The translations under genes were made by a program, and so were the position numbers. Under the pieces are notes generated by a model. The model worked only from the letters and a program-made list of their open reading frames with translations, was not told where the DNA came from and did not search any database. Of a stretch of 64,000 nucleotides of DNA, positions 1 to 64,000 are shown piece after piece. Origin of the DNA: Bacteroidales bacterium (GTDB taxonomy: Bacteria > Bacteroidota > Bacteroidia > Bacteroidales > UBA3663). Positions within the stretch are counted from its first letter, which is position 1. The number at the start of each line of letters is the position of its first letter. The DNA lies in the NCBI GenBank assembly GCA_017548545.1, contig JAFYZW010000135.1, forward strand, positions 1-64,000. Direction: 5' to 3'.

Positions 1-1227
1 AAGCAGCGCTTTGTGATGGCCTTGCAGAATGATGTGGTGATTTCCGATGGGATGGGTAAGGAAATATTGGGTTTGAGATGGATCTGACAGTTGAATTATC
101 TGTTGCGTACGACATAGATCGGGCTGAGCCTGATTCATGACGAGTTCACCTTCGGCGATAAAGCAGCGGGTAAGATCGCCCGACACTTTGAAGATAGTGA
201 TTGGTCCCTCTTTCATATAACCACGTATGCCTACACCAATACCCGACTCGAAGTGAGTATCGAGTTCGTAACGTTCCACCATGTTGAGAGGAATTGTGCA
301 GTGAGCGAAAAGCATCTCTCCCGTTTCGGGATTGATGCGTGCAGGATTGGCCTGGAATCCGCTTACTCCTGTCAGAGCCTGTGATATCGCCATAGAAAGC
401 ATGGCAGGCACGTCGCCTTCGCACCCTGCGACGATTCCTTCAGCATTGAGTCGAGCCAAGGCCAGACAACCCGTGTTGCGGACGGCGGTGAGCAGGTCGA
501 AGCAACGTAGTGTTAAGCCTTGCAGTTGATGATTTGATACAAGAGTCTTTAGCGCCTTATAGATTTGATGTGCCCCTGATAATGACTTGCGAATACCATT
601 GGGTAAAGAAGCACACATGTCTGGATCACAACATTCGGGCATTGGACATAGAGTGGAGTCGAGAGGCGTGTCGGCAATTGTGTCAAGCAGTTCCTGCATG
701 GAGATGTCGATCAGCTCGATACCAAGTCTTTCCTTGACAACTTCTTTGTTGGCTTGACTGGAAATCAGCCAATCAGATGGTGCACCGACAATGCCTAGAC
801 GACTACCACGCATTTTCATCCTTGCCTCTTCGACTTGTGCCAGCAAACGGATCCTGCGCGTGATATATTCGGGGGCACCATGGAGAATCTCGCCCTGTAA
901 ACCATTCTGCTGAAGGTAGGATAATATCTCCATCGAGGCGGCCAACGAGTTGCTCTTTCCCGACGCGAGGAGGTAGAAAGGACTAGATTGTTTTGATTGT
1001 GTGGTAAGTTTTGAGCTGATGGAGGATAGGAGACGAAGGAAGATGCCTTCAGTGCCCCCTGTGCGGACAAAGATCAGGCTGAGTGGATGACTGCCGTAGT
1101 CGGAGAAGTCACTGCCTCGGAAATCATATTCGATTGGGAGGCTGCTGAGAAACTCGTTCGTCACGGCCGAGACTGCTTGTTCGTCGTGCAGCTCGGAGGT
1201 GAGTGTGTAGATGGCAATACGTTTCAT
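1..1227 (-). CDS. L-fucose/L-arabinose isomerase-like protein (3' end outside window)
   Basis: Reading the minus strand from the ATG at 1227 gives 409 codons with no stop before the window edge, so the C-terminus is missing. The protein starts MKRIAIYTLTSELHDEQ. Features resembling the fucose isomerase family (COG2407) are a CEGDVPAML segment, an AHCTIPLN segment about 40 residues later, and a closing GNHHIILQGHH stretch, which are places where this family binds metal and sugar. No signal peptide is present, so it acts in the cytoplasm, where it could isomerise an aldose such as L-arabinose or L-fucose released by the neighbouring PUL enzymes. It starts 3 bases after the stop of the 61-aa gene and is surely co-transcribed with it. 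Family assignment is fairly firm; the exact substrate is unknown. Confidence 0.75.
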   Translation of the reverse strand, partial: MKRIAIYTLTSELHDEQAVSAVTNEFLSSLPIEYDFRGSDFSDYGSHPLSLIFVRTGGTEGIFLRLLSSISSKLTTQSKQSSPFYLLASGKSNSLAASMEILSYLQQNGLQGEILHGAPEYITRRIRLLAQVEEARMKMRGSRLGIVGAPSDWLISSQANKEVVKERLGIELIDISMQELLDTIADTPLDSTLCPMPECCDPDMCASLPNGIRKSLSGAHQIYKALKTLVSNHQLQGLTLRCFDLLTAVRNTGCLALARLNAEGIVAGCEGDVPAMLSMAISQALTGVSGFQANPARINPETGEMLFAHCTIPLNMVERYELDTHFESGIGVGIRGYMKEGPITIFKVSGDLTRCFIAEGELVMNQAQPDLCRTQQIIQLSDPSQTQYFLTHPIGNHHIILQGHHKALL

Positions 1228-1230
1228 AAT

Positions 1231-1416
1231 CTATTTTGATTTCTCGTTTTGTTGAAGCTGAGCAATCTCGGCTTGCAGTTCTTCGTGCGTCTTGGTGATG
1301 ACGGGACGAGTATAGAAGCGCTTACGGTTGATTGGGCGCTGCTTCTTGCCTGTCTTTTTTTGCGCCTTTCGTTGCTCAAGGGCTTCCTGTTGGCGCTCCA
1401 GATAGTTGTCAGCCAT
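1231..1416 (-). CDS. Small basic Lys/Gln-rich protein, 61 aa
   Basis: A 61-residue protein beginning MADNYLERQQEALEQRK and ending in a Glu/Gln-rich helix. It has no signal peptide, no membrane segment and no Cys. The sequence is dominated by Lys, Arg, Gln and Glu and would form two charged helices around a central RKRFYTRP segment. Small Bacteroidota proteins with a MADNYLE start are, as far as I recall, common beside oxidoreductase-type genes, but no function is known to me. It lies 11 bases after the lipoprotein gene stop and 3 bases before the isomerase-like gene, a tight operon that supports it being a real gene. Confidence 0.6.
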   Translation of the reverse strand: MADNYLERQQEALEQRKAQKKTGKKQRPINRKRFYTRPVITKTHEELQAEIAQLQQNEKSK

Positions 1417-1427
1417 TTTTTGATAGT

Positions 1428-2774
1428 TTATTTCACAACGACGTGAATCTTTTTGACGAGGCGAAGACGATACTTGGTCGATTTACCTGCTGAGGTGATA
1501 GAGCCATTGGCGGCAAAATTGAACGTCTTGGTACCTTCGGCACAGAGATAGCGGGCGTTGTTGCTGGAGGTCGAAACGGATATTGTATCACCATTTAAAG
1601 ACTCAGATCCGAAAATAAGATTCAACTCCTCGTAGTTGCCTCCATACTCTTTCTTCAACGAACGTGCCTCATCTTCGGTTGGCACGATCCAGTTTTTGAG
1701 GTTACCTTCGCTGTAGGCATTGGCATAGTCTGACATCTCGGTTTCGAAACCTTCTGCGATAGGTGCATGGATGTTTTTCTCTTCTTTCAGACTAAGCAAC
1801 AACACATCAGCCTCGGTAGTCGTGGCATTTTCGACCAATGCAACGACATGGCCATTCCATTCGGAACAAGGTTCGGGGATGGCCGATACCTCGACCTTCT
1901 GGATAGTGGTGGAACTGCCGCCGCCACTGCTGCCATTGCCGAACTCAAAGTCGTAGGAACGTTCCTCCTGCCAACCTTCGATAGTGATGACACCCGTGAT
2001 GTAAGGGGCTGTAGATTCGACGTAAGTTCCTCGGATGGTATAGGGCACAGCAGCCTCCAACGGTTCGCTGAGTTCGTAGCTGTAGCTGGTTTGACCCTCG
2101 GCATTGGTGAGCGAAAGGGTGAGTGTGGTGGAAGAGCCCGCACCGGGGAACAGATAGACCTGCTCGGAGGTCCATAGGTCGCCCTTTTTGGAGCATTTCA
2201 CGTTGGCCGTGCTCGACCCGCTGAATGTGCCCGACATGTCGATGGCCTTGTATTGCTGCGAGACACCTACGCTGACGGCACTTACGTCATCAGGGACAGA
2301 TTCCAGCGTAAGGGCAAGACTGGCCACACGGTAGGTCATGACGACGCTGACCTTGGCAGAAGCACTGGTCAGAAGTACATCGGCACCACCCATCATCAAA
2401 GGAGACGTAGCATAGCCTGCGGAAGGGATGTTGATGAGGGCCGACTGCTGGTCATAGTTCGATGGCTCTGTGTAGCTTCCTTGTCCAGCGAGAGCCGTGA
2501 TGTGGTAAGCCCCTTCGCTGAGCTTGAGGCTGATTTCTTCGCTTTCAGAACGGATGGTCTGCTCGCCTTTGAGCGTGCCCGACTCATCGTAGGCAATTAC
2601 AAGAATAGGATAAGATACTTCACCCGTAGCGGCACGCGTGGTGACCTTCAGTCGAGTGGTTGCCGTAGAGTTGTCGATAATATCGGCATTGTCATCGGCA
2701 GGAGAAAAGCAACTGGTCAGTGCAAGAGCTGACATCAAGGGAAGAATTGTGCGAAAAGAACCTTTAGTTTTCAT
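1428..2774 (-). CDS. Surface lipoprotein, possibly FimB/Mfa2- or DUF4493-like
   Basis: A 448-aa protein with an SPII signal (MKTKGSFRTILPLMSALALTSC, lipidated Cys22). The N-terminal half reads as a beta-sandwich: YPILVIAYDESGTLKGEQ followed by a YHITALAGQGSY strand resembles the fimbrillin-anchor families of Bacteroidales (FimB/Mfa2, DUF4493), where a short phrase about behaviour of a value is followed by an ITA strand. A Gly/Ser linker (around residues 275-285) joins it to a C-terminal domain with NWIVPTEDEA and a RYLCAEG strand. It is probably exposed on the outer membrane as an adhesin, pilus-related or glycan-binding protein. It is first in an operon with the 61-aa gene and the isomerase-like gene, with its own promoter. 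Signal and operon are clear; family is tentative. Confidence 0.6.
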   Translation of the reverse strand: MKTKGSFRTILPLMSALALTSCFSPADDNADIIDNSTATTRLKVTTRAATGEVSYPILVIAYDESGTLKGEQTIRSESEEISLKLSEGAYHITALAGQGSYTEPSNYDQQSALINIPSAGYATSPLMMGGADVLLTSASAKVSVVMTYRVASLALTLESVPDDVSAVSVGVSQQYKAIDMSGTFSGSSTANVKCSKKGDLWTSEQVYLFPGAGSSTTLTLSLTNAEGQTSYSYELSEPLEAAVPYTIRGTYVESTAPYITGVITIEGWQEERSYDFEFGNGSSGGGSSTTIQKVEVSAIPEPCSEWNGHVVALVENATTTEADVLLLSLKEEKNIHAPIAEGFETEMSDYANAYSEGNLKNWIVPTEDEARSLKKEYGGNYEELNLIFGSESLNGDTISVSTSSNNARYLCAEGTKTFNFAANGSITSAGKSTKYRLRLVKKIHVVVK

Positions 2775-2830
2775 GGGAAAAACTGTTTTTGACTCAAAAT
2801 TTTGTATTATTAATTATTTAGGAAGCGGTG

Positions 2831-2864
2831 CAAATATACAGAGAAAAAAAATATGTTGTGCAAA
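2831..2864 (-). promoter_or_regulatory. Bacteroidota sigma-ABfr promoter for the lipoprotein operon
   Basis: On the minus strand TTTG (2864-2861) is followed after 22 bases by TATATTTG (2838-2831), a good match to the TTTG/TAnnTTTG consensus. The start codon is 56 bases downstream. Confidence 0.7.
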
Positions 2865-2870
2865 AAAACA

Positions 2871-2912
2871 AGAAAAAAATGAAGGAAAACTTGAAAAAAG
2901 TCTTCCTTCATT
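2871..2912 (-). terminator. Terminator after the GH127 gene
   Basis: Arms AATGAAGGAA (2878-2887) and TTCCTTCATT (2903-2912) pair perfectly; on the minus strand the stem is followed by a run of T. It lies 37 bases past the GH127 stop and just before the next promoter. Confidence 0.7.
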
Positions 2913-2948
2913 CAAAAAATGACGCAATTACGAACGTTTTTTAGTGCA

Positions 2949-5030
2949 TTAACGATCGAAGAAACCGTTTGAACCCTGCTCTTTGAAAAGACGTGGTGTA
3001 GCAGATGCTGCCCCTACAGTGACAGGCAGCCATACCTCCATGCCACCCTTTTGTCCGCGATGATCCCAAGCATAGTAGGGTATCAACGTCAGTTTGCCGT
3101 CGTTGACAACAAGTTTGCCAGCTGAATCGTAGCTCAGTGTCTGGACATCACTGGTTGTGAGGGTGCAGATGGGATAGGAATTGCCCGCCTCGGTCTTCAG
3201 TTCAGTGTTGGCGACACTGAACTTAGCACGCGGATGGAGCAAATAGGTGCGTACGTCGGCTGCATTGTCGGGCCATTCGGCACAATATACCAACGGGCCG
3301 CGCTCCACAGCCACCATGCCGCGATCGGCAACTACCTGATCGTTGGCTGCAACGATGCGGGGAACCATGTCGAAATGAAGTGTTACCACATCGCCCTTCT
3401 TCCAAGGACGGGCAATGGTATAGTAGCCATCGGCTGTGACTCGTCCATCGGGATAGAGCGAACGGCCCTTGGCATCGGTAACGGTAACGTTGAACGAGGT
3501 CTGCTGCTGATCGACGAAACGATAGAGGTCGCTGGGCACCACATCGCCCTTCACCCAACCTGGCACGCGTATCTTGAGGGTAAACAGTCCTGCCGCATTC
3601 TTGTTGATGCGGATATTGACCTCGTCGCTGTAAGGATAGTCGGTCTGTTGCTCGAGTTCCACTTTCTTGCCACGCACGTCAAGCGAAGCGGTATTGCCCA
3701 TGAAGAGGTTTACAAAAACATCGTCGTTACGAACTGCATAAACGTAACCTGGCAGAGAGGGGATGAAGCGTGAGATGTTCGATGGGCAGCAGGCACAGCC
3801 GAACCATGCCTTGCGTGCATAGTTCATGTCGGAAGCCACGGCCAATGGATTGGGATAGAAGAAACTGTTGCCTTCGAGCGAAACACCCGAGATGAGTGCA
3901 TTGTAAAGCGTGCGCTCCACCACATCGTAGTATTTCGACTCACCATGGAGCAGGAAGAGTCGATGGTTGACATAGACATTGCCGATGGCGGCACAAGTCT
4001 CGCAATAAGCTTCAGCATTGGGCAGTTCGTAGTTGTCACCGAAGGCTTCACCATTGTGACGTGCACCAATACCACCTGTGATGTAATACTTCTTCGAGAC
4101 GATATTATCCCAGATCTTGTCGATTGCCTTGAGATAGGCACTGTCTCCAGTAATGGCTGCCACATCGGCCATTCCTGCATACATGTAGGTGGCACGTACG
4201 GCATGACCTACGGCTTCGTCCTGTTCGACCACGGGCTTATGGGCCTGACTATAGGCATCAATGCGCGTGGTCTTGCCGCGACGATCGAGGAAATACTTGG
4301 CTTGGTCGAGGTATTTCTTGTCGCCCGTCACGAGGTAGAGCTTCACTAGTCCCATCTCGGCAATCTGATGGCCAGGCACGCGATCGACTTGACCTTCGCC
4401 CAACCCGATCTCACGGCAGACGCAGTCGGCATAGCGGATGGCTATGTCGAGGAAGTTGCGCTTGCCTGTGGCCTGATAGTGAGCTACAGCACCTTCGAGC
4501 ATGTGTCCGAGGTTGTAGAACTCATGGCTCAGCACCTCGACCTTCTCCCAGCGACGTGTACCATGCCACTGATGTGGATGGTTGGGATTCATGGTCCATG
4601 CGGTGTTCAAGTAGCCATCGGGCTCCTGTCCGCTCTTGACAATCTCTAGCACCGAGTCGATGTAAGCTACAAGGCGCTGGTCGGGATAGGTCTGCAGCGA
4701 ATAGCTGGCACCTTCGATGGTCTTATAGACATCGGTGTCGTCGAACGAGAAGCCTTCGACCTTGACGTCTTCGGTATTCTCGCCGGCAAGTTGACGGGCT
4801 GCGATTTCGAAATTACGGTAGCGACCCGACTCCTCGCACTTCGAGAAGGCGAGAGGGATGGTTACCTCACGACTTGCCTTGAGACGCTGTCCCCAGAAGC
4901 CGTCACCCACCTTGACTTGGGTGAATGGCACGGGAGAGATGGGATAACCGGGCACCTGCACTGGTGCCGACTTCTGGGCCTGCATAGTGGTGGCTGCCAG
5001 AAGGATAATTGCTGTTAGGAATTGCTTCAT
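2949..5030 (-). CDS. GH127 beta-L-arabinofuranosidase
   Basis: A 693-aa exported protein (signal MKQFLTAIILLAATTMQAQ). It belongs to the (alpha/alpha)6-barrel family GH127 (DUF1680), whose model member HypBA1 removes beta-1,2-linked L-arabinofuranose from hydroxyproline-rich glycoproteins using a cysteine nucleophile held by zinc. The motif AYCETCAAIG supplies Glu344 and Cys346, and WFGCACCPSN supplies Cys414 and Cys415, matching the HypBA1 zinc set Glu338/Cys340/Cys417/Cys418. Glu328 in HNGEAFGD matches the acid/base Glu322. All catalytic residues are present, so the enzyme should be active, probably in the periplasm. It sits downstream of SusC/SusD but has its own promoter after a terminator-like hairpin. 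Related families such as GH146 share the fold and cannot be fully excluded. Confidence 0.92.
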   Translation of the reverse strand: MKQFLTAIILLAATTMQAQKSAPVQVPGYPISPVPFTQVKVGDGFWGQRLKASREVTIPLAFSKCEESGRYRNFEIAARQLAGENTEDVKVEGFSFDDTDVYKTIEGASYSLQTYPDQRLVAYIDSVLEIVKSGQEPDGYLNTAWTMNPNHPHQWHGTRRWEKVEVLSHEFYNLGHMLEGAVAHYQATGKRNFLDIAIRYADCVCREIGLGEGQVDRVPGHQIAEMGLVKLYLVTGDKKYLDQAKYFLDRRGKTTRIDAYSQAHKPVVEQDEAVGHAVRATYMYAGMADVAAITGDSAYLKAIDKIWDNIVSKKYYITGGIGARHNGEAFGDNYELPNAEAYCETCAAIGNVYVNHRLFLLHGESKYYDVVERTLYNALISGVSLEGNSFFYPNPLAVASDMNYARKAWFGCACCPSNISRFIPSLPGYVYAVRNDDVFVNLFMGNTASLDVRGKKVELEQQTDYPYSDEVNIRINKNAAGLFTLKIRVPGWVKGDVVPSDLYRFVDQQQTSFNVTVTDAKGRSLYPDGRVTADGYYTIARPWKKGDVVTLHFDMVPRIVAANDQVVADRGMVAVERGPLVYCAEWPDNAADVRTYLLHPRAKFSVANTELKTEAGNSYPICTLTTSDVQTLSYDSAGKLVVNDGKLTLIPYYAWDHRGQKGGMEVWLPVTVGAASATPRLFKEQGSNGFFDR

Positions 5031-5066
5031 AGTATTGTGTCTTGTTCTTAATCATGATGTTCGCTG

Positions 5067-5093
5067 CAAAGATAATGTTTTTTTCGATACCAA
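5067..5093 (-). promoter_or_regulatory. Likely promoter of the GH127 gene
   Basis: TATCTTTG on the minus strand (5074-5067) fits the TAnnTTTG element; a TTG at 5093-5091 is a weak upstream element with only 16 bases of spacing. Start codon 36 bases downstream. Confidence 0.5.
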
Positions 5094-5161
5094 GGTCATG
5101 CCACTCATAAAAAAAGTATTCGAAAGCACATTTTTACCCTGATTCAGCAGCTTACAATGAG

Positions 5162-5222
5162 AAAAATGCGTGCCAAAAGGACGTCGCGACCCCTGTCAGT
5201 TCGCTCTTTCCTCTTGACACGC
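5162..5222 (-). terminator. Terminator or attenuator between SusD and GH127
   Basis: Arms 5168-5181 and 5209-5222 pair over 14 bp with two G-T or mismatched positions (GCGTGCCAAAAGGA against TCCTCTTGACACGC). On the minus strand the stem is followed by ATTTTT. It separates the SusC/SusD unit from the GH127 promoter. Confidence 0.6.
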
Positions 5223-5251
5223 CCCACACATATATAATAAGGTAAGAGAGA

Positions 5252-6883
5252 TTAGTATCCTGGATTCTGCTTCAGATTGCTGTTGGTCAGCATGATCTTG
5301 TTAGGGATGGGATAGAGGTTCTTGGTAGCGTCACTTGCATCATGCGAGAACCACGCCTTGGTGGTGAATACGCCGAAGCGGATCAGGTCCTGACGACGAC
5401 GGCCTTCCTGGCAGAATTCCCAACCCAGCTCGTCGAGCATACGTCCATACTTTATATCCTGGCCACCATCATGCGAGGTGGCGTAGGTGTCGCGACGACC
5501 ATAGTCGTAGCAGCTGCCTGCTGTGAGGTCGGCATCGGTAACCACAGCCTTGGCAGGATTGCTGCCGAAAGCGCGCTTGCGAACCTCAGTGACCAAAGCA
5601 CCTGCACCTGATTTGCCCGTACGCATCAAGGCCTCAGCCTTCATCAGTAGTACATCGGCATAGCGGAACTGTGGCCAGTCGTTACTCAGACGGTTGGTGA
5701 TGCCGATGGCATATTCGAACTTGCCCCAACGATAGCCCTGATAAGGATAGGACTCGTCGATGGAAGGAACGACGTTCGGATAGTCGAGGGCTACACCCGT
5801 GGTGCTCTCGAAGAGCGAGTCTCCCGAGTAGCTATACTGCTGACCGGTGATGTACCAGTCGTGCAGACGCTGATCATCAGGATCGAACGAGTCGATGAAC
5901 TGCGGGATGGCGCAGACACCGCCCCAAGGACGAGCCTTGAGCTGATAGGTATCCTGGTTCTCAGGAGCCAGAGTATACATGTGGAAGTCGAAGGCATTCC
6001 AGTCAGTAACATAAACCTCGTCGAAAGGCAGACCGAAGATGATCTCCTTGGAGTTCTCGTTCTCGGTGAGGAAGGGCGCATTGACATCATTTTCAAGTCC
6101 ATATTCGCCCGAACGCTGGGCAAAGCTGATCACCTGGTCGCAAGCAGCTGCGCACTCGTCCCAATGAGCCGTGCCTGTATAGACTTCGGCATTCTGGTAC
6201 ATCTTGGCCAGCAGGGTATAGGCAGCCCACTTGTTGAAACGACCATAGTAGTAGCCGCGGGCTGTCTCGCTCAGATTGTTAATGTTCTGGGTGATTTCGT
6301 TGATGATGAAATCATAGACCTCCTTGCGGGTGGATTGCTGCGGCAGGTTGGTGTCCTTGAAGTCGGTCACGATGGGCACATTGCCATAGAGGTCGCAAAG
6401 GATGTAGTAGTAGCTCGCACGAAGCACCTTGAGCTCCGACTCCAGTTCAGTCTTGGCATCGCCTGTTACACCGATCACGCCATCCTCGATCTGAGAGAGC
6501 AGACGGTTACAAGTGTTAATGCCTTCGAACGTGCGCTCCCAACCCTGCAGGATACCATCGTCCTCGGTGGTCCATACGTGCTGATGCCAGCGCTTGTAGA
6601 TATAACCATCGACCCAGCCGATGCCCAGACGGGCAGGAATGACATCCTGGTCGGCACAGAGTTCCTGCGAACGAACTACGCCATTCCAGAGCAGCATGGT
6701 CTGACGCCAGGGAGTATAGGCGGCATTCACCAGATAGCTGATGTCTGCATCATTCTTTGGACTATATTTCTCCGACACCACCTGCGAATAGCTCTCGTCG
6801 AGCAGTTCGGTACATGCCGTGTTTCCCATCAAGGTCGTAGCTGCCAAAACGCCAAGCGACCAAATCTTTATATTCGTTTTCAT
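5252..6883 (-). CDS. SusD/RagB-type glycan-binding lipoprotein
   Basis: A 543-aa SusD homologue that captures oligosaccharide at the cell surface and forms the lid of its partner SusC. The SPII signal ends at Cys24 (GNTAC). Typical SusD features are the TPR-like helices with LNAAYTPWRQ near residue 50, the WAAYTLLAKMYQNA helix, FRYADVLLMKAEAL, and a DLIRFGVF segment near the end, followed by the classic LYPIPNKIMLTNSNLKQNPGY C-terminus. It lies 15 bases after the SusC stop and is co-transcribed with it. Substrate cannot be read from the sequence; the neighbouring GH127 and GH2 suggest an arabinose/galactose-containing plant glycan. Confidence 0.93.
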   Translation of the reverse strand: MKTNIKIWSLGVLAATTLMGNTACTELLDESYSQVVSEKYSPKNDADISYLVNAAYTPWRQTMLLWNGVVRSQELCADQDVIPARLGIGWVDGYIYKRWHQHVWTTEDDGILQGWERTFEGINTCNRLLSQIEDGVIGVTGDAKTELESELKVLRASYYYILCDLYGNVPIVTDFKDTNLPQQSTRKEVYDFIINEITQNINNLSETARGYYYGRFNKWAAYTLLAKMYQNAEVYTGTAHWDECAAACDQVISFAQRSGEYGLENDVNAPFLTENENSKEIIFGLPFDEVYVTDWNAFDFHMYTLAPENQDTYQLKARPWGGVCAIPQFIDSFDPDDQRLHDWYITGQQYSYSGDSLFESTTGVALDYPNVVPSIDESYPYQGYRWGKFEYAIGITNRLSNDWPQFRYADVLLMKAEALMRTGKSGAGALVTEVRKRAFGSNPAKAVVTDADLTAGSCYDYGRRDTYATSHDGGQDIKYGRMLDELGWEFCQEGRRRQDLIRFGVFTTKAWFSHDASDATKNLYPIPNKIMLTNSNLKQNPGY

Positions 6884-6898
6884 TGTTGTGATTAGTGT

Positions 6899-9844
6899 TT
6901 AGAATTTGACGTTAAGACCTAATGTGAATGAACGGGTGCTGGGGTAACGGAAGCGGGTGTCGTAGCCTGGAGTCAGGCCATCGGTGTTGACCTCGGGATC
7001 GATGCCCTTATAGCCCGTGAACGTGAATGCATTGAGGACGGAGCCATAGAGACGAAGGCTCTTGATGTACTTGCCGATGGCACCGAAGCTGTAACCCAAC
7101 GAGATGTTGTCAATCTTCCAGTAGTCGCCATCTTCTACATAGTAGCTGTTGAACTCGGGTTCCACTTCCTTGCTCAAGGTGTGCTTGCCGAAGATGAGGT
7201 CGTTGACCGAAGTCAAACGGTTTTCGTAACGGCTGTTCTTGGCGTTCTCGTAGTTCATGCGGGCACTGTTGATGAGCTGGAAGTCGAAGGCGCCACGCAT
7301 GGTGATGCCGAGATCCCATCCCTTATAGCTGAAGGTGTTGTTCCAACCAGCATAGTAGTTGGGCAGGCCATTGCCAATCACCTTCTTGTCGTCGGCAGCG
7401 TGGGTGAAATCAGTATAGTTGATGAGGTTTCCATTGCGATCCTCGTAGATCCAACGGCCTTCGTCATCGACGTCAACAACCTTGAAGCCCCAGAAGTTGC
7501 CGATGCTTTCGCCCACCTGTACGCGGTGTGAGTCGGTCACCTGTCCAGAATACTCTACCTGGCCGGTGTTGAAATAGTCGTACTCGGTCTTGAATACCGA
7601 ACCGTTGAGGCTCACGAGTTCATTGCTGTTGTACGAGAAGGTGACAGTAGTGTTCCATTCGAACGACTTGGTGCGATAAGGGATGGCGCTGACCATGATC
7701 TCGATACCACGGTTACGCATCGTACCTCCATTGGCCACGGTAGTGTTGTAGAGATTGGGTGGAGTAGGCACGGCATATTCGTAGATCAGGCCGTCCACGT
7801 CGCGGTTATAGAAGTCGATGGTACCCGATAGGCGGCTGTCGAGCACTGCCCAGTCGATACCGATATTGGTTTCTTTCTTTTCCTCCCACTTGAGGTCGGG
7901 GTTGGCATTCGAAGCTGGAACGATGGTCTGGATCCAGGAACCATTGGAATATGCGTAAGAACCATATTTCAGCATAGCTACGCCGAGGAACGAACGGCTG
8001 GGCTGCGAACCGGTCACACCGTAACCTGCACGGAGTTTGAAGTCGTTGAGCCAGGTGACATTCTTCATGAACTTCTCTTCGGTCAGACGCCAACCGAGCG
8101 AAACGGATGGGAATAGACCCCAGGCATTGTCGGTGCCCCACAGTTGGCTGGCGCCCTCATAGCGGAGCGAACCCATCAGGAGATAGCGGTTGCGCCATGC
8201 GTAAGTGGCACGACCAAAGAAACCGATGAGGTTGGTGGTGGCCTTCGATGAGCTCATGCCGGCAAGTCCGTCCTTCAAAGCCGAACCGATGCCGATGTTG
8301 TGCCAGCCTCCGAAGTAGTCATCCTGGAAACCGTAGTTGTTCACATAGACTTCCTCGTAGTCGGTCTCGTTGTAGCTATAGCCGCCGAGTACCGAGAACT
8401 TGTGACCCTTGATTTCCTTCTCATAGCGTGCGGTGAGTTCAAGAAGCTTCTCCATGCTGGTGCTTGCCGTGATGGTGGTCCATCCTGCCAAGCCGTCGCG
8501 CAGACTCGAGATGTGCTCAAGGGACTCGCTGTAACCATTATTGTAGTTCTGTCGCTCGTACGAGCCCACGGCTTGCAGAGTGAGGTCACGGATAGGGTTG
8601 TAGGTGATGCTGCCGTTCATGCGGAGAGTGGTACGCTTGCGGTTGCCATCCACCTCGTAGATCTTCGATACGGGGTTCTCGTACTCGAACTTCGAGGTGT
8701 TCTCATACCAGCTGCCATCCTCGTTCTTGACGGGCTCGGTGGGGTTGCGACGGGTGGCCTGGCTGAAGATGTAGCCATCGTAGCCTCCGCTGCCGGTGTT
8801 GTTGGCTTCGGTCTTCTTGCCGAGGATGCCGAACTTGAACTTCACCTTGTCGTCGAAGAGACGATGGTTGATCTCGGCACGACCTTGGAATGTGTCGAAG
8901 TTCGAGCGCTTCAGGATACCCTGACGCTGCGAGATGTTGATGTTAGCAATGTAATTGGTCTTCGAGTTGCCACCCATGGCGGTGATATTATGAACATGAG
9001 AAACCGGCACACGGGTGATCTCATCCTGCCAGTCGGTGTCGTAGCCCTTGTTCTGGTCGGGATAAAGTGCTGCATACTCGCTGGCGCTCAGCATTTCAAG
9101 CTTCTTGGCGATGGTCGAAGTGCTGATGTAGCCGTTGTATTCCACCGAATTGATGTCAGCGCCTTTAGCTGCCTTGGTGGTGATCAGGATGACGCCGTTG
9201 GTGCCGCGCGTACCGTAGATGGCAGCTGCCGAACCGTCCTTCAGCACGTCGATACTCTCGACATCTTCGGGGGCCACGGTGCTGAAATCACCAGGGATAC
9301 CATCGATGAGGATGAGTGGGTTGGTGTTGGCACCACCGATGGTGTTGGTACCACGCAGACGGAGCTGGGTCGAGCCTGAGGGGTCACCACTTGGATTGGT
9401 GATGGCGAGACCTGCCACCTTGCCCTGGATGAGCTGGCCGACGTCTTTAACCGAACCCTTGACGAAGTTGTCAGCCTTCACGCTGGCCACCGAGCTGGTG
9501 ACATCGCCCTTGCGCTGGGTGCCGTAACCGATGAGCACCACTTCGTCGAGCAACTGGTTGTCTTCATGCAGAACAACTTTGACTGGCTGTCCTTCGGTGG
9601 CGATTTCCTGTGTGGCATAGCCGATGAAGGAAACAACAATGACAGGGTTGGCTTGAGGAGATTCGAGTTCGAATTTGCCATCGATATCCGTGATGGTACC
9701 AATGATCGGATTGTCTTTCAGAATGATGGTAGCACCGGGGACGGTCTCACCAGTCTGATCCTCTACTTCGCCCGTAACCTTGTACTGGGCAAATGCCGAA
9801 AATGAAACGCTTAATAGAATAAGCAAAGAGATTAGATGTTTCAT
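6899..9844 (-). CDS. SusC/RagA TonB-dependent outer-membrane transporter
   Basis: A 981-aa SusC-family importer. Signal peptide MKHLISLLILLSVSFSAFAQ, then a carboxypeptidase-regulatory-like domain (about residues 22-100, GATIILKDNPIIGTITDIDGKF), a plug domain starting at VLIGYGTQRKGDVTSSV with LRLRGTNTIGG and VESIDVLKDGSAAAIYGTRGTNGVILITTK, and a 22-strand barrel ending in a C-terminal Phe (TLGLNVKF). There is no STN domain, so control comes from the kinase-less AraC-type sensor encoded just upstream rather than an ECF sigma. Its promoter region has two spaced TAATTGG repeats. It should import oligosaccharides bound by the adjacent SusD using TonB energy. Confidence 0.95.
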   Translation of the reverse strand: MKHLISLLILLSVSFSAFAQYKVTGEVEDQTGETVPGATIILKDNPIIGTITDIDGKFELESPQANPVIVVSFIGYATQEIATEGQPVKVVLHEDNQLLDEVVLIGYGTQRKGDVTSSVASVKADNFVKGSVKDVGQLIQGKVAGLAITNPSGDPSGSTQLRLRGTNTIGGANTNPLILIDGIPGDFSTVAPEDVESIDVLKDGSAAAIYGTRGTNGVILITTKAAKGADINSVEYNGYISTSTIAKKLEMLSASEYAALYPDQNKGYDTDWQDEITRVPVSHVHNITAMGGNSKTNYIANINISQRQGILKRSNFDTFQGRAEINHRLFDDKVKFKFGILGKKTEANNTGSGGYDGYIFSQATRRNPTEPVKNEDGSWYENTSKFEYENPVSKIYEVDGNRKRTTLRMNGSITYNPIRDLTLQAVGSYERQNYNNGYSESLEHISSLRDGLAGWTTITASTSMEKLLELTARYEKEIKGHKFSVLGGYSYNETDYEEVYVNNYGFQDDYFGGWHNIGIGSALKDGLAGMSSSKATTNLIGFFGRATYAWRNRYLLMGSLRYEGASQLWGTDNAWGLFPSVSLGWRLTEEKFMKNVTWLNDFKLRAGYGVTGSQPSRSFLGVAMLKYGSYAYSNGSWIQTIVPASNANPDLKWEEKKETNIGIDWAVLDSRLSGTIDFYNRDVDGLIYEYAVPTPPNLYNTTVANGGTMRNRGIEIMVSAIPYRTKSFEWNTTVTFSYNSNELVSLNGSVFKTEYDYFNTGQVEYSGQVTDSHRVQVGESIGNFWGFKVVDVDDEGRWIYEDRNGNLINYTDFTHAADDKKVIGNGLPNYYAGWNNTFSYKGWDLGITMRGAFDFQLINSARMNYENAKNSRYENRLTSVNDLIFGKHTLSKEVEPEFNSYYVEDGDYWKIDNISLGYSFGAIGKYIKSLRLYGSVLNAFTFTGYKGIDPEVNTDGLTPGYDTRFRYPSTRSFTLGLNVKF

Positions 9845-9921
9845 TCTTGTGATTTGGTGGGTTATTATTATTATTGTATGTGGAAGTTCGGTTATGAGGT
9901 ACTAAGTGTCGTTTGACGGTG

Positions 9922-9972
9922 CAAAGATAGAGGGATCTTATAACGTAATTGGCCAAAATTGCGCTTAATTGG
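9922..9972 (-). promoter_or_regulatory. SusC promoter with two spaced direct repeats (possible AraC operator)
   Basis: The minus strand has TATCTTTG at 9929-9922, a clean -7 element, but no TTTG at the expected -33 position. Instead, two copies of TAATTGG (plus-strand 9946-9952 and 9966-9972) lie 20 bp apart, covering about -24 to -50. Two same-face direct repeats beside a promoter lacking -33 is how AraC-type activators usually bind; that the neighbouring regulator binds here is inference. Confidence 0.5.
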
Positions 9973-9975
9973 GCA

Positions 9976-10018
9976 TAAAAATGGGGCGAAAACCGTTTTT
10001 GCACGATTTTCGCCCCAT
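9976..10018 (-). terminator. Terminator after the AraC-type membrane regulator
   Basis: Twelve-bp perfect arms (ATGGGGCGAAAA at 9981-9992, its complement at 10007-10018) with a 14-base loop, followed on the minus strand by TTTTTA. It lies 22 bases past the regulator stop and insulates it from SusC. Confidence 0.75.
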
Positions 10019-10039
10019 AATGGTTCAAAATTATCCCTA

Positions 10040-12874
10040 TTATTCGTCGGGTTTAGATTCCAAGACCTCCTTTCGATAGTCGGTTGGCGTCATTCCGAAC
10101 TCTTTTTTGAAACAGGAAGTGAAATATTTGCGGTCGCTGTACCCCAGCGAAATGGCAATCTCGTTGATGTTGCGGTCCTTGTCCTGCAACCATAGCTTGG
10201 CTTGACGCATCTTCTGTATCCGGATGAAGTCGAGAGGCGACATGCTGGCCACGCTCCTCAGCTTGCGGTTCAAGGTCGATTTCGAGACATTGACAGCCGT
10301 CGCCAGTTCTTCCACACCAAAGTCCGACTCGTCCAGATGGTCCATTACCGCCTGTTTCACCTTGGCAAGGAAAGCGCGGTCAAGAGCTAGGAACTCACTC
10401 TCGGGCAGGCGTTCGCCTGTTGGTGTGTCGTCCTTGATGTAGTTGCGCATGCTCAGCATCTCGCGGCTGTCACTCCACATCTGTTCATTTTTCTTCTCGT
10501 CGCTGCGATGCACCCAATAGATCAGGGCGGCCAGACCCAACAGCACCAACAGGCAATAGAGGACGTAGGCAATAGTACTCTCGTAGAAGGCGGGCAGCTG
10601 CTCGATCTCGAGCAAAGTGACTGGTGTGCTCCAAAGTCCATTGCTGTCGGTGGCCTTGACCTCGAAGGTGTAATGTCCCTTCTTCAGCTGGTTGTAGAAG
10701 GCCGAATTCTCGCCAGCCACGGTGTAGTTCCAGTTTTCATCCACGCCATTGAGCCTGTAGGCATAGCGCACCAGCGACACATCATAATGGTCGAGCGACG
10801 AGAAGAAGATCTCTAGGTCCCTGTCATCGGGCTGCAAGGTGATGCAACTGGTGTTCTGACGTGCGACCAGCGTATCGAAGCGCAGCGAATGTTTCATCAG
10901 CACCACATCGGTGATGCGAGGGATCACGACGGAGCTCTTCTTGTCGAGGCTGTTGCTGGGCGTAAACCGCATCACACCCGGGATGCCTCCGAAGTAGATG
11001 CGCCCCGTGCTGTCCTTCATGGTCGAAGTGGGCAGGAAACGCGTCAAGGGGATGCCGATGTCATTGGTCTTGAATATCCGGCTGGCATTGTTGCGGGGAT
11101 TGAATTCCAGAATGCGCTGGTTGGTCTCCACCCAGAGGTGTCCGTAGCTGTCGTCCTGCAGTTGGTTCACTCGGTCGCCGTTCAGTCCAATCTGTACGCT
11201 GTAGTCCTCGAGTTCCCGCTGTCGGGGCTCATAGCGGAACACACGTCCCAGCTGGGTGCCCAGCCAGAGGTCACCATCGGGCATGATGCAGAGTGCCGAA
11301 AGTGGTTCTCCTATCTCATGACAAACGTTTTCCGTAGCGTTGCTGAAGTCATAGAGCCGTCCCTCAATCGTGGTCACCCAAACATGGCCTCGCTCATCGG
11401 TCCTGATGGTCGAGGCATATCCCAGTGTGGGAAAGTCGGCCAACGGTTGAAGGCTGGCGGCATCGAAAATATGGAGCCCACAGTTGGTGCCCACCCATAG
11501 GCGGCGCGAAGCGTCCTCAAGGAGCTGTGTTACAATCTCCCCGGGACGAGCCTGTGCGCTCAGGTCAATGTCTGCCGCCACGCTCATCGACGCCTCTTGA
11601 CGCGTTACGCGATAGACGTGCATCTTCGCATCATGGTTCACCCAGATGCCCTGCGCCGAAGGTGCGATGATTCGTCCACGATCCAGCTCGTAGGTCGCGG
11701 CTTGCCGGCAGTCACTGTAGAGCACCACCTTGCCCGATGGACGATGCACCAGGCACAGTCCCGTACGCTCTTGGAAGACCCACCACCAGTCGTCACCTGC
11801 TTCGGCCATGTCCATCACGGCGGCATTGAACATCACGCGGTCCGTCAACGTTTGGAGTGGGATATACTGGAAGATGTCGGTCTTGGGGCGCAGCATGAAG
11901 TTCTTGCAGTCGAAGGCCGAGACAAAGGTGAACAGACTGTCACACCACACGCTGGCCAGCATGTGGTTGGGGGGTGTGTCATTCTTTGTGCTATAGACCA
12001 ACGTGAGTCGGTTGTCTTCCCCTTTCCGATAAGCATTCACTCCCGTCAGGTTCATCAGCCAGAGGGTATCGTCGTAGGGACTCTGCTGCAGGCGATAGGC
12101 AAAACCTCCCATCGGCACATCGCACTCATACGGTTCGATCTTGAAGCCGTCGCCCAAGACCTTCAGGTGACAAACCTTTCCCGACTCGTCCAGCAGCCAC
12201 AATCCTTCCTTCTGCAGGTCGATGTCGAAGCACACGATCCTGTCGAAAGGTTTCGGCAAGGCAATGGGATGCAATTCGGACTGCCCGCTATCGACATAGC
12301 AGAAACTGAAGTCATTGAACGCAATGTAGGTCTTTTTTTGAAAGGGGACCGACCAGGCAATACCTCTTTCGTTGCCGTCCTTATCCTTCCAACAGAACTC
12401 TCTGATCGGATGACCCACGTTGTCAACCCAGATGATGCGGCTGCGGCTTTGTATGAGGAAATCCGGGCCGATATCCGCAGGCAGGATACGGCTGATGCGT
12501 TCGCCCTCCCAGCGTTCCGGGCACAGGGCATGGATCGTGTAGTCGGCCTTGTCGAGCCAGCTGAGTCCGTTGTCCGAGCCGAGCCAGATGTGTCCACTCG
12601 GGTCTTCGGCCATACATGCTATCACCCTGTCCTGGGCCTGCAGGAATCCGGGACGAAATACCTGCAACTGGTATCCATCGTCACGGCACAGGCCGTTCAC
12701 GGTGCCGTACCACAAGTATCCCTCTGTGTCGCGAAAGACCGAATGGATGGCACTGACAGGCAACTGGTCCTGCGTGTTGAGATAGCGTTTCTCATAACAA
12801 ATTGCTGCCGCCGACGATGCACGGGGCATCATCAGCAGCAACAGCATATAAAGCAATATGGTCAAATTCTTCAT
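10040..12874 (-). CDS. Membrane sensor with propeller and Y_Y_Y domains fused directly to AraC (no kinase)
   Basis: A 944-aa regulator. I chose the ATG at 12874 because it starts a proper signal peptide (MKNLTILLYMLLLLMMPRASSAAA); the ATG at 12916 adds 14 polar residues. The periplasmic part is a two-component-regulator propeller (repeats such as GYLWYGTVNGLCRDD, GHIWLGSDNGLSWLD, RRLWVGTNCGLHIFD) plus a Y_Y_Y domain (KKGHYTFEVKATDSNGLWS). One membrane helix (about 766-789) is followed by a short linker and an AraC DNA-binding domain (about 840-938, VSKSTLNRKLRS and GYSDRKYFTSCFKKEFGMTP). The histidine kinase, ATPase and receiver domains of a hybrid regulator are absent, so ligand binding must act on the AraC domain directly at the membrane. 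It lies 45 bases after the GH2 gene and upstream of SusC. Confidence 0.88.
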   Translation of the reverse strand: MKNLTILLYMLLLLMMPRASSAAAICYEKRYLNTQDQLPVSAIHSVFRDTEGYLWYGTVNGLCRDDGYQLQVFRPGFLQAQDRVIACMAEDPSGHIWLGSDNGLSWLDKADYTIHALCPERWEGERISRILPADIGPDFLIQSRSRIIWVDNVGHPIREFCWKDKDGNERGIAWSVPFQKKTYIAFNDFSFCYVDSGQSELHPIALPKPFDRIVCFDIDLQKEGLWLLDESGKVCHLKVLGDGFKIEPYECDVPMGGFAYRLQQSPYDDTLWLMNLTGVNAYRKGEDNRLTLVYSTKNDTPPNHMLASVWCDSLFTFVSAFDCKNFMLRPKTDIFQYIPLQTLTDRVMFNAAVMDMAEAGDDWWWVFQERTGLCLVHRPSGKVVLYSDCRQAATYELDRGRIIAPSAQGIWVNHDAKMHVYRVTRQEASMSVAADIDLSAQARPGEIVTQLLEDASRRLWVGTNCGLHIFDAASLQPLADFPTLGYASTIRTDERGHVWVTTIEGRLYDFSNATENVCHEIGEPLSALCIMPDGDLWLGTQLGRVFRYEPRQRELEDYSVQIGLNGDRVNQLQDDSYGHLWVETNQRILEFNPRNNASRIFKTNDIGIPLTRFLPTSTMKDSTGRIYFGGIPGVMRFTPSNSLDKKSSVVIPRITDVVLMKHSLRFDTLVARQNTSCITLQPDDRDLEIFFSSLDHYDVSLVRYAYRLNGVDENWNYTVAGENSAFYNQLKKGHYTFEVKATDSNGLWSTPVTLLEIEQLPAFYESTIAYVLYCLLVLLGLAALIYWVHRSDEKKNEQMWSDSREMLSMRNYIKDDTPTGERLPESEFLALDRAFLAKVKQAVMDHLDESDFGVEELATAVNVSKSTLNRKLRSVASMSPLDFIRIQKMRQAKLWLQDKDRNINEIAISLGYSDRKYFTSCFKKEFGMTPTDYRKEVLESKPDE

Positions 12875-12919
12875 TTTTGAGAGGGGTGTAGTCTTCGATC
12901 GAGACAGTAGGCCCATGGT

Positions 12920-16150
<3,231 letters not shown>

Positions 16151-16176
16151 TTAATGTAGCTGTCTTAGAGTCGCCG

Positions 16177-16184
16177 CAAATATA
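16177..16184 (-). promoter_or_regulatory. Likely promoter of the GH2 gene
   Basis: TATATTTG on the minus strand, 38 bases before the start codon. No clear upstream TTTG at the expected distance. Confidence 0.5.
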
Positions 16185-16243
16185 ATCATTTTTTTTGATA
16201 TTGGTATGAAGAAAGACGAAATAGTCATTTTTTTCATCAGTTT

Positions 16244-16275
16244 TTTGGATATTTCGTCCAAATCAGCTATCTTTG
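16244..16275 (+). promoter_or_regulatory. Promoter of the GH43-like / hybrid regulator unit
   Basis: TTTG (16244-16247), 20 bases, then TATCTTTG (16268-16275): an excellent match to the Bacteroidota consensus, 38 bases before the start codon. It is divergent from the GH2 promoter. Confidence 0.75.
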
Positions 16276-16313
16276 CAAAAGTTATTTGTTAATTGCTAAA
16301 TGATATTTTGCAA

Positions 16314-17351
16314 ATGAAGAACACCTTTCTCCTCGTTTTGGCCATGAGCGGCCTTCTGTTTTCGCTCGACAGTTGCCAACGGCCTGCTTCCGACGACGTA
16401 GCCTACATCTTCACCTCCTTCCGCGAACCTTCGACGCGTGGCATGCAGTATCTTTATAGCCTCGATGGACTCCATTGGGACACCCTCCCCGATATCTGGC
16501 TGGCACCCGAAGTGGGCAACGACACTACTTATGTCGATGCCTGGACGGGGGAAGTCTGTGTGCCCAAATATTCTCCCGACGAACGTGTGCTGCGCGACCC
16601 CAGCATCGTCAAGGGTCCCGATGGCACTTTCCACCTTGTCTGGACCACCCAATGGATGGGCAGCCGCGGGTTCGGCTATGCCTCGTCGCCCGACCTGATT
16701 CATTGGTCGGAGCAACGCGTCATCGATGTGATGGCCGACATCCCCACCAACAACGTCTGGGCTCCCGAGCTCTTCTACGACGACGTGCAGCAACAGTTCC
16801 TGATCATCTGGTCTTCGCAAATCAACCCCAAGGATTACACTGCTGCCGACACGCTGGGCACCAATTTCTGCCATCGCCTGTGGTACACCACGACGCGCGA
16901 CTTCCAGACCTTCGCACCCGCCCAACGTTATTACGACCCGGGTTTCAACAGCATCGATGGCTATCTGCTCAAACGCGGCACCAAGGACTATGTGCTCATC
17001 GTCAAGGACAATCGCAAGCCGGGCTTCAGCAATCTCTTCTGCGTCTTCAGCGATTCACCTTACGGGCCGTTCCACACCTTCGACAACACGCCCTCAGGTA
17101 CCACACCCACAACAACTTTCGGACGAACCTTCTCCGAAGGCCCTTGCGCCATCCCTTTGGGTGACGAGTGGATCATCTACTTCGACCAGTATCATCCGCA
17201 GGAGTACACTGCCGTCTCGACACGCGACTTCCTGACTTTCACCCCCATCCCCGACCGCGTCAGCATCCCCGCCAACCACAAGCACGGCACTATTGTCCAG
17301 ATCAGTCGCCAGCAGCTCGACGCCATCCTCGAATATGCCAAAGGAAAATAA
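16314..17351 (+). CDS. GH43-like lipoprotein
   Basis: A 345-aa protein; the ATG at 16314 is preferred over one 21 bases upstream because it begins a lipoprotein signal (MKNTFLLVLAMSGLLFSLDSC, Cys21). It has the five-bladed propeller pattern of GH43 alpha-L-arabinofuranosidase / beta-xylosidase-type enzymes: VLRDPSIV (Asp95), NVWAPELFYD (Glu152), SIDGYLL (Asp215) and FSEGPCAI (Glu275, likely acid). Blade 1 reads IFTSFREPSTRG, as in a GH43 group whose first-blade Asp is not obvious. It opens the fructan-type locus and lies 6 bases before the hybrid regulator, so the two are co-transcribed. The fold is clear; which sugar it cleaves, and why a GH43-like enzyme sits with a fructose-type sensor, are open. 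Confidence 0.78.
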   Translation: MKNTFLLVLAMSGLLFSLDSCQRPASDDVAYIFTSFREPSTRGMQYLYSLDGLHWDTLPDIWLAPEVGNDTTYVDAWTGEVCVPKYSPDERVLRDPSIVKGPDGTFHLVWTTQWMGSRGFGYASSPDLIHWSEQRVIDVMADIPTNNVWAPELFYDDVQQQFLIIWSSQINPKDYTAADTLGTNFCHRLWYTTTRDFQTFAPAQRYYDPGFNSIDGYLLKRGTKDYVLIVKDNRKPGFSNLFCVFSDSPYGPFHTFDNTPSGTTPTTTFGRTFSEGPCAIPLGDEWIIYFDQYHPQEYTAVSTRDFLTFTPIPDRVSIPANHKHGTIVQISRQQLDAILEYAKGK

Positions 17352-17357
17352 TAGTTC

Positions 17358-20255
17358 ATGAAACAACGACAAGCAATTCCTCCCCCTAAGCAGGGGGACC
17401 GAGGGGGTCTCCTCGAACCTTTCAAACTCCTCAAACCCTTCAAACCGTCTATAGTTCCTATAGTCACTATAGCCACTATAGTCCTCTGTTCCTGCTCAAC
17501 CCCGCAGGAACCGCAATACCGTATCGGTGTTTCACAATGTTCCGAGGGAGCATGGCGCGAGAAGCAGAATGCCGAGATGGAGCGCGAACTGCTGCTGCAC
17601 GACGGCATTGCCATGGAACTGCGCTCAGCCGACGATGACAGCCGGCGCCAGATCGATGACATTCGATACTTTGTCAATCAGAAGGTCGATTTGCTCATCG
17701 TTTCGCCCTACGAAGCCGAAACCATCACCCCGATCGTCTCGGAAGTTTACGATGCGGGCATCCCCGTCGTGGTCTTCGACCGTCGTGTCGAGGGCGACAA
17801 ATATACCGCTTTTGTGGGTGGCGACAACGAGGGTGCAGGTCGTCTCATCGCCCGATATGCTCTGAGCCTGTCAAAACAAGGAGGCCAGATTCTTGAACTC
17901 GCGGGCGACATGAACACTACGCCTGCTCAGTTGCGTCATCAAGGCTTCATCAAGGAACTCGAAGGACATCCCGAATGGAAACTGCTTGCCACGGTCGATG
18001 CACATTGGTCGGGCGAAGAGGCCGCTGCCATGATCGATTCTTTGCTCACGCGATATCCCAACGTCGATGTCGTTGCCGCACACAGCGACTGGATGGCATG
18101 GGCGGCAAAAGACAAGACCCGGGAGCTTCGTCCCGAGAATAACATCCATTTTGTGGGTATCGATGGTATTGTAGGCAAGGGCCAAGGCATCGAAGCCATC
18201 GAACAGGGACGTCTCGACGCTACAGCTACCTATCCCACAGGGGGCGACATCATCATGCGTACAGCCATACAAATCCTCACCGGCCAGATATACGAAAAGG
18301 AAACGTTGCTCGAAAGCCACCTGATAGCAAGTCGTGAGGAGGCATTGCTCACCAGCAGCATGCAGCGCGCCATCGACCACGAAGCAGCCGACATCCGCCA
18401 ACTGCGCAACCGTCTGGATGAATATTGGCGACAGCACAGTCTTGAGAAGGCTTTGCGCAATACTTTGGGCATACTGTTGCTGCTCGCTCTTGGCCTCATG
18501 CTGACGCTTTATCTCTTCTACCGCAACAGCCGACGCACTAGCCGTAGCCTCGCCCGTCAGCGTGCCACACTCAAGGAGCAACGCGACCAACTGCTCACCC
18601 TGACGCGCGAACTCGAGGAAGCCAACAATGCCAAGATGAACTTTTTCACCAACGTGAGCCATGACTTCCGCACACCCCTGACGCTCATTTCCGCACCCAT
18701 CGAGAAACTGAGCCAGGACACCAATTTGCAGGACGCAGGCACAAGGCAGCTCCTGCAACTGGCGCAGAAGAACATCGGCGTACTGCGCCGACTCGTCAAC
18801 CAGATTCTCGACTTCCGCAAGACCGAGAGCGGCAAGATGACGCTCGACCTGCAACCCATCGACCTCAATGCCTCCCTATCGACCTGGACCGACTCGTTCC
18901 AGACACTGGCCGACAAACGCAAGATAAATCTTTTCTACCTGACCAGCGGACGCGGATTCAAGACCATGGCCGACGAAGCCAAACTCGAACGCATCTTCTA
19001 CAACATCATGGGCAATGCGTTCAAGTTCACTCCCGACGGGGGCGACATCAGCGTCTCTCTCGCACACACGGGCGATAATTATATAATACGTATCGGCGAC
19101 TCCGGTCCCGGCATCGCCGAGGAAGATCTCCAGAAGATTTTCGACAGCTATTATCAGGCCGACACCCTCCATTACGAAGGCACCGGTCTGGGGTTGGCCC
19201 TTGCCAAGAACTTCGTGACCCTGCATGGTGGCACCATCCAGGCTCAAAACCAGCCAACCGGCACAGGCTGCATCTTCACCATCTCCCTTCCCGCAAGGGC
19301 CATCGAGAATTCTCAGAGTTCTCTGAATACTCCGAGTATTCCGAGTACTCCGATCCCTTCCTCCGATCTCGAAACCCTCGAAACCCAGGAAGACCTCACC
19401 ACTTCCGACGACGAGCCCAAGCCCATCGCCCTCATCATCGACGACAACGCCGACATCCGGCTCTACCTGCGCACGCTGCTCGCCGAAAAGTATCGCACCC
19501 TCAGTGCCGCAAATGGTGAAGAAGGTCTGCGCAAGGCACAGGCTGCGGTGCCCGACGTCATCATCTGCGATGTGATGATGCCCGTGATGGATGGACTGGA
19601 GTGCTGTCGTCGGCTCAAGACCATGCCCGCTACAAGCCACATCCCCGTACTGATGCTCACCGCTTGTTCGATGGACGAGCAACGTGTGCGCGGCCTCGAA
19701 GAAGGTGCCGACGCCTACATCGCCAAGCCGTTCAGTAACGCTGTGCTATTGGCCCAGATGGATTCGCTCATCCGAAACCGTGCTCGAGTCATCGAGTCGG
19801 CTGTCCCGACAGTTGCCAGCAAAACTACAAAGCGTAGCACGACACCCGCTGTCGAGAAGTCTGTACCAACCAACATCACTGTTGCATCGACCACCGACGA
19901 AGAACCCGCATCACCACGCCTATCCAAATACGACGAGGAGTTCCTCGAAAAGCTGCACCAGCTCATCCAACAGCATCTCAGCGACGAAGGTTACTCCATC
20001 GAGCTCCTGTCCTCCGATATCTGCCTGAGCCGCACACAGCTCTTCCGCAAATGCAAGGCGCTCACTGGAACGAGTCCCGTCGAACTGCTCCGCAACACGC
20101 GTCTGCAAGCCGCACAGCAGCTTCTCGCCGAAGGAAAGGGCAGCGTTGCCGAGGTGGCTTACAGTGTGGGATTTGCCGATGCATCGTACTTTACACGCTG
20201 CTACAAGGCATATTTTGGCACAACACCACACGAAATAAACAAGCAAAAATATTGA
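17358..20255 (+). CDS. Hybrid two-component regulator with periplasmic sugar-binding sensor (BT1754-like)
   Basis: A 965-aa one-protein phosphorelay. After an unusual N-terminus built from repeats, a hydrophobic signal segment (SIVPIVTIATIVLCSC) leads to a LacI/ribose-binding-protein type sensor (about 54-325: DLLIVSPYEAE, GIPVVVFDRRV, HFVGIDGI). A membrane helix (about 372-392) is followed by a coiled linker, HisKA with His435 in NVSHDFRTPLT, an ATPase domain (GDSGPGIAEEDLQKIFDSYYQ, GTGLGLALAKNF), a receiver domain with Asp738 (ICDVMMPVMDG), and an AraC domain (about 850-965). BT1754 of B. thetaiotaomicron has this layout and senses fructose; with GH32 downstream, the same ligand is likely here. 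It should phosphorylate itself on ligand binding and activate SusC. Confidence 0.9.
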   Translation: MKQRQAIPPPKQGDRGGLLEPFKLLKPFKPSIVPIVTIATIVLCSCSTPQEPQYRIGVSQCSEGAWREKQNAEMERELLLHDGIAMELRSADDDSRRQIDDIRYFVNQKVDLLIVSPYEAETITPIVSEVYDAGIPVVVFDRRVEGDKYTAFVGGDNEGAGRLIARYALSLSKQGGQILELAGDMNTTPAQLRHQGFIKELEGHPEWKLLATVDAHWSGEEAAAMIDSLLTRYPNVDVVAAHSDWMAWAAKDKTRELRPENNIHFVGIDGIVGKGQGIEAIEQGRLDATATYPTGGDIIMRTAIQILTGQIYEKETLLESHLIASREEALLTSSMQRAIDHEAADIRQLRNRLDEYWRQHSLEKALRNTLGILLLLALGLMLTLYLFYRNSRRTSRSLARQRATLKEQRDQLLTLTRELEEANNAKMNFFTNVSHDFRTPLTLISAPIEKLSQDTNLQDAGTRQLLQLAQKNIGVLRRLVNQILDFRKTESGKMTLDLQPIDLNASLSTWTDSFQTLADKRKINLFYLTSGRGFKTMADEAKLERIFYNIMGNAFKFTPDGGDISVSLAHTGDNYIIRIGDSGPGIAEEDLQKIFDSYYQADTLHYEGTGLGLALAKNFVTLHGGTIQAQNQPTGTGCIFTISLPARAIENSQSSLNTPSIPSTPIPSSDLETLETQEDLTTSDDEPKPIALIIDDNADIRLYLRTLLAEKYRTLSAANGEEGLRKAQAAVPDVIICDVMMPVMDGLECCRRLKTMPATSHIPVLMLTACSMDEQRVRGLEEGADAYIAKPFSNAVLLAQMDSLIRNRARVIESAVPTVASKTTKRSTTPAVEKSVPTNITVASTTDEEPASPRLSKYDEEFLEKLHQLIQQHLSDEGYSIELLSSDICLSRTQLFRKCKALTGTSPVELLRNTRLQAAQQLLAEGKGSVAEVAYSVGFADASYFTRCYKAYFGTTPHEINKQKY
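17413..17484 (+). repeat. Two in-register nonamer minisatellites encoding the regulator's N-terminus and signal segment
   Basis: Eight consecutive 9-bp units. The first four are the TCAAACCCT family (TCGAACCTT, TCAAACTCC, TCAAACCCT, TCAAACCGT, 17413-17448). The last four are CTATAGTTC, CTATAGTCA, CTATAGCCA, CTATAGTCC (17449-17484) and are translated as the hydrophobic stretch of the signal segment. A palindromic CCCCCTAAGCAGGGGG lies just before them. Confidence 0.85.
19306..19386 (+). repeat. Nonamer repeats in the ATPase-receiver linker of the regulator
   Basis: Five 9-bp units related to CGAGTACTC (19306-19350) and, after a short gap, two identical TCGAAACCC units (19369-19386). They encode a Ser/Thr/Pro-rich hinge between the ATPase and receiver domains. 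Confidence 0.7.
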
Positions 20256-20268
20256 AAATAGGACATAA

Positions 20269-20344
20269 GTTGTAACATTTATAGGACTTATGTTGCAAAT
20301 CGAGGGGTTGAAACAAAAGTTTTATCTGTTGCAACCTCTCTTTT
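20269..20344 (+). promoter_or_regulatory. Terminator-like hairpin and GTTGYAAC repeats before SusC
   Basis: GTTGTAAC (20269-20276), GTTGCAAA (20292-20299) and GTTGCAAC (20328-20335) are candidate sites for the regulator's AraC domain; starts are 23 and 36 bp apart. Overlapping them, GAGGGGTTG (20302-20310) pairs with CAACCTCTC (20332-20340; one mismatch) and is followed by TTTT, a probable terminator for the regulator gene. Confidence 0.45.
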
Positions 20345-20366
20345 ATTTTATGTATAATGTTTGTCC

Positions 20367-20374
20367 TATCTTTG
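20367..20374 (+). promoter_or_regulatory. -7 element of the fructan SusC promoter
   Basis: TATCTTTG, 81 bases before the SusC ATG; no TTTG at the right distance upstream, as expected for an activator-dependent promoter. Confidence 0.55.
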
Positions 20375-20454
20375 CAGTGCAAAAACGGAAGAAACACACT
20401 TCTTCCAACAGCAATGGAAACATTCATTATACATCTTTAAATAATAAAATCACA

Positions 20455-23400
20455 ATGAAGTATTTCAAAGTTCTGATTTCAGGTCTTGTCCTGACACTTC
20501 TCTGCACAATGAGCGCTTGGGCGCAGTTGCAGGTCAAGGGTACAGTGACCGACCAGACACTAGGCGAACCGATCATCGGTGCCTCAGTAGTTGAAGTAGG
20601 TACCACCAATGGTACGATTACCGATCTCGACGGCAACTTCTCGCTGCAGGTCAACACAGGTGCCCAGCTCCAGTTCAGTTTCGTGGGTTACATCACCCAG
20701 ACACTCGCCGCTGCTCCCAACATGAACATCACCCTCGCCGAGGACAACGAGCTGCTCGAAGAGGTCGTCGTCACCGGTTACACCACCCAGCGCAAGGCCG
20801 ACCTGACAGGAGCTATTTCTTCGGTGACACCCAGCGACCTGGCCAAGCGAAACGAGAACAACCCCATCAAGGCGATGCAAGGTCATGTCCCTGGCATGAA
20901 CATTACCGCCGATGGTTCACCCTCTGGTAACGCCACAGTACGTATTCGTGGTATCGGAACACTGAACAACAACGACCCCCTCTATATCATCGACGGTGTG
21001 CCCACCAAGGCAGGCATGCACGAATTGAACGGCAACGACATCGAGTCGATTCAAGTGTTGAAGGATGCAGCTTCAGCCTCTATTTATGGTAGCCGAGCTG
21101 CCAATGGTGTCATCATCATCACCACCAAGAAGGGCAAGGAGGGTAAGGTGAGAATCGACTTCGACGGAAGTATCGCGCTTCAGACCTACGCTCACAAGAT
21201 GGAAGTACTCAATGCCAAGGAGTTCGGACAAGTAATGTGGCAGGGTTATGTCAACGATGGTCTCGACCCCAACTCCAATGGCCTGGGATATAAGTATGAT
21301 TGGACTTATAACCAGCAGGGGCAGCCTGTGCTGAACAACATCTCTATGAGCAAGTACCTCGATGCAGCAGGCACCACACCTGCCGCCGATACCGATTGGT
21401 TCGACCAAACCACTCGTCAGGGTCTTATCCAGCAATATAATGTCTCCCTGAGCAACGGCTCCGAACGCGGCACCTCGTTCTTCTCGCTCGGTTATTACAA
21501 GAATAAAGGTATCATCGAAAACAGCGACTTCGATCGTTACTCTGCCCGTATGAACTCCGACTACAAGCTCCTGATGATTCGCGGCAGAAACATTGTAACG
21601 GCAGGCGAACACTTTACACTGAACCGCACCAGCGAAGTGCAGGCTCCTGGCGGATTCCTCCAGAATGTGCTTCAGTTCAATCCTTCCCTGCCGGTCTATA
21701 CCACCAACGGCGACTTTGCAGGACCTGTAGGAGGTTACCCCGACCGCGAAAACCCAGTGGCACGTCTCGATCGTAACAAGGATAACCGCTACATCTACTG
21801 GCGCATGTTCGGCGATGCCTATATCAACATCAACCCTATAAAGGACTTCAATATCAAATCAACCTTCGGCATCGACTATGCACAGAAGCAGCAGCGCATC
21901 TTCACCTACCCCATTACCGAGGGTACAGTGGCCAATGCCATCAATGGTGTCGAAGCCAAGCAGGAACATTGGACCAAGTGGGTGTGGAACGCCATCGCCA
22001 CCTACAATCTCGTCAAGGGCAATCATCGTGCCGATGCCATGGCAGGCATTGAGCTGAACCGTGAGGATGATATATGGTTCAGTGGCAAGAAATACGACTA
22101 TGCCGTGCTGACTACCGATTACATGTGGCCCAATGCCGGTGTGGGCGAGGCCGAGGCATACGGTTCAGGCGAAGGTTACACCTTGTTATCCTACTTTGGC
22201 AAACTCAACTACAATTTTGCCGACCGTTATCTGCTTAGCCTGACAATGCGCTACGACGGCAGTTCCCGCTTTGGACGCAACAACCGTTACGGTACATTCC
22301 CCTCCATCAGTGCCGGTTGGCGAATCAACGAGGAAAAATTCCTGAAGGGCCTCGACTGGCTCGACAACCTGAAGCTACGTGCCTCATGGGGTCAGACAGG
22401 TAACCAGGAGATTTCGAACATCGCACGCTATACACTCTATGAGAGCAACTATGGTGAAGCCAACTTCGGCGGACAAAGCTATGGTACCAGCTATGATATC
22501 GCAGGAACGAACGGCGGACAGACTCTCCCCAGCGGCTTCAAGCGCAATCAGTTGGGCAACGACGACCTGAAGTGGGAGACCACCACACAAACCAATATCG
22601 GTCTCGATTTTGGACTGTTCCGCAGTGATCTCTACGGTTCGTTTGAGTGGTACTTCAAGAAGACCAGCGACATTCTGGTCTATATGCCGGGCATCGGCGT
22701 GATGGGCGAAGGTGCAAGCCAATGGATTAATGCCGGTGAGGTAGAGAACAAAGGTATCGAGTTGAACCTCGGATATCGCAGCCACATCGGTGATTTCCAG
22801 TACGACCTATCAGGCAATATCGGAACCTATCGCAACAAGGTGACAAAGCTGCCCGAGACCATCGCTGCCAACGGCACATTCGGCGGCAACGGCGTTGAAA
22901 GCGTCATCGGACACCCCATCTATTCACAAGTGGGCTATGTTTACGACGGCATCTTCAAGAGCCAGGACGAGATCGACAACCATGCAGCACAGAATGGCGC
23001 TGGCCTCGGTCGCATACGCTGGAAGGACTTGAACAACGATGGAACGATCAACGAAGCCGACCAACAGTGGATCTACGACCCCACGCCCGATTTCACATGG
23101 GGACTGAACATCTACCTTCAATATAAGAATTTCGACCTGACAATGTTCTGGCAGGGTGTGGAGGGTGTCGATGTCATCAGCGACCTGAAGAAGGAGACCG
23201 ACCTTTGGAGCGGTCTGAACATCTCGAACCTGAACAAGGGACGCCGCCTGCTCGATGCCTGGAGCCCGACCAACAACGACTCCAATATCCCGGCCATCAG
23301 CACAATGGATAACAACAACGAGAAGCGCGTCAGCAGTTACTTCGTCGAGGACGGCTCTTATGCCAAGTTGCGCACCATCCAGTTGGGCTTCAACTTCCCC

Positions 23401-23568
23401 AAGGGCATCTGTGAGAAAATCTTCATCGAACGGCTTCGCATGTATTTCTCCGCCCAGAACCTGCTGACTATCAAGAGCAAGAGTTTTACTGGTGTTGACC
23501 CCGAAAATGCCAACTATGGCTATCCAATCCCTCTGAACATCACTTTCGGCCTCAATGTATCATTCTAA
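20455..23568 (+). CDS. SusC/RagA TonB-dependent transporter (fructan locus)
   Basis: A 1037-aa SusC homologue. The ATG at 20455 is chosen because it opens a signal peptide (MKYFKVLISGLVLTLLCTMSAWAQ) and lies downstream of the promoter; in-frame ATGs upstream would start before the promoter. Regulatory-like domain about 25-105 (GEPIIGASVVEVGTTNGTI), plug from VVVTGYTTQRKADLTGAIS through IESIQVLKDAASASIYGSRAANGVIIITTKKG, then a barrel with a SusC-type PNYYxG-free end SFTGVDPENANYGYPIPLNITFGLNVSF. It imports oligosaccharides together with the SusD 15 bases downstream. Controlled most likely by the hybrid regulator encoded immediately upstream. Confidence 0.95.
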   Translation: MKYFKVLISGLVLTLLCTMSAWAQLQVKGTVTDQTLGEPIIGASVVEVGTTNGTITDLDGNFSLQVNTGAQLQFSFVGYITQTLAAAPNMNITLAEDNELLEEVVVTGYTTQRKADLTGAISSVTPSDLAKRNENNPIKAMQGHVPGMNITADGSPSGNATVRIRGIGTLNNNDPLYIIDGVPTKAGMHELNGNDIESIQVLKDAASASIYGSRAANGVIIITTKKGKEGKVRIDFDGSIALQTYAHKMEVLNAKEFGQVMWQGYVNDGLDPNSNGLGYKYDWTYNQQGQPVLNNISMSKYLDAAGTTPAADTDWFDQTTRQGLIQQYNVSLSNGSERGTSFFSLGYYKNKGIIENSDFDRYSARMNSDYKLLMIRGRNIVTAGEHFTLNRTSEVQAPGGFLQNVLQFNPSLPVYTTNGDFAGPVGGYPDRENPVARLDRNKDNRYIYWRMFGDAYININPIKDFNIKSTFGIDYAQKQQRIFTYPITEGTVANAINGVEAKQEHWTKWVWNAIATYNLVKGNHRADAMAGIELNREDDIWFSGKKYDYAVLTTDYMWPNAGVGEAEAYGSGEGYTLLSYFGKLNYNFADRYLLSLTMRYDGSSRFGRNNRYGTFPSISAGWRINEEKFLKGLDWLDNLKLRASWGQTGNQEISNIARYTLYESNYGEANFGGQSYGTSYDIAGTNGGQTLPSGFKRNQLGNDDLKWETTTQTNIGLDFGLFRSDLYGSFEWYFKKTSDILVYMPGIGVMGEGASQWINAGEVENKGIELNLGYRSHIGDFQYDLSGNIGTYRNKVTKLPETIAANGTFGGNGVESVIGHPIYSQVGYVYDGIFKSQDEIDNHAAQNGAGLGRIRWKDLNNDGTINEADQQWIYDPTPDFTWGLNIYLQYKNFDLTMFWQGVEGVDVISDLKKETDLWSGLNISNLNKGRRLLDAWSPTNNDSNIPAISTMDNNNEKRVSSYFVEDGSYAKLRTIQLGFNFPKGICEKIFIERLRMYFSAQNLLTIKSKSFTGVDPENANYGYPIPLNITFGLNVSF

Positions 23569-23583
23569 AAAGACAACAACGTT

Positions 23584-25311
23584 ATGAAAACTATACTCAA
23601 ATCAATCTGTACTCTCTTCGCAATCGGCAGTCTTTGCGCTTGCTCCGACTTCCTCGACGAGCACATTCCACAAGGGACACTTAGCGACGAACAGGTGAAG
23701 GATCCCGAAAATGCCGAAGCTATGGTTGTTTCTGCCTATGCCATCTTTACATCGGCCGAAGACATCAACTCTTCCTTCTCCATGTGGAACTTCGACGTGC
23801 GTAGCGACGATGCCTACAAGGGCGGTAGCGGAACCAGCGACGGCGACGTATTCCATCAGCTCGAGGTGCAGCAGGGCGTGCTGACCACCAACTGGAACAT
23901 CAACGACATGTGGGTGCGTCTCTACAACAGCCTTTCGCGTGTCAACAGCGCCATCGCCCTGCTCAACGAGACCGACGATAGCTACGCCATGAAGCCGCAG
24001 CGCCTGGCCGAGATGAAGTTCCTGCGCGCTTACGGACACTTCCTGCTGAAGCGTCTCTATAAGAATATCCCGTTTGTGAACAACGAGAATCTTACCTACG
24101 ATGAATACAAAGAACTCTCAAATACCACCTATACCAACGACGAAGGTTGGCAACTGATCATCGACGACCTGATGGAGGCTTACAACACCTTGCCCCAGAC
24201 CCAGGAGGAGAAGGGTCGCCCCACAAAGGCTTCGGCCGCAGCATTCCTCGCCAAGGTCTATCTCTATAAGGCTTACCGTCAGGACGATGCCCGCAGCAAC
24301 CAGGTGACATCCATCAATCAGGCCGATCTGGAGAAAGTCATCGAATTCACCAATCCTTCACTCTACAGCAACTATGGACTCGAGGACGACATCCACAACA
24401 ACTTCCGTCCCGAAGAGCAGTACGAGAACGGCAAGGAAAGCATTTGGGCCATCCAGTACTCACGCAATGACGGCAGCACCTATGGCAATCTCAATTGGAG
24501 CTACGGACTGATACCACCCAACATCCCCGGTGCAACCGATGGCGGCTGCGATTTCTACAAGCCCTCGCAGAACCTGGTGAATGCCTACCGCACAGGTGCC
24601 GACGGACTGCCACTGCTCGACTCGTTCAATGACAAGGACTATAACAAGGCCACCGACAATGCCGACCCACGACTTTTCCTCACCATAGGCATCCCTGGAC
24701 TGCCCTATATGTTCAACCGCAACTATATGATGGAGGAGACCAGCATCTGGAGCCGTTCCAATGGGCTTTACGGCTACCATGTATCGCTGAAGCAGAACGT
24801 TGACCCCGCCCTCATCGACAACTACCTGATCAAGGGAAGCTACTTGGCCAGTTCGATGAACCGCATCGTCTTCCGTTATGCCGATGTGCTTCTCGAGCGT
24901 GCCGAAGCATACGCACAGCTCGGACAGGCCGAACAGGCTATCACCCTGGTGAACCAGATACGCAGCCGCGCAGCAGCCAGCACACAGATGATCGGCAACT
25001 ATCCCAACACCTATGGTGTCAAGATGTACATCACCAACTACAAGGGAAGCTATTCGAAGGACGAGGTCATCCGTATCGTAAAGATGGAGCGTCGTCTGGA
25101 GCTCGGCATGGAATGTGAACGATTCTTCGACCTCGTACGTTGGGGCGATGCCGCCACCGTAATCAACAAGTATTATGCCGAGGAAATCGACAACTGCGGC
25201 ATCTACAGGGATGCCCACTTCACGGCCGACAAGGATGAGTATCTGCCCATACCATTCAGTCAGATCTCAGCATCCAACGGACAATACACTCAAAACATCG
25301 GCAACTGGTAA
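23584..25311 (+). CDS. SusD/RagB-type lipoprotein (fructan locus)
   Basis: A 575-aa SusD homologue with SPII signal (MKTILKSICTLFAIGSLCAC, Cys20). Characteristic parts are DFLDEHIPQGTLS after the lipid anchor, the FLRAYGHFLLKRLYKNIPFV and ASAAAFLAKVYLYKAY helices, VFRYADVLLERAEAYAQLG, and RRLELGMECERFFDLVRWGDA before the YLPIPFSQISASNGQYTQNIGNW end. It caps the SusC transporter and binds the polysaccharide at the surface. A SusD with GH32 and a BT1761-type partner suggests a fructan ligand such as levan. It lies in the middle of a tightly spaced operon (15 and 23 bases to its neighbours). Confidence 0.94.
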   Translation: MKTILKSICTLFAIGSLCACSDFLDEHIPQGTLSDEQVKDPENAEAMVVSAYAIFTSAEDINSSFSMWNFDVRSDDAYKGGSGTSDGDVFHQLEVQQGVLTTNWNINDMWVRLYNSLSRVNSAIALLNETDDSYAMKPQRLAEMKFLRAYGHFLLKRLYKNIPFVNNENLTYDEYKELSNTTYTNDEGWQLIIDDLMEAYNTLPQTQEEKGRPTKASAAAFLAKVYLYKAYRQDDARSNQVTSINQADLEKVIEFTNPSLYSNYGLEDDIHNNFRPEEQYENGKESIWAIQYSRNDGSTYGNLNWSYGLIPPNIPGATDGGCDFYKPSQNLVNAYRTGADGLPLLDSFNDKDYNKATDNADPRLFLTIGIPGLPYMFNRNYMMEETSIWSRSNGLYGYHVSLKQNVDPALIDNYLIKGSYLASSMNRIVFRYADVLLERAEAYAQLGQAEQAITLVNQIRSRAAASTQMIGNYPNTYGVKMYITNYKGSYSKDEVIRIVKMERRLELGMECERFFDLVRWGDAATVINKYYAEEIDNCGIYRDAHFTADKDEYLPIPFSQISASNGQYTQNIGNW

Positions 25312-25334
25312 TAACATTAAAGGTAATTGAAACT

Positions 25335-26729
25335 ATGAAGACAAAATATCAAATCATCAGCACAATCTGCATCCTCTGCAGTTTCTGGTCCTGCACCGAC
25401 GATCATGTCAGCGACCTGCAATTGAGTGGTGACTGCATGGTAGAGCATATCGCTCTCGACAACTACGACGGCATTATCGACCTGGCTTCCCGTAGCATTG
25501 TGGTTCGTCTGCCGGAAGTGTATGAAACATCTTCCATGCAAGTCACGACACTGACCATCTCCGAAGGTGCCACCTGCAATATCCGACAGGGCGAAACCAT
25601 GAACATGGATGCAGCCAAGGTGCTGCAAGTGACCAATGGCGACGTCTATCTAAACTGGACGCTCAGCGTACTCCACGACGAAGCCCGCATCACGCAGTTT
25701 ATTATAAATGACATCTATCAGGGCACCATCGACCAGAATGCCAAGACCATCACCGTGTATGTACCAGGGTCTGTCGATATCACCAGCCTCGTGCCCACCA
25801 TCACCTACAGCGCCAATGCAACGATTACACCCGCATCGGGCGTGGCACAGGACTTCTCACAACCTGTAACCTACAAGGTGACCAACAACTCGGCCGAAAG
25901 CACCTACGTCGTAACTGTTATCGCCATCGAAAAGCCTTCCGCACTGTTCGTCGGCTCAGCTTCGGTGATGAACGACCTCGACCCCGAAGCCAAGGAGGCT
26001 TGCCAGTGGATGCTTGGCAACATTGCCAATTCACTTTACGCTTCGTTTGCCGACCTGCGTGCAGGCACCATCGATCTCTCCGAGTGCAAGGCCATCTGGT
26101 GGCACTACCATGTGGATGGCGGTGTCGATGGGCACGATGTTTTCGCAGCCAAGGCTACCGATGCCCTCGAGACTCGTAACGAACTGCGCTCCTTCTACGA
26201 GAATGGTGGTGCTCTGTTCCTGACGCGCTATGCCACCAATCTGCCTTCATTCATTGGCGTGACAGGCGACGACGAGTGGACAACCCCCAACAACTGCTGG
26301 GGTCAGAACGAGGATGCTGCCGAGCTCTGTGGCGGTCCCTGGAGCTTCCGCATCTTCGAAGGCCAGAACGACCATCCGATCTATCAGAACCTGATAGCCG
26401 GCGACAATGCCAACGAGGTATATTGTACCGATGCAGGTTATCACATCACCAACTCTACTGCCCAATACCACATCGGCACCGACTGGGGCGGCTATGACGA
26501 CCATGCCGCATGGGAGGCCCGTACGGGCGGCAAGATTCTCGGTGTAGGCGGTGACGGAGCTGTCGTGGTCTGGGAATATCCTGCCAATGCAGGCAAGGGT
26601 GGCATCATCTGCATCGGATCAGGCTGCTACGACTGGTACTCTTACACCTATGAGGCCGGTTATGTCGAGAACTTCCACAAGAACATCGCGATTATGACAC
26701 AAAATGCTTTCAACCACTTAATGAAGTAA
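25335..26729 (+). CDS. Surface glycan-binding lipoprotein (BT1761/DUF4960-like)
   Basis: A 464-aa lipoprotein (MKTKYQIISTICILCSFWSC, Cys20). Two N-terminal immunoglobulin-like beta domains (about 25-115 and 116-195, the second in the DUF5018 style: ITQFIINDIYQGTIDQNAKTITVYVP) precede a larger C-terminal domain (about 200-464) with LFVGSASVMNDLDPEAKEACQW, AIWWHYHVDGG, FLTRYATNLPSF and GGIICIGSGCYDWY. This arrangement and its place after SusD and before GH32 match BT1761, the surface glycan-binding protein of the B. thetaiotaomicron levan locus. The C-terminal fold resembles a glutamine-amidotransferase-like alpha/beta domain. It probably binds fructan outside the cell. Family comparison is from memory, so confidence is moderate. 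Confidence 0.75.
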   Translation: MKTKYQIISTICILCSFWSCTDDHVSDLQLSGDCMVEHIALDNYDGIIDLASRSIVVRLPEVYETSSMQVTTLTISEGATCNIRQGETMNMDAAKVLQVTNGDVYLNWTLSVLHDEARITQFIINDIYQGTIDQNAKTITVYVPGSVDITSLVPTITYSANATITPASGVAQDFSQPVTYKVTNNSAESTYVVTVIAIEKPSALFVGSASVMNDLDPEAKEACQWMLGNIANSLYASFADLRAGTIDLSECKAIWWHYHVDGGVDGHDVFAAKATDALETRNELRSFYENGGALFLTRYATNLPSFIGVTGDDEWTTPNNCWGQNEDAAELCGGPWSFRIFEGQNDHPIYQNLIAGDNANEVYCTDAGYHITNSTAQYHIGTDWGGYDDHAAWEARTGGKILGVGGDGAVVVWEYPANAGKGGIICIGSGCYDWYSYTYEAGYVENFHKNIAIMTQNAFNHLMK

Positions 26730-26734
26730 ACGTT

Positions 26735-28321
26735 ATGAAAAAGTCTATGATATATTCCGTATTTGCAATCATGTTGTCAGCCTCCGTGCTGACAGCATGC
26801 GACGAAGAAACCTTTGCCCCTGATGAACCGAAAGACTGGGCTGGCACTTCCACATTCTTCAACTCTACCGACGAGGCTGGGTTCCAGACCTACTACAACC
26901 CCGCCATCGGACGCTGTGGCGATCCCATGCCATTCTTCGACCAGAAGACCGGGGAGTTCAAGGTGCTTTACCTGCAGGAGTACGAGAACAACGCCACCTA
27001 CAACTATCATCCTATCTGGTGTGTATCCACCCAGGATGGTGCCAACTACGAATCGTTGGGCGAAGTGCTATCCACCGGCACTTCCCCGCTCGAACAGGAC
27101 GCAGCGTTGGGTACAGGCTGTTGCATCTATAACGACAAGGATGGTCTCTACTACATCTATTACACCGGCCACAACCCCAACTGCAACAATGTGGAAGCCG
27201 TCATGCGCGCCACCTCGACCGACTTCAGGACCTGGACGAAGGACAACGCATGGATGCTCAAGGGCGATGACTATGGTTATTCAACAGTCGATTTCCGCGA
27301 TCCGCAGATATTCATGGCCGAGGACGGTCTTTACCACATGGTAATAGCCTCGAATCTGAAGTTTGCCGAATTCAAGTCGGGCGACCTCAAGACTTGGGAA
27401 CACGTCGGACAGTTCCCGATGATCTGGGACCGCATGTGTGAGTGTCCCGACATCTTCAAGATGGGCAACTATTGGTATCTGATATATAGCGAAGGGTACA
27501 GGGCAAGCTGGAGCCGCAAGGTGAAGTATATGATGGCCGAGACATTCGAAGGCCTGAAGTCCTGCTTCTACGATCCAGGTGCCAATTGGCCGAAGGACGG
27601 ACACGAAGGTGTGCTCGACAGCCGTGCCTTCTATGCTGGAAAGACGGCATCCAATGGTACCGACCGATACATCTGGGGTTGGTGTCCCTATCGTACAGGT
27701 GCCACCATCGACGACAAGAATATCAATGTAGGTGCAGGTGGTGAACCCAACTGGTCAGGCGCGCTCGTCTGCCACAAGATCATCCAGCACAGCGATGGCA
27801 CGCTCACTTTGGGCGAGGTTCCAGCCATGGCAGGCAAGTACTCGCAGGCCGAAGCAGCCGATGTCGTGATGTCGAATGGCTACAATGGCGGCACCCTCTC
27901 GGGCGACAATGCCTATGTCCTTTACAGCCGCTTGGGCGATCACAACCACATCTCGCTCACCGTCAAGACCTCGAACAATTGGGACAAGTTCGGTATCTCC
28001 CTCGTTCGTGGCAGTGACTCAAGGAAGTACTATACCATGGTCGTAAATCCTGAATGGGAAGATGGACGCAAGGTGAACTTCGAGCAAGAGGGCGACGAAG
28101 GAAAGGGATTCATCGAGGGCATCGACGGCTATAACTTCCAGCGTCCAGCCGACAATGTCTATCACATCGACATCTATACCGACAACTCAGTCATGGTGAT
28201 GTATATCAACGACGTTTGTGCCTACACCAACCGCATCTATGGTATCCAGAAGAATTGTTGGAGTGTCAACAACTATGGAGGCAGCATCACCATCAGCGAC
28301 GTAACCGTCTCCCAATATTAG
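26735..28321 (+). CDS. GH32 fructan hydrolase (endo-levanase-like lipoprotein)
   Basis: A 528-aa lipoprotein (Cys22, SVLTAC), starting 5 bases after its upstream neighbour. The five-bladed propeller carries the GH32 triad: nucleophile Asp63 in RCGDPMPFFD (the position of the NDPNG motif), Asp189 in DFRDPQIF, and acid/base Glu236 in CECPDIFK. The C-terminal beta-sandwich (about 355-528, HNHISLTVKTSNNWDKFGISLV to the end) is the usual GH32 module. Being lipid-anchored, it likely cuts fructan at the cell surface as BT1760 cuts levan, supplying oligosaccharides to SusC/SusD. The altered NDP motif (GDP) is typical of surface members of the family. Fructan type (levan or inulin) cannot be decided from the sequence. 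Confidence 0.87.
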   Translation: MKKSMIYSVFAIMLSASVLTACDEETFAPDEPKDWAGTSTFFNSTDEAGFQTYYNPAIGRCGDPMPFFDQKTGEFKVLYLQEYENNATYNYHPIWCVSTQDGANYESLGEVLSTGTSPLEQDAALGTGCCIYNDKDGLYYIYYTGHNPNCNNVEAVMRATSTDFRTWTKDNAWMLKGDDYGYSTVDFRDPQIFMAEDGLYHMVIASNLKFAEFKSGDLKTWEHVGQFPMIWDRMCECPDIFKMGNYWYLIYSEGYRASWSRKVKYMMAETFEGLKSCFYDPGANWPKDGHEGVLDSRAFYAGKTASNGTDRYIWGWCPYRTGATIDDKNINVGAGGEPNWSGALVCHKIIQHSDGTLTLGEVPAMAGKYSQAEAADVVMSNGYNGGTLSGDNAYVLYSRLGDHNHISLTVKTSNNWDKFGISLVRGSDSRKYYTMVVNPEWEDGRKVNFEQEGDEGKGFIEGIDGYNFQRPADNVYHIDIYTDNSVMVMYINDVCAYTNRIYGIQKNCWSVNNYGGSITISDVTVSQY

Positions 28322-28362
28322 TATAACGGTCCCCCACCGTCATCCGTCCTGTGGTCCACCCC

Positions 28363-28398
28363 TCAAACCCCTCAAACCCCTCAAACTCCTCAAACCCC
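28363..28398 (+). repeat. Nonamer minisatellite (four units) at the end of the CDF gene
   Basis: TCAAACCCC, TCAAACCCC, TCAAACTCC, TCAAACCCC in perfect 9-bp register. The TCA of the last unit is the stop codon of the CDF transporter on the minus strand, and the KGVKGV C-terminus lies next to it. Same unit as in the GH2 gene and the fructan regulator. Confidence 0.85.
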
Positions 28399-29307
28399 TT
28401 TCACTCCCTTTCTATTCCTCCTTATCTCCTCCGGTTCCACATGCACGGCGACATGTGTCTCCGGCCCAAAACGGCTTCGCAGCAGATTCTCTACCTGCGA
28501 AGCCTTGTCGTGTGCATCGCGCAAGGGGAGGTCGCCATCGACAAGAAGATGGAGCTCGATAGCATAATGATTGCCTATGCGACGGGTGCGCAGGTCGTGA
28601 GGCTCCATCACGCCGGGCACTGAAGCAGCCAGTCGCAGGATCTCAGCCTCCACATCTTCGGGCAGCGACTGCTCCATCAGGTCGCCGATGCCATCGCGCA
28701 ACAGGTTGTACGACACCTTCACGATGAACAGGCCCACGATGATCGATGCCACAGGATCGAGCACCGTCCAACTCTGACCCAGGAAGATGGCGCCACCGAT
28801 ACCCACAGCCGTGCCAATCGACGACAGCGCATCGCTGCGATGATGCCAGGCATTCGCCTCCACAGCCTGCGATTCGAGTTCACGCGCCTTCCTGATCGAA
28901 TAGCGATAAGTTGCCTCTTTGAGTACCACCGAAAGCAGGGCAGCCCAAAGCGCCAGTTTGCCGGGAGGTAGGAGCTCGGCACCATTTATCCACGCGACAA
29001 TCTTCATCACGCCGCCATAGAGGATGCCCAGAGCCACCGCCAGCAACGACACGCCGATGATGGTCAAGGCCAGAGTCTCGTACTTGCCGTGTCCGTAGTC
29101 GTGTCCCTTGTCCCTCGGCTTGCCGCTGATGTGCACAAACACGAGCACGATAACATCGGTCACAAAGTCGCTCAGCGAGTGCACAGCATCAGCCACCATC
29201 GCCGCACTATGGCCCACGATGCCAGCCACGAACTTGAACACGAGGAGTACCACGTTCACGGCACCTCCCACCAGCGTGACCTTATATATCTCCTTGTTTC
29301 TCTCCAT
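28390..29307 (-). CDS. Cation diffusion facilitator (CDF) metal transporter
   Basis: A 305-aa inner-membrane protein of the CDF (zinc/iron/manganese efflux) family. Six membrane segments; metal-binding motifs HSLSDFVTD in helix II (ADAVHSLSD) and HHRSDALSS in helix V, the two His-x-x-x-Asp sites of the family, followed by the C-terminal cytoplasmic domain (EPHDLRTRRIGNHYAIELHLLVDGDLPLRDAH). It should export a divalent cation in exchange for protons. The final residues KGVKGV and the stop codon arise at the edge of a nonamer repeat, so the natural C-terminus may have been altered by repeat growth. The gene is unrelated to the PULs. The metal is not predictable, though the His-His pair favours zinc or iron. 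Confidence 0.9.
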   Translation of the reverse strand: MERNKEIYKVTLVGGAVNVVLLVFKFVAGIVGHSAAMVADAVHSLSDFVTDVIVLVFVHISGKPRDKGHDYGHGKYETLALTIIGVSLLAVALGILYGGVMKIVAWINGAELLPPGKLALWAALLSVVLKEATYRYSIRKARELESQAVEANAWHHRSDALSSIGTAVGIGGAIFLGQSWTVLDPVASIIVGLFIVKVSYNLLRDGIGDLMEQSLPEDVEAEILRLAASVPGVMEPHDLRTRRIGNHYAIELHLLVDGDLPLRDAHDKASQVENLLRSRFGPETHVAVHVEPEEIRRNRKGVKGV

Positions 29308-29317
29308 TTCTTTTCTC

Positions 29318-29428
29318 TTATCACGAATTATAGAATTAAAGAATTATATAATACATCGGTGGAATAGCAAATACAATAATTCTAAAATTCTCTAATTCGT
29401 GATAAATGAAATATCTAATTCGTGATAA
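29318..29428. repeat. Inverted/direct repeat cluster with TTATCACGAATTA
   Basis: TTATCACGAATTA (29318-29330) is repeated inverted at 29393-29405 and again at 29416-29428. Beyond the 13 bp cores the first two arms stay similar for about 36 bp (AGAATTAAAGAATTAT against AGAATTTTAGAATTAT when complemented). It fills the space between nrdG and the CDF gene, and the third copy is followed by a run of A. Confidence 0.65.
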
Positions 29429-29451
29429 AAAAAAATTCAATAATTCGGGAT

Positions 29452-29973
29452 TTAGTCGAATGAGGGATAAGGATTATAGTCAAACTCGACTACCTTGCCA
29501 GCCTTGAGCGACTTCTGTACATCGACAAGGCGCTGGTTGCTTGAGCCACGGAACAGCAAGTCCAGGCTCTTCTTAGCCTCGATGAAAGGACCATCCACGA
29601 GGACATCGAGGTAGGGGAGCATACGGCTCATGGCAGGATCGGCCACCACCTGTTCGAAGAGGAAGCCCGTATAACACCAGATGCCCTTGTGCAGTTCCTC
29701 GCGGATACGACGTGCCAGCTCCGTAAAAGCCTCGGGCTGATACATCGGATCGCCGCCGCTGAAGGTGATGTCGCCCTCCGCATATTTCAGTTCTTCCATA
29801 ATCTCGTCGATACTCACTGTATGACCAGCAGTGAATGACCACGTCTCGGGGTTGTGGCAGCCGGGGCAGGCATGACGACAGCCTGCGCAATATACACTCG
29901 TGCGCCAACCCGGTCCATCGACCGTAGTGTCTGAAACAATCTTCATCAGTTGGATGGTAAGGTTTTTCTCCAT
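29452..29973 (-). CDS. nrdG: Anaerobic ribonucleotide reductase activating protein
   Basis: A 173-aa radical-SAM activase. The ATG at 29973 is chosen because homologues begin near MKIVSDTTVDGPGWRTS and because the promoter ends just upstream; an ATG 69 bases earlier lies before the promoter. The radical-SAM cluster is Cys32-x3-Cys36-x2-Cys39 (CRHACPGCHNPETW), followed by GDITFSGGDPMYQPEA. It generates the glycyl radical on NrdD to allow dNTP synthesis without oxygen, fitting an obligate anaerobe. The large subunit gene nrdD is not in this window: upstream is a TlpA-type gene with its own terminator, so nrdG stands alone here with its own promoter. Confidence 0.92.
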   Translation of the reverse strand: MEKNLTIQLMKIVSDTTVDGPGWRTSVYCAGCRHACPGCHNPETWSFTAGHTVSIDEIMEELKYAEGDITFSGGDPMYQPEAFTELARRIREELHKGIWCYTGFLFEQVVADPAMSRMLPYLDVLVDGPFIEAKKSLDLLFRGSSNQRLVDVQKSLKAGKVVEFDYNPYPSFD

Positions 29974-30007
29974 AATCAATGATGTCAGTATTTTCGTTTT
30001 GTGGGCG

Positions 30008-30040
30008 CAAATATACGGATATTTTCTGACATTCCAAAAC
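30008..30040 (-). promoter_or_regulatory. nrdG: nrdG promoter
   Basis: On the minus strand TTTG (30040-30037), 21 bases, TATATTTG (30015-30008): a full consensus match, 35 bases before the ATG. Confidence 0.75.
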
Positions 30041-30078
30041 ATTTGCCCTTTTTATGCAGCAAAAACATCATAAAAGAA

Positions 30079-30109
30079 AACCGGACTTCATCACGAGGTC
30101 CGGTTTTTT
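30079..30109 (-). terminator. Terminator after the TlpA-type gene pair
   Basis: AACCGGAC (30079-30086) pairs with GTCCGGTT (30098-30105), flanked by A and T runs on both sides, so it could work in both directions; the genes entering it run on the minus strand. Confidence 0.8.
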
Positions 30110-30157
30110 GAAAATAAGTGGATGTCTGTGTTCTATTATGAGAAATTGGTCTTCTAT

Positions 30158-31279
30158 CTATTTCTTGCAATACTTGTCAAGGAGCTCATAGAAGGCTGGA
30201 TCTTCGCCAATGATGGTCTTCACGATCTTGCCATCGGCATCGATGAGGATCTTGGTGGGATAGCCCTGGATGCCATACAGTACCGACACATCGTTCTTAT
30301 CGGTGCCGTTGAATGCCTGGAGCCATGGCATCTGCTGTTCCTCGAGGGCTGCACGCCACTTCTCGTCGGTGTCGTTGCAGGCAATCGAAAGGAACTCTAC
30401 CTTCTTGCTGTACTTCTTGTAGGCTGTCTTCATGTCGGGAATACCCTTGATGCACCATACGCACCACGAGCCCCAGAAGTCGAGCACAAGGGCCTTGCCA
30501 CGCAGGCTGCTGAGGGTGATCGGCTTGCCATTGGGGTCGAGAACCGTGAAGTCGGGAGCCTCGGCGCCCTCCACGCAACGCTGCTGGGCTGCCTCGCGTG
30601 CCTCTTCGGCTGCAATGCGGTCGAGGCGTGACTGGATGTAAGGCGACAACTTGCCGTTGCGAACCGCGGGAGCGAGCTTCTCGACAGCAGCCTTGTAATC
30701 GGAACCATCGAGCGCACTGATGATATATGCCGACACATCCTGATCGGGATGCGATGCTGCCCAATCCTTGGCGGCCTCGCTCATCTTGCCCATCAAGGCC
30801 TCATATTCACCCTGCATTATCTGCATGGCCGAATCGGTGGCGGTGCCATTTTCATGCATTTCGCGGGCACGATCCATAATCCCGCTGATTTCACGCTGAT
30901 AGTCGGTGATGGAACGATCGTAGGTGTTGTAATCCTCGTAGAACTTGCTGCCCGAGAAGAAATACTCGTCCATCGTGCCATCGATGCGAACATATTCGCC
31001 AGGCACAAGCAAGACGGAGAGGTTGCTGTTCTGTCCCTTTGGCATGAGGGCAATCAGACGCAGCTGGGAGGGGTCCTTGAGGTCATAAACAAAGTCGCCA
31101 TTGGTGACAGCGATGGTGTCCATATAGTCCTGACGACTGAAACTTTCGTTGATTACATAGACGATGAGCGAATCGGCATCGAGTCCGTCGAGATGACCTG
31201 TAAGCTGATGCTCGGGTGCCTTCTGCCCACATGAGGCAAGAAGAACGGCTGCACTGGCAGCAAAAAACATTTTTTTCAT
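30158..31279 (-). CDS. TlpA-type thioredoxin lipoprotein with DUF4369-like N-terminus (373 aa)
   Basis: Lipoprotein signal MKKMFFAASAAVLLASC (Cys17). The N-terminal beta domain (HQLTGHLDGLDADSLIVYVI, about 22-125) resembles DUF4369, followed by a helical linker rich in Ala and Glu, then a TlpA/AhpC-type thioredoxin domain (about 235-373) with redox motif Cys273-Val-Trp-Cys276 (FWGSWCVWC) and cis-Pro region GYPTKILIDADG. It should reduce or shuffle disulphides in the periplasm, anchored to a membrane. It is the last gene of the operon SusC, SusD, TlpA, TlpA; the other TlpA paralogue is 15 bases upstream. What a SusC/SusD pair does with two thioredoxins is not known; peptide or glycoprotein substrates are a possibility. 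Confidence 0.88.
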   Translation of the reverse strand: MKKMFFAASAAVLLASCGQKAPEHQLTGHLDGLDADSLIVYVINESFSRQDYMDTIAVTNGDFVYDLKDPSQLRLIALMPKGQNSNLSVLLVPGEYVRIDGTMDEYFFSGSKFYEDYNTYDRSITDYQREISGIMDRAREMHENGTATDSAMQIMQGEYEALMGKMSEAAKDWAASHPDQDVSAYIISALDGSDYKAAVEKLAPAVRNGKLSPYIQSRLDRIAAEEAREAAQQRCVEGAEAPDFTVLDPNGKPITLSSLRGKALVLDFWGSWCVWCIKGIPDMKTAYKKYSKKVEFLSIACNDTDEKWRAALEEQQMPWLQAFNGTDKNDVSVLYGIQGYPTKILIDADGKIVKTIIGEDPAFYELLDKYCKK

Positions 31280-31294
31280 TAGGTGGTTGGAGTT

Positions 31295-32458
31295 TTACTT
31301 GAACAGTTTGGCAAGCTCGGCATCGAGCTGCTCGTCGGTTTCGATCTTGGCGACAATCCTGCCCTCACGATCGATGAGGTACTTGGTGGGAAGATAATGC
31401 ACGCAGTAGCGTTCGCTGATGTCCTTGCTCTTGTCGTAGCCCTGGAACTTGCCATCGGCATCGGTAAAGACCTGCAGACCACGCAAGGTGTGAAGGAAGG
31501 CTGTGGTGCCGTCCTTCTTGGCGGCCTTGACAGCCTCCTCGGGGTTGCTGTCGTTGTCGGCTACGCAGAACACCTCGAAGCCCTTCGTGTGATACTTCTT
31601 GTAGAGAGCCAGCACATGCGGCATGGAGGCGCGGCAGGGCACACACCACGATGCCCAGAAATCGACGAGGACCACCTTGCCACGATAGTCGGAGAGGCGG
31701 ATGCTGTCCTTGCCGAAGAGGTTCGGACCTTCAAGCTCGGGAGCCTCGTGACCGGGCTGGACGTTCTCAAGCGCGGTGATTTCGGCCTTCACCTCATCGA
31801 GGATGCCACTCTGCTTGATCTCGTCCGAGAAACCATCGTAGAGCGCCTTGTTCTCTTCATAACCCTTGTTGCCGACGATGAAAGTCATGTACTGGGCAGC
31901 AGGATATGAATTGGGGTGCGACTTCATAAACTCGACAATGCAATCCTCGATATTCTTGTTGATCGACTCGATCTGCTCATCGATGGCCATATATCCCTGT
32001 TGGTCGTCAGCCTCCTGCGCTGCCTTTTTCTGCTCATAGAGGGTGTTGAGCTGCTCGGCAAATTCCTTGTGGATGGCATCCATCTCGTTCTGCTCGTCAT
32101 TCGAAGGAGAACCGGTCACCACGACCTGTTCCCAGTTGGCAGTATCGATGGCTACGGTAAGTTGGCCGGGATTGATCCAGAAACGGGTATATTTGACGTT
32201 CTGGTAATCCTTCAAATCCCCTTTGTAAACAATAATATATGTGGGTTTTTCGATAGAGCCCTTGAACTGGAATTTGCCATCCTTGACGACAGCAGTGTCG
32301 TTTGTTTCGTTACCTGGAGTGCCATAATAGAGGCAGACTTCCTCACCCTCGTAGGCATTGATGGTGCCATTGAGGGTAAATGCATTGGGATCGACCGGCT
32401 TCTGTGAGCAGGCGGCGAAGAGCAGCGCAACGGCTGCCAATGAAATAAGTTTCTTCAT
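31295..32458 (-). CDS. TlpA-type thioredoxin lipoprotein with DUF4369-like N-terminus (387 aa)
   Basis: Lipoprotein signal MKKLISLAAVALLFAAC (Cys17). Layout as in the downstream paralogue: DUF4369-like beta domain (AFTLNGTINAYEGEEVCLYYGTPGN), a charged helical linker (EFAEQLNTLYEQKKAAQEADDQQGYMAIDEQIESINKN, which could be a coiled coil), and a thioredoxin domain with the active Cys272-Val-Pro-Cys275 (FWASWCVPC) and the cis-Pro motif YLPTKYLIDREG. The CVPC motif is the usual TlpA form, unlike CVWC in the paralogue, suggesting different redox potentials. It follows the SusD gene by 18 bases. Likely acts on disulphides in the periplasm, possibly of imported peptides or of the transport complex itself. 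Confidence 0.88.
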   Translation of the reverse strand: MKKLISLAAVALLFAACSQKPVDPNAFTLNGTINAYEGEEVCLYYGTPGNETNDTAVVKDGKFQFKGSIEKPTYIIVYKGDLKDYQNVKYTRFWINPGQLTVAIDTANWEQVVVTGSPSNDEQNEMDAIHKEFAEQLNTLYEQKKAAQEADDQQGYMAIDEQIESINKNIEDCIVEFMKSHPNSYPAAQYMTFIVGNKGYEENKALYDGFSDEIKQSGILDEVKAEITALENVQPGHEAPELEGPNLFGKDSIRLSDYRGKVVLVDFWASWCVPCRASMPHVLALYKKYHTKGFEVFCVADNDSNPEEAVKAAKKDGTTAFLHTLRGLQVFTDADGKFQGYDKSKDISERYCVHYLPTKYLIDREGRIVAKIETDEQLDAELAKLFK

Positions 32459-32476
32459 TATCTTTCGTTTTTATGA

Positions 32477-33982
32477 TTAATTGCTTGTGGCATAACCCGG
32501 ATTCTGGTCGGAAGTGGATAGTGCCGTGTTGTAGGAGAACTCATCGGCAGGGATGCCAAGTACGCTGTACTGCTTGTTGATGGCCGTGCCGCTTTCGTCG
32601 GCATAATTGTAGTTGAAGGCGAGGACGATATCGGCGGGCATGCGCATCATGAGGCTGAGTTCGCGTCCGTTCTCGCAGAACAGGTTGCGCAGGTATTCGT
32701 TGAAGATCTGCTCAAGCAGGGAATGCTGATCGACGGCGAGGTCGGCCGTGGTACTGAAGTCGGTATAGCCGGCATGCTCGAGCACCGTCTTGAGCAATGC
32801 GATCGACTCGGTGTTGTAACCCATTTGCGCCAAGGCCTCGGCACGCATCAGATAGAACTCGGTGAGTCGCATCTCGACATTGGTCTCCTCTATATCATCG
32901 GCATCCAATACCGTAGGATCCAAATGCTTGCAGACGATGTAGCTATCGACAATCAGCTCAGGCATATCGAGGCCCAGATAGGCCAGATACAGCAAATACA
33001 GGGTCGAATCGACAGTGTGCAGGAAATTGGTATCCATGCGCGGGTCGTCCTGATAGAGGGTGGCGAAGTTCTTGGTGGGCAGCCACTGTGCCGAGCCACG
33101 ATAATAATACTCCTCGTAGTTGGCGGTCTGCCTCTCCTTCGGCTGGATGCCGAACATCACCTCTTTGCTGGCCAGGCCCTTGACGTGGAAGATGTCGGTC
33201 TGCCGTTCCTCGAGGGTATAGGGACTGTTGCTGATGATGTCGGCACAGAGGTCGGCGGCCCCCTGATAGTCGCCCTTCATCATCAGGACGCGTGCCTTCT
33301 GCCCCTTGGCCACCCACTTGTTGGTGTAATGATTCGGATTGACATCGGGAGCATTCTGGATGGCATAATCGAGGTCGGCAAGGATGAAGTCGTACGACTC
33401 GCTGACCGTCGAGCGTCCACAGGGCATGTTGGATGCCGTAACGGCCTCGTCGCGGATGATGAGTCCATAGGGGCTGCTCTGGTCCCAGTAGTATCCGAAC
33501 CATTCGAAGAGCTTGGTGTAGGCAATGGCACGCATCAGGCGGGCTTCGGCCACAATCGAACTCTTGCTCACGGTGGTGAACCATGCATCGTTGGCCCCCT
33601 CAAGCTGGTCGATGACAGCATTGGCGGCAACGACAGTCTTGTAGAGCGGCTGCCAGATATACAGGTTATACACCGAGCTGTAATAACCAGGATGCGTCTC
33701 GAGCATATAGTCGCCCTGGTAATAGCCCAGCACGCCTGCAAAGTCGGCGGGCAATGCCTCATAATAGGTGGCAACGCCTGTCGATTCGACATCATAATTG
33801 TCCACCTTGCACATGGCAAACTGATAATACACGCCATTGAGGGCTATCTGAGCCGTCTTCTGATCGACGATAAGGTTACCGTCCACCTTGCTTTGTGTCG
33901 GCAATTCGTTGAGTGGATCGGAGCAGGAAGCCGCAGCCAGCATCAGTCCGGCCAAGCCAATATATAATGAATACTTTTTCAT
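32477..33982 (-). CDS. SusD/RagB-type lipoprotein (ECF-controlled locus)
   Basis: A 501-aa SusD homologue; the ATG at 33982 is the start because it is preceded by a GGAAGA Shine-Dalgarno-like sequence and begins the SPII signal MKKYSLYIGLAGLMLAAASC (Cys20); the codon three before it is TTG. SusD features are SDPLNELPTQSKVDGN, ARLMRAIAYTKLFEWFGYY, NKWVAKGQKARVLMMKGDY, MRLTEFYLMRAEALAQMGY and an acidic QNPGYATSN C-terminus. It is 28 bases downstream of the STN-type SusC. The ligand could be a glycan or, as for RagB, a peptide; two thioredoxin genes downstream make the second reading worth considering. Confidence 0.92.
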   Translation of the reverse strand: MKKYSLYIGLAGLMLAAASCSDPLNELPTQSKVDGNLIVDQKTAQIALNGVYYQFAMCKVDNYDVESTGVATYYEALPADFAGVLGYYQGDYMLETHPGYYSSVYNLYIWQPLYKTVVAANAVIDQLEGANDAWFTTVSKSSIVAEARLMRAIAYTKLFEWFGYYWDQSSPYGLIIRDEAVTASNMPCGRSTVSESYDFILADLDYAIQNAPDVNPNHYTNKWVAKGQKARVLMMKGDYQGAADLCADIISNSPYTLEERQTDIFHVKGLASKEVMFGIQPKERQTANYEEYYYRGSAQWLPTKNFATLYQDDPRMDTNFLHTVDSTLYLLYLAYLGLDMPELIVDSYIVCKHLDPTVLDADDIEETNVEMRLTEFYLMRAEALAQMGYNTESIALLKTVLEHAGYTDFSTTADLAVDQHSLLEQIFNEYLRNLFCENGRELSLMMRMPADIVLAFNYNYADESGTAINKQYSVLGIPADEFSYNTALSTSDQNPGYATSN

Positions 33983-34010
33983 TTCTTCCAATTATTTATG
34001 TTGACAATCT

Positions 34011-37000
34011 TTAGAACGCAACGCGCACGCCTACGGTGAAACTCTTGGTGGTCGGGTAAGCCGAGACGTCACGACCGCCACCGATAATGCTGTATGGGTC
34101 GTCGCTCACGGCAGGATCCGGTCCCGGATAGCTCGTGATGGTGAACAGGTTGGTGCCTGTGCAATAGACCGAAGCGTTCTGCAGGCCCAGTCTCTTGCAG
34201 ACCTTGGGTGCCAACGCGTAGCTGAGCGAGAGGCTCTGCAGCTTCAGATAGGATGCGTCATAGACATTCTGGTCGGTGAGCATATAGGTGGTGTTGTAGG
34301 TGCTGGCAGGACGACCGGTGTAGTTGCCATAGCTCGATGCTTCGAGCACACGCGTCGAACGGTTGGCAGTGCTGCTGAACGAGCAGTCGTTGACGTCCTT
34401 CTGATAAATTAGGTCGTTGCCATAGCTGAACGTGAAGCCGGCAAGCAGCGACCAGTTCTTCCAGGAGAGCGTAGTATTGAAACCGCCGAAGAAGTCGGGC
34501 GTACAGTTGCCGATCTCATCCTCATAATAATAGCCGGTTTCGTCCAGACGGTACATCACCGAGCCGATGCCCAGGTCCGACTCCATATATTGCCACATCG
34601 AGAAGCGCTGCATGTAGTCGAGCAGCTGCTCGTCGTTCTCGATCAGACCGTCGGTGGGACGGCCGCAGAGGATGCCGAGCGACTCACCCTCCTTGACCAG
34701 CGAAGTGCCCAGATTGAGGGCATTGCGGTCGGTGGCATCCGAGTAGTCGCCTCCGATGTTAAGCACCTTGCTGCGGTTGAAGGCGAGGTTGAACGCTCCG
34801 CTCCACTTCCAGTCTTTCGTGCGGATGATGTCACCATAGACCTCGAACTCGAAGCCGCGGTTGCGTATCTTGGCGATGTTGCTGGTATAGGTCGAATAGC
34901 CGGTCGAAGGTGCTGCCGAGATGCTCAGCAATGCGCCATCGGTGGTCTTGAAATAGTAGGCGATGGTGCCGCCCAGACGACCTTTGAAGAACGAATAGTC
35001 AAGGCCGAGGTCATACTGTGTGGTCTCCTCCCAACGAATATCGTCGTTGCCGAGCTGCGAAGGATAGAGCGCGTTGCTGCCGGCATAGTCGCCCGGGGTG
35101 AAGAGGGTAAGGAACTGGTAGGACGCGATGTGCTGCGTACCGGTAATACCAGCCGAAGCGCGAAGCTTGATCTCGTCGATCCAGGTGGCATCACGCAGCC
35201 ACTTCTCCTGATTGATGCGCCATGCTACAGCGCCCGAGGGGAACCAGCCCGTGCGATGACTCTTGGCGAACTTGCTCGACGTATCCGAACGACCAGTGAA
35301 GGTGAAGAGGTAACGCTCGAAGAGGACGTAGTTCAAACGCGCGTAGAACGACAGCAGGGCGGTGGTGCTCGACGGGTTGGAACCTGCCACCGTCGTGGCG
35401 AAGGCGGCAGAGCTAAGGTTGTTCAGATAAGTATCGTCGGGATAACCCTTGCCGGCAGCCGAGAAATAACTCAGGCGCTGCTCTTCCCACGACTGACCCA
35501 CGACGGCATCGAGGCGATGGTTCTCGTTGAACATCTTATTATAGGAGAGGGTGTTCTCCCAGAAGACATTGGTGCTGTTTGACTCCGACTGTGAGCCCTG
35601 TCCGTTCTCTGAATCGGAGGCACCATAGTAGCCGCCCACCATCACGAACGACGGCGTGTAGTTCACCTGGTTGTAGTTGCTCCAATCGACCGAATAGACG
35701 GTCTTGAACTTGAGGTCATCCAGCAGGTCGATGGTCAGGCCGATGCTGCCCTTGATGCCGTAGGTGCGGGCAAGGTTGGTCGATTGCGAGACCGCCAAAG
35801 GGTTCTGGAAGCCCATGTAGCTGGAGCCAACGCCACCGATCGACGAATAATCGGAGAACGAACCATCCTCGTTATACATGGGGAGGATAGGAGGAGCAGC
35901 CATCGCCTGCGAATAGGCACCCGAGTTGATGTTGTTCTTCGTGTAGCTGTACATCACGTTGCTCGCGAAGTGGATTCGCTTCGTGATGTCGGCATCGAGG
36001 CTGGTTTTGCCCGAAAGACGGCGGAAATCGGTCTTGATGATTGTACCGTCCTGCTGGCTCATCGAGATCGAGGTATAGTAGCGCGAACTCTTCGAGCCAC
36101 CCTGCACGCTGAGGTCAGCATTGTGGGCTGTGCCCGTACGGAGCACCTCACCCAACCAGTCGGAATTGGCGTTGCCAAAGGCCGGCAACTGGTCGAGCAT
36201 GCGTTGGGTGCTACTGATATGGCTCGCCACAGCCGAAGCCGTCGAGGGGTCGAGCTCCATCAGGTGGTTCATGTTGTTGATTGATGTCTGGTACGACTGT
36301 GTCAAAGCCGCAATGTACTGTTCGCCGTTCAGGAGCTTCTCCTTCACGGGATTGACCACACTGTACGAATAGTTGAAGTTGATGGTAGGCTTCTGGTCGA
36401 TGTTGCCGCGCTTGGTGGTGATGATCACGACGCCATTGGCAGCCTTCGAACCGTAGATGGCCGTAGCCGAAGCATCCTTCATGATGGTGATGCTCTCGAT
36501 GTCGTTGATGTTGAGCCCGGCAAGGTTGTTCAAGCCACGGGTATAGTTGCCCGAGATGGTGTTGTTGAAATCCTCGCCATAGTTGGCAGCCTCGATGGGA
36601 TTGACCTGTTCGCTGACCGTCGAGGCGATATAGTTGTTGTTGATTTCGGTGGGGATACCATCGATGACGTAAAGCGGGTCGGCAGAGCCCGAGAGCGAAG
36701 CGCCGCCACGGATGCGGAAACGTACGGCACCGCCTGGAGCACCATCTGACTTGGTAATGTTCACACCAGCCACCTTGCCGATCAGGGCATCATCTACGGT
36801 AACCGAAGGCAGGTTCTGGAGCTCCTCGCCCTTGACAGTCGATACCGAGCCCGTCAGGTCCTTGCGGAGCGTACTACCGTAACCCACCACGACGGTCTCT
36901 TCGAGGCTTTCGGTACTTTCACGCAAAGTGATGTTCAGATTGTCCTTGATGTCAACGACCTTGGTGACATAGCCGATGAAGCTGATCATCAGCTGTTCTG

Positions 37001-37484
37001 ATCCGGCGGGCAGGTTGGGGATGCGGAAATAACCCTTTTCGTCGGTGATCGATCCGACACGTCCACCCTTCACGATGACCGTGGCACCAGAGACTGGCTC
37101 GCCGGTGACTTCATCGACCACGGTACCCTGCGTGGCAGTCGGCAGCTTGGTGATCTGGATGAACTTGCCCCTCACCTGTGCCCTCAGCCCCTTGTTCTTA
37201 AGGGCTTCGCTGACTATCTGTGGCACTGTCATGCCGGCAGCATTCACCGAGACTTGCACGCCTTCCACATCGGCCATGTTGTAATTGAACTTGTAGTAAT
37301 CAGACTCCTTCTCGAGCTTCGTGAGGAGACTGGTCAGAGATTCGTTTTGGGCACTATAGCTGATACGCTTGTTGGCTGTCTGTGCCGACAATACCATCAT
37401 GCCACTCAGCAAAAAGGCCATCACGAAAGCAACCAAACGACGTGTGCCGCCCAGTAGCTTCTCATTGCATTTACCTTGTTTCAT
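34011..37484 (-). CDS. SusC/RagA transporter with STN signalling domain
   Basis: A 1157-aa SusC homologue. The ATG at 37484 is chosen since it opens a signal peptide ([35 protein letters not shown]). An STN domain follows (about 40-105: [55 protein letters not shown]), then a regulatory-like domain ([20 protein letters not shown]), the plug ([54 protein letters not shown]) and barrel ending [10 protein letters not shown]. In FecA-type systems the STN contacts a FecR anti-sigma in the inner membrane. The ECF sigma / FecR pair encoded divergently is its obvious partner, so substrate binding should switch on this operon. Confidence 0.94.
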   Translation of the reverse strand: [1157 protein letters not shown]

Positions 37485-37573
37485 TATTAATATTGTATTA
37501 AGGATAAGAATTCTCATATAGGAACACCCTGGCTCGTTGACATTCTCTGCATTTATTACAGCAAAATTGACAA

Positions 37574-37709
37574 TCGGGTACACTTTTTTCAAAAAAACTT
37601 TCAAAAAACGTTAATTTTCTCGATTTTTTTGTCAAAACCAATCATTCTATCTATCTTTGTCAGCCCCAAAAAATAAATTGGTAGAAAATTTTACATGCAG
37701 AGTACCCGA
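37574..37709. promoter_or_regulatory. Divergent intergenic region with inverted GTACCCGA copies
   Basis: GTACCCGA occurs on the minus strand (37581-37574, upstream of SusC, followed after 13 bases by TGTAATA) and on the plus strand (37702-37709, before the sigma gene, followed after 14 bases by CGTATAA). This is the arrangement expected for an ECF sigma that controls both its target and itself, but the plus copy overlaps the sigma start codon, and an 8-base match could be chance. Confidence 0.25.
37628..37659 (+). promoter_or_regulatory. Housekeeping-type promoter for the ECF sigma gene
   Basis: TTTG (37628-37631), 20 bases, TATCTTTG (37652-37659): consensus promoter 70 bases before the ATG. 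Confidence 0.65.
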
Positions 37710-37729
37710 AACCTTACGTTTTCCGTATA

Positions 37730-38245
37730 ATGAGTAGAGAAGGCATCAGTCTGTCACAATTTGAGCAAGTCTTTCGTGAGCAATACTCGCGATTGTACTA
37801 CTATGCCAACGACTTCGTCCAAGACGACGAGGCCGCACGCGACATTGTGAGCGATGTCTTCACTGCCGTATGGAATGCCCGGGAGCGCATGATGTTCAGC
37901 ACATTGCCTAGCTATCTGATGACCAGCATCCGAAACCAAAGCATCAACTACCTGCGCAAGAACGCAGGGCGTGAGAGTTTCGAGCCCAACGATGCGATGG
38001 CAGCACTCATGGCCGACAACGAAGAGGACCTCAGCATGCTCAACGAACGTCTCGACAAGCTACAAGGCCTCGTAAGTCAATTGCCCGACAAGACGCGACA
38101 CGTCCTTGAGGAATGCTACTACCACGACAAGAAATACAGCGAAGTGGCATGCGAGATGGGTATCACGTCCGACGGCGTCAAGAAACACATTGTCAAAGCC
38201 TTCCGGTTGCTCCGCGAAAGCTTCGGCATATCCCAGAACCGATAA
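37730..38245 (+). CDS. ECF RNA polymerase sigma factor (Bacteroidales sigma-70 family)
   Basis: A 171-aa ECF sigma factor. Region 2 (about 10-75) contains FEQVFREQYSRLYYYANDFVQDDEAARDIVSDVFTAVWNAR and FSTLPSYLMTSIRNQSINYLRK; region 4 (about 113-165) contains LPDKTRHVLEECYYHDKKYSEVACEMGITSDGVKKHIVKAFRLLRE with a helix-turn-helix. It should direct polymerase to the STN-SusC promoter when released by the FecR protein encoded 2 bases downstream. Region 3 is absent, as usual in ECF factors. The divergent layout with SusC, STN domain and FecR identifies it as the cytoplasmic end of a cell-surface signalling chain. Confidence 0.93.
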   Translation: MSREGISLSQFEQVFREQYSRLYYYANDFVQDDEAARDIVSDVFTAVWNARERMMFSTLPSYLMTSIRNQSINYLRKNAGRESFEPNDAMAALMADNEEDLSMLNERLDKLQGLVSQLPDKTRHVLEECYYHDKKYSEVACEMGITSDGVKKHIVKAFRLLRESFGISQNR

Positions 38246-38247
38246 CA

Positions 38248-39393
38248 ATGAACGACAATCAGTTGCAGAACGACAACTTTATGCCCGCTGACGAGGCTCA
38301 CATGCCCAACGCGCGCGAAGAGGAGGCCCTCCGACAGGCGCTCCGTCGTCAGCATATCCCTACCCCGGATGTCGATGCCGCTTGGGAGGACTTTGTCAAG
38401 AAGAACAATATTCTGATTCCTGCAGCTCAAGCGGCAAAGACTTCCCGACGATGGTGGTCCGTGGCAGCAGCCATTGCGCTCATCGTTACCTTGGGCATTG
38501 CGTCGATGCTGTGGCTGCGCCCGATAAACACTGCAAGTGAGCCACAGCAGGTCTTTGTTCACATCGATGAATCGAGTGAAATACATCTCACCGACCAGAC
38601 TACAGGCAAGATAATCCCCGTTGAAGCTTCCCAAGTCACATTCGATACCGAAAAGGCCAACCAAGGGATCACTGCCAAAACCGAACCTAGACTGCTGACG
38701 TTGCGAGTGCCTCGCGGCACCACCTACCAACTTACCTTGCCCGACGGCACGGAAGTGTGGCTCAATAGCGATTCCGAACTAACCTTCCCCGACCACTTTA
38801 CCGGAAGGGAACGACGGGTGAATCTCGTAGGTGAGGGTTATTTCAAGGTGACCAAAGACAAGGAACATCCGTTCCGCATCAAGGCCCCCAACTTCACCGT
38901 CACAGTCCTGGGCACCGAATTCAACATCCGCGCCTACGATCGTGATGCCTCCATCGTCTCGCTCGTATCTGGTTCCGTTTCGTTGCATTCGGTGGCTGCA
39001 CCGCTGCAGGCAGGCGACAACAATCCGATCCTGAAACCCGGACAGACTGCCACCATCGGCATCGACGGCTCGATACACATCGAGGACCTCGACGCCTATT
39101 CGTTCGTGCAATGGAAGGAGAACCTCTTCTACTTCAACGATGCACCATTACAGGACGTCATCCGCGAGATGGGACGCTGGTACAACGTTGATATCTTCAT
39201 CGAGAATCCCGAAGAGAGCAGGGACCTTCGCGTGCATTTTGCAGCCGACCGCAGCGAGTCGCTGCAGACTGCCCTCGACAACCTGAACGAGCTCGGGCTG
39301 ATACAGGCGACCCTCTACAACGACAACGAGCGTGTCAGTGTCCGTTTGCTGGGTCAGCACGCCACCGACAATGCCATCAGGCTACAGAATTGA
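38248..39393 (+). CDS. FecR-type anti-sigma factor with DUF4974
   Basis: A 381-aa membrane protein; the ATG at 38248, two bases after the sigma stop, is taken as the start since upstream codons lie within the sigma gene. A cytoplasmic N-terminus of about 68 residues (binds the sigma), one membrane helix (about 69-91, WWSVAAAIALIVTLGIASMLWL), then the periplasmic FecR domain (RVPRGTTYQLTLPDGTEVWLNSDSELTFPDHF, VNLVGEGYFKVTKDKEHPFRI, VTVLGTEFNIRAY) and C-terminal DUF4974 (EMGRWYNVDIFIENPEESRDLRVHF), an STN-like fold. It holds the ECF sigma inactive until the STN of the partner SusC contacts its periplasmic domain. Confidence 0.94.
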   Translation: MNDNQLQNDNFMPADEAHMPNAREEEALRQALRRQHIPTPDVDAAWEDFVKKNNILIPAAQAAKTSRRWWSVAAAIALIVTLGIASMLWLRPINTASEPQQVFVHIDESSEIHLTDQTTGKIIPVEASQVTFDTEKANQGITAKTEPRLLTLRVPRGTTYQLTLPDGTEVWLNSDSELTFPDHFTGRERRVNLVGEGYFKVTKDKEHPFRIKAPNFTVTVLGTEFNIRAYDRDASIVSLVSGSVSLHSVAAPLQAGDNNPILKPGQTATIGIDGSIHIEDLDAYSFVQWKENLFYFNDAPLQDVIREMGRWYNVDIFIENPEESRDLRVHFAADRSESLQTALDNLNELGLIQATLYNDNERVSVRLLGQHATDNAIRLQN

Positions 39394-39406
39394 CATACCC
39401 GTTTTT

Positions 39407-40540
39407 ATGAAATGCACCAGAAACCTTGCCATCCCGCTGCTCACTGTCGCCTTGCTCGGCGGGTGTATCCGAAACCGAGTCAACTCCAACGATGTAACTT
39501 CTGAAGTCCGAATTGTCAATCCGCTTGATATCCGGTTTGGCGATCCCTTCATCCTCGCTGCCTCTGATGGCCGTTACTACATGTATGGTACCTCGCTGGC
39601 CGATGGCTTCGAGGCATACAGTTCCGACAACCTCTGGGACTGGACACCCTGCGGACAGGTCTATCAGGGTGGGGGAGAAGAACAGTGGAATCTCGATTGC
39701 TTCTGGGCTCCCGAAGTCTATGAGCGCCAGGGCAAATACTATCTGTTCTACAGCGCCAACGATCGGAACAATCCCACACACGAAGCCGAGAACTTCAAGA
39801 TAGGAGTGGCTGTGTCCGACTCTCCCACAGGACCGTTCACCGACCTCTACAACCGTCCGCTTTTCGAACCACCTTATCCCATCATCGATGCAAATGTGTG
39901 GTTCGACGACGACGCAGGTCGCTGCTATCTCTATTTCTCGCGTTGCTGTTACAAGCACCCTGTCGAAAGCGACGTAGCCGAATGGGCGCGCCACGAGGGG
40001 ATATACGACGCCATTGAAGAGAGTTGGATCTACGGCGTAGAGCTCCTTCCCGACTTCAGTGGTGTAGTAGGTGAGCCCCAACTGTTGCTCCGTCCACCAA
40101 CAGGCCTCGCCGATCCAACCACCCAGTGGGAGAATCGTTCAGTGCTCGCCCATGAGGCAGGACGCCGCTGGAACGAAGGCTCCTATACCTTCCGTCACGA
40201 CAGCACTTGGTACATCATGTATTCCGCCAACTTCTTCGGCAGTTCCAACTATGCCGTAGGTTATGCCACAGGTCCGTCACCCCTGGGTCCCTTTGTCAAA
40301 GCAGCCGAAAATCCCATCCTGCAGGCCGACACAGCGCAGGGTGGACAAACCACGGGCACAGGTCACAACATGGCCTTCCGAAGTCATCAGGGCCAGTGGC
40401 TCACCGTTTATCACGGCCGCACTCTGCGTCAGCCCGACCAGCGCGTAGTCTTCATTGGTGCTCTCGCGCTCGACAGTGAAGGTCGCCTACAGATTCATCC
40501 CGCCGATACACTCACCCTCAATACCGACCGTCGCCCGTGA
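39407..40540 (+). CDS. GH43 lipoprotein with complete catalytic triad
   Basis: A 377-aa lipoprotein (MKCTRNLAIPLLTVALLGGC, Cys20); the ATG at 39407 is chosen over an earlier one lying inside the FecR gene. The GH43 triad is intact: base Asp46 in RFGDPFIL, Asp161 in IIDANVWFDD, and acid Glu257 in RWNEGSYTF. WAPEVYERQGKYYLFYSAN and GTGHNMAF, the latter with the conserved pocket His, also fit. Likely activities are alpha-L-arabinofuranosidase, endo-arabinanase or beta-xylosidase. It overlaps the hybrid regulator gene by 4 bases (stop TGA and start GTG share GTGA), so translation is coupled. It lies 13 bases after the anti-sigma gene, without an obvious promoter, so the two systems may be read together. 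Confidence 0.88.
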   Translation: MKCTRNLAIPLLTVALLGGCIRNRVNSNDVTSEVRIVNPLDIRFGDPFILAASDGRYYMYGTSLADGFEAYSSDNLWDWTPCGQVYQGGGEEQWNLDCFWAPEVYERQGKYYLFYSANDRNNPTHEAENFKIGVAVSDSPTGPFTDLYNRPLFEPPYPIIDANVWFDDDAGRCYLYFSRCCYKHPVESDVAEWARHEGIYDAIEESWIYGVELLPDFSGVVGEPQLLLRPPTGLADPTTQWENRSVLAHEAGRRWNEGSYTFRHDSTWYIMYSANFFGSSNYAVGYATGPSPLGPFVKAAENPILQADTAQGGQTTGTGHNMAFRSHQGQWLTVYHGRTLRQPDQRVVFIGALALDSEGRLQIHPADTLTLNTDRRP

Positions 40541-43500
40541 AATCCGCAATCATAGCTTCCCTGCTCACTGTCGCAGGGATGCTCACCATCGAAACCTCCG
40601 CCCAACAACCTCTGCATTTCACCCGGTCCGAACAGCTCTCGTTCCGGCATCTCGACATTCTCGATGGGTTGAGCCAGAACACTGTGAGCTGCATGCTGCA
40701 GGACCGTCAGGGTTACATCTGGTTGGGCACAAAAGACGGAGTGAACATCTACGACGGCAACGAGTTCCGCCAGCCTCTCACTGCCGACGGCGCCCATTGC
40801 AGCTTTGTTCGTGCTCTGTTCGAGGACGAAGACGGCATTGTCTGGATCGGTTCCGAAGTGGGCCTGTGGCGCTACGACCCTGTAGCCGAAGAGTTGCTGC
40901 CCCTTAGTCGCATCACGCACGGAACGACGGCCATCACCCATCCCGTTTGTCAGATTCAGAGCGACACCACAGGTGCCTTATGGATATGTGTCGATGAGGA
41001 AGGCATCTACCGTTACGACAAACAGTCCGCGCAGCTCCAACTCGTCTTCGACAGTCACCCCCTCGGGCACAGCATCCTCTGTATGGCCTTTGGGCAAGGT
41101 CGCATCTGGGTGGGCACCTTTGGCGGCGGACTTTACTACAGCGACGACGAGCTTCGCAGCCTCAAGCCCTACACTACCCCCGAAGGCCGTAATCCTATGC
41201 CCGACTGCTCGGTGTCGCGCCTCGGCTTCCGTCATGGCCTGCTCTATGTGGCCACCGAACAGCAAGGACTCAGTGCCATTACACCGCGCACCATGGACTA
41301 TCGAGCCGTGTTCGCCCACGATGAAGAAGGCCGCTCGCCCTTCGTTCGTGACATGATGTTCCGCGACGACGACGTCTGGCTCTGCACCGAAAACGGCCTC
41401 TATGTCCTCAATGTCACCACCGGCCAGGTGCAGCACTATCGTCACGAAGGGTACGATGCCTATTCCCTTTCCGACAACGCCCTCTACTGCATCCTCACCG
41501 ATCGCGAAGGTGGCATCTGGATAGGTTCCTACTTCGGTGGCGTCAATTACCTCGACACTGCCGACCGAGTGTTCGAAAAGTTCTACGCGGGGCGTAGCGG
41601 AAGCGATTGGCAGGGCCTACGTGTTCGCGAAATACGGCAGGATCATCATGGCCACATCTGGATAGGCACTGAAGACCAGGGACTCAATATGCTCGACCCC
41701 TCCACCGGAAAGGTGACCTTCGTCGAAGCCAGCCGCCGTTTTCGCAACGTTCACGGCCTCTGCTGTATCGGCGACGAGCTCTGGGTTGGAACGTTCAGCA
41801 GCGGGCTACACATCCTCGACACCGCCACTGGCCGCCAACTTCGCAGCTACGACTGCTACGACGGGTCTGGTCTACCCAGCAACAGCATCTTCTCAATTAT
41901 CCGCACTCGGCAGGGCGAAATCTATCTCGGCACCATGTCGGGCATCGCCCAGTGGGATGCACAACATCGACGGTTCTTTTCCGTGCCTGGTCTCGAAGGC
42001 ACTTTTATCTATAACCTTTACGAGGACCGCGACGGCACGCTATGGGCTTCCACCTATTCGGCGGGACTCTTTGTGCGCAAAGCCGGCGAACTGGGCTGGA
42101 AGCAGTACCTGCATCGCGAAGACCAGCCGCAGTCTATTGCCAGCAATATGGTTTATGGCACCATGCAGGACTCGAGGGGGACTCACTGGATTTACACGCA
42201 GCAGGGCCTTTGTCGCTTCGACCAACGCACTCAAACCTTCGTCGCCGACAGCCTCTATGGCATAACCTTGCCCAAAGGCGTAGTCTATCAGCTCATCGAA
42301 GACGCGCATGGCACCTATTGGATTACCACTAACGGCGGCCTCTACCGCATCAATCCCGCCACGGCCGAAGTGAGTCGATTCACCACCAGCGACGGACTTT
42401 CGTCCAATCAGTTCAACTATAGTTCCAGCCTCATCACCGACGACGGCACCATCTATGCCGGCACCATCGAAGGCATGGTGCGCTTCAACCCCAATCAGCT
42501 CGTTGGAGCGCGTCGCCTCCCCAAGCCCGTGGTGGCCAATGTGTGGGTGTTCAATCATCGCCTTTCTCCTCAGGACGACCCAGAGATCATCGACCGATCG
42601 ATCAGCTTCCTCGACCGCATCGAATTGGCAGCCGACGAAAACACCTTGACCTTGGGTGTAGTGATTCCAAGTTTCAACACTGCCGATACCCACCAGCTTA
42701 AATATCTCTTGGAAGGCTTCGACACCGAATGGCGCTACCTGCTCACCCGTGGTGAACGCATCTCATACGCCAAGCTCCCTCCAGGCAAATACACCCTGCA
42801 TCTGGCAGCCTTCGATCGCAAGAACGAGAAGGAGGTGAACCCGTCGCAGTTCCAGATAGTCATACGTCCGCCATTCTATAAGACCTTCTGGGCCTATGCT
42901 CTCTATTTCCTGCTGCTGTTAGGCCTATTGTTCGCGATCATATATATATTCCGCGCGCGAAGCCGTGAGCGAATGCTGTTGCAGATGCGCGACTATCGGC
43001 AGAACAAGGAACGCGAACTCAATCGCGCCAAGATTGACTTCTTCACCAACGTGGCTCACGAGATACGCACCCCGCTCACCCTCATCAAGGCACCGCTCGA
43101 CGGATTGCTGTCACAAAAACAGAAATTCGAAACCCGCGAGCGCGACGACCTCGACGTGATGAGCCTCAACGTGAATCGCCTGCTCCTGCTCGTCAATCAG
43201 TTGCTCGACTTCCGCAAGATGCAGGAGAGTAAGGTCGAACTGCGGCCGCGCCTCACCAACATCGGTCAGTTGGTCGAAGAGCTCAAGCGTCGCTTTACCC
43301 CCGCCATCGAGGCCGCGGGTCGAGTCCTCATCGTCGAAATGCCCAAGGAAGCGCCCGTGATGGCTCGTGTCGATCAAGAGGCAATCACCAAAATCCTAAG
43401 CAATCTGCTCACCAATGCCATCAAGTACGGTCAGTCGTACATCAAACTCCAATTGGAATGCAATCAGGAGACGTTCTGGATCAACGTGGCCAACGACGGC

Positions 43501-44547
43501 GAGCTCATCAGCAAAAGCGACCGCGAGACAATCTTCAATCTCTTTAATCGCGCAAATGCATCACACGTACAACCAGGTACCGGCATTGGCCTATCCTATG
43601 CACGCCAGCTAGCCGAACTTCACGGCGGCACACTTGCTGTGGTCGATTCCGATACCGAGAACGTCTTCTCTCTGACCATTCCTCGCCGTTTGGACGAGGA
43701 GTCCGAGCCCGACTACCTGCAGGACGACAAGACCCAATCGCCCGAGTTCGCTTCCCTGCTTCCCTCCAAGCAGGGCGAAGTTGTCCTGCTCCTCGTCGAT
43801 GATAATGTCGAACTTTTGAATTTCATGACCAAACGTCTGTCGGCCAACACCGGCTATCGTGTCCTGACTGCCGAGGATGGTGTCAAAGCGCTTCAAATCA
43901 TCGATACGGAATACGTCGATATCGTTATCACCGACCTGATGATGCCTAATATGGATGGCCTGGAGCTATGCCAGCGCATCAAGAGCGACCTGCATTACTG
44001 CCATTTGCCCGTGGTGCTGCTTACCGCCAAAACCGAGGTGGAGGATAAGATCAAAGGCCTTGAGATGGGAGCAGATGCCTATCTCGAAAAGCCGTTTAAC
44101 ATGGATTTCCTGTTTGCAACCATCAACTCGTTGCTGCGCAATCGTCAGCAGATCTACAGTCGCTTCACCAACAATCCCATTGTTTCGACCACTTCCAGTC
44201 AAGGTGCCCTCTCGAAGATGGATGAGAAGTTCCTCATGAAACTCGATACCCTAATTCAGGAGAACTTCCACAACCCGGACTTCAACATGGATAGTATCGT
44301 TGATGAAATGGGACTGAGCCGATCGGCCTTCTATCGCAAGATAAAGGGATTGGCCAACATGTCGCCCAACGAATATATCCGAATGTTACGTCTGCGCAAG
44401 GCTGCACAGTTGCTTGTCGAAGGTGATTTGTCTGTTTCCGAAATCTGTTATCAGGTCGGTTTTGGCACACCATCCTATTTCAGCAAATGTTTCCAAAAAC
44501 AGTTCGGAGTGTTACCCAAAGTGTATGCCGAAACACACGCCAAATAG
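40537..44547 (+). CDS. Hybrid two-component regulator (propeller, Y_Y_Y, kinase, receiver, AraC)
   Basis: A 1336-aa one-protein phosphorelay starting at GTG (40537), which overlaps the GH43 stop and opens a signal peptide (MKSAIIASLLTVAGMLTIETSAQ). Periplasmic propeller repeats (GYIWLGTKDGVNIYD, GIVWIGSEVGLWRYD, GHIWIGTEDQGLNMLD) are followed by Y_Y_Y (KLPPGKYTLHLAAFDRKN), a membrane helix (about 795-817), HisKA with His841 (NVAHEIRTPLT), an ATPase domain (INVANDGELISKSDRETIFNLF, GTGIGLSYARQL), a receiver domain with Asp1133 (DIVITDLMMPNMDG) and a C-terminal AraC domain (about 1236-1336, FGTPSYFSKCFQKQFGVLP). It should sense an oligosaccharide in the periplasm and activate the SusC operon downstream, whose promoter is separated from it by a strong terminator. 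Confidence 0.94.
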   Translation: MKSAIIASLLTVAGMLTIETSAQQPLHFTRSEQLSFRHLDILDGLSQNTVSCMLQDRQGYIWLGTKDGVNIYDGNEFRQPLTADGAHCSFVRALFEDEDGIVWIGSEVGLWRYDPVAEELLPLSRITHGTTAITHPVCQIQSDTTGALWICVDEEGIYRYDKQSAQLQLVFDSHPLGHSILCMAFGQGRIWVGTFGGGLYYSDDELRSLKPYTTPEGRNPMPDCSVSRLGFRHGLLYVATEQQGLSAITPRTMDYRAVFAHDEEGRSPFVRDMMFRDDDVWLCTENGLYVLNVTTGQVQHYRHEGYDAYSLSDNALYCILTDREGGIWIGSYFGGVNYLDTADRVFEKFYAGRSGSDWQGLRVREIRQDHHGHIWIGTEDQGLNMLDPSTGKVTFVEASRRFRNVHGLCCIGDELWVGTFSSGLHILDTATGRQLRSYDCYDGSGLPSNSIFSIIRTRQGEIYLGTMSGIAQWDAQHRRFFSVPGLEGTFIYNLYEDRDGTLWASTYSAGLFVRKAGELGWKQYLHREDQPQSIASNMVYGTMQDSRGTHWIYTQQGLCRFDQRTQTFVADSLYGITLPKGVVYQLIEDAHGTYWITTNGGLYRINPATAEVSRFTTSDGLSSNQFNYSSSLITDDGTIYAGTIEGMVRFNPNQLVGARRLPKPVVANVWVFNHRLSPQDDPEIIDRSISFLDRIELAADENTLTLGVVIPSFNTADTHQLKYLLEGFDTEWRYLLTRGERISYAKLPPGKYTLHLAAFDRKNEKEVNPSQFQIVIRPPFYKTFWAYALYFLLLLGLLFAIIYIFRARSRERMLLQMRDYRQNKERELNRAKIDFFTNVAHEIRTPLTLIKAPLDGLLSQKQKFETRERDDLDVMSLNVNRLLLLVNQLLDFRKMQESKVELRPRLTNIGQLVEELKRRFTPAIEAAGRVLIVEMPKEAPVMARVDQEAITKILSNLLTNAIKYGQSYIKLQLECNQETFWINVANDGELISKSDRETIFNLFNRANASHVQPGTGIGLSYARQLAELHGGTLAVVDSDTENVFSLTIPRRLDEESEPDYLQDDKTQSPEFASLLPSKQGEVVLLLVDDNVELLNFMTKRLSANTGYRVLTAEDGVKALQIIDTEYVDIVITDLMMPNMDGLELCQRIKSDLHYCHLPVVLLTAKTEVEDKIKGLEMGADAYLEKPFNMDFLFATINSLLRNRQQIYSRFTNNPIVSTTSSQGALSKMDEKFLMKLDTLIQENFHNPDFNMDSIVDEMGLSRSAFYRKIKGLANMSPNEYIRMLRLRKAAQLLVEGDLSVSEICYQVGFGTPSYFSKCFQKQFGVLPKVYAETHAK

Positions 44548-44596
44548 AAATTACGCCATGAAAATGAAATGATTCTTGCAGACGATGCAAAAATCG

Positions 44597-44667
44597 TCCC
44601 AAATAACCGCTCAAATTGACCAAAATGCCTATTTAGCCAATTTGAGCGGTTATTTGGGATTTTTTTT
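44597..44667 (+). terminator. Strong terminator between the hybrid regulator and SusC
   Basis: Twenty-two-bp perfect arms (44597-44618 and 44638-44659) with a 19-base loop, followed by eight T (44660-44667). The arms contain TTTGAGCGG and ATTTGGGA. It begins 49 bases after the regulator stop. Confidence 0.85.
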
Positions 44668-44691
44668 ATATCTGTTCTGCCATTTCACTCC

Positions 44692-44699
44692 TATCTTTG
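44692..44699 (+). promoter_or_regulatory. -7 element of the SusC promoter (arabinan-type locus)
   Basis: TATCTTTG 50 bases before the GTG start; the -33 position lacks TTTG, suggesting activator dependence. Because the terminator hairpin ends only 24 bases upstream, operators may overlap the hairpin. Confidence 0.55.
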
Positions 44700-44749
44700 C
44701 CCCGGAAAAAGTTCGAAACTCATAATTCAATACTCAAAAAAATAATCAA

Positions 44750-47700
44750 GTGAAACACGTTACAACACACAGAACATCAATTCTGACAGTTTTGTTCATG
44801 TTGCTCTTTGTGCCGGTCACACTGGCACAGAAGATTACCGTGAGCGGTACTGTCGTTGATGTTGATCACGAACCCCTCATTGGAGTAAGTGTCGTGGAGG
44901 TCGATAACATCACCAATGGTATGTCCACCGACCTTGATGGTAAGTTTACGCTCAACGTGGCTCCCGATGCCAAGTTGTCGGTGTCGTACATCGGCTACGT
45001 AACCAAGATTGTAGAGGTGGGCGGCAAGTCGCAACTGATGATTACCCTCGCCGAGGACCGCAAGACGCTCGACGACGTCGTGGTGATCGGTTATGGTACG
45101 CAGAAGAAAGCCGACCTCACAGGAGCAGTAGCGGTGGTGAGCATGAAGGATGCGAAGAAGAATTCGCCCACCAACATCGGCGAGATGCTGCAGGGTCAGG
45201 TGCCAGGTGTGAGCGTCGCCACCAGTTCGGAACCCGGTTCGATGGCCAATGTGCGCATCCGTGGTATCGGTTCGTTCTCGAGCGTAGGTCCCCTCTACGT
45301 CATCGACGGACTGATCGTAAATGATGTCAATCACCTCAACCCTTCGGAGATCGAGAACATGCAGGTGCTGAAGGACGCATCGGCAGCAGCCATCTACGGT
45401 GCCCGTGGCGCCAACGGTGTCATCCTCATCACGACCAAGAAGGGCAAGAAGGGTGCACCCACGCTCGATATCAACGCCAACTGGAGCCTCGCAGGCATGC
45501 CCAAGAAGATCGATGTGATGAACTCGATCGACTTCCTGCAGTATAACGAACTGGCTTACCTCAACTCGGGTGTGGCATGGCCAGCACAGGGCTGGAGCGA
45601 TGACCACGTCGGCCAGTATATCCCCAACACCGATTGGCAGAAAGCCAACTTCCAGACAGGTTTCACGCAGGACTATAATATAATGTATAGCCAGGGTTCC
45701 GACAACGTGAACATGGCTGTCGGCCTTGGCTGGATGGACCAGACCGGTATCATCGAAGGCCCCGACTACAGCCGCTTCACTGCCCGCGTGAACACCGATG
45801 CCACCTACAAGTGGCTCAAGATTGGCGAGAACCTGACCTACCAGCACACCAACACGATGAACACCAATGGTGGCTCGTTTGCCAATGTGCTCTCGATGCC
45901 TACGGTCATCCCGGTATATGACCCCTTTGAACCCACTGAGCGAGGTGGCTTCGGTTATGGTAGTGCCGACTTCCCAACCTATTCAACTAACCCCGTGGCC
46001 AATCAGAAGAGTTACCGCTCGGAGCACTGGAACGACCACATCATCGGCAACTTCTTCGCCGAACTCACCTTCTTCAACCATCTTACCTACAAGCTGAACG
46101 TCGGTATCGATGCCTGGTGGGGTCGCAGCAAGAACCGTAACAACTGTTATACCATGCGTATGGCTTCGGGTGAAACACGTTATCAGGATGTTCTTACCGA
46201 GGATCGCGACAGCCGTGTCACCATCCTCATCGAGAACACGCTGAATTACACCCAGAGCTTCGGCAAGCATAATGTCAGCGCCCTGGTGGGTTACACCACC
46301 GAGGACGTTCGCTGGAACTATCTGCGCGCCGAGGGTTATAACCAGCAGGTGCCCGGCCTGTGGCAGATTGCCCTTGTCGGCACCCAAAACAATATGTATG
46401 GTGTCGAGAACGAACGCCGCATGATCTCCTATCTGGGTCGTATCGACTACAACTATGCTGAGCGTTATCTGCTCCAGTTCAACTTCCGTTCCGACGGATG
46501 CTCGAAGTTCGGCCCCGAAAATCGTCGTGGCTATTTCCCCTCTGTCTCTCTTGGATGGAAGATCAACGAAGAGGCCTTCTTCGAGCCACTCCAATCAGTA
46601 GTTAATCTCCTCAAGTTGCGCGCCAGCTGGGGTACTATTGGCGACATGCAGGCTCTGGGCAACTACGACTACATCCCAGGTATCGACCATAGCGGTCCCT
46701 ATGAGGGTCTGTACGCCGTGTTTGGTCCCAGCGGCAATGAGAACGTACACTATGGCGCCACTCAGTCAGCACGCGTCAACGTCAATCTCGGTTGGGAGAG
46801 CAAAACCACAACCAATATCGGCGCCGACTTCGAGATGTTAGGCAACCGTCTTTTTGGTTCGTTGGAATGGTTCAACTCCAAATCGACCGACCTGCTCTTC
46901 AATATCAAGACCGCGTGGGCCACCGGTACATCGACCCTTTGGACCAATTACGGACGAATGACCAACAGCGGTATCGAGGCTACTCTCGGATGGCGTGACC
47001 ACAAAGGCGATTTTGACTACTCCATTAGCGCCAACTTTACTGCCTTGAGGAACAAGGTCAATCGACTGGGAGGTGATGACTTCTACGATTCCTGGCACAG
47101 CCGCACAATGGTTGACCGTTCGATTGGCGAGTTCTACCTCATTCAGTTCGATGGCATCTTCCAATCCATGGACGAGGTCTATGACCACACCACGACTCTT
47201 GCCGACGGCACCGTAAAGGTGATCCAGCCCAATGCCAAGCCCGGTGATGTGCGCTACATCGATGCCGACCAGGATGGTGACATCGATGCCGACGACCGCG
47301 TCTTCAGCGGCAGCCCGCTTCCCAAGTGCGAGCTGGGTGTGACGGCTAACCTGAGCTGGAAAGGCCTTGACTTCAGTATGTTCTGGGCTGGTCAGTTTGG
47401 CAATAAGATCTACAATGGTGTGCGTCAGGCAACCCTCAATTATAACGTCGATAATCTGCCTTCCGACGCTGTGCCCTGGACCTGGGACAATCCTTCCACC
47501 GAGTTCCCACGCATGTATGCCAATGCCACTTCGAATAACATTGCCTACTGCGACCGGTTCCTCGAGGATGGCACGTTCTTCCGCCTGAAGAACATCCAGC
47601 TGGGTTACACCTTGCCACAGGCTTGGACCTCCCACATCTTCGTGAAGCGCATCCGTGCCTTCGTCAGTGGCAGCAACCTGCTCACTTTCACCAAGTACAA

Positions 47701-47809
47701 GGGATATGACCCCGACATCATCTGCACCAACGTTTTTGAGCAAGGCTACGACAGCGGACAGTTCCCTTCGGCCAAGCAGGTCAACTTCGGTGTTCAGGTC
47801 AACTTCTAA
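44750..47809 (+). CDS. SusC/RagA TonB-dependent transporter (fourth locus)
   Basis: A 1019-aa SusC homologue that starts at GTG (44750); the signal peptide MKHVTTHRTSILTVLFMLLFVPVTLAQ follows directly. Regulatory-like domain (EPLIGVSVVEVDNITNGMSTDLDGKF), plug (VVVIGYGTQKKADLTGAVAVVSMKDA, VRIRGIGSFSSVGPLYVIDG, IENMQVLKDASAAAIYGARGANGVILITTKKG) and barrel. Its C-terminus QFPSAKQVNFGVQVNF is regular for the family. No STN domain, consistent with control by the hybrid regulator upstream. Imports oligosaccharides with the SusD encoded 29 bases downstream. Confidence 0.95.
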   Translation: MKHVTTHRTSILTVLFMLLFVPVTLAQKITVSGTVVDVDHEPLIGVSVVEVDNITNGMSTDLDGKFTLNVAPDAKLSVSYIGYVTKIVEVGGKSQLMITLAEDRKTLDDVVVIGYGTQKKADLTGAVAVVSMKDAKKNSPTNIGEMLQGQVPGVSVATSSEPGSMANVRIRGIGSFSSVGPLYVIDGLIVNDVNHLNPSEIENMQVLKDASAAAIYGARGANGVILITTKKGKKGAPTLDINANWSLAGMPKKIDVMNSIDFLQYNELAYLNSGVAWPAQGWSDDHVGQYIPNTDWQKANFQTGFTQDYNIMYSQGSDNVNMAVGLGWMDQTGIIEGPDYSRFTARVNTDATYKWLKIGENLTYQHTNTMNTNGGSFANVLSMPTVIPVYDPFEPTERGGFGYGSADFPTYSTNPVANQKSYRSEHWNDHIIGNFFAELTFFNHLTYKLNVGIDAWWGRSKNRNNCYTMRMASGETRYQDVLTEDRDSRVTILIENTLNYTQSFGKHNVSALVGYTTEDVRWNYLRAEGYNQQVPGLWQIALVGTQNNMYGVENERRMISYLGRIDYNYAERYLLQFNFRSDGCSKFGPENRRGYFPSVSLGWKINEEAFFEPLQSVVNLLKLRASWGTIGDMQALGNYDYIPGIDHSGPYEGLYAVFGPSGNENVHYGATQSARVNVNLGWESKTTTNIGADFEMLGNRLFGSLEWFNSKSTDLLFNIKTAWATGTSTLWTNYGRMTNSGIEATLGWRDHKGDFDYSISANFTALRNKVNRLGGDDFYDSWHSRTMVDRSIGEFYLIQFDGIFQSMDEVYDHTTTLADGTVKVIQPNAKPGDVRYIDADQDGDIDADDRVFSGSPLPKCELGVTANLSWKGLDFSMFWAGQFGNKIYNGVRQATLNYNVDNLPSDAVPWTWDNPSTEFPRMYANATSNNIAYCDRFLEDGTFFRLKNIQLGYTLPQAWTSHIFVKRIRAFVSGSNLLTFTKYKGYDPDIICTNVFEQGYDSGQFPSAKQVNFGVQVNF

Positions 47810-47838
47810 TCACTTAACCATACAAACATTCAAGACAA

Positions 47839-49437
47839 ATGAAACCATATATTCTTGCATTTCTTATGGGCATTGTGGCGCTGGGCAGCTCCTCATGCAG
47901 TGACAGCTGGCTCGACCTGACCAATCCGAATGTGGAGTCATCAGAGACCTTCTGGCTCACCGCCGAACAATATGACCAGGGACTCTCGGCCGCCTATTCC
48001 ACTTGGCGTCGTCCGGGATATTTCAGCCGCTGGTTCCAGATACACACCATGCTGCGCAGCGACGAGGGATGGAGCGAAAGCCCGAACCAGGAGTTCCAGG
48101 CCGATGCCAACTTCATCATGGATTCCTACAACTACGACGGCAACGAGGGCCTTTGCCTTCCTTGGGAAGCTTTCTACAATAGCTTGTATTACGTCAATCA
48201 GGTGATCGACAACATGAACGGCAAGGGTAAGGATCTCTTCAACGAACAGGAAGCCAATCAGATCCTTGGGCAGGGTTACTTCATCCGTGGTGTGGCTCAC
48301 TGGGCGATTGCCGCCATCTACGGCAAGGGTCCCATCCAGACCAGTTCGATCGAGAACGGCCCCATCGGCAACCAGATAGAACTCTATCAGCAGGCTCTCG
48401 CCGACTTCCAGGCCGCTGCCCCACTGCTCCCCGTCAGCTGGGAGCCCCAGGAGGTGGGTCGCGTCACCCGTGGCGGTGCCTACGGCATGGCAGCCAAGAT
48501 GTCGATGCAACTGGCTGGCATGTTCAGCCATCGTCCCTGGTCCGACTATCAGGATGCCACCAAGGCAAAGGAGTATTGGCAGGAGGCCAAGAAGAACATC
48601 GAAAGCGTGTTTGCCCTCAACCACTACCGCCTGATGGACAACTGGATGGACAACTTCACCGAGTCGAACGAGAACAATGCCGAGTCGCTCTTCGAGATTA
48701 ACTTCAAGGACGGTCTCATCAACGGCAAGGAGGTGGGCAACCAGCGTCCAAAGTTCATGGGACTCTATCTCTCCGACGGTACAGGTGCTTGGAACGACGG
48801 TTCGAGCCGCGACTGGCTGCTCTCGGAGTTCGACAAGGAGCGCGACAAGGATGGCAACATCGATATGCGCAAGTTCCACACCCTCTTCTACTACAGTGAT
48901 GCCGAGCCCGAAACGGGCACAGCCAATTATTATGGCAAGACCTGGCCCGAATGGGATTCTTCCGAACACTTCGCCCACGCATGTTACTGGAAGAAATACA
49001 CCAGCGTTGAGACCGACAACAAGGCCGAGGACTACTCCAGTGGTGCCAACCTGCGCGTGCTGCGTCTTGCCGACGTCTATCTGATGTACGCTGAAGTTCT
49101 CAACGAGCTCGATGGTGACCGCACGATGGCCGTGGAATATATCAACAAGGTGCGCCGCCGTGTGAACATGTCCGACCTGCAGCCTGCCCTCTATTCAACC
49201 TACAACACGCTGCTCGAACAGCTTCGTCATGAGCGCCTCGTCGAATTGTGCGGTGAATGTACTCGCTGGTTCGACCTCGACCGCTGGGGCGACATCCACA
49301 CCCAGGAGGGAATCAACCAGCTTTCGATGCGTGACGAGGACTTCAAGAGCTATCGCCTCGGCATCAGTCACCTCTGGATGATACCGAACCACGAACTTTC
49401 GCTCTTCGAAGGTCTGACACAGAATCCGGGTTATTAA
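47839..49437 (+). CDS. SusD/RagB-type lipoprotein (fourth locus)
   Basis: A 532-aa SusD homologue with signal MKPYILAFLMGIVALGSSSC (Cys20). Family marks are DSWLDLTNPNVESSETFWLTAEQ after the lipid anchor, QILGQGYFIRGVAHWAIAAIYGKGPI, RGGAYGMAAKMSMQLAG, VLRLADVYLMYAEVLNELDG, RHERLVELCGECTRWFDLDRWGD and the terminal SLFEGLTQNPGY. It caps the SusC pore and binds substrate at the surface. The next gene, a GH43-fold lipoprotein, follows after 19 bases and occupies the place where a surface glycan-binding protein usually lies. Confidence 0.94.
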   Translation: MKPYILAFLMGIVALGSSSCSDSWLDLTNPNVESSETFWLTAEQYDQGLSAAYSTWRRPGYFSRWFQIHTMLRSDEGWSESPNQEFQADANFIMDSYNYDGNEGLCLPWEAFYNSLYYVNQVIDNMNGKGKDLFNEQEANQILGQGYFIRGVAHWAIAAIYGKGPIQTSSIENGPIGNQIELYQQALADFQAAAPLLPVSWEPQEVGRVTRGGAYGMAAKMSMQLAGMFSHRPWSDYQDATKAKEYWQEAKKNIESVFALNHYRLMDNWMDNFTESNENNAESLFEINFKDGLINGKEVGNQRPKFMGLYLSDGTGAWNDGSSRDWLLSEFDKERDKDGNIDMRKFHTLFYYSDAEPETGTANYYGKTWPEWDSSEHFAHACYWKKYTSVETDNKAEDYSSGANLRVLRLADVYLMYAEVLNELDGDRTMAVEYINKVRRRVNMSDLQPALYSTYNTLLEQLRHERLVELCGECTRWFDLDRWGDIHTQEGINQLSMRDEDFKSYRLGISHLWMIPNHELSLFEGLTQNPGY

Positions 49438-49456
49438 TCACAAAAATTACACTTCG

Positions 49457-50524
49457 ATGAAAAACTTCATGAAAACCATAATCATGGCGCTGCCTCTGGC
49501 AGCCTGGATCGTCGCACTGCCCACGGCAATGACCAGCTGTGCCGACATGGATGGCGACGGCATCGACTCGATACTTTGGACGGGAAGCATCAATCCCGAG
49601 AACTCGTCCTATCGCAACCCAGTATGGGAGCCATCACTTGCTGGAGGCACCATCCTGAAGGGCAGCAGTCGCTTTGTGGCTATCTCGGCCGACACCCAAT
49701 GGGCCAAGGATCTGACCTATCGCTGCCCAGCCATCATGAGCAGCGACCTCACCGACTGGTCGTTCGCACAAGAGGCCTTTGCGGCTCCTCTCGAAAGCAA
49801 TCCGACGGCAAGCATCAACAGCCTTTCGGCCGACTTTGCCAAGACGGTGGCCAATGCCAACTACTGGTTGTTCTACGGCTATGACGACAACACCATCGGT
49901 GCGGCTTCGGCCAGCTATGCACAGGGTCCCTATACCGACCTCGGCGTATTCCTCACCGCTCAGGATCTGGGTGCGAGCACGCTGCGTGACCCCTTCTTCC
50001 TCGTGGCCAGCACCAACTTCTATGTCTGCTACACCACCGAGGTTGGCACCTACTTGCAGAAGGTCACCATCCGTCGCGGACGCATTCCGACCACGAGCGG
50101 CGAGCCTAAACTCATCGCAGGTACTGCCTTCTCCGACATCGCCCTCTACCGCGTCAGCGGTTCGCAGGTTTATCTGTTCGGCAACGTGGGTGACGAGGTG
50201 CGCTACGCGCGTGCCGACAACATCAACGGTCCCTATCTCGACAAGAGCGGCAACGACGTAGCCACCGGAAGCCAGGGCGAGCCTTTCATCGCCGCCTCCG
50301 AGCAGTACGTTCATCCTGAGAACGTGCAACGTCTGTTCCCCTCTTCGACCGAAGGACTGCTCTACGTGGCCTTCAACGCCACACGAGCCGACAAGCCCAA
50401 CCTCAGCAGTGGATTTGCCCGCAAACCCCTCTTCATCAACCCTGTTCGCCTGGGCGAAGATGGCTGGTTCACCGAAATGACCTATCCCGTCGAGGGCTGG
50501 ACTTCACCACTCTACGAACTCTAA
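49457..50524 (+). CDS. GH43-fold lipoprotein with altered active site, possible glycan-binding protein
   Basis: A 355-aa lipoprotein (Cys28 in PTAMTSC). The first blade reads YRNPVWEPSLAGGTI, where the GH43 signature NP(V)...DPS has Glu58 in place of the catalytic base Asp. Asp178 in TLRDPFFL fits the pKa-tuning Asp, and GEPFIAA (Glu275) with HPENVQRLF follow the later blades, though the usual acid Glu context is poorly preserved. Blades carry ANYWLFYGYDD, FYVCYTTEV and QVYLFGNVG. Its place directly after SusD, and its lipid anchor, suit a surface glycan-binding protein derived from a hydrolase. An active enzyme of an uncharacterised GH43 subfamily is the alternative. Confidence 0.65.
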   Translation: MKNFMKTIIMALPLAAWIVALPTAMTSCADMDGDGIDSILWTGSINPENSSYRNPVWEPSLAGGTILKGSSRFVAISADTQWAKDLTYRCPAIMSSDLTDWSFAQEAFAAPLESNPTASINSLSADFAKTVANANYWLFYGYDDNTIGAASASYAQGPYTDLGVFLTAQDLGASTLRDPFFLVASTNFYVCYTTEVGTYLQKVTIRRGRIPTTSGEPKLIAGTAFSDIALYRVSGSQVYLFGNVGDEVRYARADNINGPYLDKSGNDVATGSQGEPFIAASEQYVHPENVQRLFPSSTEGLLYVAFNATRADKPNLSSGFARKPLFINPVRLGEDGWFTEMTYPVEGWTSPLYEL

Positions 50525-50547
50525 TTCTTTTGTAGATCTTTTTTATC

Positions 50548-50574
50548 GGGGGAAGGAGCCCTGCGAATTCCCCC
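50548..50574 (+). terminator. Intercistronic hairpin
   Basis: GGGGGAA (50548-50554) pairs with TTCCCCC (50568-50574), loop 13, followed by ACATTATTTAC. The T-run is weak, so it may only reduce read-through or stabilise the upstream mRNA. Confidence 0.4.
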
Positions 50575-50607
50575 ACATTATTTACTTCAAAATATCATTA
50601 AAACAAC

Positions 50608-52461
50608 ATGAAAAAGTTATTTACACTTTTGATGGCCGCTAGTGTGATGACACTCGGCGCACAGACCATCATCGAGATCGACCAGAACCTCGCAGGTGAC
50701 TATGCCGCAGGTGCAGAGATCGACTGGGATAACGACGGTCTGAAGGAACTTTATTTCGGTGGCCTGCCACAGTGGGCTGTCGATGGACAGGACCTCGGCA
50801 CGATGTTCGAGGACGAGGAAGGTAACGAAGTCTTCGTCAACCGTACTGCTTGGAAACTCAAGTGGGACGGCACCAAGTACGTCAAGACACAGGTCAAGAT
50901 GCTCACAGGTGTGCGCTCATCGGTTATCCCCGCTGACTTCAATGGCGACGGCAATATCGACCTCTATCTCGCTTCGGGCGGTGATGCATGGTCGGACAAT
51001 GGCATCTACCTCAACGACGGCGCCGGCAACTTCACCAAGTGGGACGCCTTCAAGGTATATGACCGTGAGGGCAACGAACTCAACTGGCTGCCCCGTACCG
51101 CTTCGGTAGCCGACTTCAATGCCGACGGTCTGCTCGACATCGTGGGTGCCGGCTGGTGGCTTTCGTCCGACATCAACGCAGGTGGCATCATGAACTGCGG
51201 TGTGCTGATCAACGAGGGTAACGGCGTCTATCGTCAGTATTGCGAAGACCTGATGGGCAATGGTGACTTCGTTTATGCATTTGCTCTTTGCATCATCACC
51301 GCTACCGATCTCAACAACGACGGCTATGCCGACTTCATGGTACAGGGCAACGTCGATAATCCTGCCGACCAGAACTTCGAGGGACTGGGCCGCACCATGC
51401 GCGTCTATCTCAACCTGGGCGTCGAGACCGAGAAGGAGGACGTTGTGGCCTTCTACGACCTGGGTCTCAACATGGGTGAGCCTTCGCACAACTTCGGCAA
51501 CGGCAACTTCGAGGTTGCTGACTTCAACAACGACGGCGTGAACGACATCTTCGTCACCGGCGAGTCGCCCGACGATGCTGTCAGCGGTTGGGATTACTAC
51601 GGACAGCTCCTCCTCGGCCGCGTTGCCAGCGATGGTTCGGTAAGCTACACCGACGACCAGTCGTTCGTGGCTCGTGCCAAGGACATCCGTCCTCTCAACG
51701 CCAACGCTTCGGGCACCCGTGCCCTCGACTACAACGCCGACGGCTACTACGACCTCTTCCTCTATGGCTGGTGCCCCGAGGAGGGTACTCAGGCTGGCTG
51801 GTTCCTCGCAGGTTCGGCTGCAGGCCTCACCACCAAGGAGAACATCCCCGGCGCTTCGGAGCAGGGCATCTTCTTCCTCGACTATGGTGTAGAGAACGCC
51901 CTCAACGAGTGCTTCACCGGATATCATGGCGACGCACGCTACTTCGATCCCGAGAGCACCTTCGGCCGCAGCATGGTGTTCACCAAGAACGCTTCCGCAG
52001 TGGGCGCACGTCCTGACGCTCCCACCGATGCCACGGTCACCGTGGGCGAAAACGGCGAGGTAACCCTCTCGTGGAAGGCTGCCACCACATCGATGAAGAA
52101 CGTCACCTACGAGTACTACCTCAAGAACAAGGCTACGGGCCTCTACTACACCGCTCCGTTGTCGTTCGTAGGTGGTGAGCGCGATGGCCAGCGCAAGGCC
52201 CTCCGCCAGGGCAACGCCTTCCTCTGCAAGAAACTTACGCTTACCTTGCCCGACGGCCTCTATGAGTTCGGTGTGCAGACTATCGCTGCCAACATGCAGG
52301 GTTCGGTTTTCACCGCTCCACAGACCTTCACCGTGGGCGATGCCGGCATCAGCACCATCCATGCCGATGCTCAGACGACACGCGTCTATAACGTCATGGG
52401 CCAGACTTCGAAGCTCCAGGGCCTCTGCATCGTGAATGGCCGCGTTGAGCTGCACAAGTGA
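50608..52461 (+). CDS. Secreted VCBS/FG-GAP repeat protein
   Basis: A 617-aa exported protein (signal MKKLFTLLMAASVMTLGAQ). It contains several calcium-binding FG-GAP/VCBS blades: DWDNDGLKELYFG, DFNGDGNIDLYLASGG, DFNADGLLDIVGAG, DLNNDGYADFMVQGN, DFNNDGVNDIFVTGE, DYNADGYYDLFLYGW. Together they should form an integrin-like beta-propeller (about 30-460). A fibronectin-like domain follows (ATVTVGENGEVTLSWKAATT), and the tail (TRVYNVMGQTSKLQGLCIVNGRVELHK) resembles the C-terminal sorting tails seen in Prevotella. It has no lipid anchor. A role in binding polysaccharide or surface retention is suggested by its place in the PUL, but no enzyme motif is seen. Confidence 0.75.
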   Translation: MKKLFTLLMAASVMTLGAQTIIEIDQNLAGDYAAGAEIDWDNDGLKELYFGGLPQWAVDGQDLGTMFEDEEGNEVFVNRTAWKLKWDGTKYVKTQVKMLTGVRSSVIPADFNGDGNIDLYLASGGDAWSDNGIYLNDGAGNFTKWDAFKVYDREGNELNWLPRTASVADFNADGLLDIVGAGWWLSSDINAGGIMNCGVLINEGNGVYRQYCEDLMGNGDFVYAFALCIITATDLNNDGYADFMVQGNVDNPADQNFEGLGRTMRVYLNLGVETEKEDVVAFYDLGLNMGEPSHNFGNGNFEVADFNNDGVNDIFVTGESPDDAVSGWDYYGQLLLGRVASDGSVSYTDDQSFVARAKDIRPLNANASGTRALDYNADGYYDLFLYGWCPEEGTQAGWFLAGSAAGLTTKENIPGASEQGIFFLDYGVENALNECFTGYHGDARYFDPESTFGRSMVFTKNASAVGARPDAPTDATVTVGENGEVTLSWKAATTSMKNVTYEYYLKNKATGLYYTAPLSFVGGERDGQRKALRQGNAFLCKKLTLTLPDGLYEFGVQTIAANMQGSVFTAPQTFTVGDAGISTIHADAQTTRVYNVMGQTSKLQGLCIVNGRVELHK

Positions 52462-52470
52462 TCTTCTTTC

Positions 52471-52590
52471 GGTTAACGGTTAAGGGTTAATGGTTCACGG
52501 TTTTCGGTGCACGGTTAACGGTTACCCCAACCCCTCAACCATGAACCCTTAACCCCTTAACCCTTCACCATTAACCATTAACCCTTAACC
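52471..52590. repeat. Heptamer array with self-complementary halves
   Basis: Eight GGTTNNN heptamers (52471-52526: GGTTAAC, GGTTAAG, GGTTAAT, GGTTCAC, GGTTTTC, GGTGCAC, GGTTAAC, GGTTACC) are followed by seven or so NNNAACC units (about 52535-52590: ATGAACC, CTTAACC, CTTAACC, CTTCACC, ATTAACC, ATTAACC, CTTAACC). The halves are complementary over many registers and could form a long hairpin. It fills the space between two genes up to 8 bases before the next ATG. Confidence 0.8.
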
Positions 52591-52597
52591 AAACTCC

Positions 52598-53200
52598 ATG
52601 CCCAAGTTCCCCCTGCTGCTGATATTACTATTTCTCCCGATTGGAACGGGCGGCCTGCTGGCGCAGACGATTGTCAGGATGCAGATACAGCAGAATCCTC
52701 CGTTTTCGGTCGTTGCCCCTACTTTGACCATCACCATGCCCGACGAAGGCATCGAACTTGGTGCCGACGTTGTCGTGACGGGAGGCAGTGGCAATTACTC
52801 TTACCTTTGGCTCGATGCCGCAGGGCGTACCCTGGGCACGGAGCCCATGTTACTGGTCACCCTGCCAGGAACCTATACTTTACGTGTCAGCGACGAATGT
52901 CAATGCGAGCACCAGGTAGTGTTCGACATCACGTCGTCGGCGCTTTCCACAATTTATGACTCCGAGGCGTTTCGCTTCTATCCCAATCCCACCCATGGTG
53001 AAGTGTGGCTTCGCGGAGGGTCGGGCATCCGGCAGATTGCAGCCATCGACATGCATGGCCGTCTGCGGAAGGTCGCCACATGCGGTGAGGGACAAAGTCT
53101 CACACGTTTCGACCTCTCTACGCTGCCCGCAGGCAGCTATCTGCTCCAGTGTCGTCGTCCTGATGGCGAAATGCTGGTACAAACCATCGAGAAACTCTAA
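52598..53200 (+). CDS. Short secreted protein with type IX secretion C-terminal signal
   Basis: A 200-aa protein with signal peptide (MPKFPLLLILLFLPIGTGGLLAQ). One Ig/PKD-like domain (about 45-115, ITMPDEGIELGADVVVTGGSGNYSYLWLDAAGRTL) is followed by a type A T9SS sorting domain (about 125-200, FRFYPNPTHGEVWL ... FDLSTLPAGSYLLQCRRPDGEMLVQTIEKL). It should cross the outer membrane and stay attached or be released. With so little else, it may be an adhesin-like or accessory surface protein. It follows a heptamer repeat and precedes the sialidase-fold gene by 33 bases, so the three form one unit. No close relative comes to mind. Confidence 0.75.
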   Translation: MPKFPLLLILLFLPIGTGGLLAQTIVRMQIQQNPPFSVVAPTLTITMPDEGIELGADVVVTGGSGNYSYLWLDAAGRTLGTEPMLLVTLPGTYTLRVSDECQCEHQVVFDITSSALSTIYDSEAFRFYPNPTHGEVWLRGGSGIRQIAAIDMHGRLRKVATCGEGQSLTRFDLSTLPAGSYLLQCRRPDGEMLVQTIEKL

Positions 53201-53233
53201 CTCCTTTTTTCCGTTCATTTCCGATAGCAAGTC

Positions 53234-55258
53234 ATGAAACCTCTCTATATATACCTTCCTTTGTTACTTTTCGCCTTTGCCATTGGCACGCTTCGGGCCG
53301 ATCGTGTGGTGAGCTATGCCCGTGCCGACCAGAACGTCACTCTTGAGTTGGAGTGGGGCCCCTCGAACTACGGCACCATCCAGTGGCAGCAGTCGTTCGA
53401 CGATGGAGCCTCCTGGCAGGACATCACCGGTGCCACCTCGACGTCCTATACCTTCAAGGCTTCGCGCAACGGCCTCTACCGCGCCCATGTCGAGGGCGAC
53501 CCCAGCTGCCCCGCCATCGATGCCGAAAGGGAACTGCGGCTGGTCACCTTCAACTGCGATGTCAACACCGTTTCGGCCAATGGAGCCCAACTCGAAGTTT
53601 CCGATTTGGAGTTGAATGGAGCCGAAGTGGTGGAATATGGTTATGCAGCCTCGTTGTCAGGCTTGGCACGCAACTATCGCCTCATGGCGCGCACCCCTTC
53701 GGGCAACGTCCTCCCCGAGGGCGATATCACCATCGAATGCCATGATCTTTTGCCCAACGAGCGATACAATGTCCGCGTTTATTTCAAGACAGCCGACGGT
53801 TCGCTCATCTTCGGCCCGGGCAAGCTCGTCACCACGCTGGCAGGCCTTCAATGGAGCACCGAGGACTGGATCATCGAAAAGCATGAGCTGCAGGCACGCT
53901 TCTCGATTACGCCATCGGGCACTTATGTCACCGATGTGAAATGTGCCTTTGGCCCTTCGGCCGAACAACTGCAGGAAGTCGAGGTCAACGATTTAGGCAG
54001 CAAGAAGTATGCTTCGGCTTTGCTCACCGGACTGCAGGCTGGCACCGACTATGTGATGCGCATCTCGGCCATGGTCGATGGCGAGGAGCAGGTGCTCACG
54101 CGCACCGTGCGTACCCGCACCGACTACAGCGGTTATGAGGTCGATCAGACCGTCAAGCCCGTCGCCCACAAGATTGTTTGGGACGAGAACCGCACCCTCA
54201 CGCAGCTCAGCCCCGATGGCTTGCACGTCGAATATCCTCGCATCTGCCGCATCGATGCCAACCATCTGTTGCTCAGCTACCATGGTGGAGCCGTCGATCA
54301 CTGGAAGCACAGCTACCTACGCCACAGCTACGACAACGGACTGACTTGGACCGACCCCGTGACAATCTACGATGCCGACAAGTCCTTCCTCGGCAGCGGC
54401 TATTACCGCATCTGCAACCCCGAAATGACGCGTCTGCAGAACGGATGGATACTGCTCAGTGTCGTCGCCAATGCCAACCCCGAGACCAACCAGAATTGCA
54501 AGGTGCTGGCATGCATCAGCAAGGACGGAGGCGAGACGTGGAGCGACCCCATCATCGTAGGTCGCGGCCGCACCTGGGAACCGCAGGTCGTTCAGCTGCC
54601 GGGTGGCGAGCTTGAACTGCTCGTCAGCAGCGAGGCGGCATGGTGGCAGCAAGGTGGCAGCATGTATCAGGAAATCCTCTGTTCGCGCAGCACCGACAAC
54701 GGACAGACCTGGACGGCCTACAAGCGTGCCGCCTACTATCCCCGCCGACGCGACGGCATGCCTGTCTGCACCGTCATGCAGGGCAACAAGGGCCTTTGCT
54801 TCATTATCGAGAGTGTCAACAACGACGTGTCGCCTTACATCGTGCACCGCGACCTCGACGGCGAATGGGATGCCGCCGATTGGGACGGCAAGGCCGATGC
54901 CGACCGTTGGCCCGCCGGCCTCTACGAATCCTTCAGCGGAGCGCCCTATGCTATCCAGCTCCCTACGGGTGAGTTTGTCACCATGGCCCACAACCATCAG
55001 ACGGGTGAAGTGTGGCAGACCAACAGGCCCTGTGTGGTGATGGCCGACAACGAGTGCCGTAACTTTGCACGCCGACAGTATCCGCTCATGCAATGCAACC
55101 AGCTGAAGGGAACGGTAGGCGCCTACTACAACAGCTTCTTCCTCAAGGACGATGACACGCTGTGGCTCCTCATCACCCGTGCCAAGTACGACGGACAGAC
55201 GCGTGTCGATAGCCAGATCATGTACCTCGAAGGAAAGATTGTTCCCCTTGACCAATGA
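53234..55258 (+). CDS. Sialidase-fold exo-hydrolase (GH33/GH93-like)
   Basis: A 674-aa exported protein (signal MKPLYIYLPLLLFAFAIGTLRA). The first part (about 25-300) reads as beta-sandwich domains. The C-terminal six-bladed propeller begins with YPRICRIDANHLLLSYHGG and contains three Asp-box-like turns (SYDNGLTWT, SKDGGETWSD, STDNGQTWTA). Candidate catalytic Glu lie in YRICNPEMTRLQNG and RTWEPQVVQLPGGELELLVSSE, the pattern seen in exo-arabinanase GH93. The RIP motif of true sialidases is RIC here, so sialic acid is less likely than an arabinan-type substrate. It fits the arabinosidase-type enzymes of this PUL. Family placement needs profile comparison. Confidence 0.65.
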   Translation: MKPLYIYLPLLLFAFAIGTLRADRVVSYARADQNVTLELEWGPSNYGTIQWQQSFDDGASWQDITGATSTSYTFKASRNGLYRAHVEGDPSCPAIDAERELRLVTFNCDVNTVSANGAQLEVSDLELNGAEVVEYGYAASLSGLARNYRLMARTPSGNVLPEGDITIECHDLLPNERYNVRVYFKTADGSLIFGPGKLVTTLAGLQWSTEDWIIEKHELQARFSITPSGTYVTDVKCAFGPSAEQLQEVEVNDLGSKKYASALLTGLQAGTDYVMRISAMVDGEEQVLTRTVRTRTDYSGYEVDQTVKPVAHKIVWDENRTLTQLSPDGLHVEYPRICRIDANHLLLSYHGGAVDHWKHSYLRHSYDNGLTWTDPVTIYDADKSFLGSGYYRICNPEMTRLQNGWILLSVVANANPETNQNCKVLACISKDGGETWSDPIIVGRGRTWEPQVVQLPGGELELLVSSEAAWWQQGGSMYQEILCSRSTDNGQTWTAYKRAAYYPRRRDGMPVCTVMQGNKGLCFIIESVNNDVSPYIVHRDLDGEWDAADWDGKADADRWPAGLYESFSGAPYAIQLPTGEFVTMAHNHQTGEVWQTNRPCVVMADNECRNFARRQYPLMQCNQLKGTVGAYYNSFFLKDDDTLWLLITRAKYDGQTRVDSQIMYLEGKIVPLDQ

Positions 55259-55306
55259 TGGCGATACGTTTGAAGATGAATTGAATAACGCACAAATAAC
55301 GAAACG

Positions 55307-57328
55307 ATGAATACAAAATGCATGTTGGCCGCCTTCGTGGCCATGGGCTGCGCCACCCTTGTGCAGGCCACCGGGCTCACACCCTCCTCTACGCTCACGT
55401 TGATTACCCCGGGCAACCCTGCCTGCAGCTATTCCTTGACGGGACGCGAGGGTAGGCTCACGGCAGCACAGCCCCTGCCCGTCACCATCGAGCGACAGGA
55501 GCAATCTGTGGCCGATGGCGTCACCACCATCACCCTGCGCATCACTGCCCAACAGACCATCTATTACAACTACAGCGAGCAGCTCTTGCCCGAAGGTGTC
55601 AGTCACGATGCATGCGATTTCTATATGCCAGGATTCTGGTACCACAGGAATCTGCGTTCGCCCAAGGAAGCACCCTCGTTCCACACCAGCGACAGCTGGC
55701 AGGTGCGCGAGGACCGTCTGTCGGCACCTCTCACTGCCATCCTCGACATGGAGCGCAGTCGATACTACAGCCTGGAACGCACTAATACGGGAACCGATGA
55801 CTGCGTGCTTCAGAACCTCTCGGGCGACGTCATCCTTCCGGGCCACACATCGGTGGGTTCCGTGGGCTTCGAAAATGTCGATGGCCGAGCCGCTTTGGTA
55901 TGTTCCTTCCCTTACGTTGAGGCACCCAAACGCTACATCCGCAAGCTCACGCTGATCGATTCCATCCGTACCTTCCAGAAACTTGCCGCAGGACAGACCG
56001 ACGTGGTGGTATGGACCCTGCGCCAGGGCGAGGCAGCCGACTTTTCGACCTTGGTACAACAGGTGTGGGAGAACAGTTTCGAGGCATACGCTCCACAACC
56101 TTTGGCCGATGCGCCCTATGCCGACGACGACGAGGCGAAGGATGCCCTTTCACCTTTCTTCATCGACAGTTACGTCGATCGCCACGAGTTGAAGTATCTC
56201 TCGGGCATGACGCTGCGTTGCGACGACTGCCTGCCACATGGCGACTACCAGATCGGCTTCGTGGGACGTGTGCTGCTCAATGCCGTCAATGGCCTGGAAT
56301 ATGGCGAAGCACGTGGTCGCAAGGACATCGTCGATGTGGTGAACCGTGTAATCGAAAGCCATCTCACCCACGGCTTTGGCCCCGAAGGCTACTTCCTCGA
56401 GAGTGGCAACCTCGAGCAGGGCTTCTTCGACCCCGTGCTTTCGATACGCCGACAGTCGGAGGGTATCTTCGCTATGCTCTACTACCTCCGCAACGAACAG
56501 CGCCAGGGCCGCAGTCACCCCGAATGGGAGGCACGCATTCGCCGCGTATGCGATAACCTCGTTGCCCTGCAGCAGCCCGATGGTTCATTTCCACGCAAGT
56601 TCACAGCCGACGGCAAGACTGTCGATGCCTCGGGTGGCAGCACACCTTCTGTGACTGCACCCCTCGTCATGGCCTATCGTTACTTCAAGAAGGACAATCG
56701 CAAGTACCTCGACTGCGCACGTCGCAGTGCTGCCTACCTCGAGCGTGAGATCATCGACAAGGCCGACTATTTCTCTTCGACCCTCGATGCCAACTGCGAG
56801 GACAAGGAGGCAGCCCTAGCAGCAGCCACAGCGACCTACTACATGACTCTTGTCACCACCAAGGCCGAACGTCAACACTACGTCGAGCTTTGCCGCAAGG
56901 CCACCTATTTCTGCCTCTCATGGTATTATCTGTGGGATGTACCCTTTGCACAAGGTCAGATGCTGGGTGACTTGGACTTCCATTCGCGCGGATGGGGCAA
57001 CGTCTCGGTCGAGAACAATCACATCGACGTCTTCGTCTTCGAATTTGCAGGCATTCTTCGTGCCATGGCCCGCGAGTGCAACGAACCTCGTTTTGCGACG
57101 ATGGCCGACGTAATCCGTTCATCGATGTTGCAGCTCATGCCCGCCCCTGGCCGAATGTGCGGCATCGGAAAGGCGGGCTTCTATCCCGAGGTGGTGCAGC
57201 ACACCCATTGGGATTACGGTCGCAATGGCAAGGGTTTCTACAACGATATCTTTGCTCCCGGCTGGACAGTCGCCTCACTTTGGCAGCTTCTTAGCCCGAA
57301 TCGTGTGGCTGAATTCTTTGAAAAGTAA
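55307..57328 (+). CDS. Exported alpha/alpha-barrel protein of unknown family
   Basis: A 673-aa exported protein (signal MNTKCMLAAFVAMGCATLVQA). The N-terminal domain (about 25-270) is a beta-sandwich with VADGVTTITLRITAQQTIYYNYSEQLL and the conserved-looking DFYMPGFWYHRNLRSPKEAPSFHTSDSWQ. The second part (about 285-673) is helical with repeated helix pairs, reading as an (alpha/alpha)6 barrel: NRVIESHLTHGFGPEGYFLESG, LVALQQPDGSFPRKF, GGSTPSVTAPLVMAYRYF, DLDFHSRGWGNVSVENNHIDVFVFEFAGIL, HWDYGRNGKGFYNDIFAPGW. Such barrels occur in many glycoside hydrolases and lyases; Asp/Glu in SFPRKF-, SVENNHIDVFV and FAPGW-type segments could be catalytic. I do not recognise the family. Final gene of the PUL, next to a large palindrome. 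Confidence 0.6.
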   Translation: MNTKCMLAAFVAMGCATLVQATGLTPSSTLTLITPGNPACSYSLTGREGRLTAAQPLPVTIERQEQSVADGVTTITLRITAQQTIYYNYSEQLLPEGVSHDACDFYMPGFWYHRNLRSPKEAPSFHTSDSWQVREDRLSAPLTAILDMERSRYYSLERTNTGTDDCVLQNLSGDVILPGHTSVGSVGFENVDGRAALVCSFPYVEAPKRYIRKLTLIDSIRTFQKLAAGQTDVVVWTLRQGEAADFSTLVQQVWENSFEAYAPQPLADAPYADDDEAKDALSPFFIDSYVDRHELKYLSGMTLRCDDCLPHGDYQIGFVGRVLLNAVNGLEYGEARGRKDIVDVVNRVIESHLTHGFGPEGYFLESGNLEQGFFDPVLSIRRQSEGIFAMLYYLRNEQRQGRSHPEWEARIRRVCDNLVALQQPDGSFPRKFTADGKTVDASGGSTPSVTAPLVMAYRYFKKDNRKYLDCARRSAAYLEREIIDKADYFSSTLDANCEDKEAALAAATATYYMTLVTTKAERQHYVELCRKATYFCLSWYYLWDVPFAQGQMLGDLDFHSRGWGNVSVENNHIDVFVFEFAGILRAMARECNEPRFATMADVIRSSMLQLMPAPGRMCGIGKAGFYPEVVQHTHWDYGRNGKGFYNDIFAPGWTVASLWQLLSPNRVAEFFEK

Positions 57329-57340
57329 TTTCATAATAGA

Positions 57341-57740
57341 GGAAGCACTCTGTCGGCCGACAGAGTGCTTCCGCAATTTGATAAAGTACTCTGGCGGCCG
57401 TCAGAGTGCTTGCGCGATTTGATAGAGCATTATGACGCGCGACAGAGTACTTCCGCAATCTGATAGAGCACTCTGACGCGCGACATAATGCTTCCGCGAT
57501 CTGATGGAGAACTCTGACGCGCGACATAATGCTTGCTGTGATCTGATAGAGCACTCTGACGGGCGACATAATGCTTCCGCGATCTGATAGAGCACTCTGA
57601 CGGGCGACATAATGCTTCCGCGATTTGATAGAGCACTCTGACGGGCGACATAATGCTTCCGCACTCTGATGGAGCACTCTGACGGGCGACATAATGCTTC
57701 CGCAATCTGATAGAGCACTACGACGGCCGACAGAGTGCTC
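57341..57740. repeat. Ten-unit 41-bp palindromic tandem repeat array
   Basis: Units start at 57344, 57385, 57426, 57467, 57508, 57550, 57591, 57632, 57673 and 57714; all are 41 bp except the fifth (42). Each has a left arm, a CGnCG centre, a right arm and a TTCCGCGATCTGATAG-like linker. The first is a perfect 32-bp palindrome (57341-57372). Central units have left arm GCACTCTG and right arm CATAATGC, the third has left arm GCATTATG. Two arm types, paired between neighbours, indicate a structured element. Confidence 0.9.
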
Positions 57741-57862
57741 TATGACGTAGAAGATCGATAGTTTGTAATCGCAACCGTCTTTCCGCCGAAGGATAATCAC
57801 CGGTCCTAAATACAGAAAAGCATTTTCAAATTTATCATTCAAAGTCGGGCAAGCCCTAACAA

Positions 57863-57907
57863 AATGCGGAAACGCGTCCACTATGTGACGCGTTTCCGCA
57901 TTGTTTT
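57863..57907 (+). terminator. Strong hairpin with T-run
   Basis: Sixteen-bp perfect arms (AATGCGGAAACGCGTC at 57863-57878 and its complement at 57887-57902), 8-base loop, followed by GTTTTT. It ends the region after the 41-bp array and could terminate transcripts from the PUL. Confidence 0.8.
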
Positions 57908-57923
57908 TCGTGGACAATTACTG

Positions 57924-58142
57924 ATGAAATTGCTTGTAGATATCGTTTTTGCAACCGTGTTGCAAAGCATTATTTGTACCTTTGCCGATTGTCTCGCCCG
58001 AACCGTCATGACCCGCATGGGATGGTTTACGCCATCCTTCGATACTGCCGACGATGTGAAGCACAGGCTGGAGCCGCACTACGATATTCTCGACTTCCAC
58101 GTAGAAGGTGCTATGCTGTATTTCAGGGCAAGAAAGAGATAA
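57924..58142 (+). CDS. Possible 72-aa small protein, uncertain
   Basis: From the ATG at 57924: MKLLVDIVFATVLQSIICTF opens a hydrophobic stretch of about 20 residues, followed by a charged part (DTADDVKHRLEPHYDILDFHVEGAMLYFRARKR). It could be a small membrane-anchored protein, but there is no recognisable family, it stands alone between repeats and begins only 16 bases after a terminator-like hairpin. A TACCTTTG (57977-57984) inside it might instead be a promoter-like sequence by chance. Confidence 0.3.
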   Translation: MKLLVDIVFATVLQSIICTFADCLARTVMTRMGWFTPSFDTADDVKHRLEPHYDILDFHVEGAMLYFRARKR

Positions 58143-58183
58143 GGTGTCGGAAAAATAAAAAAATAAAATATAAAAGACTCATG

Positions 58184-58373
58184 TTTCGCAAATGCTCAAC
58201 TTGATGGATATTAAGGGATTTTTGGGGATATTAAGGGATATTAGGTGACGTCCCCTTCGCCTGTTGAGATTGGGGGCCAAGAAAGTCACGTCCGAGAGAA
58301 ACGTCCCTAAAAATCCCTTAATGTCCTTTAGAATCCCTTAGAATCCTCAACTTTCGCATTTGCGAAAGTTGAG
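58184..58373. repeat. 190-bp inverted-repeat element ending in a perfect palindrome
   Basis: TTTCGCAAATGC at 58184-58195 recurs inverted at the right end. Inner parts also match when complemented (ATTAAGGGATTTTTGGGGA left, ATTAAGGGATTTTTAGGGA right). The right end is a perfect 28-bp palindrome (58346-58373, CTCAACTTTCGCA with loop TT). No open reading frame inside; it resembles a non-autonomous repetitive element. Confidence 0.65.
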
Positions 58374-58537
58374 TAAAAGATAAATTTTATTTCGTCATCT
58401 GACTTCTTAATGTACTCCCCTAAATAAAGTTGACTGGTAGTTCAGCTTTAGATTGTTGACTTTCTCAAACTTCGTCACAAGTGGAGAAGCCGCTCTTTTC
58501 CTGAGAATATGGATAATTTCACCATGCAAAAACAAAA
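58374..58537. other. Spacer without recognisable gene
   Basis: AT-rich stretch between the inverted-repeat element and the hydrolase terminator. I see no gene, promoter consensus or repeat in it. Confidence 0.5.
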
Positions 58538-58573
58538 GCCGCCAACGCCCCACCACGGGAGCCTGTTGGCGGC
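58538..58573 (-). terminator. Terminator after the hydrolase operon
   Basis: GCCGCCAAC (58538-58546) pairs with GTTGGCGGC (58565-58573); on the minus strand the stem is followed by TTTTGTTTTTG. It lies 32 bases past the hydrolase stop. Confidence 0.8.
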
Positions 58574-58604
58574 TACCTTTGTGCCTATTCTTTCCAGAGC
58601 GTGA

Positions 58605-59705
58605 TTATTTGAGATACTGTGTGAAGAATGCTTCTACCTTATCCCAAGGAATGTAGTTGCCCTTGCCGCCGTCGTAGAGATCACAATGTGAGGCACCGGG
58701 GATGATGAGCAACTGCTTGTTCTCTGGCACGGGGTTGGGTTTGCCTACGAAATTGTAGCCTTCAGTCTTGCCTTCCACCATATACTTATAGGCAGCCTCG
58801 CCAAAGTAGCGCGAGTGAGCCTTTTCGCCGTGCATTACCATTACGGCAGAGCGGATCTCGTTGATGTAGTAGAGGAAACGGGCGTTGGCGTAGCCTAAAG
58901 TGCCGATGACGCGCCAGCCGTCGCCAGAGTTGCCGCTGCGGGCATGGAAGCCTCTTTCAGTTTTATAGTAGTCGTGATAGTCCTTCAGGAACTGAGGGGC
59001 CTCGGCGGGCACAGAGTCCATCACACCACCTGCCATTGCCTTGGGGTCGGCCAGGCGCTGCTTCGATAGTGCCTCACGAGCCGCGTGGCGCGACTCTTCC
59101 TTGTCCTCGCTGTCGAAGTAGCCGTTGCCGCTGACGCGGCTCATGTCGTACATCGTGCTGGCAAGGGTGGCCTTGATACGAGTGTCGGCAGCGGCAGCGT
59201 TCAAGGCGATGCCTCCCCATCCGCAGATACCGATGATGCCAATCTTCTCGGCATCTACATTTTCCAGTTTCGACAGGAAATCGACGGCAGCCATAAAGTC
59301 CTCGGTGTTGATGTCGGGCGATGCCGTGCGACGGGGCTCACCGCTACTCTCACCAGTATAAGACGGATCGAAGGCCAGCGTCACAAAACCGCGCTCTGCC
59401 ATCGTCTGGGCATAGAGCCCGCTGCACTGTTCCTTCACGGCTCCGAAGGGGCCGCTCACGGCGATGGCCGCCAGCTTGCCCTCAGCATTCTTAGGGGTAT
59501 AGAGGTCGGCAGCCAGTGTCAGGCCATACTGTGTCTCGAACGTCACCTTCTGGTGGTTCACCTTCTCGCTCTGCGGGAACGTCTTGTCCCACTCCTGTGT
59601 CAATTCCAATTTCTGCATATTCTCTTCTGTTTTAATTTGTTTGTTACTGTTGTTACATGCCGTCAGCACTCCCAATGCGAGCATGGCTAATAATACCTTC
59701 TTCAT
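58605..59705 (-). CDS. Alpha/beta hydrolase lipoprotein with Cys nucleophile (dienelactone-hydrolase-like)
   Basis: A 366-aa lipoprotein (Cys17 in LGVLTAC). The alpha/beta-hydrolase core has GICGWGG with Cys161 at the nucleophile elbow, as in dienelactone hydrolases, instead of Ser. ADLYTPKNAEGKLAAIAVSGPFGAVKEQ and the acid/His part near the end (IPGASHCDLYDG) complete the triad. It likely hydrolyses a small ester or lactone. Its start overlaps the stop of the upstream gene by 4 bases (59702-59705), so translation is coupled. Part of an accessory operon with a cyclophilin-like and a carboxymuconolactone-decarboxylase/cupin protein, possibly for detoxifying aromatic or reactive carbonyl compounds. 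Confidence 0.82.
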   Translation of the reverse strand: MKKVLLAMLALGVLTACNNSNKQIKTEENMQKLELTQEWDKTFPQSEKVNHQKVTFETQYGLTLAADLYTPKNAEGKLAAIAVSGPFGAVKEQCSGLYAQTMAERGFVTLAFDPSYTGESSGEPRRTASPDINTEDFMAAVDFLSKLENVDAEKIGIIGICGWGGIALNAAAADTRIKATLASTMYDMSRVSGNGYFDSEDKEESRHAAREALSKQRLADPKAMAGGVMDSVPAEAPQFLKDYHDYYKTERGFHARSGNSGDGWRVIGTLGYANARFLYYINEIRSAVMVMHGEKAHSRYFGEAAYKYMVEGKTEGYNFVGKPNPVPENKQLLIIPGASHCDLYDGGKGNYIPWDKVEAFFTQYLK

Positions 59706-60298
59706 CTTATTATCTTTTTACCGTCGCGAATCACGATACCCTTTTGTCCGGCCTTTGCCAGACGGCCATCGAGGGTGTAGCATTCACTTCTTACCTCATC
59801 CATCTTCCTTCTTACATCACTGATGCCCGTGGTCTTGTCAGTGAGCGAGAGCGTAACGGTGACGCTGCCGCTACCGGCCTTGACAAAGTCCTTCACCTGC
59901 TGCTGTGTCATGCCGTCGAGCTTGCCGATGCGGGTGAAGTCCCATGAGTTCTGTGCGTAGTAGATGCAGAGCGCGCTGCCCTGATAGAGGATGAGGTCGC
60001 CCGGCTCGGTGACGATCTGCTCGTTGTTCTGCGGGAACGAGTAGCCCAGTGCGCCCACCTTCTCGAAGCTGCCGTAGTCGCTTGCCTCGTAGGTGATGTC
60101 GCCCTGCTGCAGCTGTGCCACCAGGGCCTGTGTAGATGAGTTGCTGACCAGCGTCGCCGACTTGGTGACGCCGCCGATGGTGATGTAGAGTTTCGGCATA
60201 TCGCTATTGTTTGTTTCGTTTGTATTCGCCTTGGCTTCTTCGCTTGTGCAGCCCGTCATGAACAGGGCCGTCAGCATCGTAATCAGTATTTTCTTCAT
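59702..60298 (-). CDS. Cyclophilin-like fold lipoprotein
   Basis: A 198-aa lipoprotein (MKKILITMLTALFMTGC, Cys17). The central domain (about 30-150, KLYITIGGVTKSATLVSNSSTQALVAQL, VGALGYSFPQNNEQIVTEPGDLILYQGSALCIYYAQNSWDFTRIGKL) matches the cyclophilin-like family of small conserved proteins (PF18050 type), often found beside flavodoxins or alpha/beta hydrolases. The C-terminal tail (ECYTLDGRLAKAGQKGIVIRDGKKIIR) is like the short sorting tails of secreted Prevotella proteins. No enzyme activity is known. It sits between the decarboxylase-cupin gene (32 bases upstream) and the hydrolase (overlapping), clearly one operon. Confidence 0.75.
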   Translation of the reverse strand: MKKILITMLTALFMTGCTSEEAKANTNETNNSDMPKLYITIGGVTKSATLVSNSSTQALVAQLQQGDITYEASDYGSFEKVGALGYSFPQNNEQIVTEPGDLILYQGSALCIYYAQNSWDFTRIGKLDGMTQQQVKDFVKAGSGSVTVTLSLTDKTTGISDVRRKMDEVRSECYTLDGRLAKAGQKGIVIRDGKKIIR

Positions 60299-60330
60299 AT
60301 TTTTAGCGTCTTGGAAGTCCTAAAAAATAA

Positions 60331-61350
60331 CTATTTCAGTTTGTTGTACTCGTCATCCTCCACGGGGCCGAGCCATTCGGTGGAAGAGCCTTCTTCCTCG
60401 CGGGTGTTATAGGTGAGGTGCTGGAACCATGAGTCGCGGGCGGCTCCGTGCCAGTGCTTGGTGTCGGCGGGGATGGCGACTACGGTGCCGGGGGTCATCT
60501 CCAGGGGTTCCTTGCCCTCCTCGACATACCAGCCGCGACCGCTGACGCAGATGAGCACCTGGATGTGCTTGTGGTGTATGTGCCAGTTGTTGCGGCAGCC
60601 GGGCTCGAAGGTGACGTTGACGGGACCGCCCTTCATGGTGTCCATGAGTGCCAGGTAGCTGTTGCCGATGAAGAACTTGGCGTACTGGGTGTTGAGCATG
60701 CCCTTGGGCCACGTACCGCGCAGCGTGTAGCCCTCGCTGTTGAGCCAGGCGCAGAGCTCATCGACCTGCTCCGGGGTGTTGCCCATGTTCACCGCACCGC
60801 CCTTGTGGGCAGCCAGTTGCGGAGCCACACCGTCCATTCCCATCAGGGCTGCCACCGTCACCAGTTCGCGGTCGGCAGGCGACAGCTGGTCGCTGGCGAA
60901 GATGTCGCCGAAGAGGTGGGTCTTCAGGTAGTAGTCGTCCTGCGGACAGAACTCGAAGTTGAACTCACGGCCCGAGAGCTGCGTCTGGTTCTTCTTGCCC
61001 AGTTCGTAGGCTCGGCGTGCATCGTCCCATTCAGCGGGGCGCGTCCAGGGCTTGCCCTCCTGCCAATGGGCGTCGGTGTTGGTCTGCAGCACCTTGCCCA
61101 GCACGCCCAGCGCATTCAGCGAGCGCGGGAATCCCGTGTAGGCATATAGCTGTGAGAAGGCCTCCTTCAGCTCGTTGATGGTTACTCCGCCATCGAGCGC
61201 CGCCTTCACGGCAGGCTCCAGACGATTCATATCTCCCTGTGCCATCAGGCAGGCACATGCTGCCAGATGCTTTTGACGCTCGGTCAGCGTCTGACTGTTA
61301 ACTGTTGTCATTGTCATTACTGCAATTAAAATTGTTATTATTCTTTTCAT
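60331..61350 (-). CDS. Carboxymuconolactone decarboxylase / cupin fusion, exported
   Basis: A 339-aa protein with signal peptide (MKRIITILIAVMTMTTVNSQ). Two carboxymuconolactone-decarboxylase-like repeats: residues about 22-105 (ERQKHLAACACLMAQGDMNRLEPAVKAALDGGVTINELKEAFSQLYAYTGFPRSL) and about 115-215 (SPADRELVTVAALMGMDGVAPQLAAHKGGAVNMGNTPEQVDEL). A cupin (about 230-335) follows with NNWHIHHKHIQVLICVSGRGWYVEE and IPADTKHWHGA, supplying His ligands for a metal. The export signal is unusual for this mainly cytoplasmic family. First gene of the operon, divergent from an AraC regulator. Reaction unknown; related fusions are annotated as lactone or peroxide-related enzymes. Confidence 0.82.
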   Translation of the reverse strand: MKRIITILIAVMTMTTVNSQTLTERQKHLAACACLMAQGDMNRLEPAVKAALDGGVTINELKEAFSQLYAYTGFPRSLNALGVLGKVLQTNTDAHWQEGKPWTRPAEWDDARRAYELGKKNQTQLSGREFNFEFCPQDDYYLKTHLFGDIFASDQLSPADRELVTVAALMGMDGVAPQLAAHKGGAVNMGNTPEQVDELCAWLNSEGYTLRGTWPKGMLNTQYAKFFIGNSYLALMDTMKGGPVNVTFEPGCRNNWHIHHKHIQVLICVSGRGWYVEEGKEPLEMTPGTVVAIPADTKHWHGAARDSWFQHLTYNTREEEGSSTEWLGPVEDDEYNKLK

Positions 61351-61376
61351 TTTTGTTTTGTTTATGAATCACGCCG

Positions 61377-61480
61377 CAAAGGTACGGCGATTTTCGCATT
61401 CTTCTGTTACGAAAAACCGCCATTATATGTAGAAAATCGGAAGAAGATGCAAATAATTCAAGAATTTTATGTATTTTTGC
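61377..61480. promoter_or_regulatory. Divergent promoter region of the accessory operon and its AraC gene
   Basis: TACCTTTG on the minus strand (61384-61377) precedes the decarboxylase-cupin gene by 26 bases; TATTTTTG on the plus strand (61473-61480) precedes the AraC gene by 26 bases. Neither has a clear TTTG at -33. The AraC protein probably binds in the roughly 90 bases between them. Confidence 0.5.
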
Positions 61481-61506
61481 ACCGCAAACAAGAAATCTGA
61501 ACAGTT

Positions 61507-62331
61507 ATGGAACGCCAATTAGTATCGCACGAGAAGCCCGTTGCCATCCTGACGGGCGTGTTCCCGGAATACTCGCGGGAGGGTATCGCCGTAGATTGCG
61601 GCCACGTGATTCTCTGTAGGCAGGGATCGGCACGGATGATGCTGAACTTCCGCGAACTGCGGCAGGAGAAGGACGTGACGGTCATCCTCTATCCGGGCGA
61701 CGTGGTGATGGTGCAGGACGTGAGCGACGACTTCGCCATCGAGTACCTTGTGGTGACCGACGACATCATGATCGAGGCACAACTTGAGCTGTCGCAGGCC
61801 GATGCCATCCGCGACAACCGGCACGTGTCATCGCACGAGATAGCGGCACTGGCCGACGCGCTGCTGACCGTCTGCAACGCCTCCATCCATTTCGGCGACG
61901 CGAAGGACGCCCGCGACATCGGCATCCTGCAGATGCGCAGTTTCCTGACCGCCTACGGATGCTGGCTGGCACGCCACGGGCACGTCAGCGGACGCTATGC
62001 CTCGCGCAGCGCCGAGCTCTTCGCCCGATTCATGCACCTGCTGACACGGCACTACCGCGAGACGCGGCAGGTGGCCTTCTATGCCGAGAAGATGAACGTC
62101 ACGCCGAAATACCTGAACGGCATCATCTTTGAACAGACAGGCAAGACCGCCAAGGCAGCTATCGATGACTACGTGGTGATGCAGCTCAAGCTCACCCTGC
62201 AGACCGCCGACCAGACGGTGAACGAGACCGCCTGGCAGTACAACTTCTCCAGCCTCTCATTCTTCTGCGACTACTTCCGCCGCCACGTCGGCCTCACTCC
62301 CATGGCCTATCGGGAGCAGGCTCATTCGTAA
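61507..62331 (+). CDS. AraC-family transcriptional regulator
   Basis: A 274-aa regulator without signal or membrane segment. The N-terminal cupin-like sensor (about 10-100: VDCGHVILCRQGSARMMLNFRELRQ, LYPGDVVMVQDVSDDFAIEYLVV) binds an effector. The C-terminal AraC domain (about 180-274) has two helix-turn-helix units: FYAEKMNVTPKYLNGIIFEQTGKTAKAAI and ETAWQYNFSSLSFFCDYFRRHVGLTPMAYREQ. It is transcribed away from the carboxymuconolactone-decarboxylase operon, so it most likely controls that operon and itself. The gene looks GC-richer than the DNA on its right, marking the border of the decayed right edge. Confidence 0.9.
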   Translation: MERQLVSHEKPVAILTGVFPEYSREGIAVDCGHVILCRQGSARMMLNFRELRQEKDVTVILYPGDVVMVQDVSDDFAIEYLVVTDDIMIEAQLELSQADAIRDNRHVSSHEIAALADALLTVCNASIHFGDAKDARDIGILQMRSFLTAYGCWLARHGHVSGRYASRSAELFARFMHLLTRHYRETRQVAFYAEKMNVTPKYLNGIIFEQTGKTAKAAIDDYVVMQLKLTLQTADQTVNETAWQYNFSSLSFFCDYFRRHVGLTPMAYREQAHS

Positions 62332-62379
62332 TGATGAGATAGTTTCGTAACAAATGGTCATTTCCTGTTGGAAGGAGAA

Positions 62380-62511
62380 TCAGAGTGCGGCACTGATGAG
62401 CGAGCGGAACTGCTGGATGCCCTGGTGGTTGTTGTCGAGGGCTTCGACTTCCTTCAGGTAGCGTTCTGCCTTCTCGCGGTCGCCCATGCCGTAGTAGCCG
62501 AGGGCGAGCAT
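62380..62511 (-). pseudogene. C-terminal remnant of a TPR / DUF5107-type protein
   Basis: The minus strand from 62511 encodes LALGYYGMGDREKAERYLKE and ends ...RSLISAAL before a TGA at 62382-62380. This is the closing tetratricopeptide helix pair of a large TPR protein, as found at the end of DUF5107 proteins. The codon directly before the ATG is an in-frame TAA and nothing homologous precedes it, so only about 43 codons survive. Confidence 0.65.
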
Positions 62512-62603
62512 TTACCCACGCAGAATCTACTTTCCGATGCAGAAAGTAATATCTGCAAATGTAAATGGCTGATAATCAGTGTAAATACACCTGTTTGTGG
62601 GTG

Positions 62604-62876
62604 TTAAAAGTGACTCCGAGGGACAGTGGAGGGACGCAAAATAGGCAAAAATCTGCAAATATGACTGCCTTCAAAAAAATGCATGTGGCCCAATGGCAGA
62701 AACACTATTAGGGATCCATAACCAATCGAAGTGACTGAATAAGTAATGCCTTCAAATGTCATCGATGAAGGAATTTGACAAGTCAAGTTTGTTTTTGACA
62801 AGTTATTATTGCAAACAGCTGGAAAAACAATGAAACGAATGATAAATATGCATGTTTTTGAATCATATTTTTGCAA
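62604..62876 (-). pseudogene. Degenerate BspA-like leucine-rich-repeat fragment
   Basis: An open frame of 90 codons whose middle (62721-62786) reads LTCQIPSSMTFEGITYSVTS followed by IG, the standard IPxSVTYEGKTYSVTSIG unit of BspA/LRR_5 surface proteins of Bacteroidales. The flanks do not continue the repeat pattern and there is no signal peptide, so this is a remnant rather than a gene. It lies between the TPR remnant and the ATPase gene. Confidence 0.5.
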
Positions 62877-62961
62877 AGTCGCCCCGAAAAGTGTACATTT
62901 GTGGCCGAAAGTCGCCCCGAAAAGTGTAACTGGGGCTGAAAAAGTCGCCCCGAAAAGTGTA
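62875..62961 (+). repeat. Three 21-bp direct repeats spaced exactly 33 bp before the ATPase gene
   Basis: AAAGTCGCCCCGAAAAGTGT plus A occurs at 62875-62895, 62908-62928 and 62941-62961, all identical, separated by two different 12-base spacers. The last copy ends 33 bases before the ATP-binding protein start codon. The spacing, three turns of the helix, suits a cooperative DNA-binding protein. Confidence 0.85.
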
Positions 62962-62994
62962 ATTAAAGCAATAACCTATTCATATTCAACAATT

Positions 62995-64000
62995 ATGTAT
63001 CAAAGAAAGATTGAGCAATTCCTAAGGGAATGGAAAAACCATAAGGGTCATAACCCACTCGTTATCAAGGGTTGCCGGCAGTGCGGAAAGACAAGCAGCG
63101 TTCTTGACTTCGCACGCAAAAACTATGAGCATGTGGTTTATCTTGATTTCCATGAACATCGAGAATACAAAGCGTTTTTTAATGGCGCTCTTGACACGAA
63201 TACACTTACCATGACTATCTCTGCTGGTATAAAAGGTGCCAAGTTTGTAGCAGGCAAAACGTGCTTGGTGTTCGATGAAATACAAGATTGTCCGTTCGCT
63301 CGTTCTTCCTTAAAATTCTTCAAGTTGGATGGTCGCTACGATGTAATTTGCACTGGGTCTCTGTTAGGTGTGAATGGTTATAAAACCAAGGAGGAAATGG
63401 AAGAGGAAGCTGCGGCCTCGATACCAGTAGGTTTCGAACAACATATCATGATGTTTCCCATGGACTTCGAGGAATGGTTATGGGCAAACGGAGTTCAGGA
63501 ACAGCACATAACCTATCTTCGACAGTGTCTCGAAAAGGAAGAGCCTGTCGAAGAGGGCATCCACCAACGGTTGCGTGAATTATTGCTTCGCTACATCGTC
63601 GTGGGTGGTATGCCACGGGCTGTCTCCACTTTTATGGAAACAAATAACATGAATGATGTTCTTGAGGTTCAACGCAGTATCATTGATACGTATAAGTCCG
63701 ACATGTTGAAATATGCACGTCAGGAGGACAAATCTCGAATCCGCGAATGTTTCGACTCTATCCCCGTACAACTGGCTAAAGAGAACAAGAAGTTCCAATA
63801 CTCGGTGATACGTAAGAGCGGGCGTTCGAGCCAGTATTTGGGAAGCCTGCAATGGATAGAAGATGCTGGCATAATACAACGTTGTTATAATACTACTATC
63901 ACCGAACTGCCTTTAGGTGGAAATGCCATTAACGATATGTTCAAGGTTTATATGACTGATATCGGCTTGCTAATTTCCATGCTCGATGATGGCACAGCGT
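62995..64000 (+). CDS. ATP-binding protein of the AAA/DUF4143 type (3' end outside window)
   Basis: The ATG at 62995 opens 335 codons to the window edge with no stop. The N-terminal ATPase domain has a Walker A GCRQCGKTS (residues 26-34, Lys32, Thr33), Walker B LVFDE (91-95) and a sensor-like CTGSLLGV (119-126). After residue 170 the helical part (LRELLLRYIVVGGMPRAVSTF, SVIRKSGRSSQYLGSLQWIEDAGIIQRCYNTT) matches proteins combining an ATPase with a winged-helix DUF4143 domain. Such genes are very abundant in Bacteroidales and have no established role. The DNA before it carries three identical 21-bp repeats, probably an operator. Confidence 0.85.
   Translation, partial: MYQRKIEQFLREWKNHKGHNPLVIKGCRQCGKTSSVLDFARKNYEHVVYLDFHEHREYKAFFNGALDTNTLTMTISAGIKGAKFVAGKTCLVFDEIQDCPFARSSLKFFKLDGRYDVICTGSLLGVNGYKTKEEMEEEAAASIPVGFEQHIMMFPMDFEEWLWANGVQEQHITYLRQCLEKEEPVEEGIHQRLRELLLRYIVVGGMPRAVSTFMETNNMNDVLEVQRSIIDTYKSDMLKYARQEDKSRIRECFDSIPVQLAKENKKFQYSVIRKSGRSSQYLGSLQWIEDAGIIQRCYNTTITELPLGGNAINDMFKVYMTDIGLLISMLDDGTA

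Follow-up and report, generated by a model that had tools for sequence, protein, structure and literature searches.

Dispersed 9-bp repeats encode the N-terminal signal segment of a putative fructan-type sensor and change in number, in frame, between species of a rumen-type Bacteroidales clade

In an uncultured rumen-type Bacteroidales, a sensor gene begins with repeats that, judged from the sequence, encode an export signal. The original prediction saw in them a minisatellite whose gain or loss of copies could tune, from strain to strain, how the sensor is inserted into the membrane or exported. The question raised by this locus is therefore whether the unit number at the sensor serves such tuning or whether the protein has tolerated repeats that spread at the DNA level. 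The window, i.e., the whole stretch of DNA analyzed, comprises 64,000 nucleotides, and the positions given below and in the table refer to it. On the basis of its sequence, the product of the ORF at 17358-20255 is a fructan-type hybrid two-component sensor similar to 2X7X/BT1754. It has, in order, the signal, a Peripla_BP_4 sensor domain, a transmembrane segment, HisKA, HATPase_c, a response regulator receiver and an AraC-type HTH, so that all BT1754-type domains stand on a single chain. The closest PDB match of the sensor domain is 2X7X (E 1.5e-73), which we take to be the BT1754 fructose sensor. Linkage of the gene to GH32, SusC and SusD genes 3' of it was also confirmed. The likeness to the BT1754-type system thus covers domain order, sensor-domain similarity and the neighbouring GH32/SusCD locus, while the difference is an N-terminus built of dispersed repeats. 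The domains and the 2X7X match agree with the original prediction, which placed the array in the signal segment of a fructan hybrid regulator.

Table. Features of the sensor gene and its surroundings in the window.
Feature	Start	End	Strand	Remarks
Hybrid two-component sensor ORF	17358	20255	+	965 aa; best solved relative 2X7X
Palindromic REP-like dispersed element	17378	17414	+	TCCTCCCCCTAAGCAGGGGGACCGAGGGGGTCTCCTC; encodes PPPKQGDRGGLL
Array 1, four TCRAACNNN (CTCAAACCC-family) units	17413	17448	+	later part of basic n-region (EPFKLLKPFKP)
Array 2, four CTATAGNNN units	17449	17484	+	h-region SIVPIVTIATIV
Lipobox-like LCSC	17484	17495	+	Cys is codon 46 (17493-17495)
More 9-bp units (18- and 9-bp periods)	19307	19386	+	HATPase-receiver linker of the sensor
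Rest of fructan-type locus	20290	28321	+	SusC-like, SusD-like, DUF4960, GH32 (BT1760-like C-terminal domain)
CTCAAACCC-family array, 6 units	13904	13959	-	in frame in adjoining GH2 beta-galactosidase
CTCAAACCC-family array, intergenic	28358	28399	+	end of fructan locus

Direct reading of positions 17413-17484 gives TCGAACCTT TCAAACTCC TCAAACCCT TCAAACCGT CTATAGTTC CTATAGTCA CTATAGCCA CTATAGTCC in a single 9-bp register, and these eight 9-mers fall into two families of four units each, TCRAACNNN and CTATAGNNN. TRF independently detected both halves (17409-17445 and 17449-17483), and the frame of the ORF bears out the earlier translation of the first four units as EPFKLLKPFKP and of the last four as SIVPIVTIATIVL. 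The palindrome CCCCCTAAGCAGGGGG, said to precede the arrays, is present at 17382-17397, within the ORF, where it falls in IPPPKQGDRGG. The resulting signal has a basic n-region with a charge of +5, a hydrophobic stretch of 16 residues and LCSC, as in lipoprotein-type signals, with the Cys at -2 in LCSC being atypical for a lipobox. Comparison of the N-terminus with those of homologous regulators, which the original prediction had called for, placed a lipobox-like Cys at the equivalent position in 75 of 77 sensor homologues, and C46 is invariant in five sensor orthologues; because this residue is so widely shared, the signal is a conserved feature of the sensor. Conservation of the lipobox together with the hydrophobic stretch suggests that the N-terminus has remained functional as an export signal of the lipoprotein type. 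The hydrophobic part of this signal is encoded by a CTATAG array.

Sensor orthologues were compared among six species of one genus, each represented by one genome, with G000 being the genome of the window. The N-terminus reads MKQRQAIPPPKQGDRGGLLEPFKLLKPFKPSIVPIVTIATIVLCSC in G000, MKQRQAIPPPKQGDRGGLLKLLKPFKPSIVPIVTIVTIASILCSC in G006 and MKQRQASPLPPKQGGRGGLLIVFIASILCSC in G005. Compared to G000, the CTATAG-derived stretch is longer and the CTCAAACC-type units are one fewer in G006, while G005 has no CTCAAACC units and only two, degenerate, ATAG units. The sensors of G013, G010 and G003 have different n-regions and degenerate ATAGT units (IVTIG, FIVTIG, FLVTIGFIVTLG), followed by LSSC or LVSC. 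The hydrophobic stretch ranges from 14 to 21 residues across the six species, and the reading frame is kept in all six orthologues despite the differences in length. In-frame length change of the sensor repeats between species is therefore real, and the claim that residues can be gained or lost in threes without a frameshift holds at this level. The HATPase-receiver linker of the sensor also differs in length among orthologues.

Genome-wide counts of both unit families ruled out a minisatellite private to the sensor. CTATAGTNNCTATAG had 45 matches in the own genome and the 16-mer CTCAAACCCTTCAAAC, with 1 mismatch allowed, had 92, as compared to 0 for either reversed pattern; reversed-pattern controls for the dispersed repeats were at or near 0 throughout. 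Nine of the 15 genus genomes contained CTATAGTNNCTATAG (maximum 93 matches), and it was nearly absent from 45 other families of the order. A second 16-mer of the CTCAAACCC family matched 17 to 165 times in six genus genomes, 0 times in the other nine and near 0 times elsewhere; the CTCAAACCC family is confined to six related species, which group together in an unrooted Mfd tree, apart from the other seven genus genomes in that tree. The palindrome core has 3 copies in the own genome and was found in 9 of the 15 genus genomes, with 0 matches for its reversed control. Array regions are a biased sample except for two nearly whole contigs (278 kb), which contained eight period-9 arrays versus none in five shuffles. 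Both unit families and the palindrome are thus clade-restricted dispersed repeats. The original prediction stood with regard to the signal segment and to in-frame change between species, and it missed these genome-wide families.

The two unit families differ in how often they lie within genes. Among 91 CTATAG arrays drawn with their flanks from six genomes, 84 are intergenic, although coding sequence makes up about 90% of the DNA sampled (calls were made with a simple, home-made codon scorer), and they often stand directly upstream of genes. Of the seven that are not intergenic, two appear convincing, namely the array in this sensor and that in a GDSL-like protein of G010 (L179). Doubtful N- or C-terminal coding calls are those at L120, L218, L230:11804, L125, L171 and L180; L125 has a G006 counterpart called intergenic and an ORF without a Pfam match, while the calls at L171, L180 and L143 were judged start-site or ORF artefacts. 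In either strand, CTATAG arrays have one I-V-T-like frame, one Y-S-rich frame and one with stops. Since the hydrophobic frame gives (I-V-T)n, such an array fits a signal segment and little else in a protein, and an otherwise intergenic family is for this reason tolerated in the sensor. Six comparisons of orthologous intergenic arrays between G000 and G006 showed a difference in unit number in four.

By comparison, the own genome has 44 CTCAAACCC arrays with at least three units, of which 26 are coding and use all five stop-free frames (SNP 13, QTP 4, LKP 3, GLK 3, FE 3). Their Pfam-named hosts include MutS, Mfd, DnaX, a RecN-like SMC protein, CarA/CarB and DHPS (folP), as well as glycosidases, a helicase and a paralogous hybrid sensor, and a GH78 rhamnosidase gene carries four such arrays. 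In G000, the SNP-repeat arrays lie in frame at L231:2991-3044 (mutS) and L232:1062-1160 (mfd), both of them DNA-repair genes, and mutS itself acts on repeat stability. Unit number at orthologous coding places, i.e., in the sensor, mfd, mutS and folP, differs between species and always in frame. The mfd array has its greatest length in G000; G005, G006 and G013 have shorter versions, G010 a trace and G003 none. The mutS array is present in G000, G006 and G013 and absent in G003, with the MutS proteins of the relatives being 96-99% identical overall to that of G000. Relative to the approximately five units of DHPS in G000, G005 has more, G006 and G013 have fewer and G003 has none. In the mutS loop of G013 (L258), units of opposite orientation, GGTTCGAAT, come first and are joined head-to-head to CTCAAACCC units. 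The HATPase loop of the paralogous sensor contains LKP-frame arrays in G000, G005 and G006, an SNP-frame array in G010 and no repeat in G013 and G001; in G003 (L024), the REP-like palindrome stands in frame where the relatives have 9-bp arrays.

If the sensor were a contingency locus, selection would favor a variable unit number in the signal segment, such that strains would differ in how the sensor is inserted or exported. In favor of this, the 9-bp unit is a multiple of three, and both unit number and h-region length vary among the six species without loss of frame. The same length variation is, however, found in mfd, mutS and folP, which encode cytoplasmic core proteins, and in intergenic arrays, all six h-regions are within the range of the homologues, and the units have diverged from one another, which should slow slippage. 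As mfd, mutS, folP and the loop of the paralogous sensor vary in frame too, signal tuning is not the reason there, and we regard it as unlikely at the sensor. Taken together, the data point to DNA-level spread and slippage, tolerated by the proteins, as a simpler reading than adaptive tuning between strains. It is considerably more improbable that the DNA repeat is a side effect of selection at the protein level for simple linker peptides: the SNP frame accounts for more coding arrays than any other (13/26) and array sites are loops, linkers and a signal, but identical DNA units are read in five frames, lie on both strands and are found between genes as well, and one loop contains LKP or SNP arrays depending on the species. 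The variety in the loop of the paralogous sensor makes peptide selection hard to invoke, whereas DNA-level spread into a permissive loop fits.

Two further explanations treat the repeat-encoded signal as an artefact. The array could be an untranslated leader with translation beginning downstream, as CTATAG arrays are mostly intergenic and often precede genes directly; however, the sensor has no in-frame ATG between that at 17358 and codon 74, which falls inside the sensor region, and no GTG or TTG between the two, while in all six orthologues the frame stays open from an upstream ATG despite their different lengths, and the lipobox-like Cys follows directly after the array. With no further start codon ahead of codon 74, a start downstream of the array, which the original prediction had named as a finding that would speak against it, was rejected; any signal of this sensor would require translation of the array, and an untranslated leader is hardly credible. 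An assembly artefact is the least credible of these explanations, as arrays are found at orthologous places, with differing unit numbers, in metagenome-assembled genomes from independent projects (water buffalo, reindeer and the RUG series), even though the clade genomes identified by their record are all metagenome assemblies in draft contigs.

DNA-level spread and slippage, tolerated by the proteins, is thus our favored reading. It appears likely that the N-terminus of the sensor consists of three dispersed repeats, i.e., a REP-like palindrome, a CTCAAACCC-type 9-bp array and a CTATAG-type 9-bp array, whose units would have spread at the DNA level and whose arrays would then have lengthened and shortened in 9-bp steps through replication slippage. 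Steps of 9 bp leave the reading frame unaffected, and coding copies could survive for this reason and because the encoded peptide is tolerated at the site; the length changes in the sensor are probably largely neutral. The mfd array may have grown from a weakly similar local sequence, and part of the spread could therefore represent local growth and homogenisation rather than insertion. A Ser codon of mfd is AGC in G010 and G013, whereas G000 has TCA in the register of the array at this place, a hint that array sequence may overwrite its own edge. As to the palindrome, dispersed copies are present, but no match to RAYT (Y1_Tnp, PF01797) was found in the own genome (approximately 85% complete), and RAYT-driven REP spread was therefore set aside. 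Hairpin pairing of opposite arrays was also rejected as a general feature, with only 2 of 9 close neighbours inverted. More tentatively, and with clearly less confidence than in the reading above, an active sequence-specific process in this rumen-type Bacteroidales clade might plant and lengthen 9-bp arrays throughout the genome and continually add three-residue repeats, essential genes included, with the signal of the sensor having been built from one such array and kept.

Other repeats are also present in the window. An intergenic 41-bp tandem array of approximately 9.6 copies (57344-57739) directly follows a gene ending at 57328 and is not CRISPR-like because no spacers were seen. Two adjoining intergenic heptamer arrays with CGGTTAA and CCCTTAA units are found at 52470-52590, two intergenic arrays with a 10-bp period at 58206-58346, and 2.7 copies of a 33-bp tandem repeat, AAAGTCGCCCCGAAAAGTGTAACTGGGGCCGA, at 62875-62962.

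Several of these properties are already known separately, namely frame-tolerated dispersed repeats (RPE), leader-peptide repeats (opa) and short tandem repeats (STRR). Cyanobacterial STRRs are short, degenerate tandem units that are dispersed and mainly intergenic; they are heptamers, whereas the repeats described here are nonamers with a period of 9 and many copies inside genes. BrickBuilt of Porphyromonas gingivalis is, as here, a dispersed minisatellite in a Bacteroidales genome, and a MITE with a 23-bp unit and leader and tail inverted repeats that is always intergenic (PMC4596501); the arrays found here have a 9-bp unit, occur within genes as well and showed no flanking inverted repeats. 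Rickettsia palindromic elements are a dispersed family found between genes and in frame in unrelated core genes (PMC10969869), as is the case here, but they consist of a unit of approximately 150 bp with one conserved ORF, in contrast to 9-bp tandem units that are read in five frames and vary in number between species. The (CTCTT)n repeat of Neisseria opa likewise lies within a leader-peptide coding sequence and changes in number by slippage (PMC3960869), but its 5-bp unit shifts the frame (on/off), whereas the 9-bp unit of the sensor keeps the frame in six species and belongs to a genome-wide family. In the literature searched, no description of the nonamer families was found, nor of a nonameric family that is read in five frames in core genes and supplies an export signal.

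Dispersed repeats in bacteria are usually kept out of genes. In this clade, the unit length is frame-neutral, which allows repeats to be read in several frames within conserved enzymes and even to provide a signal for protein export. The differences in unit number between close species represent a natural series for the spread of repeats, for the tolerance of proteins to new segments and for the origin of signal peptides from non-coding repeats.
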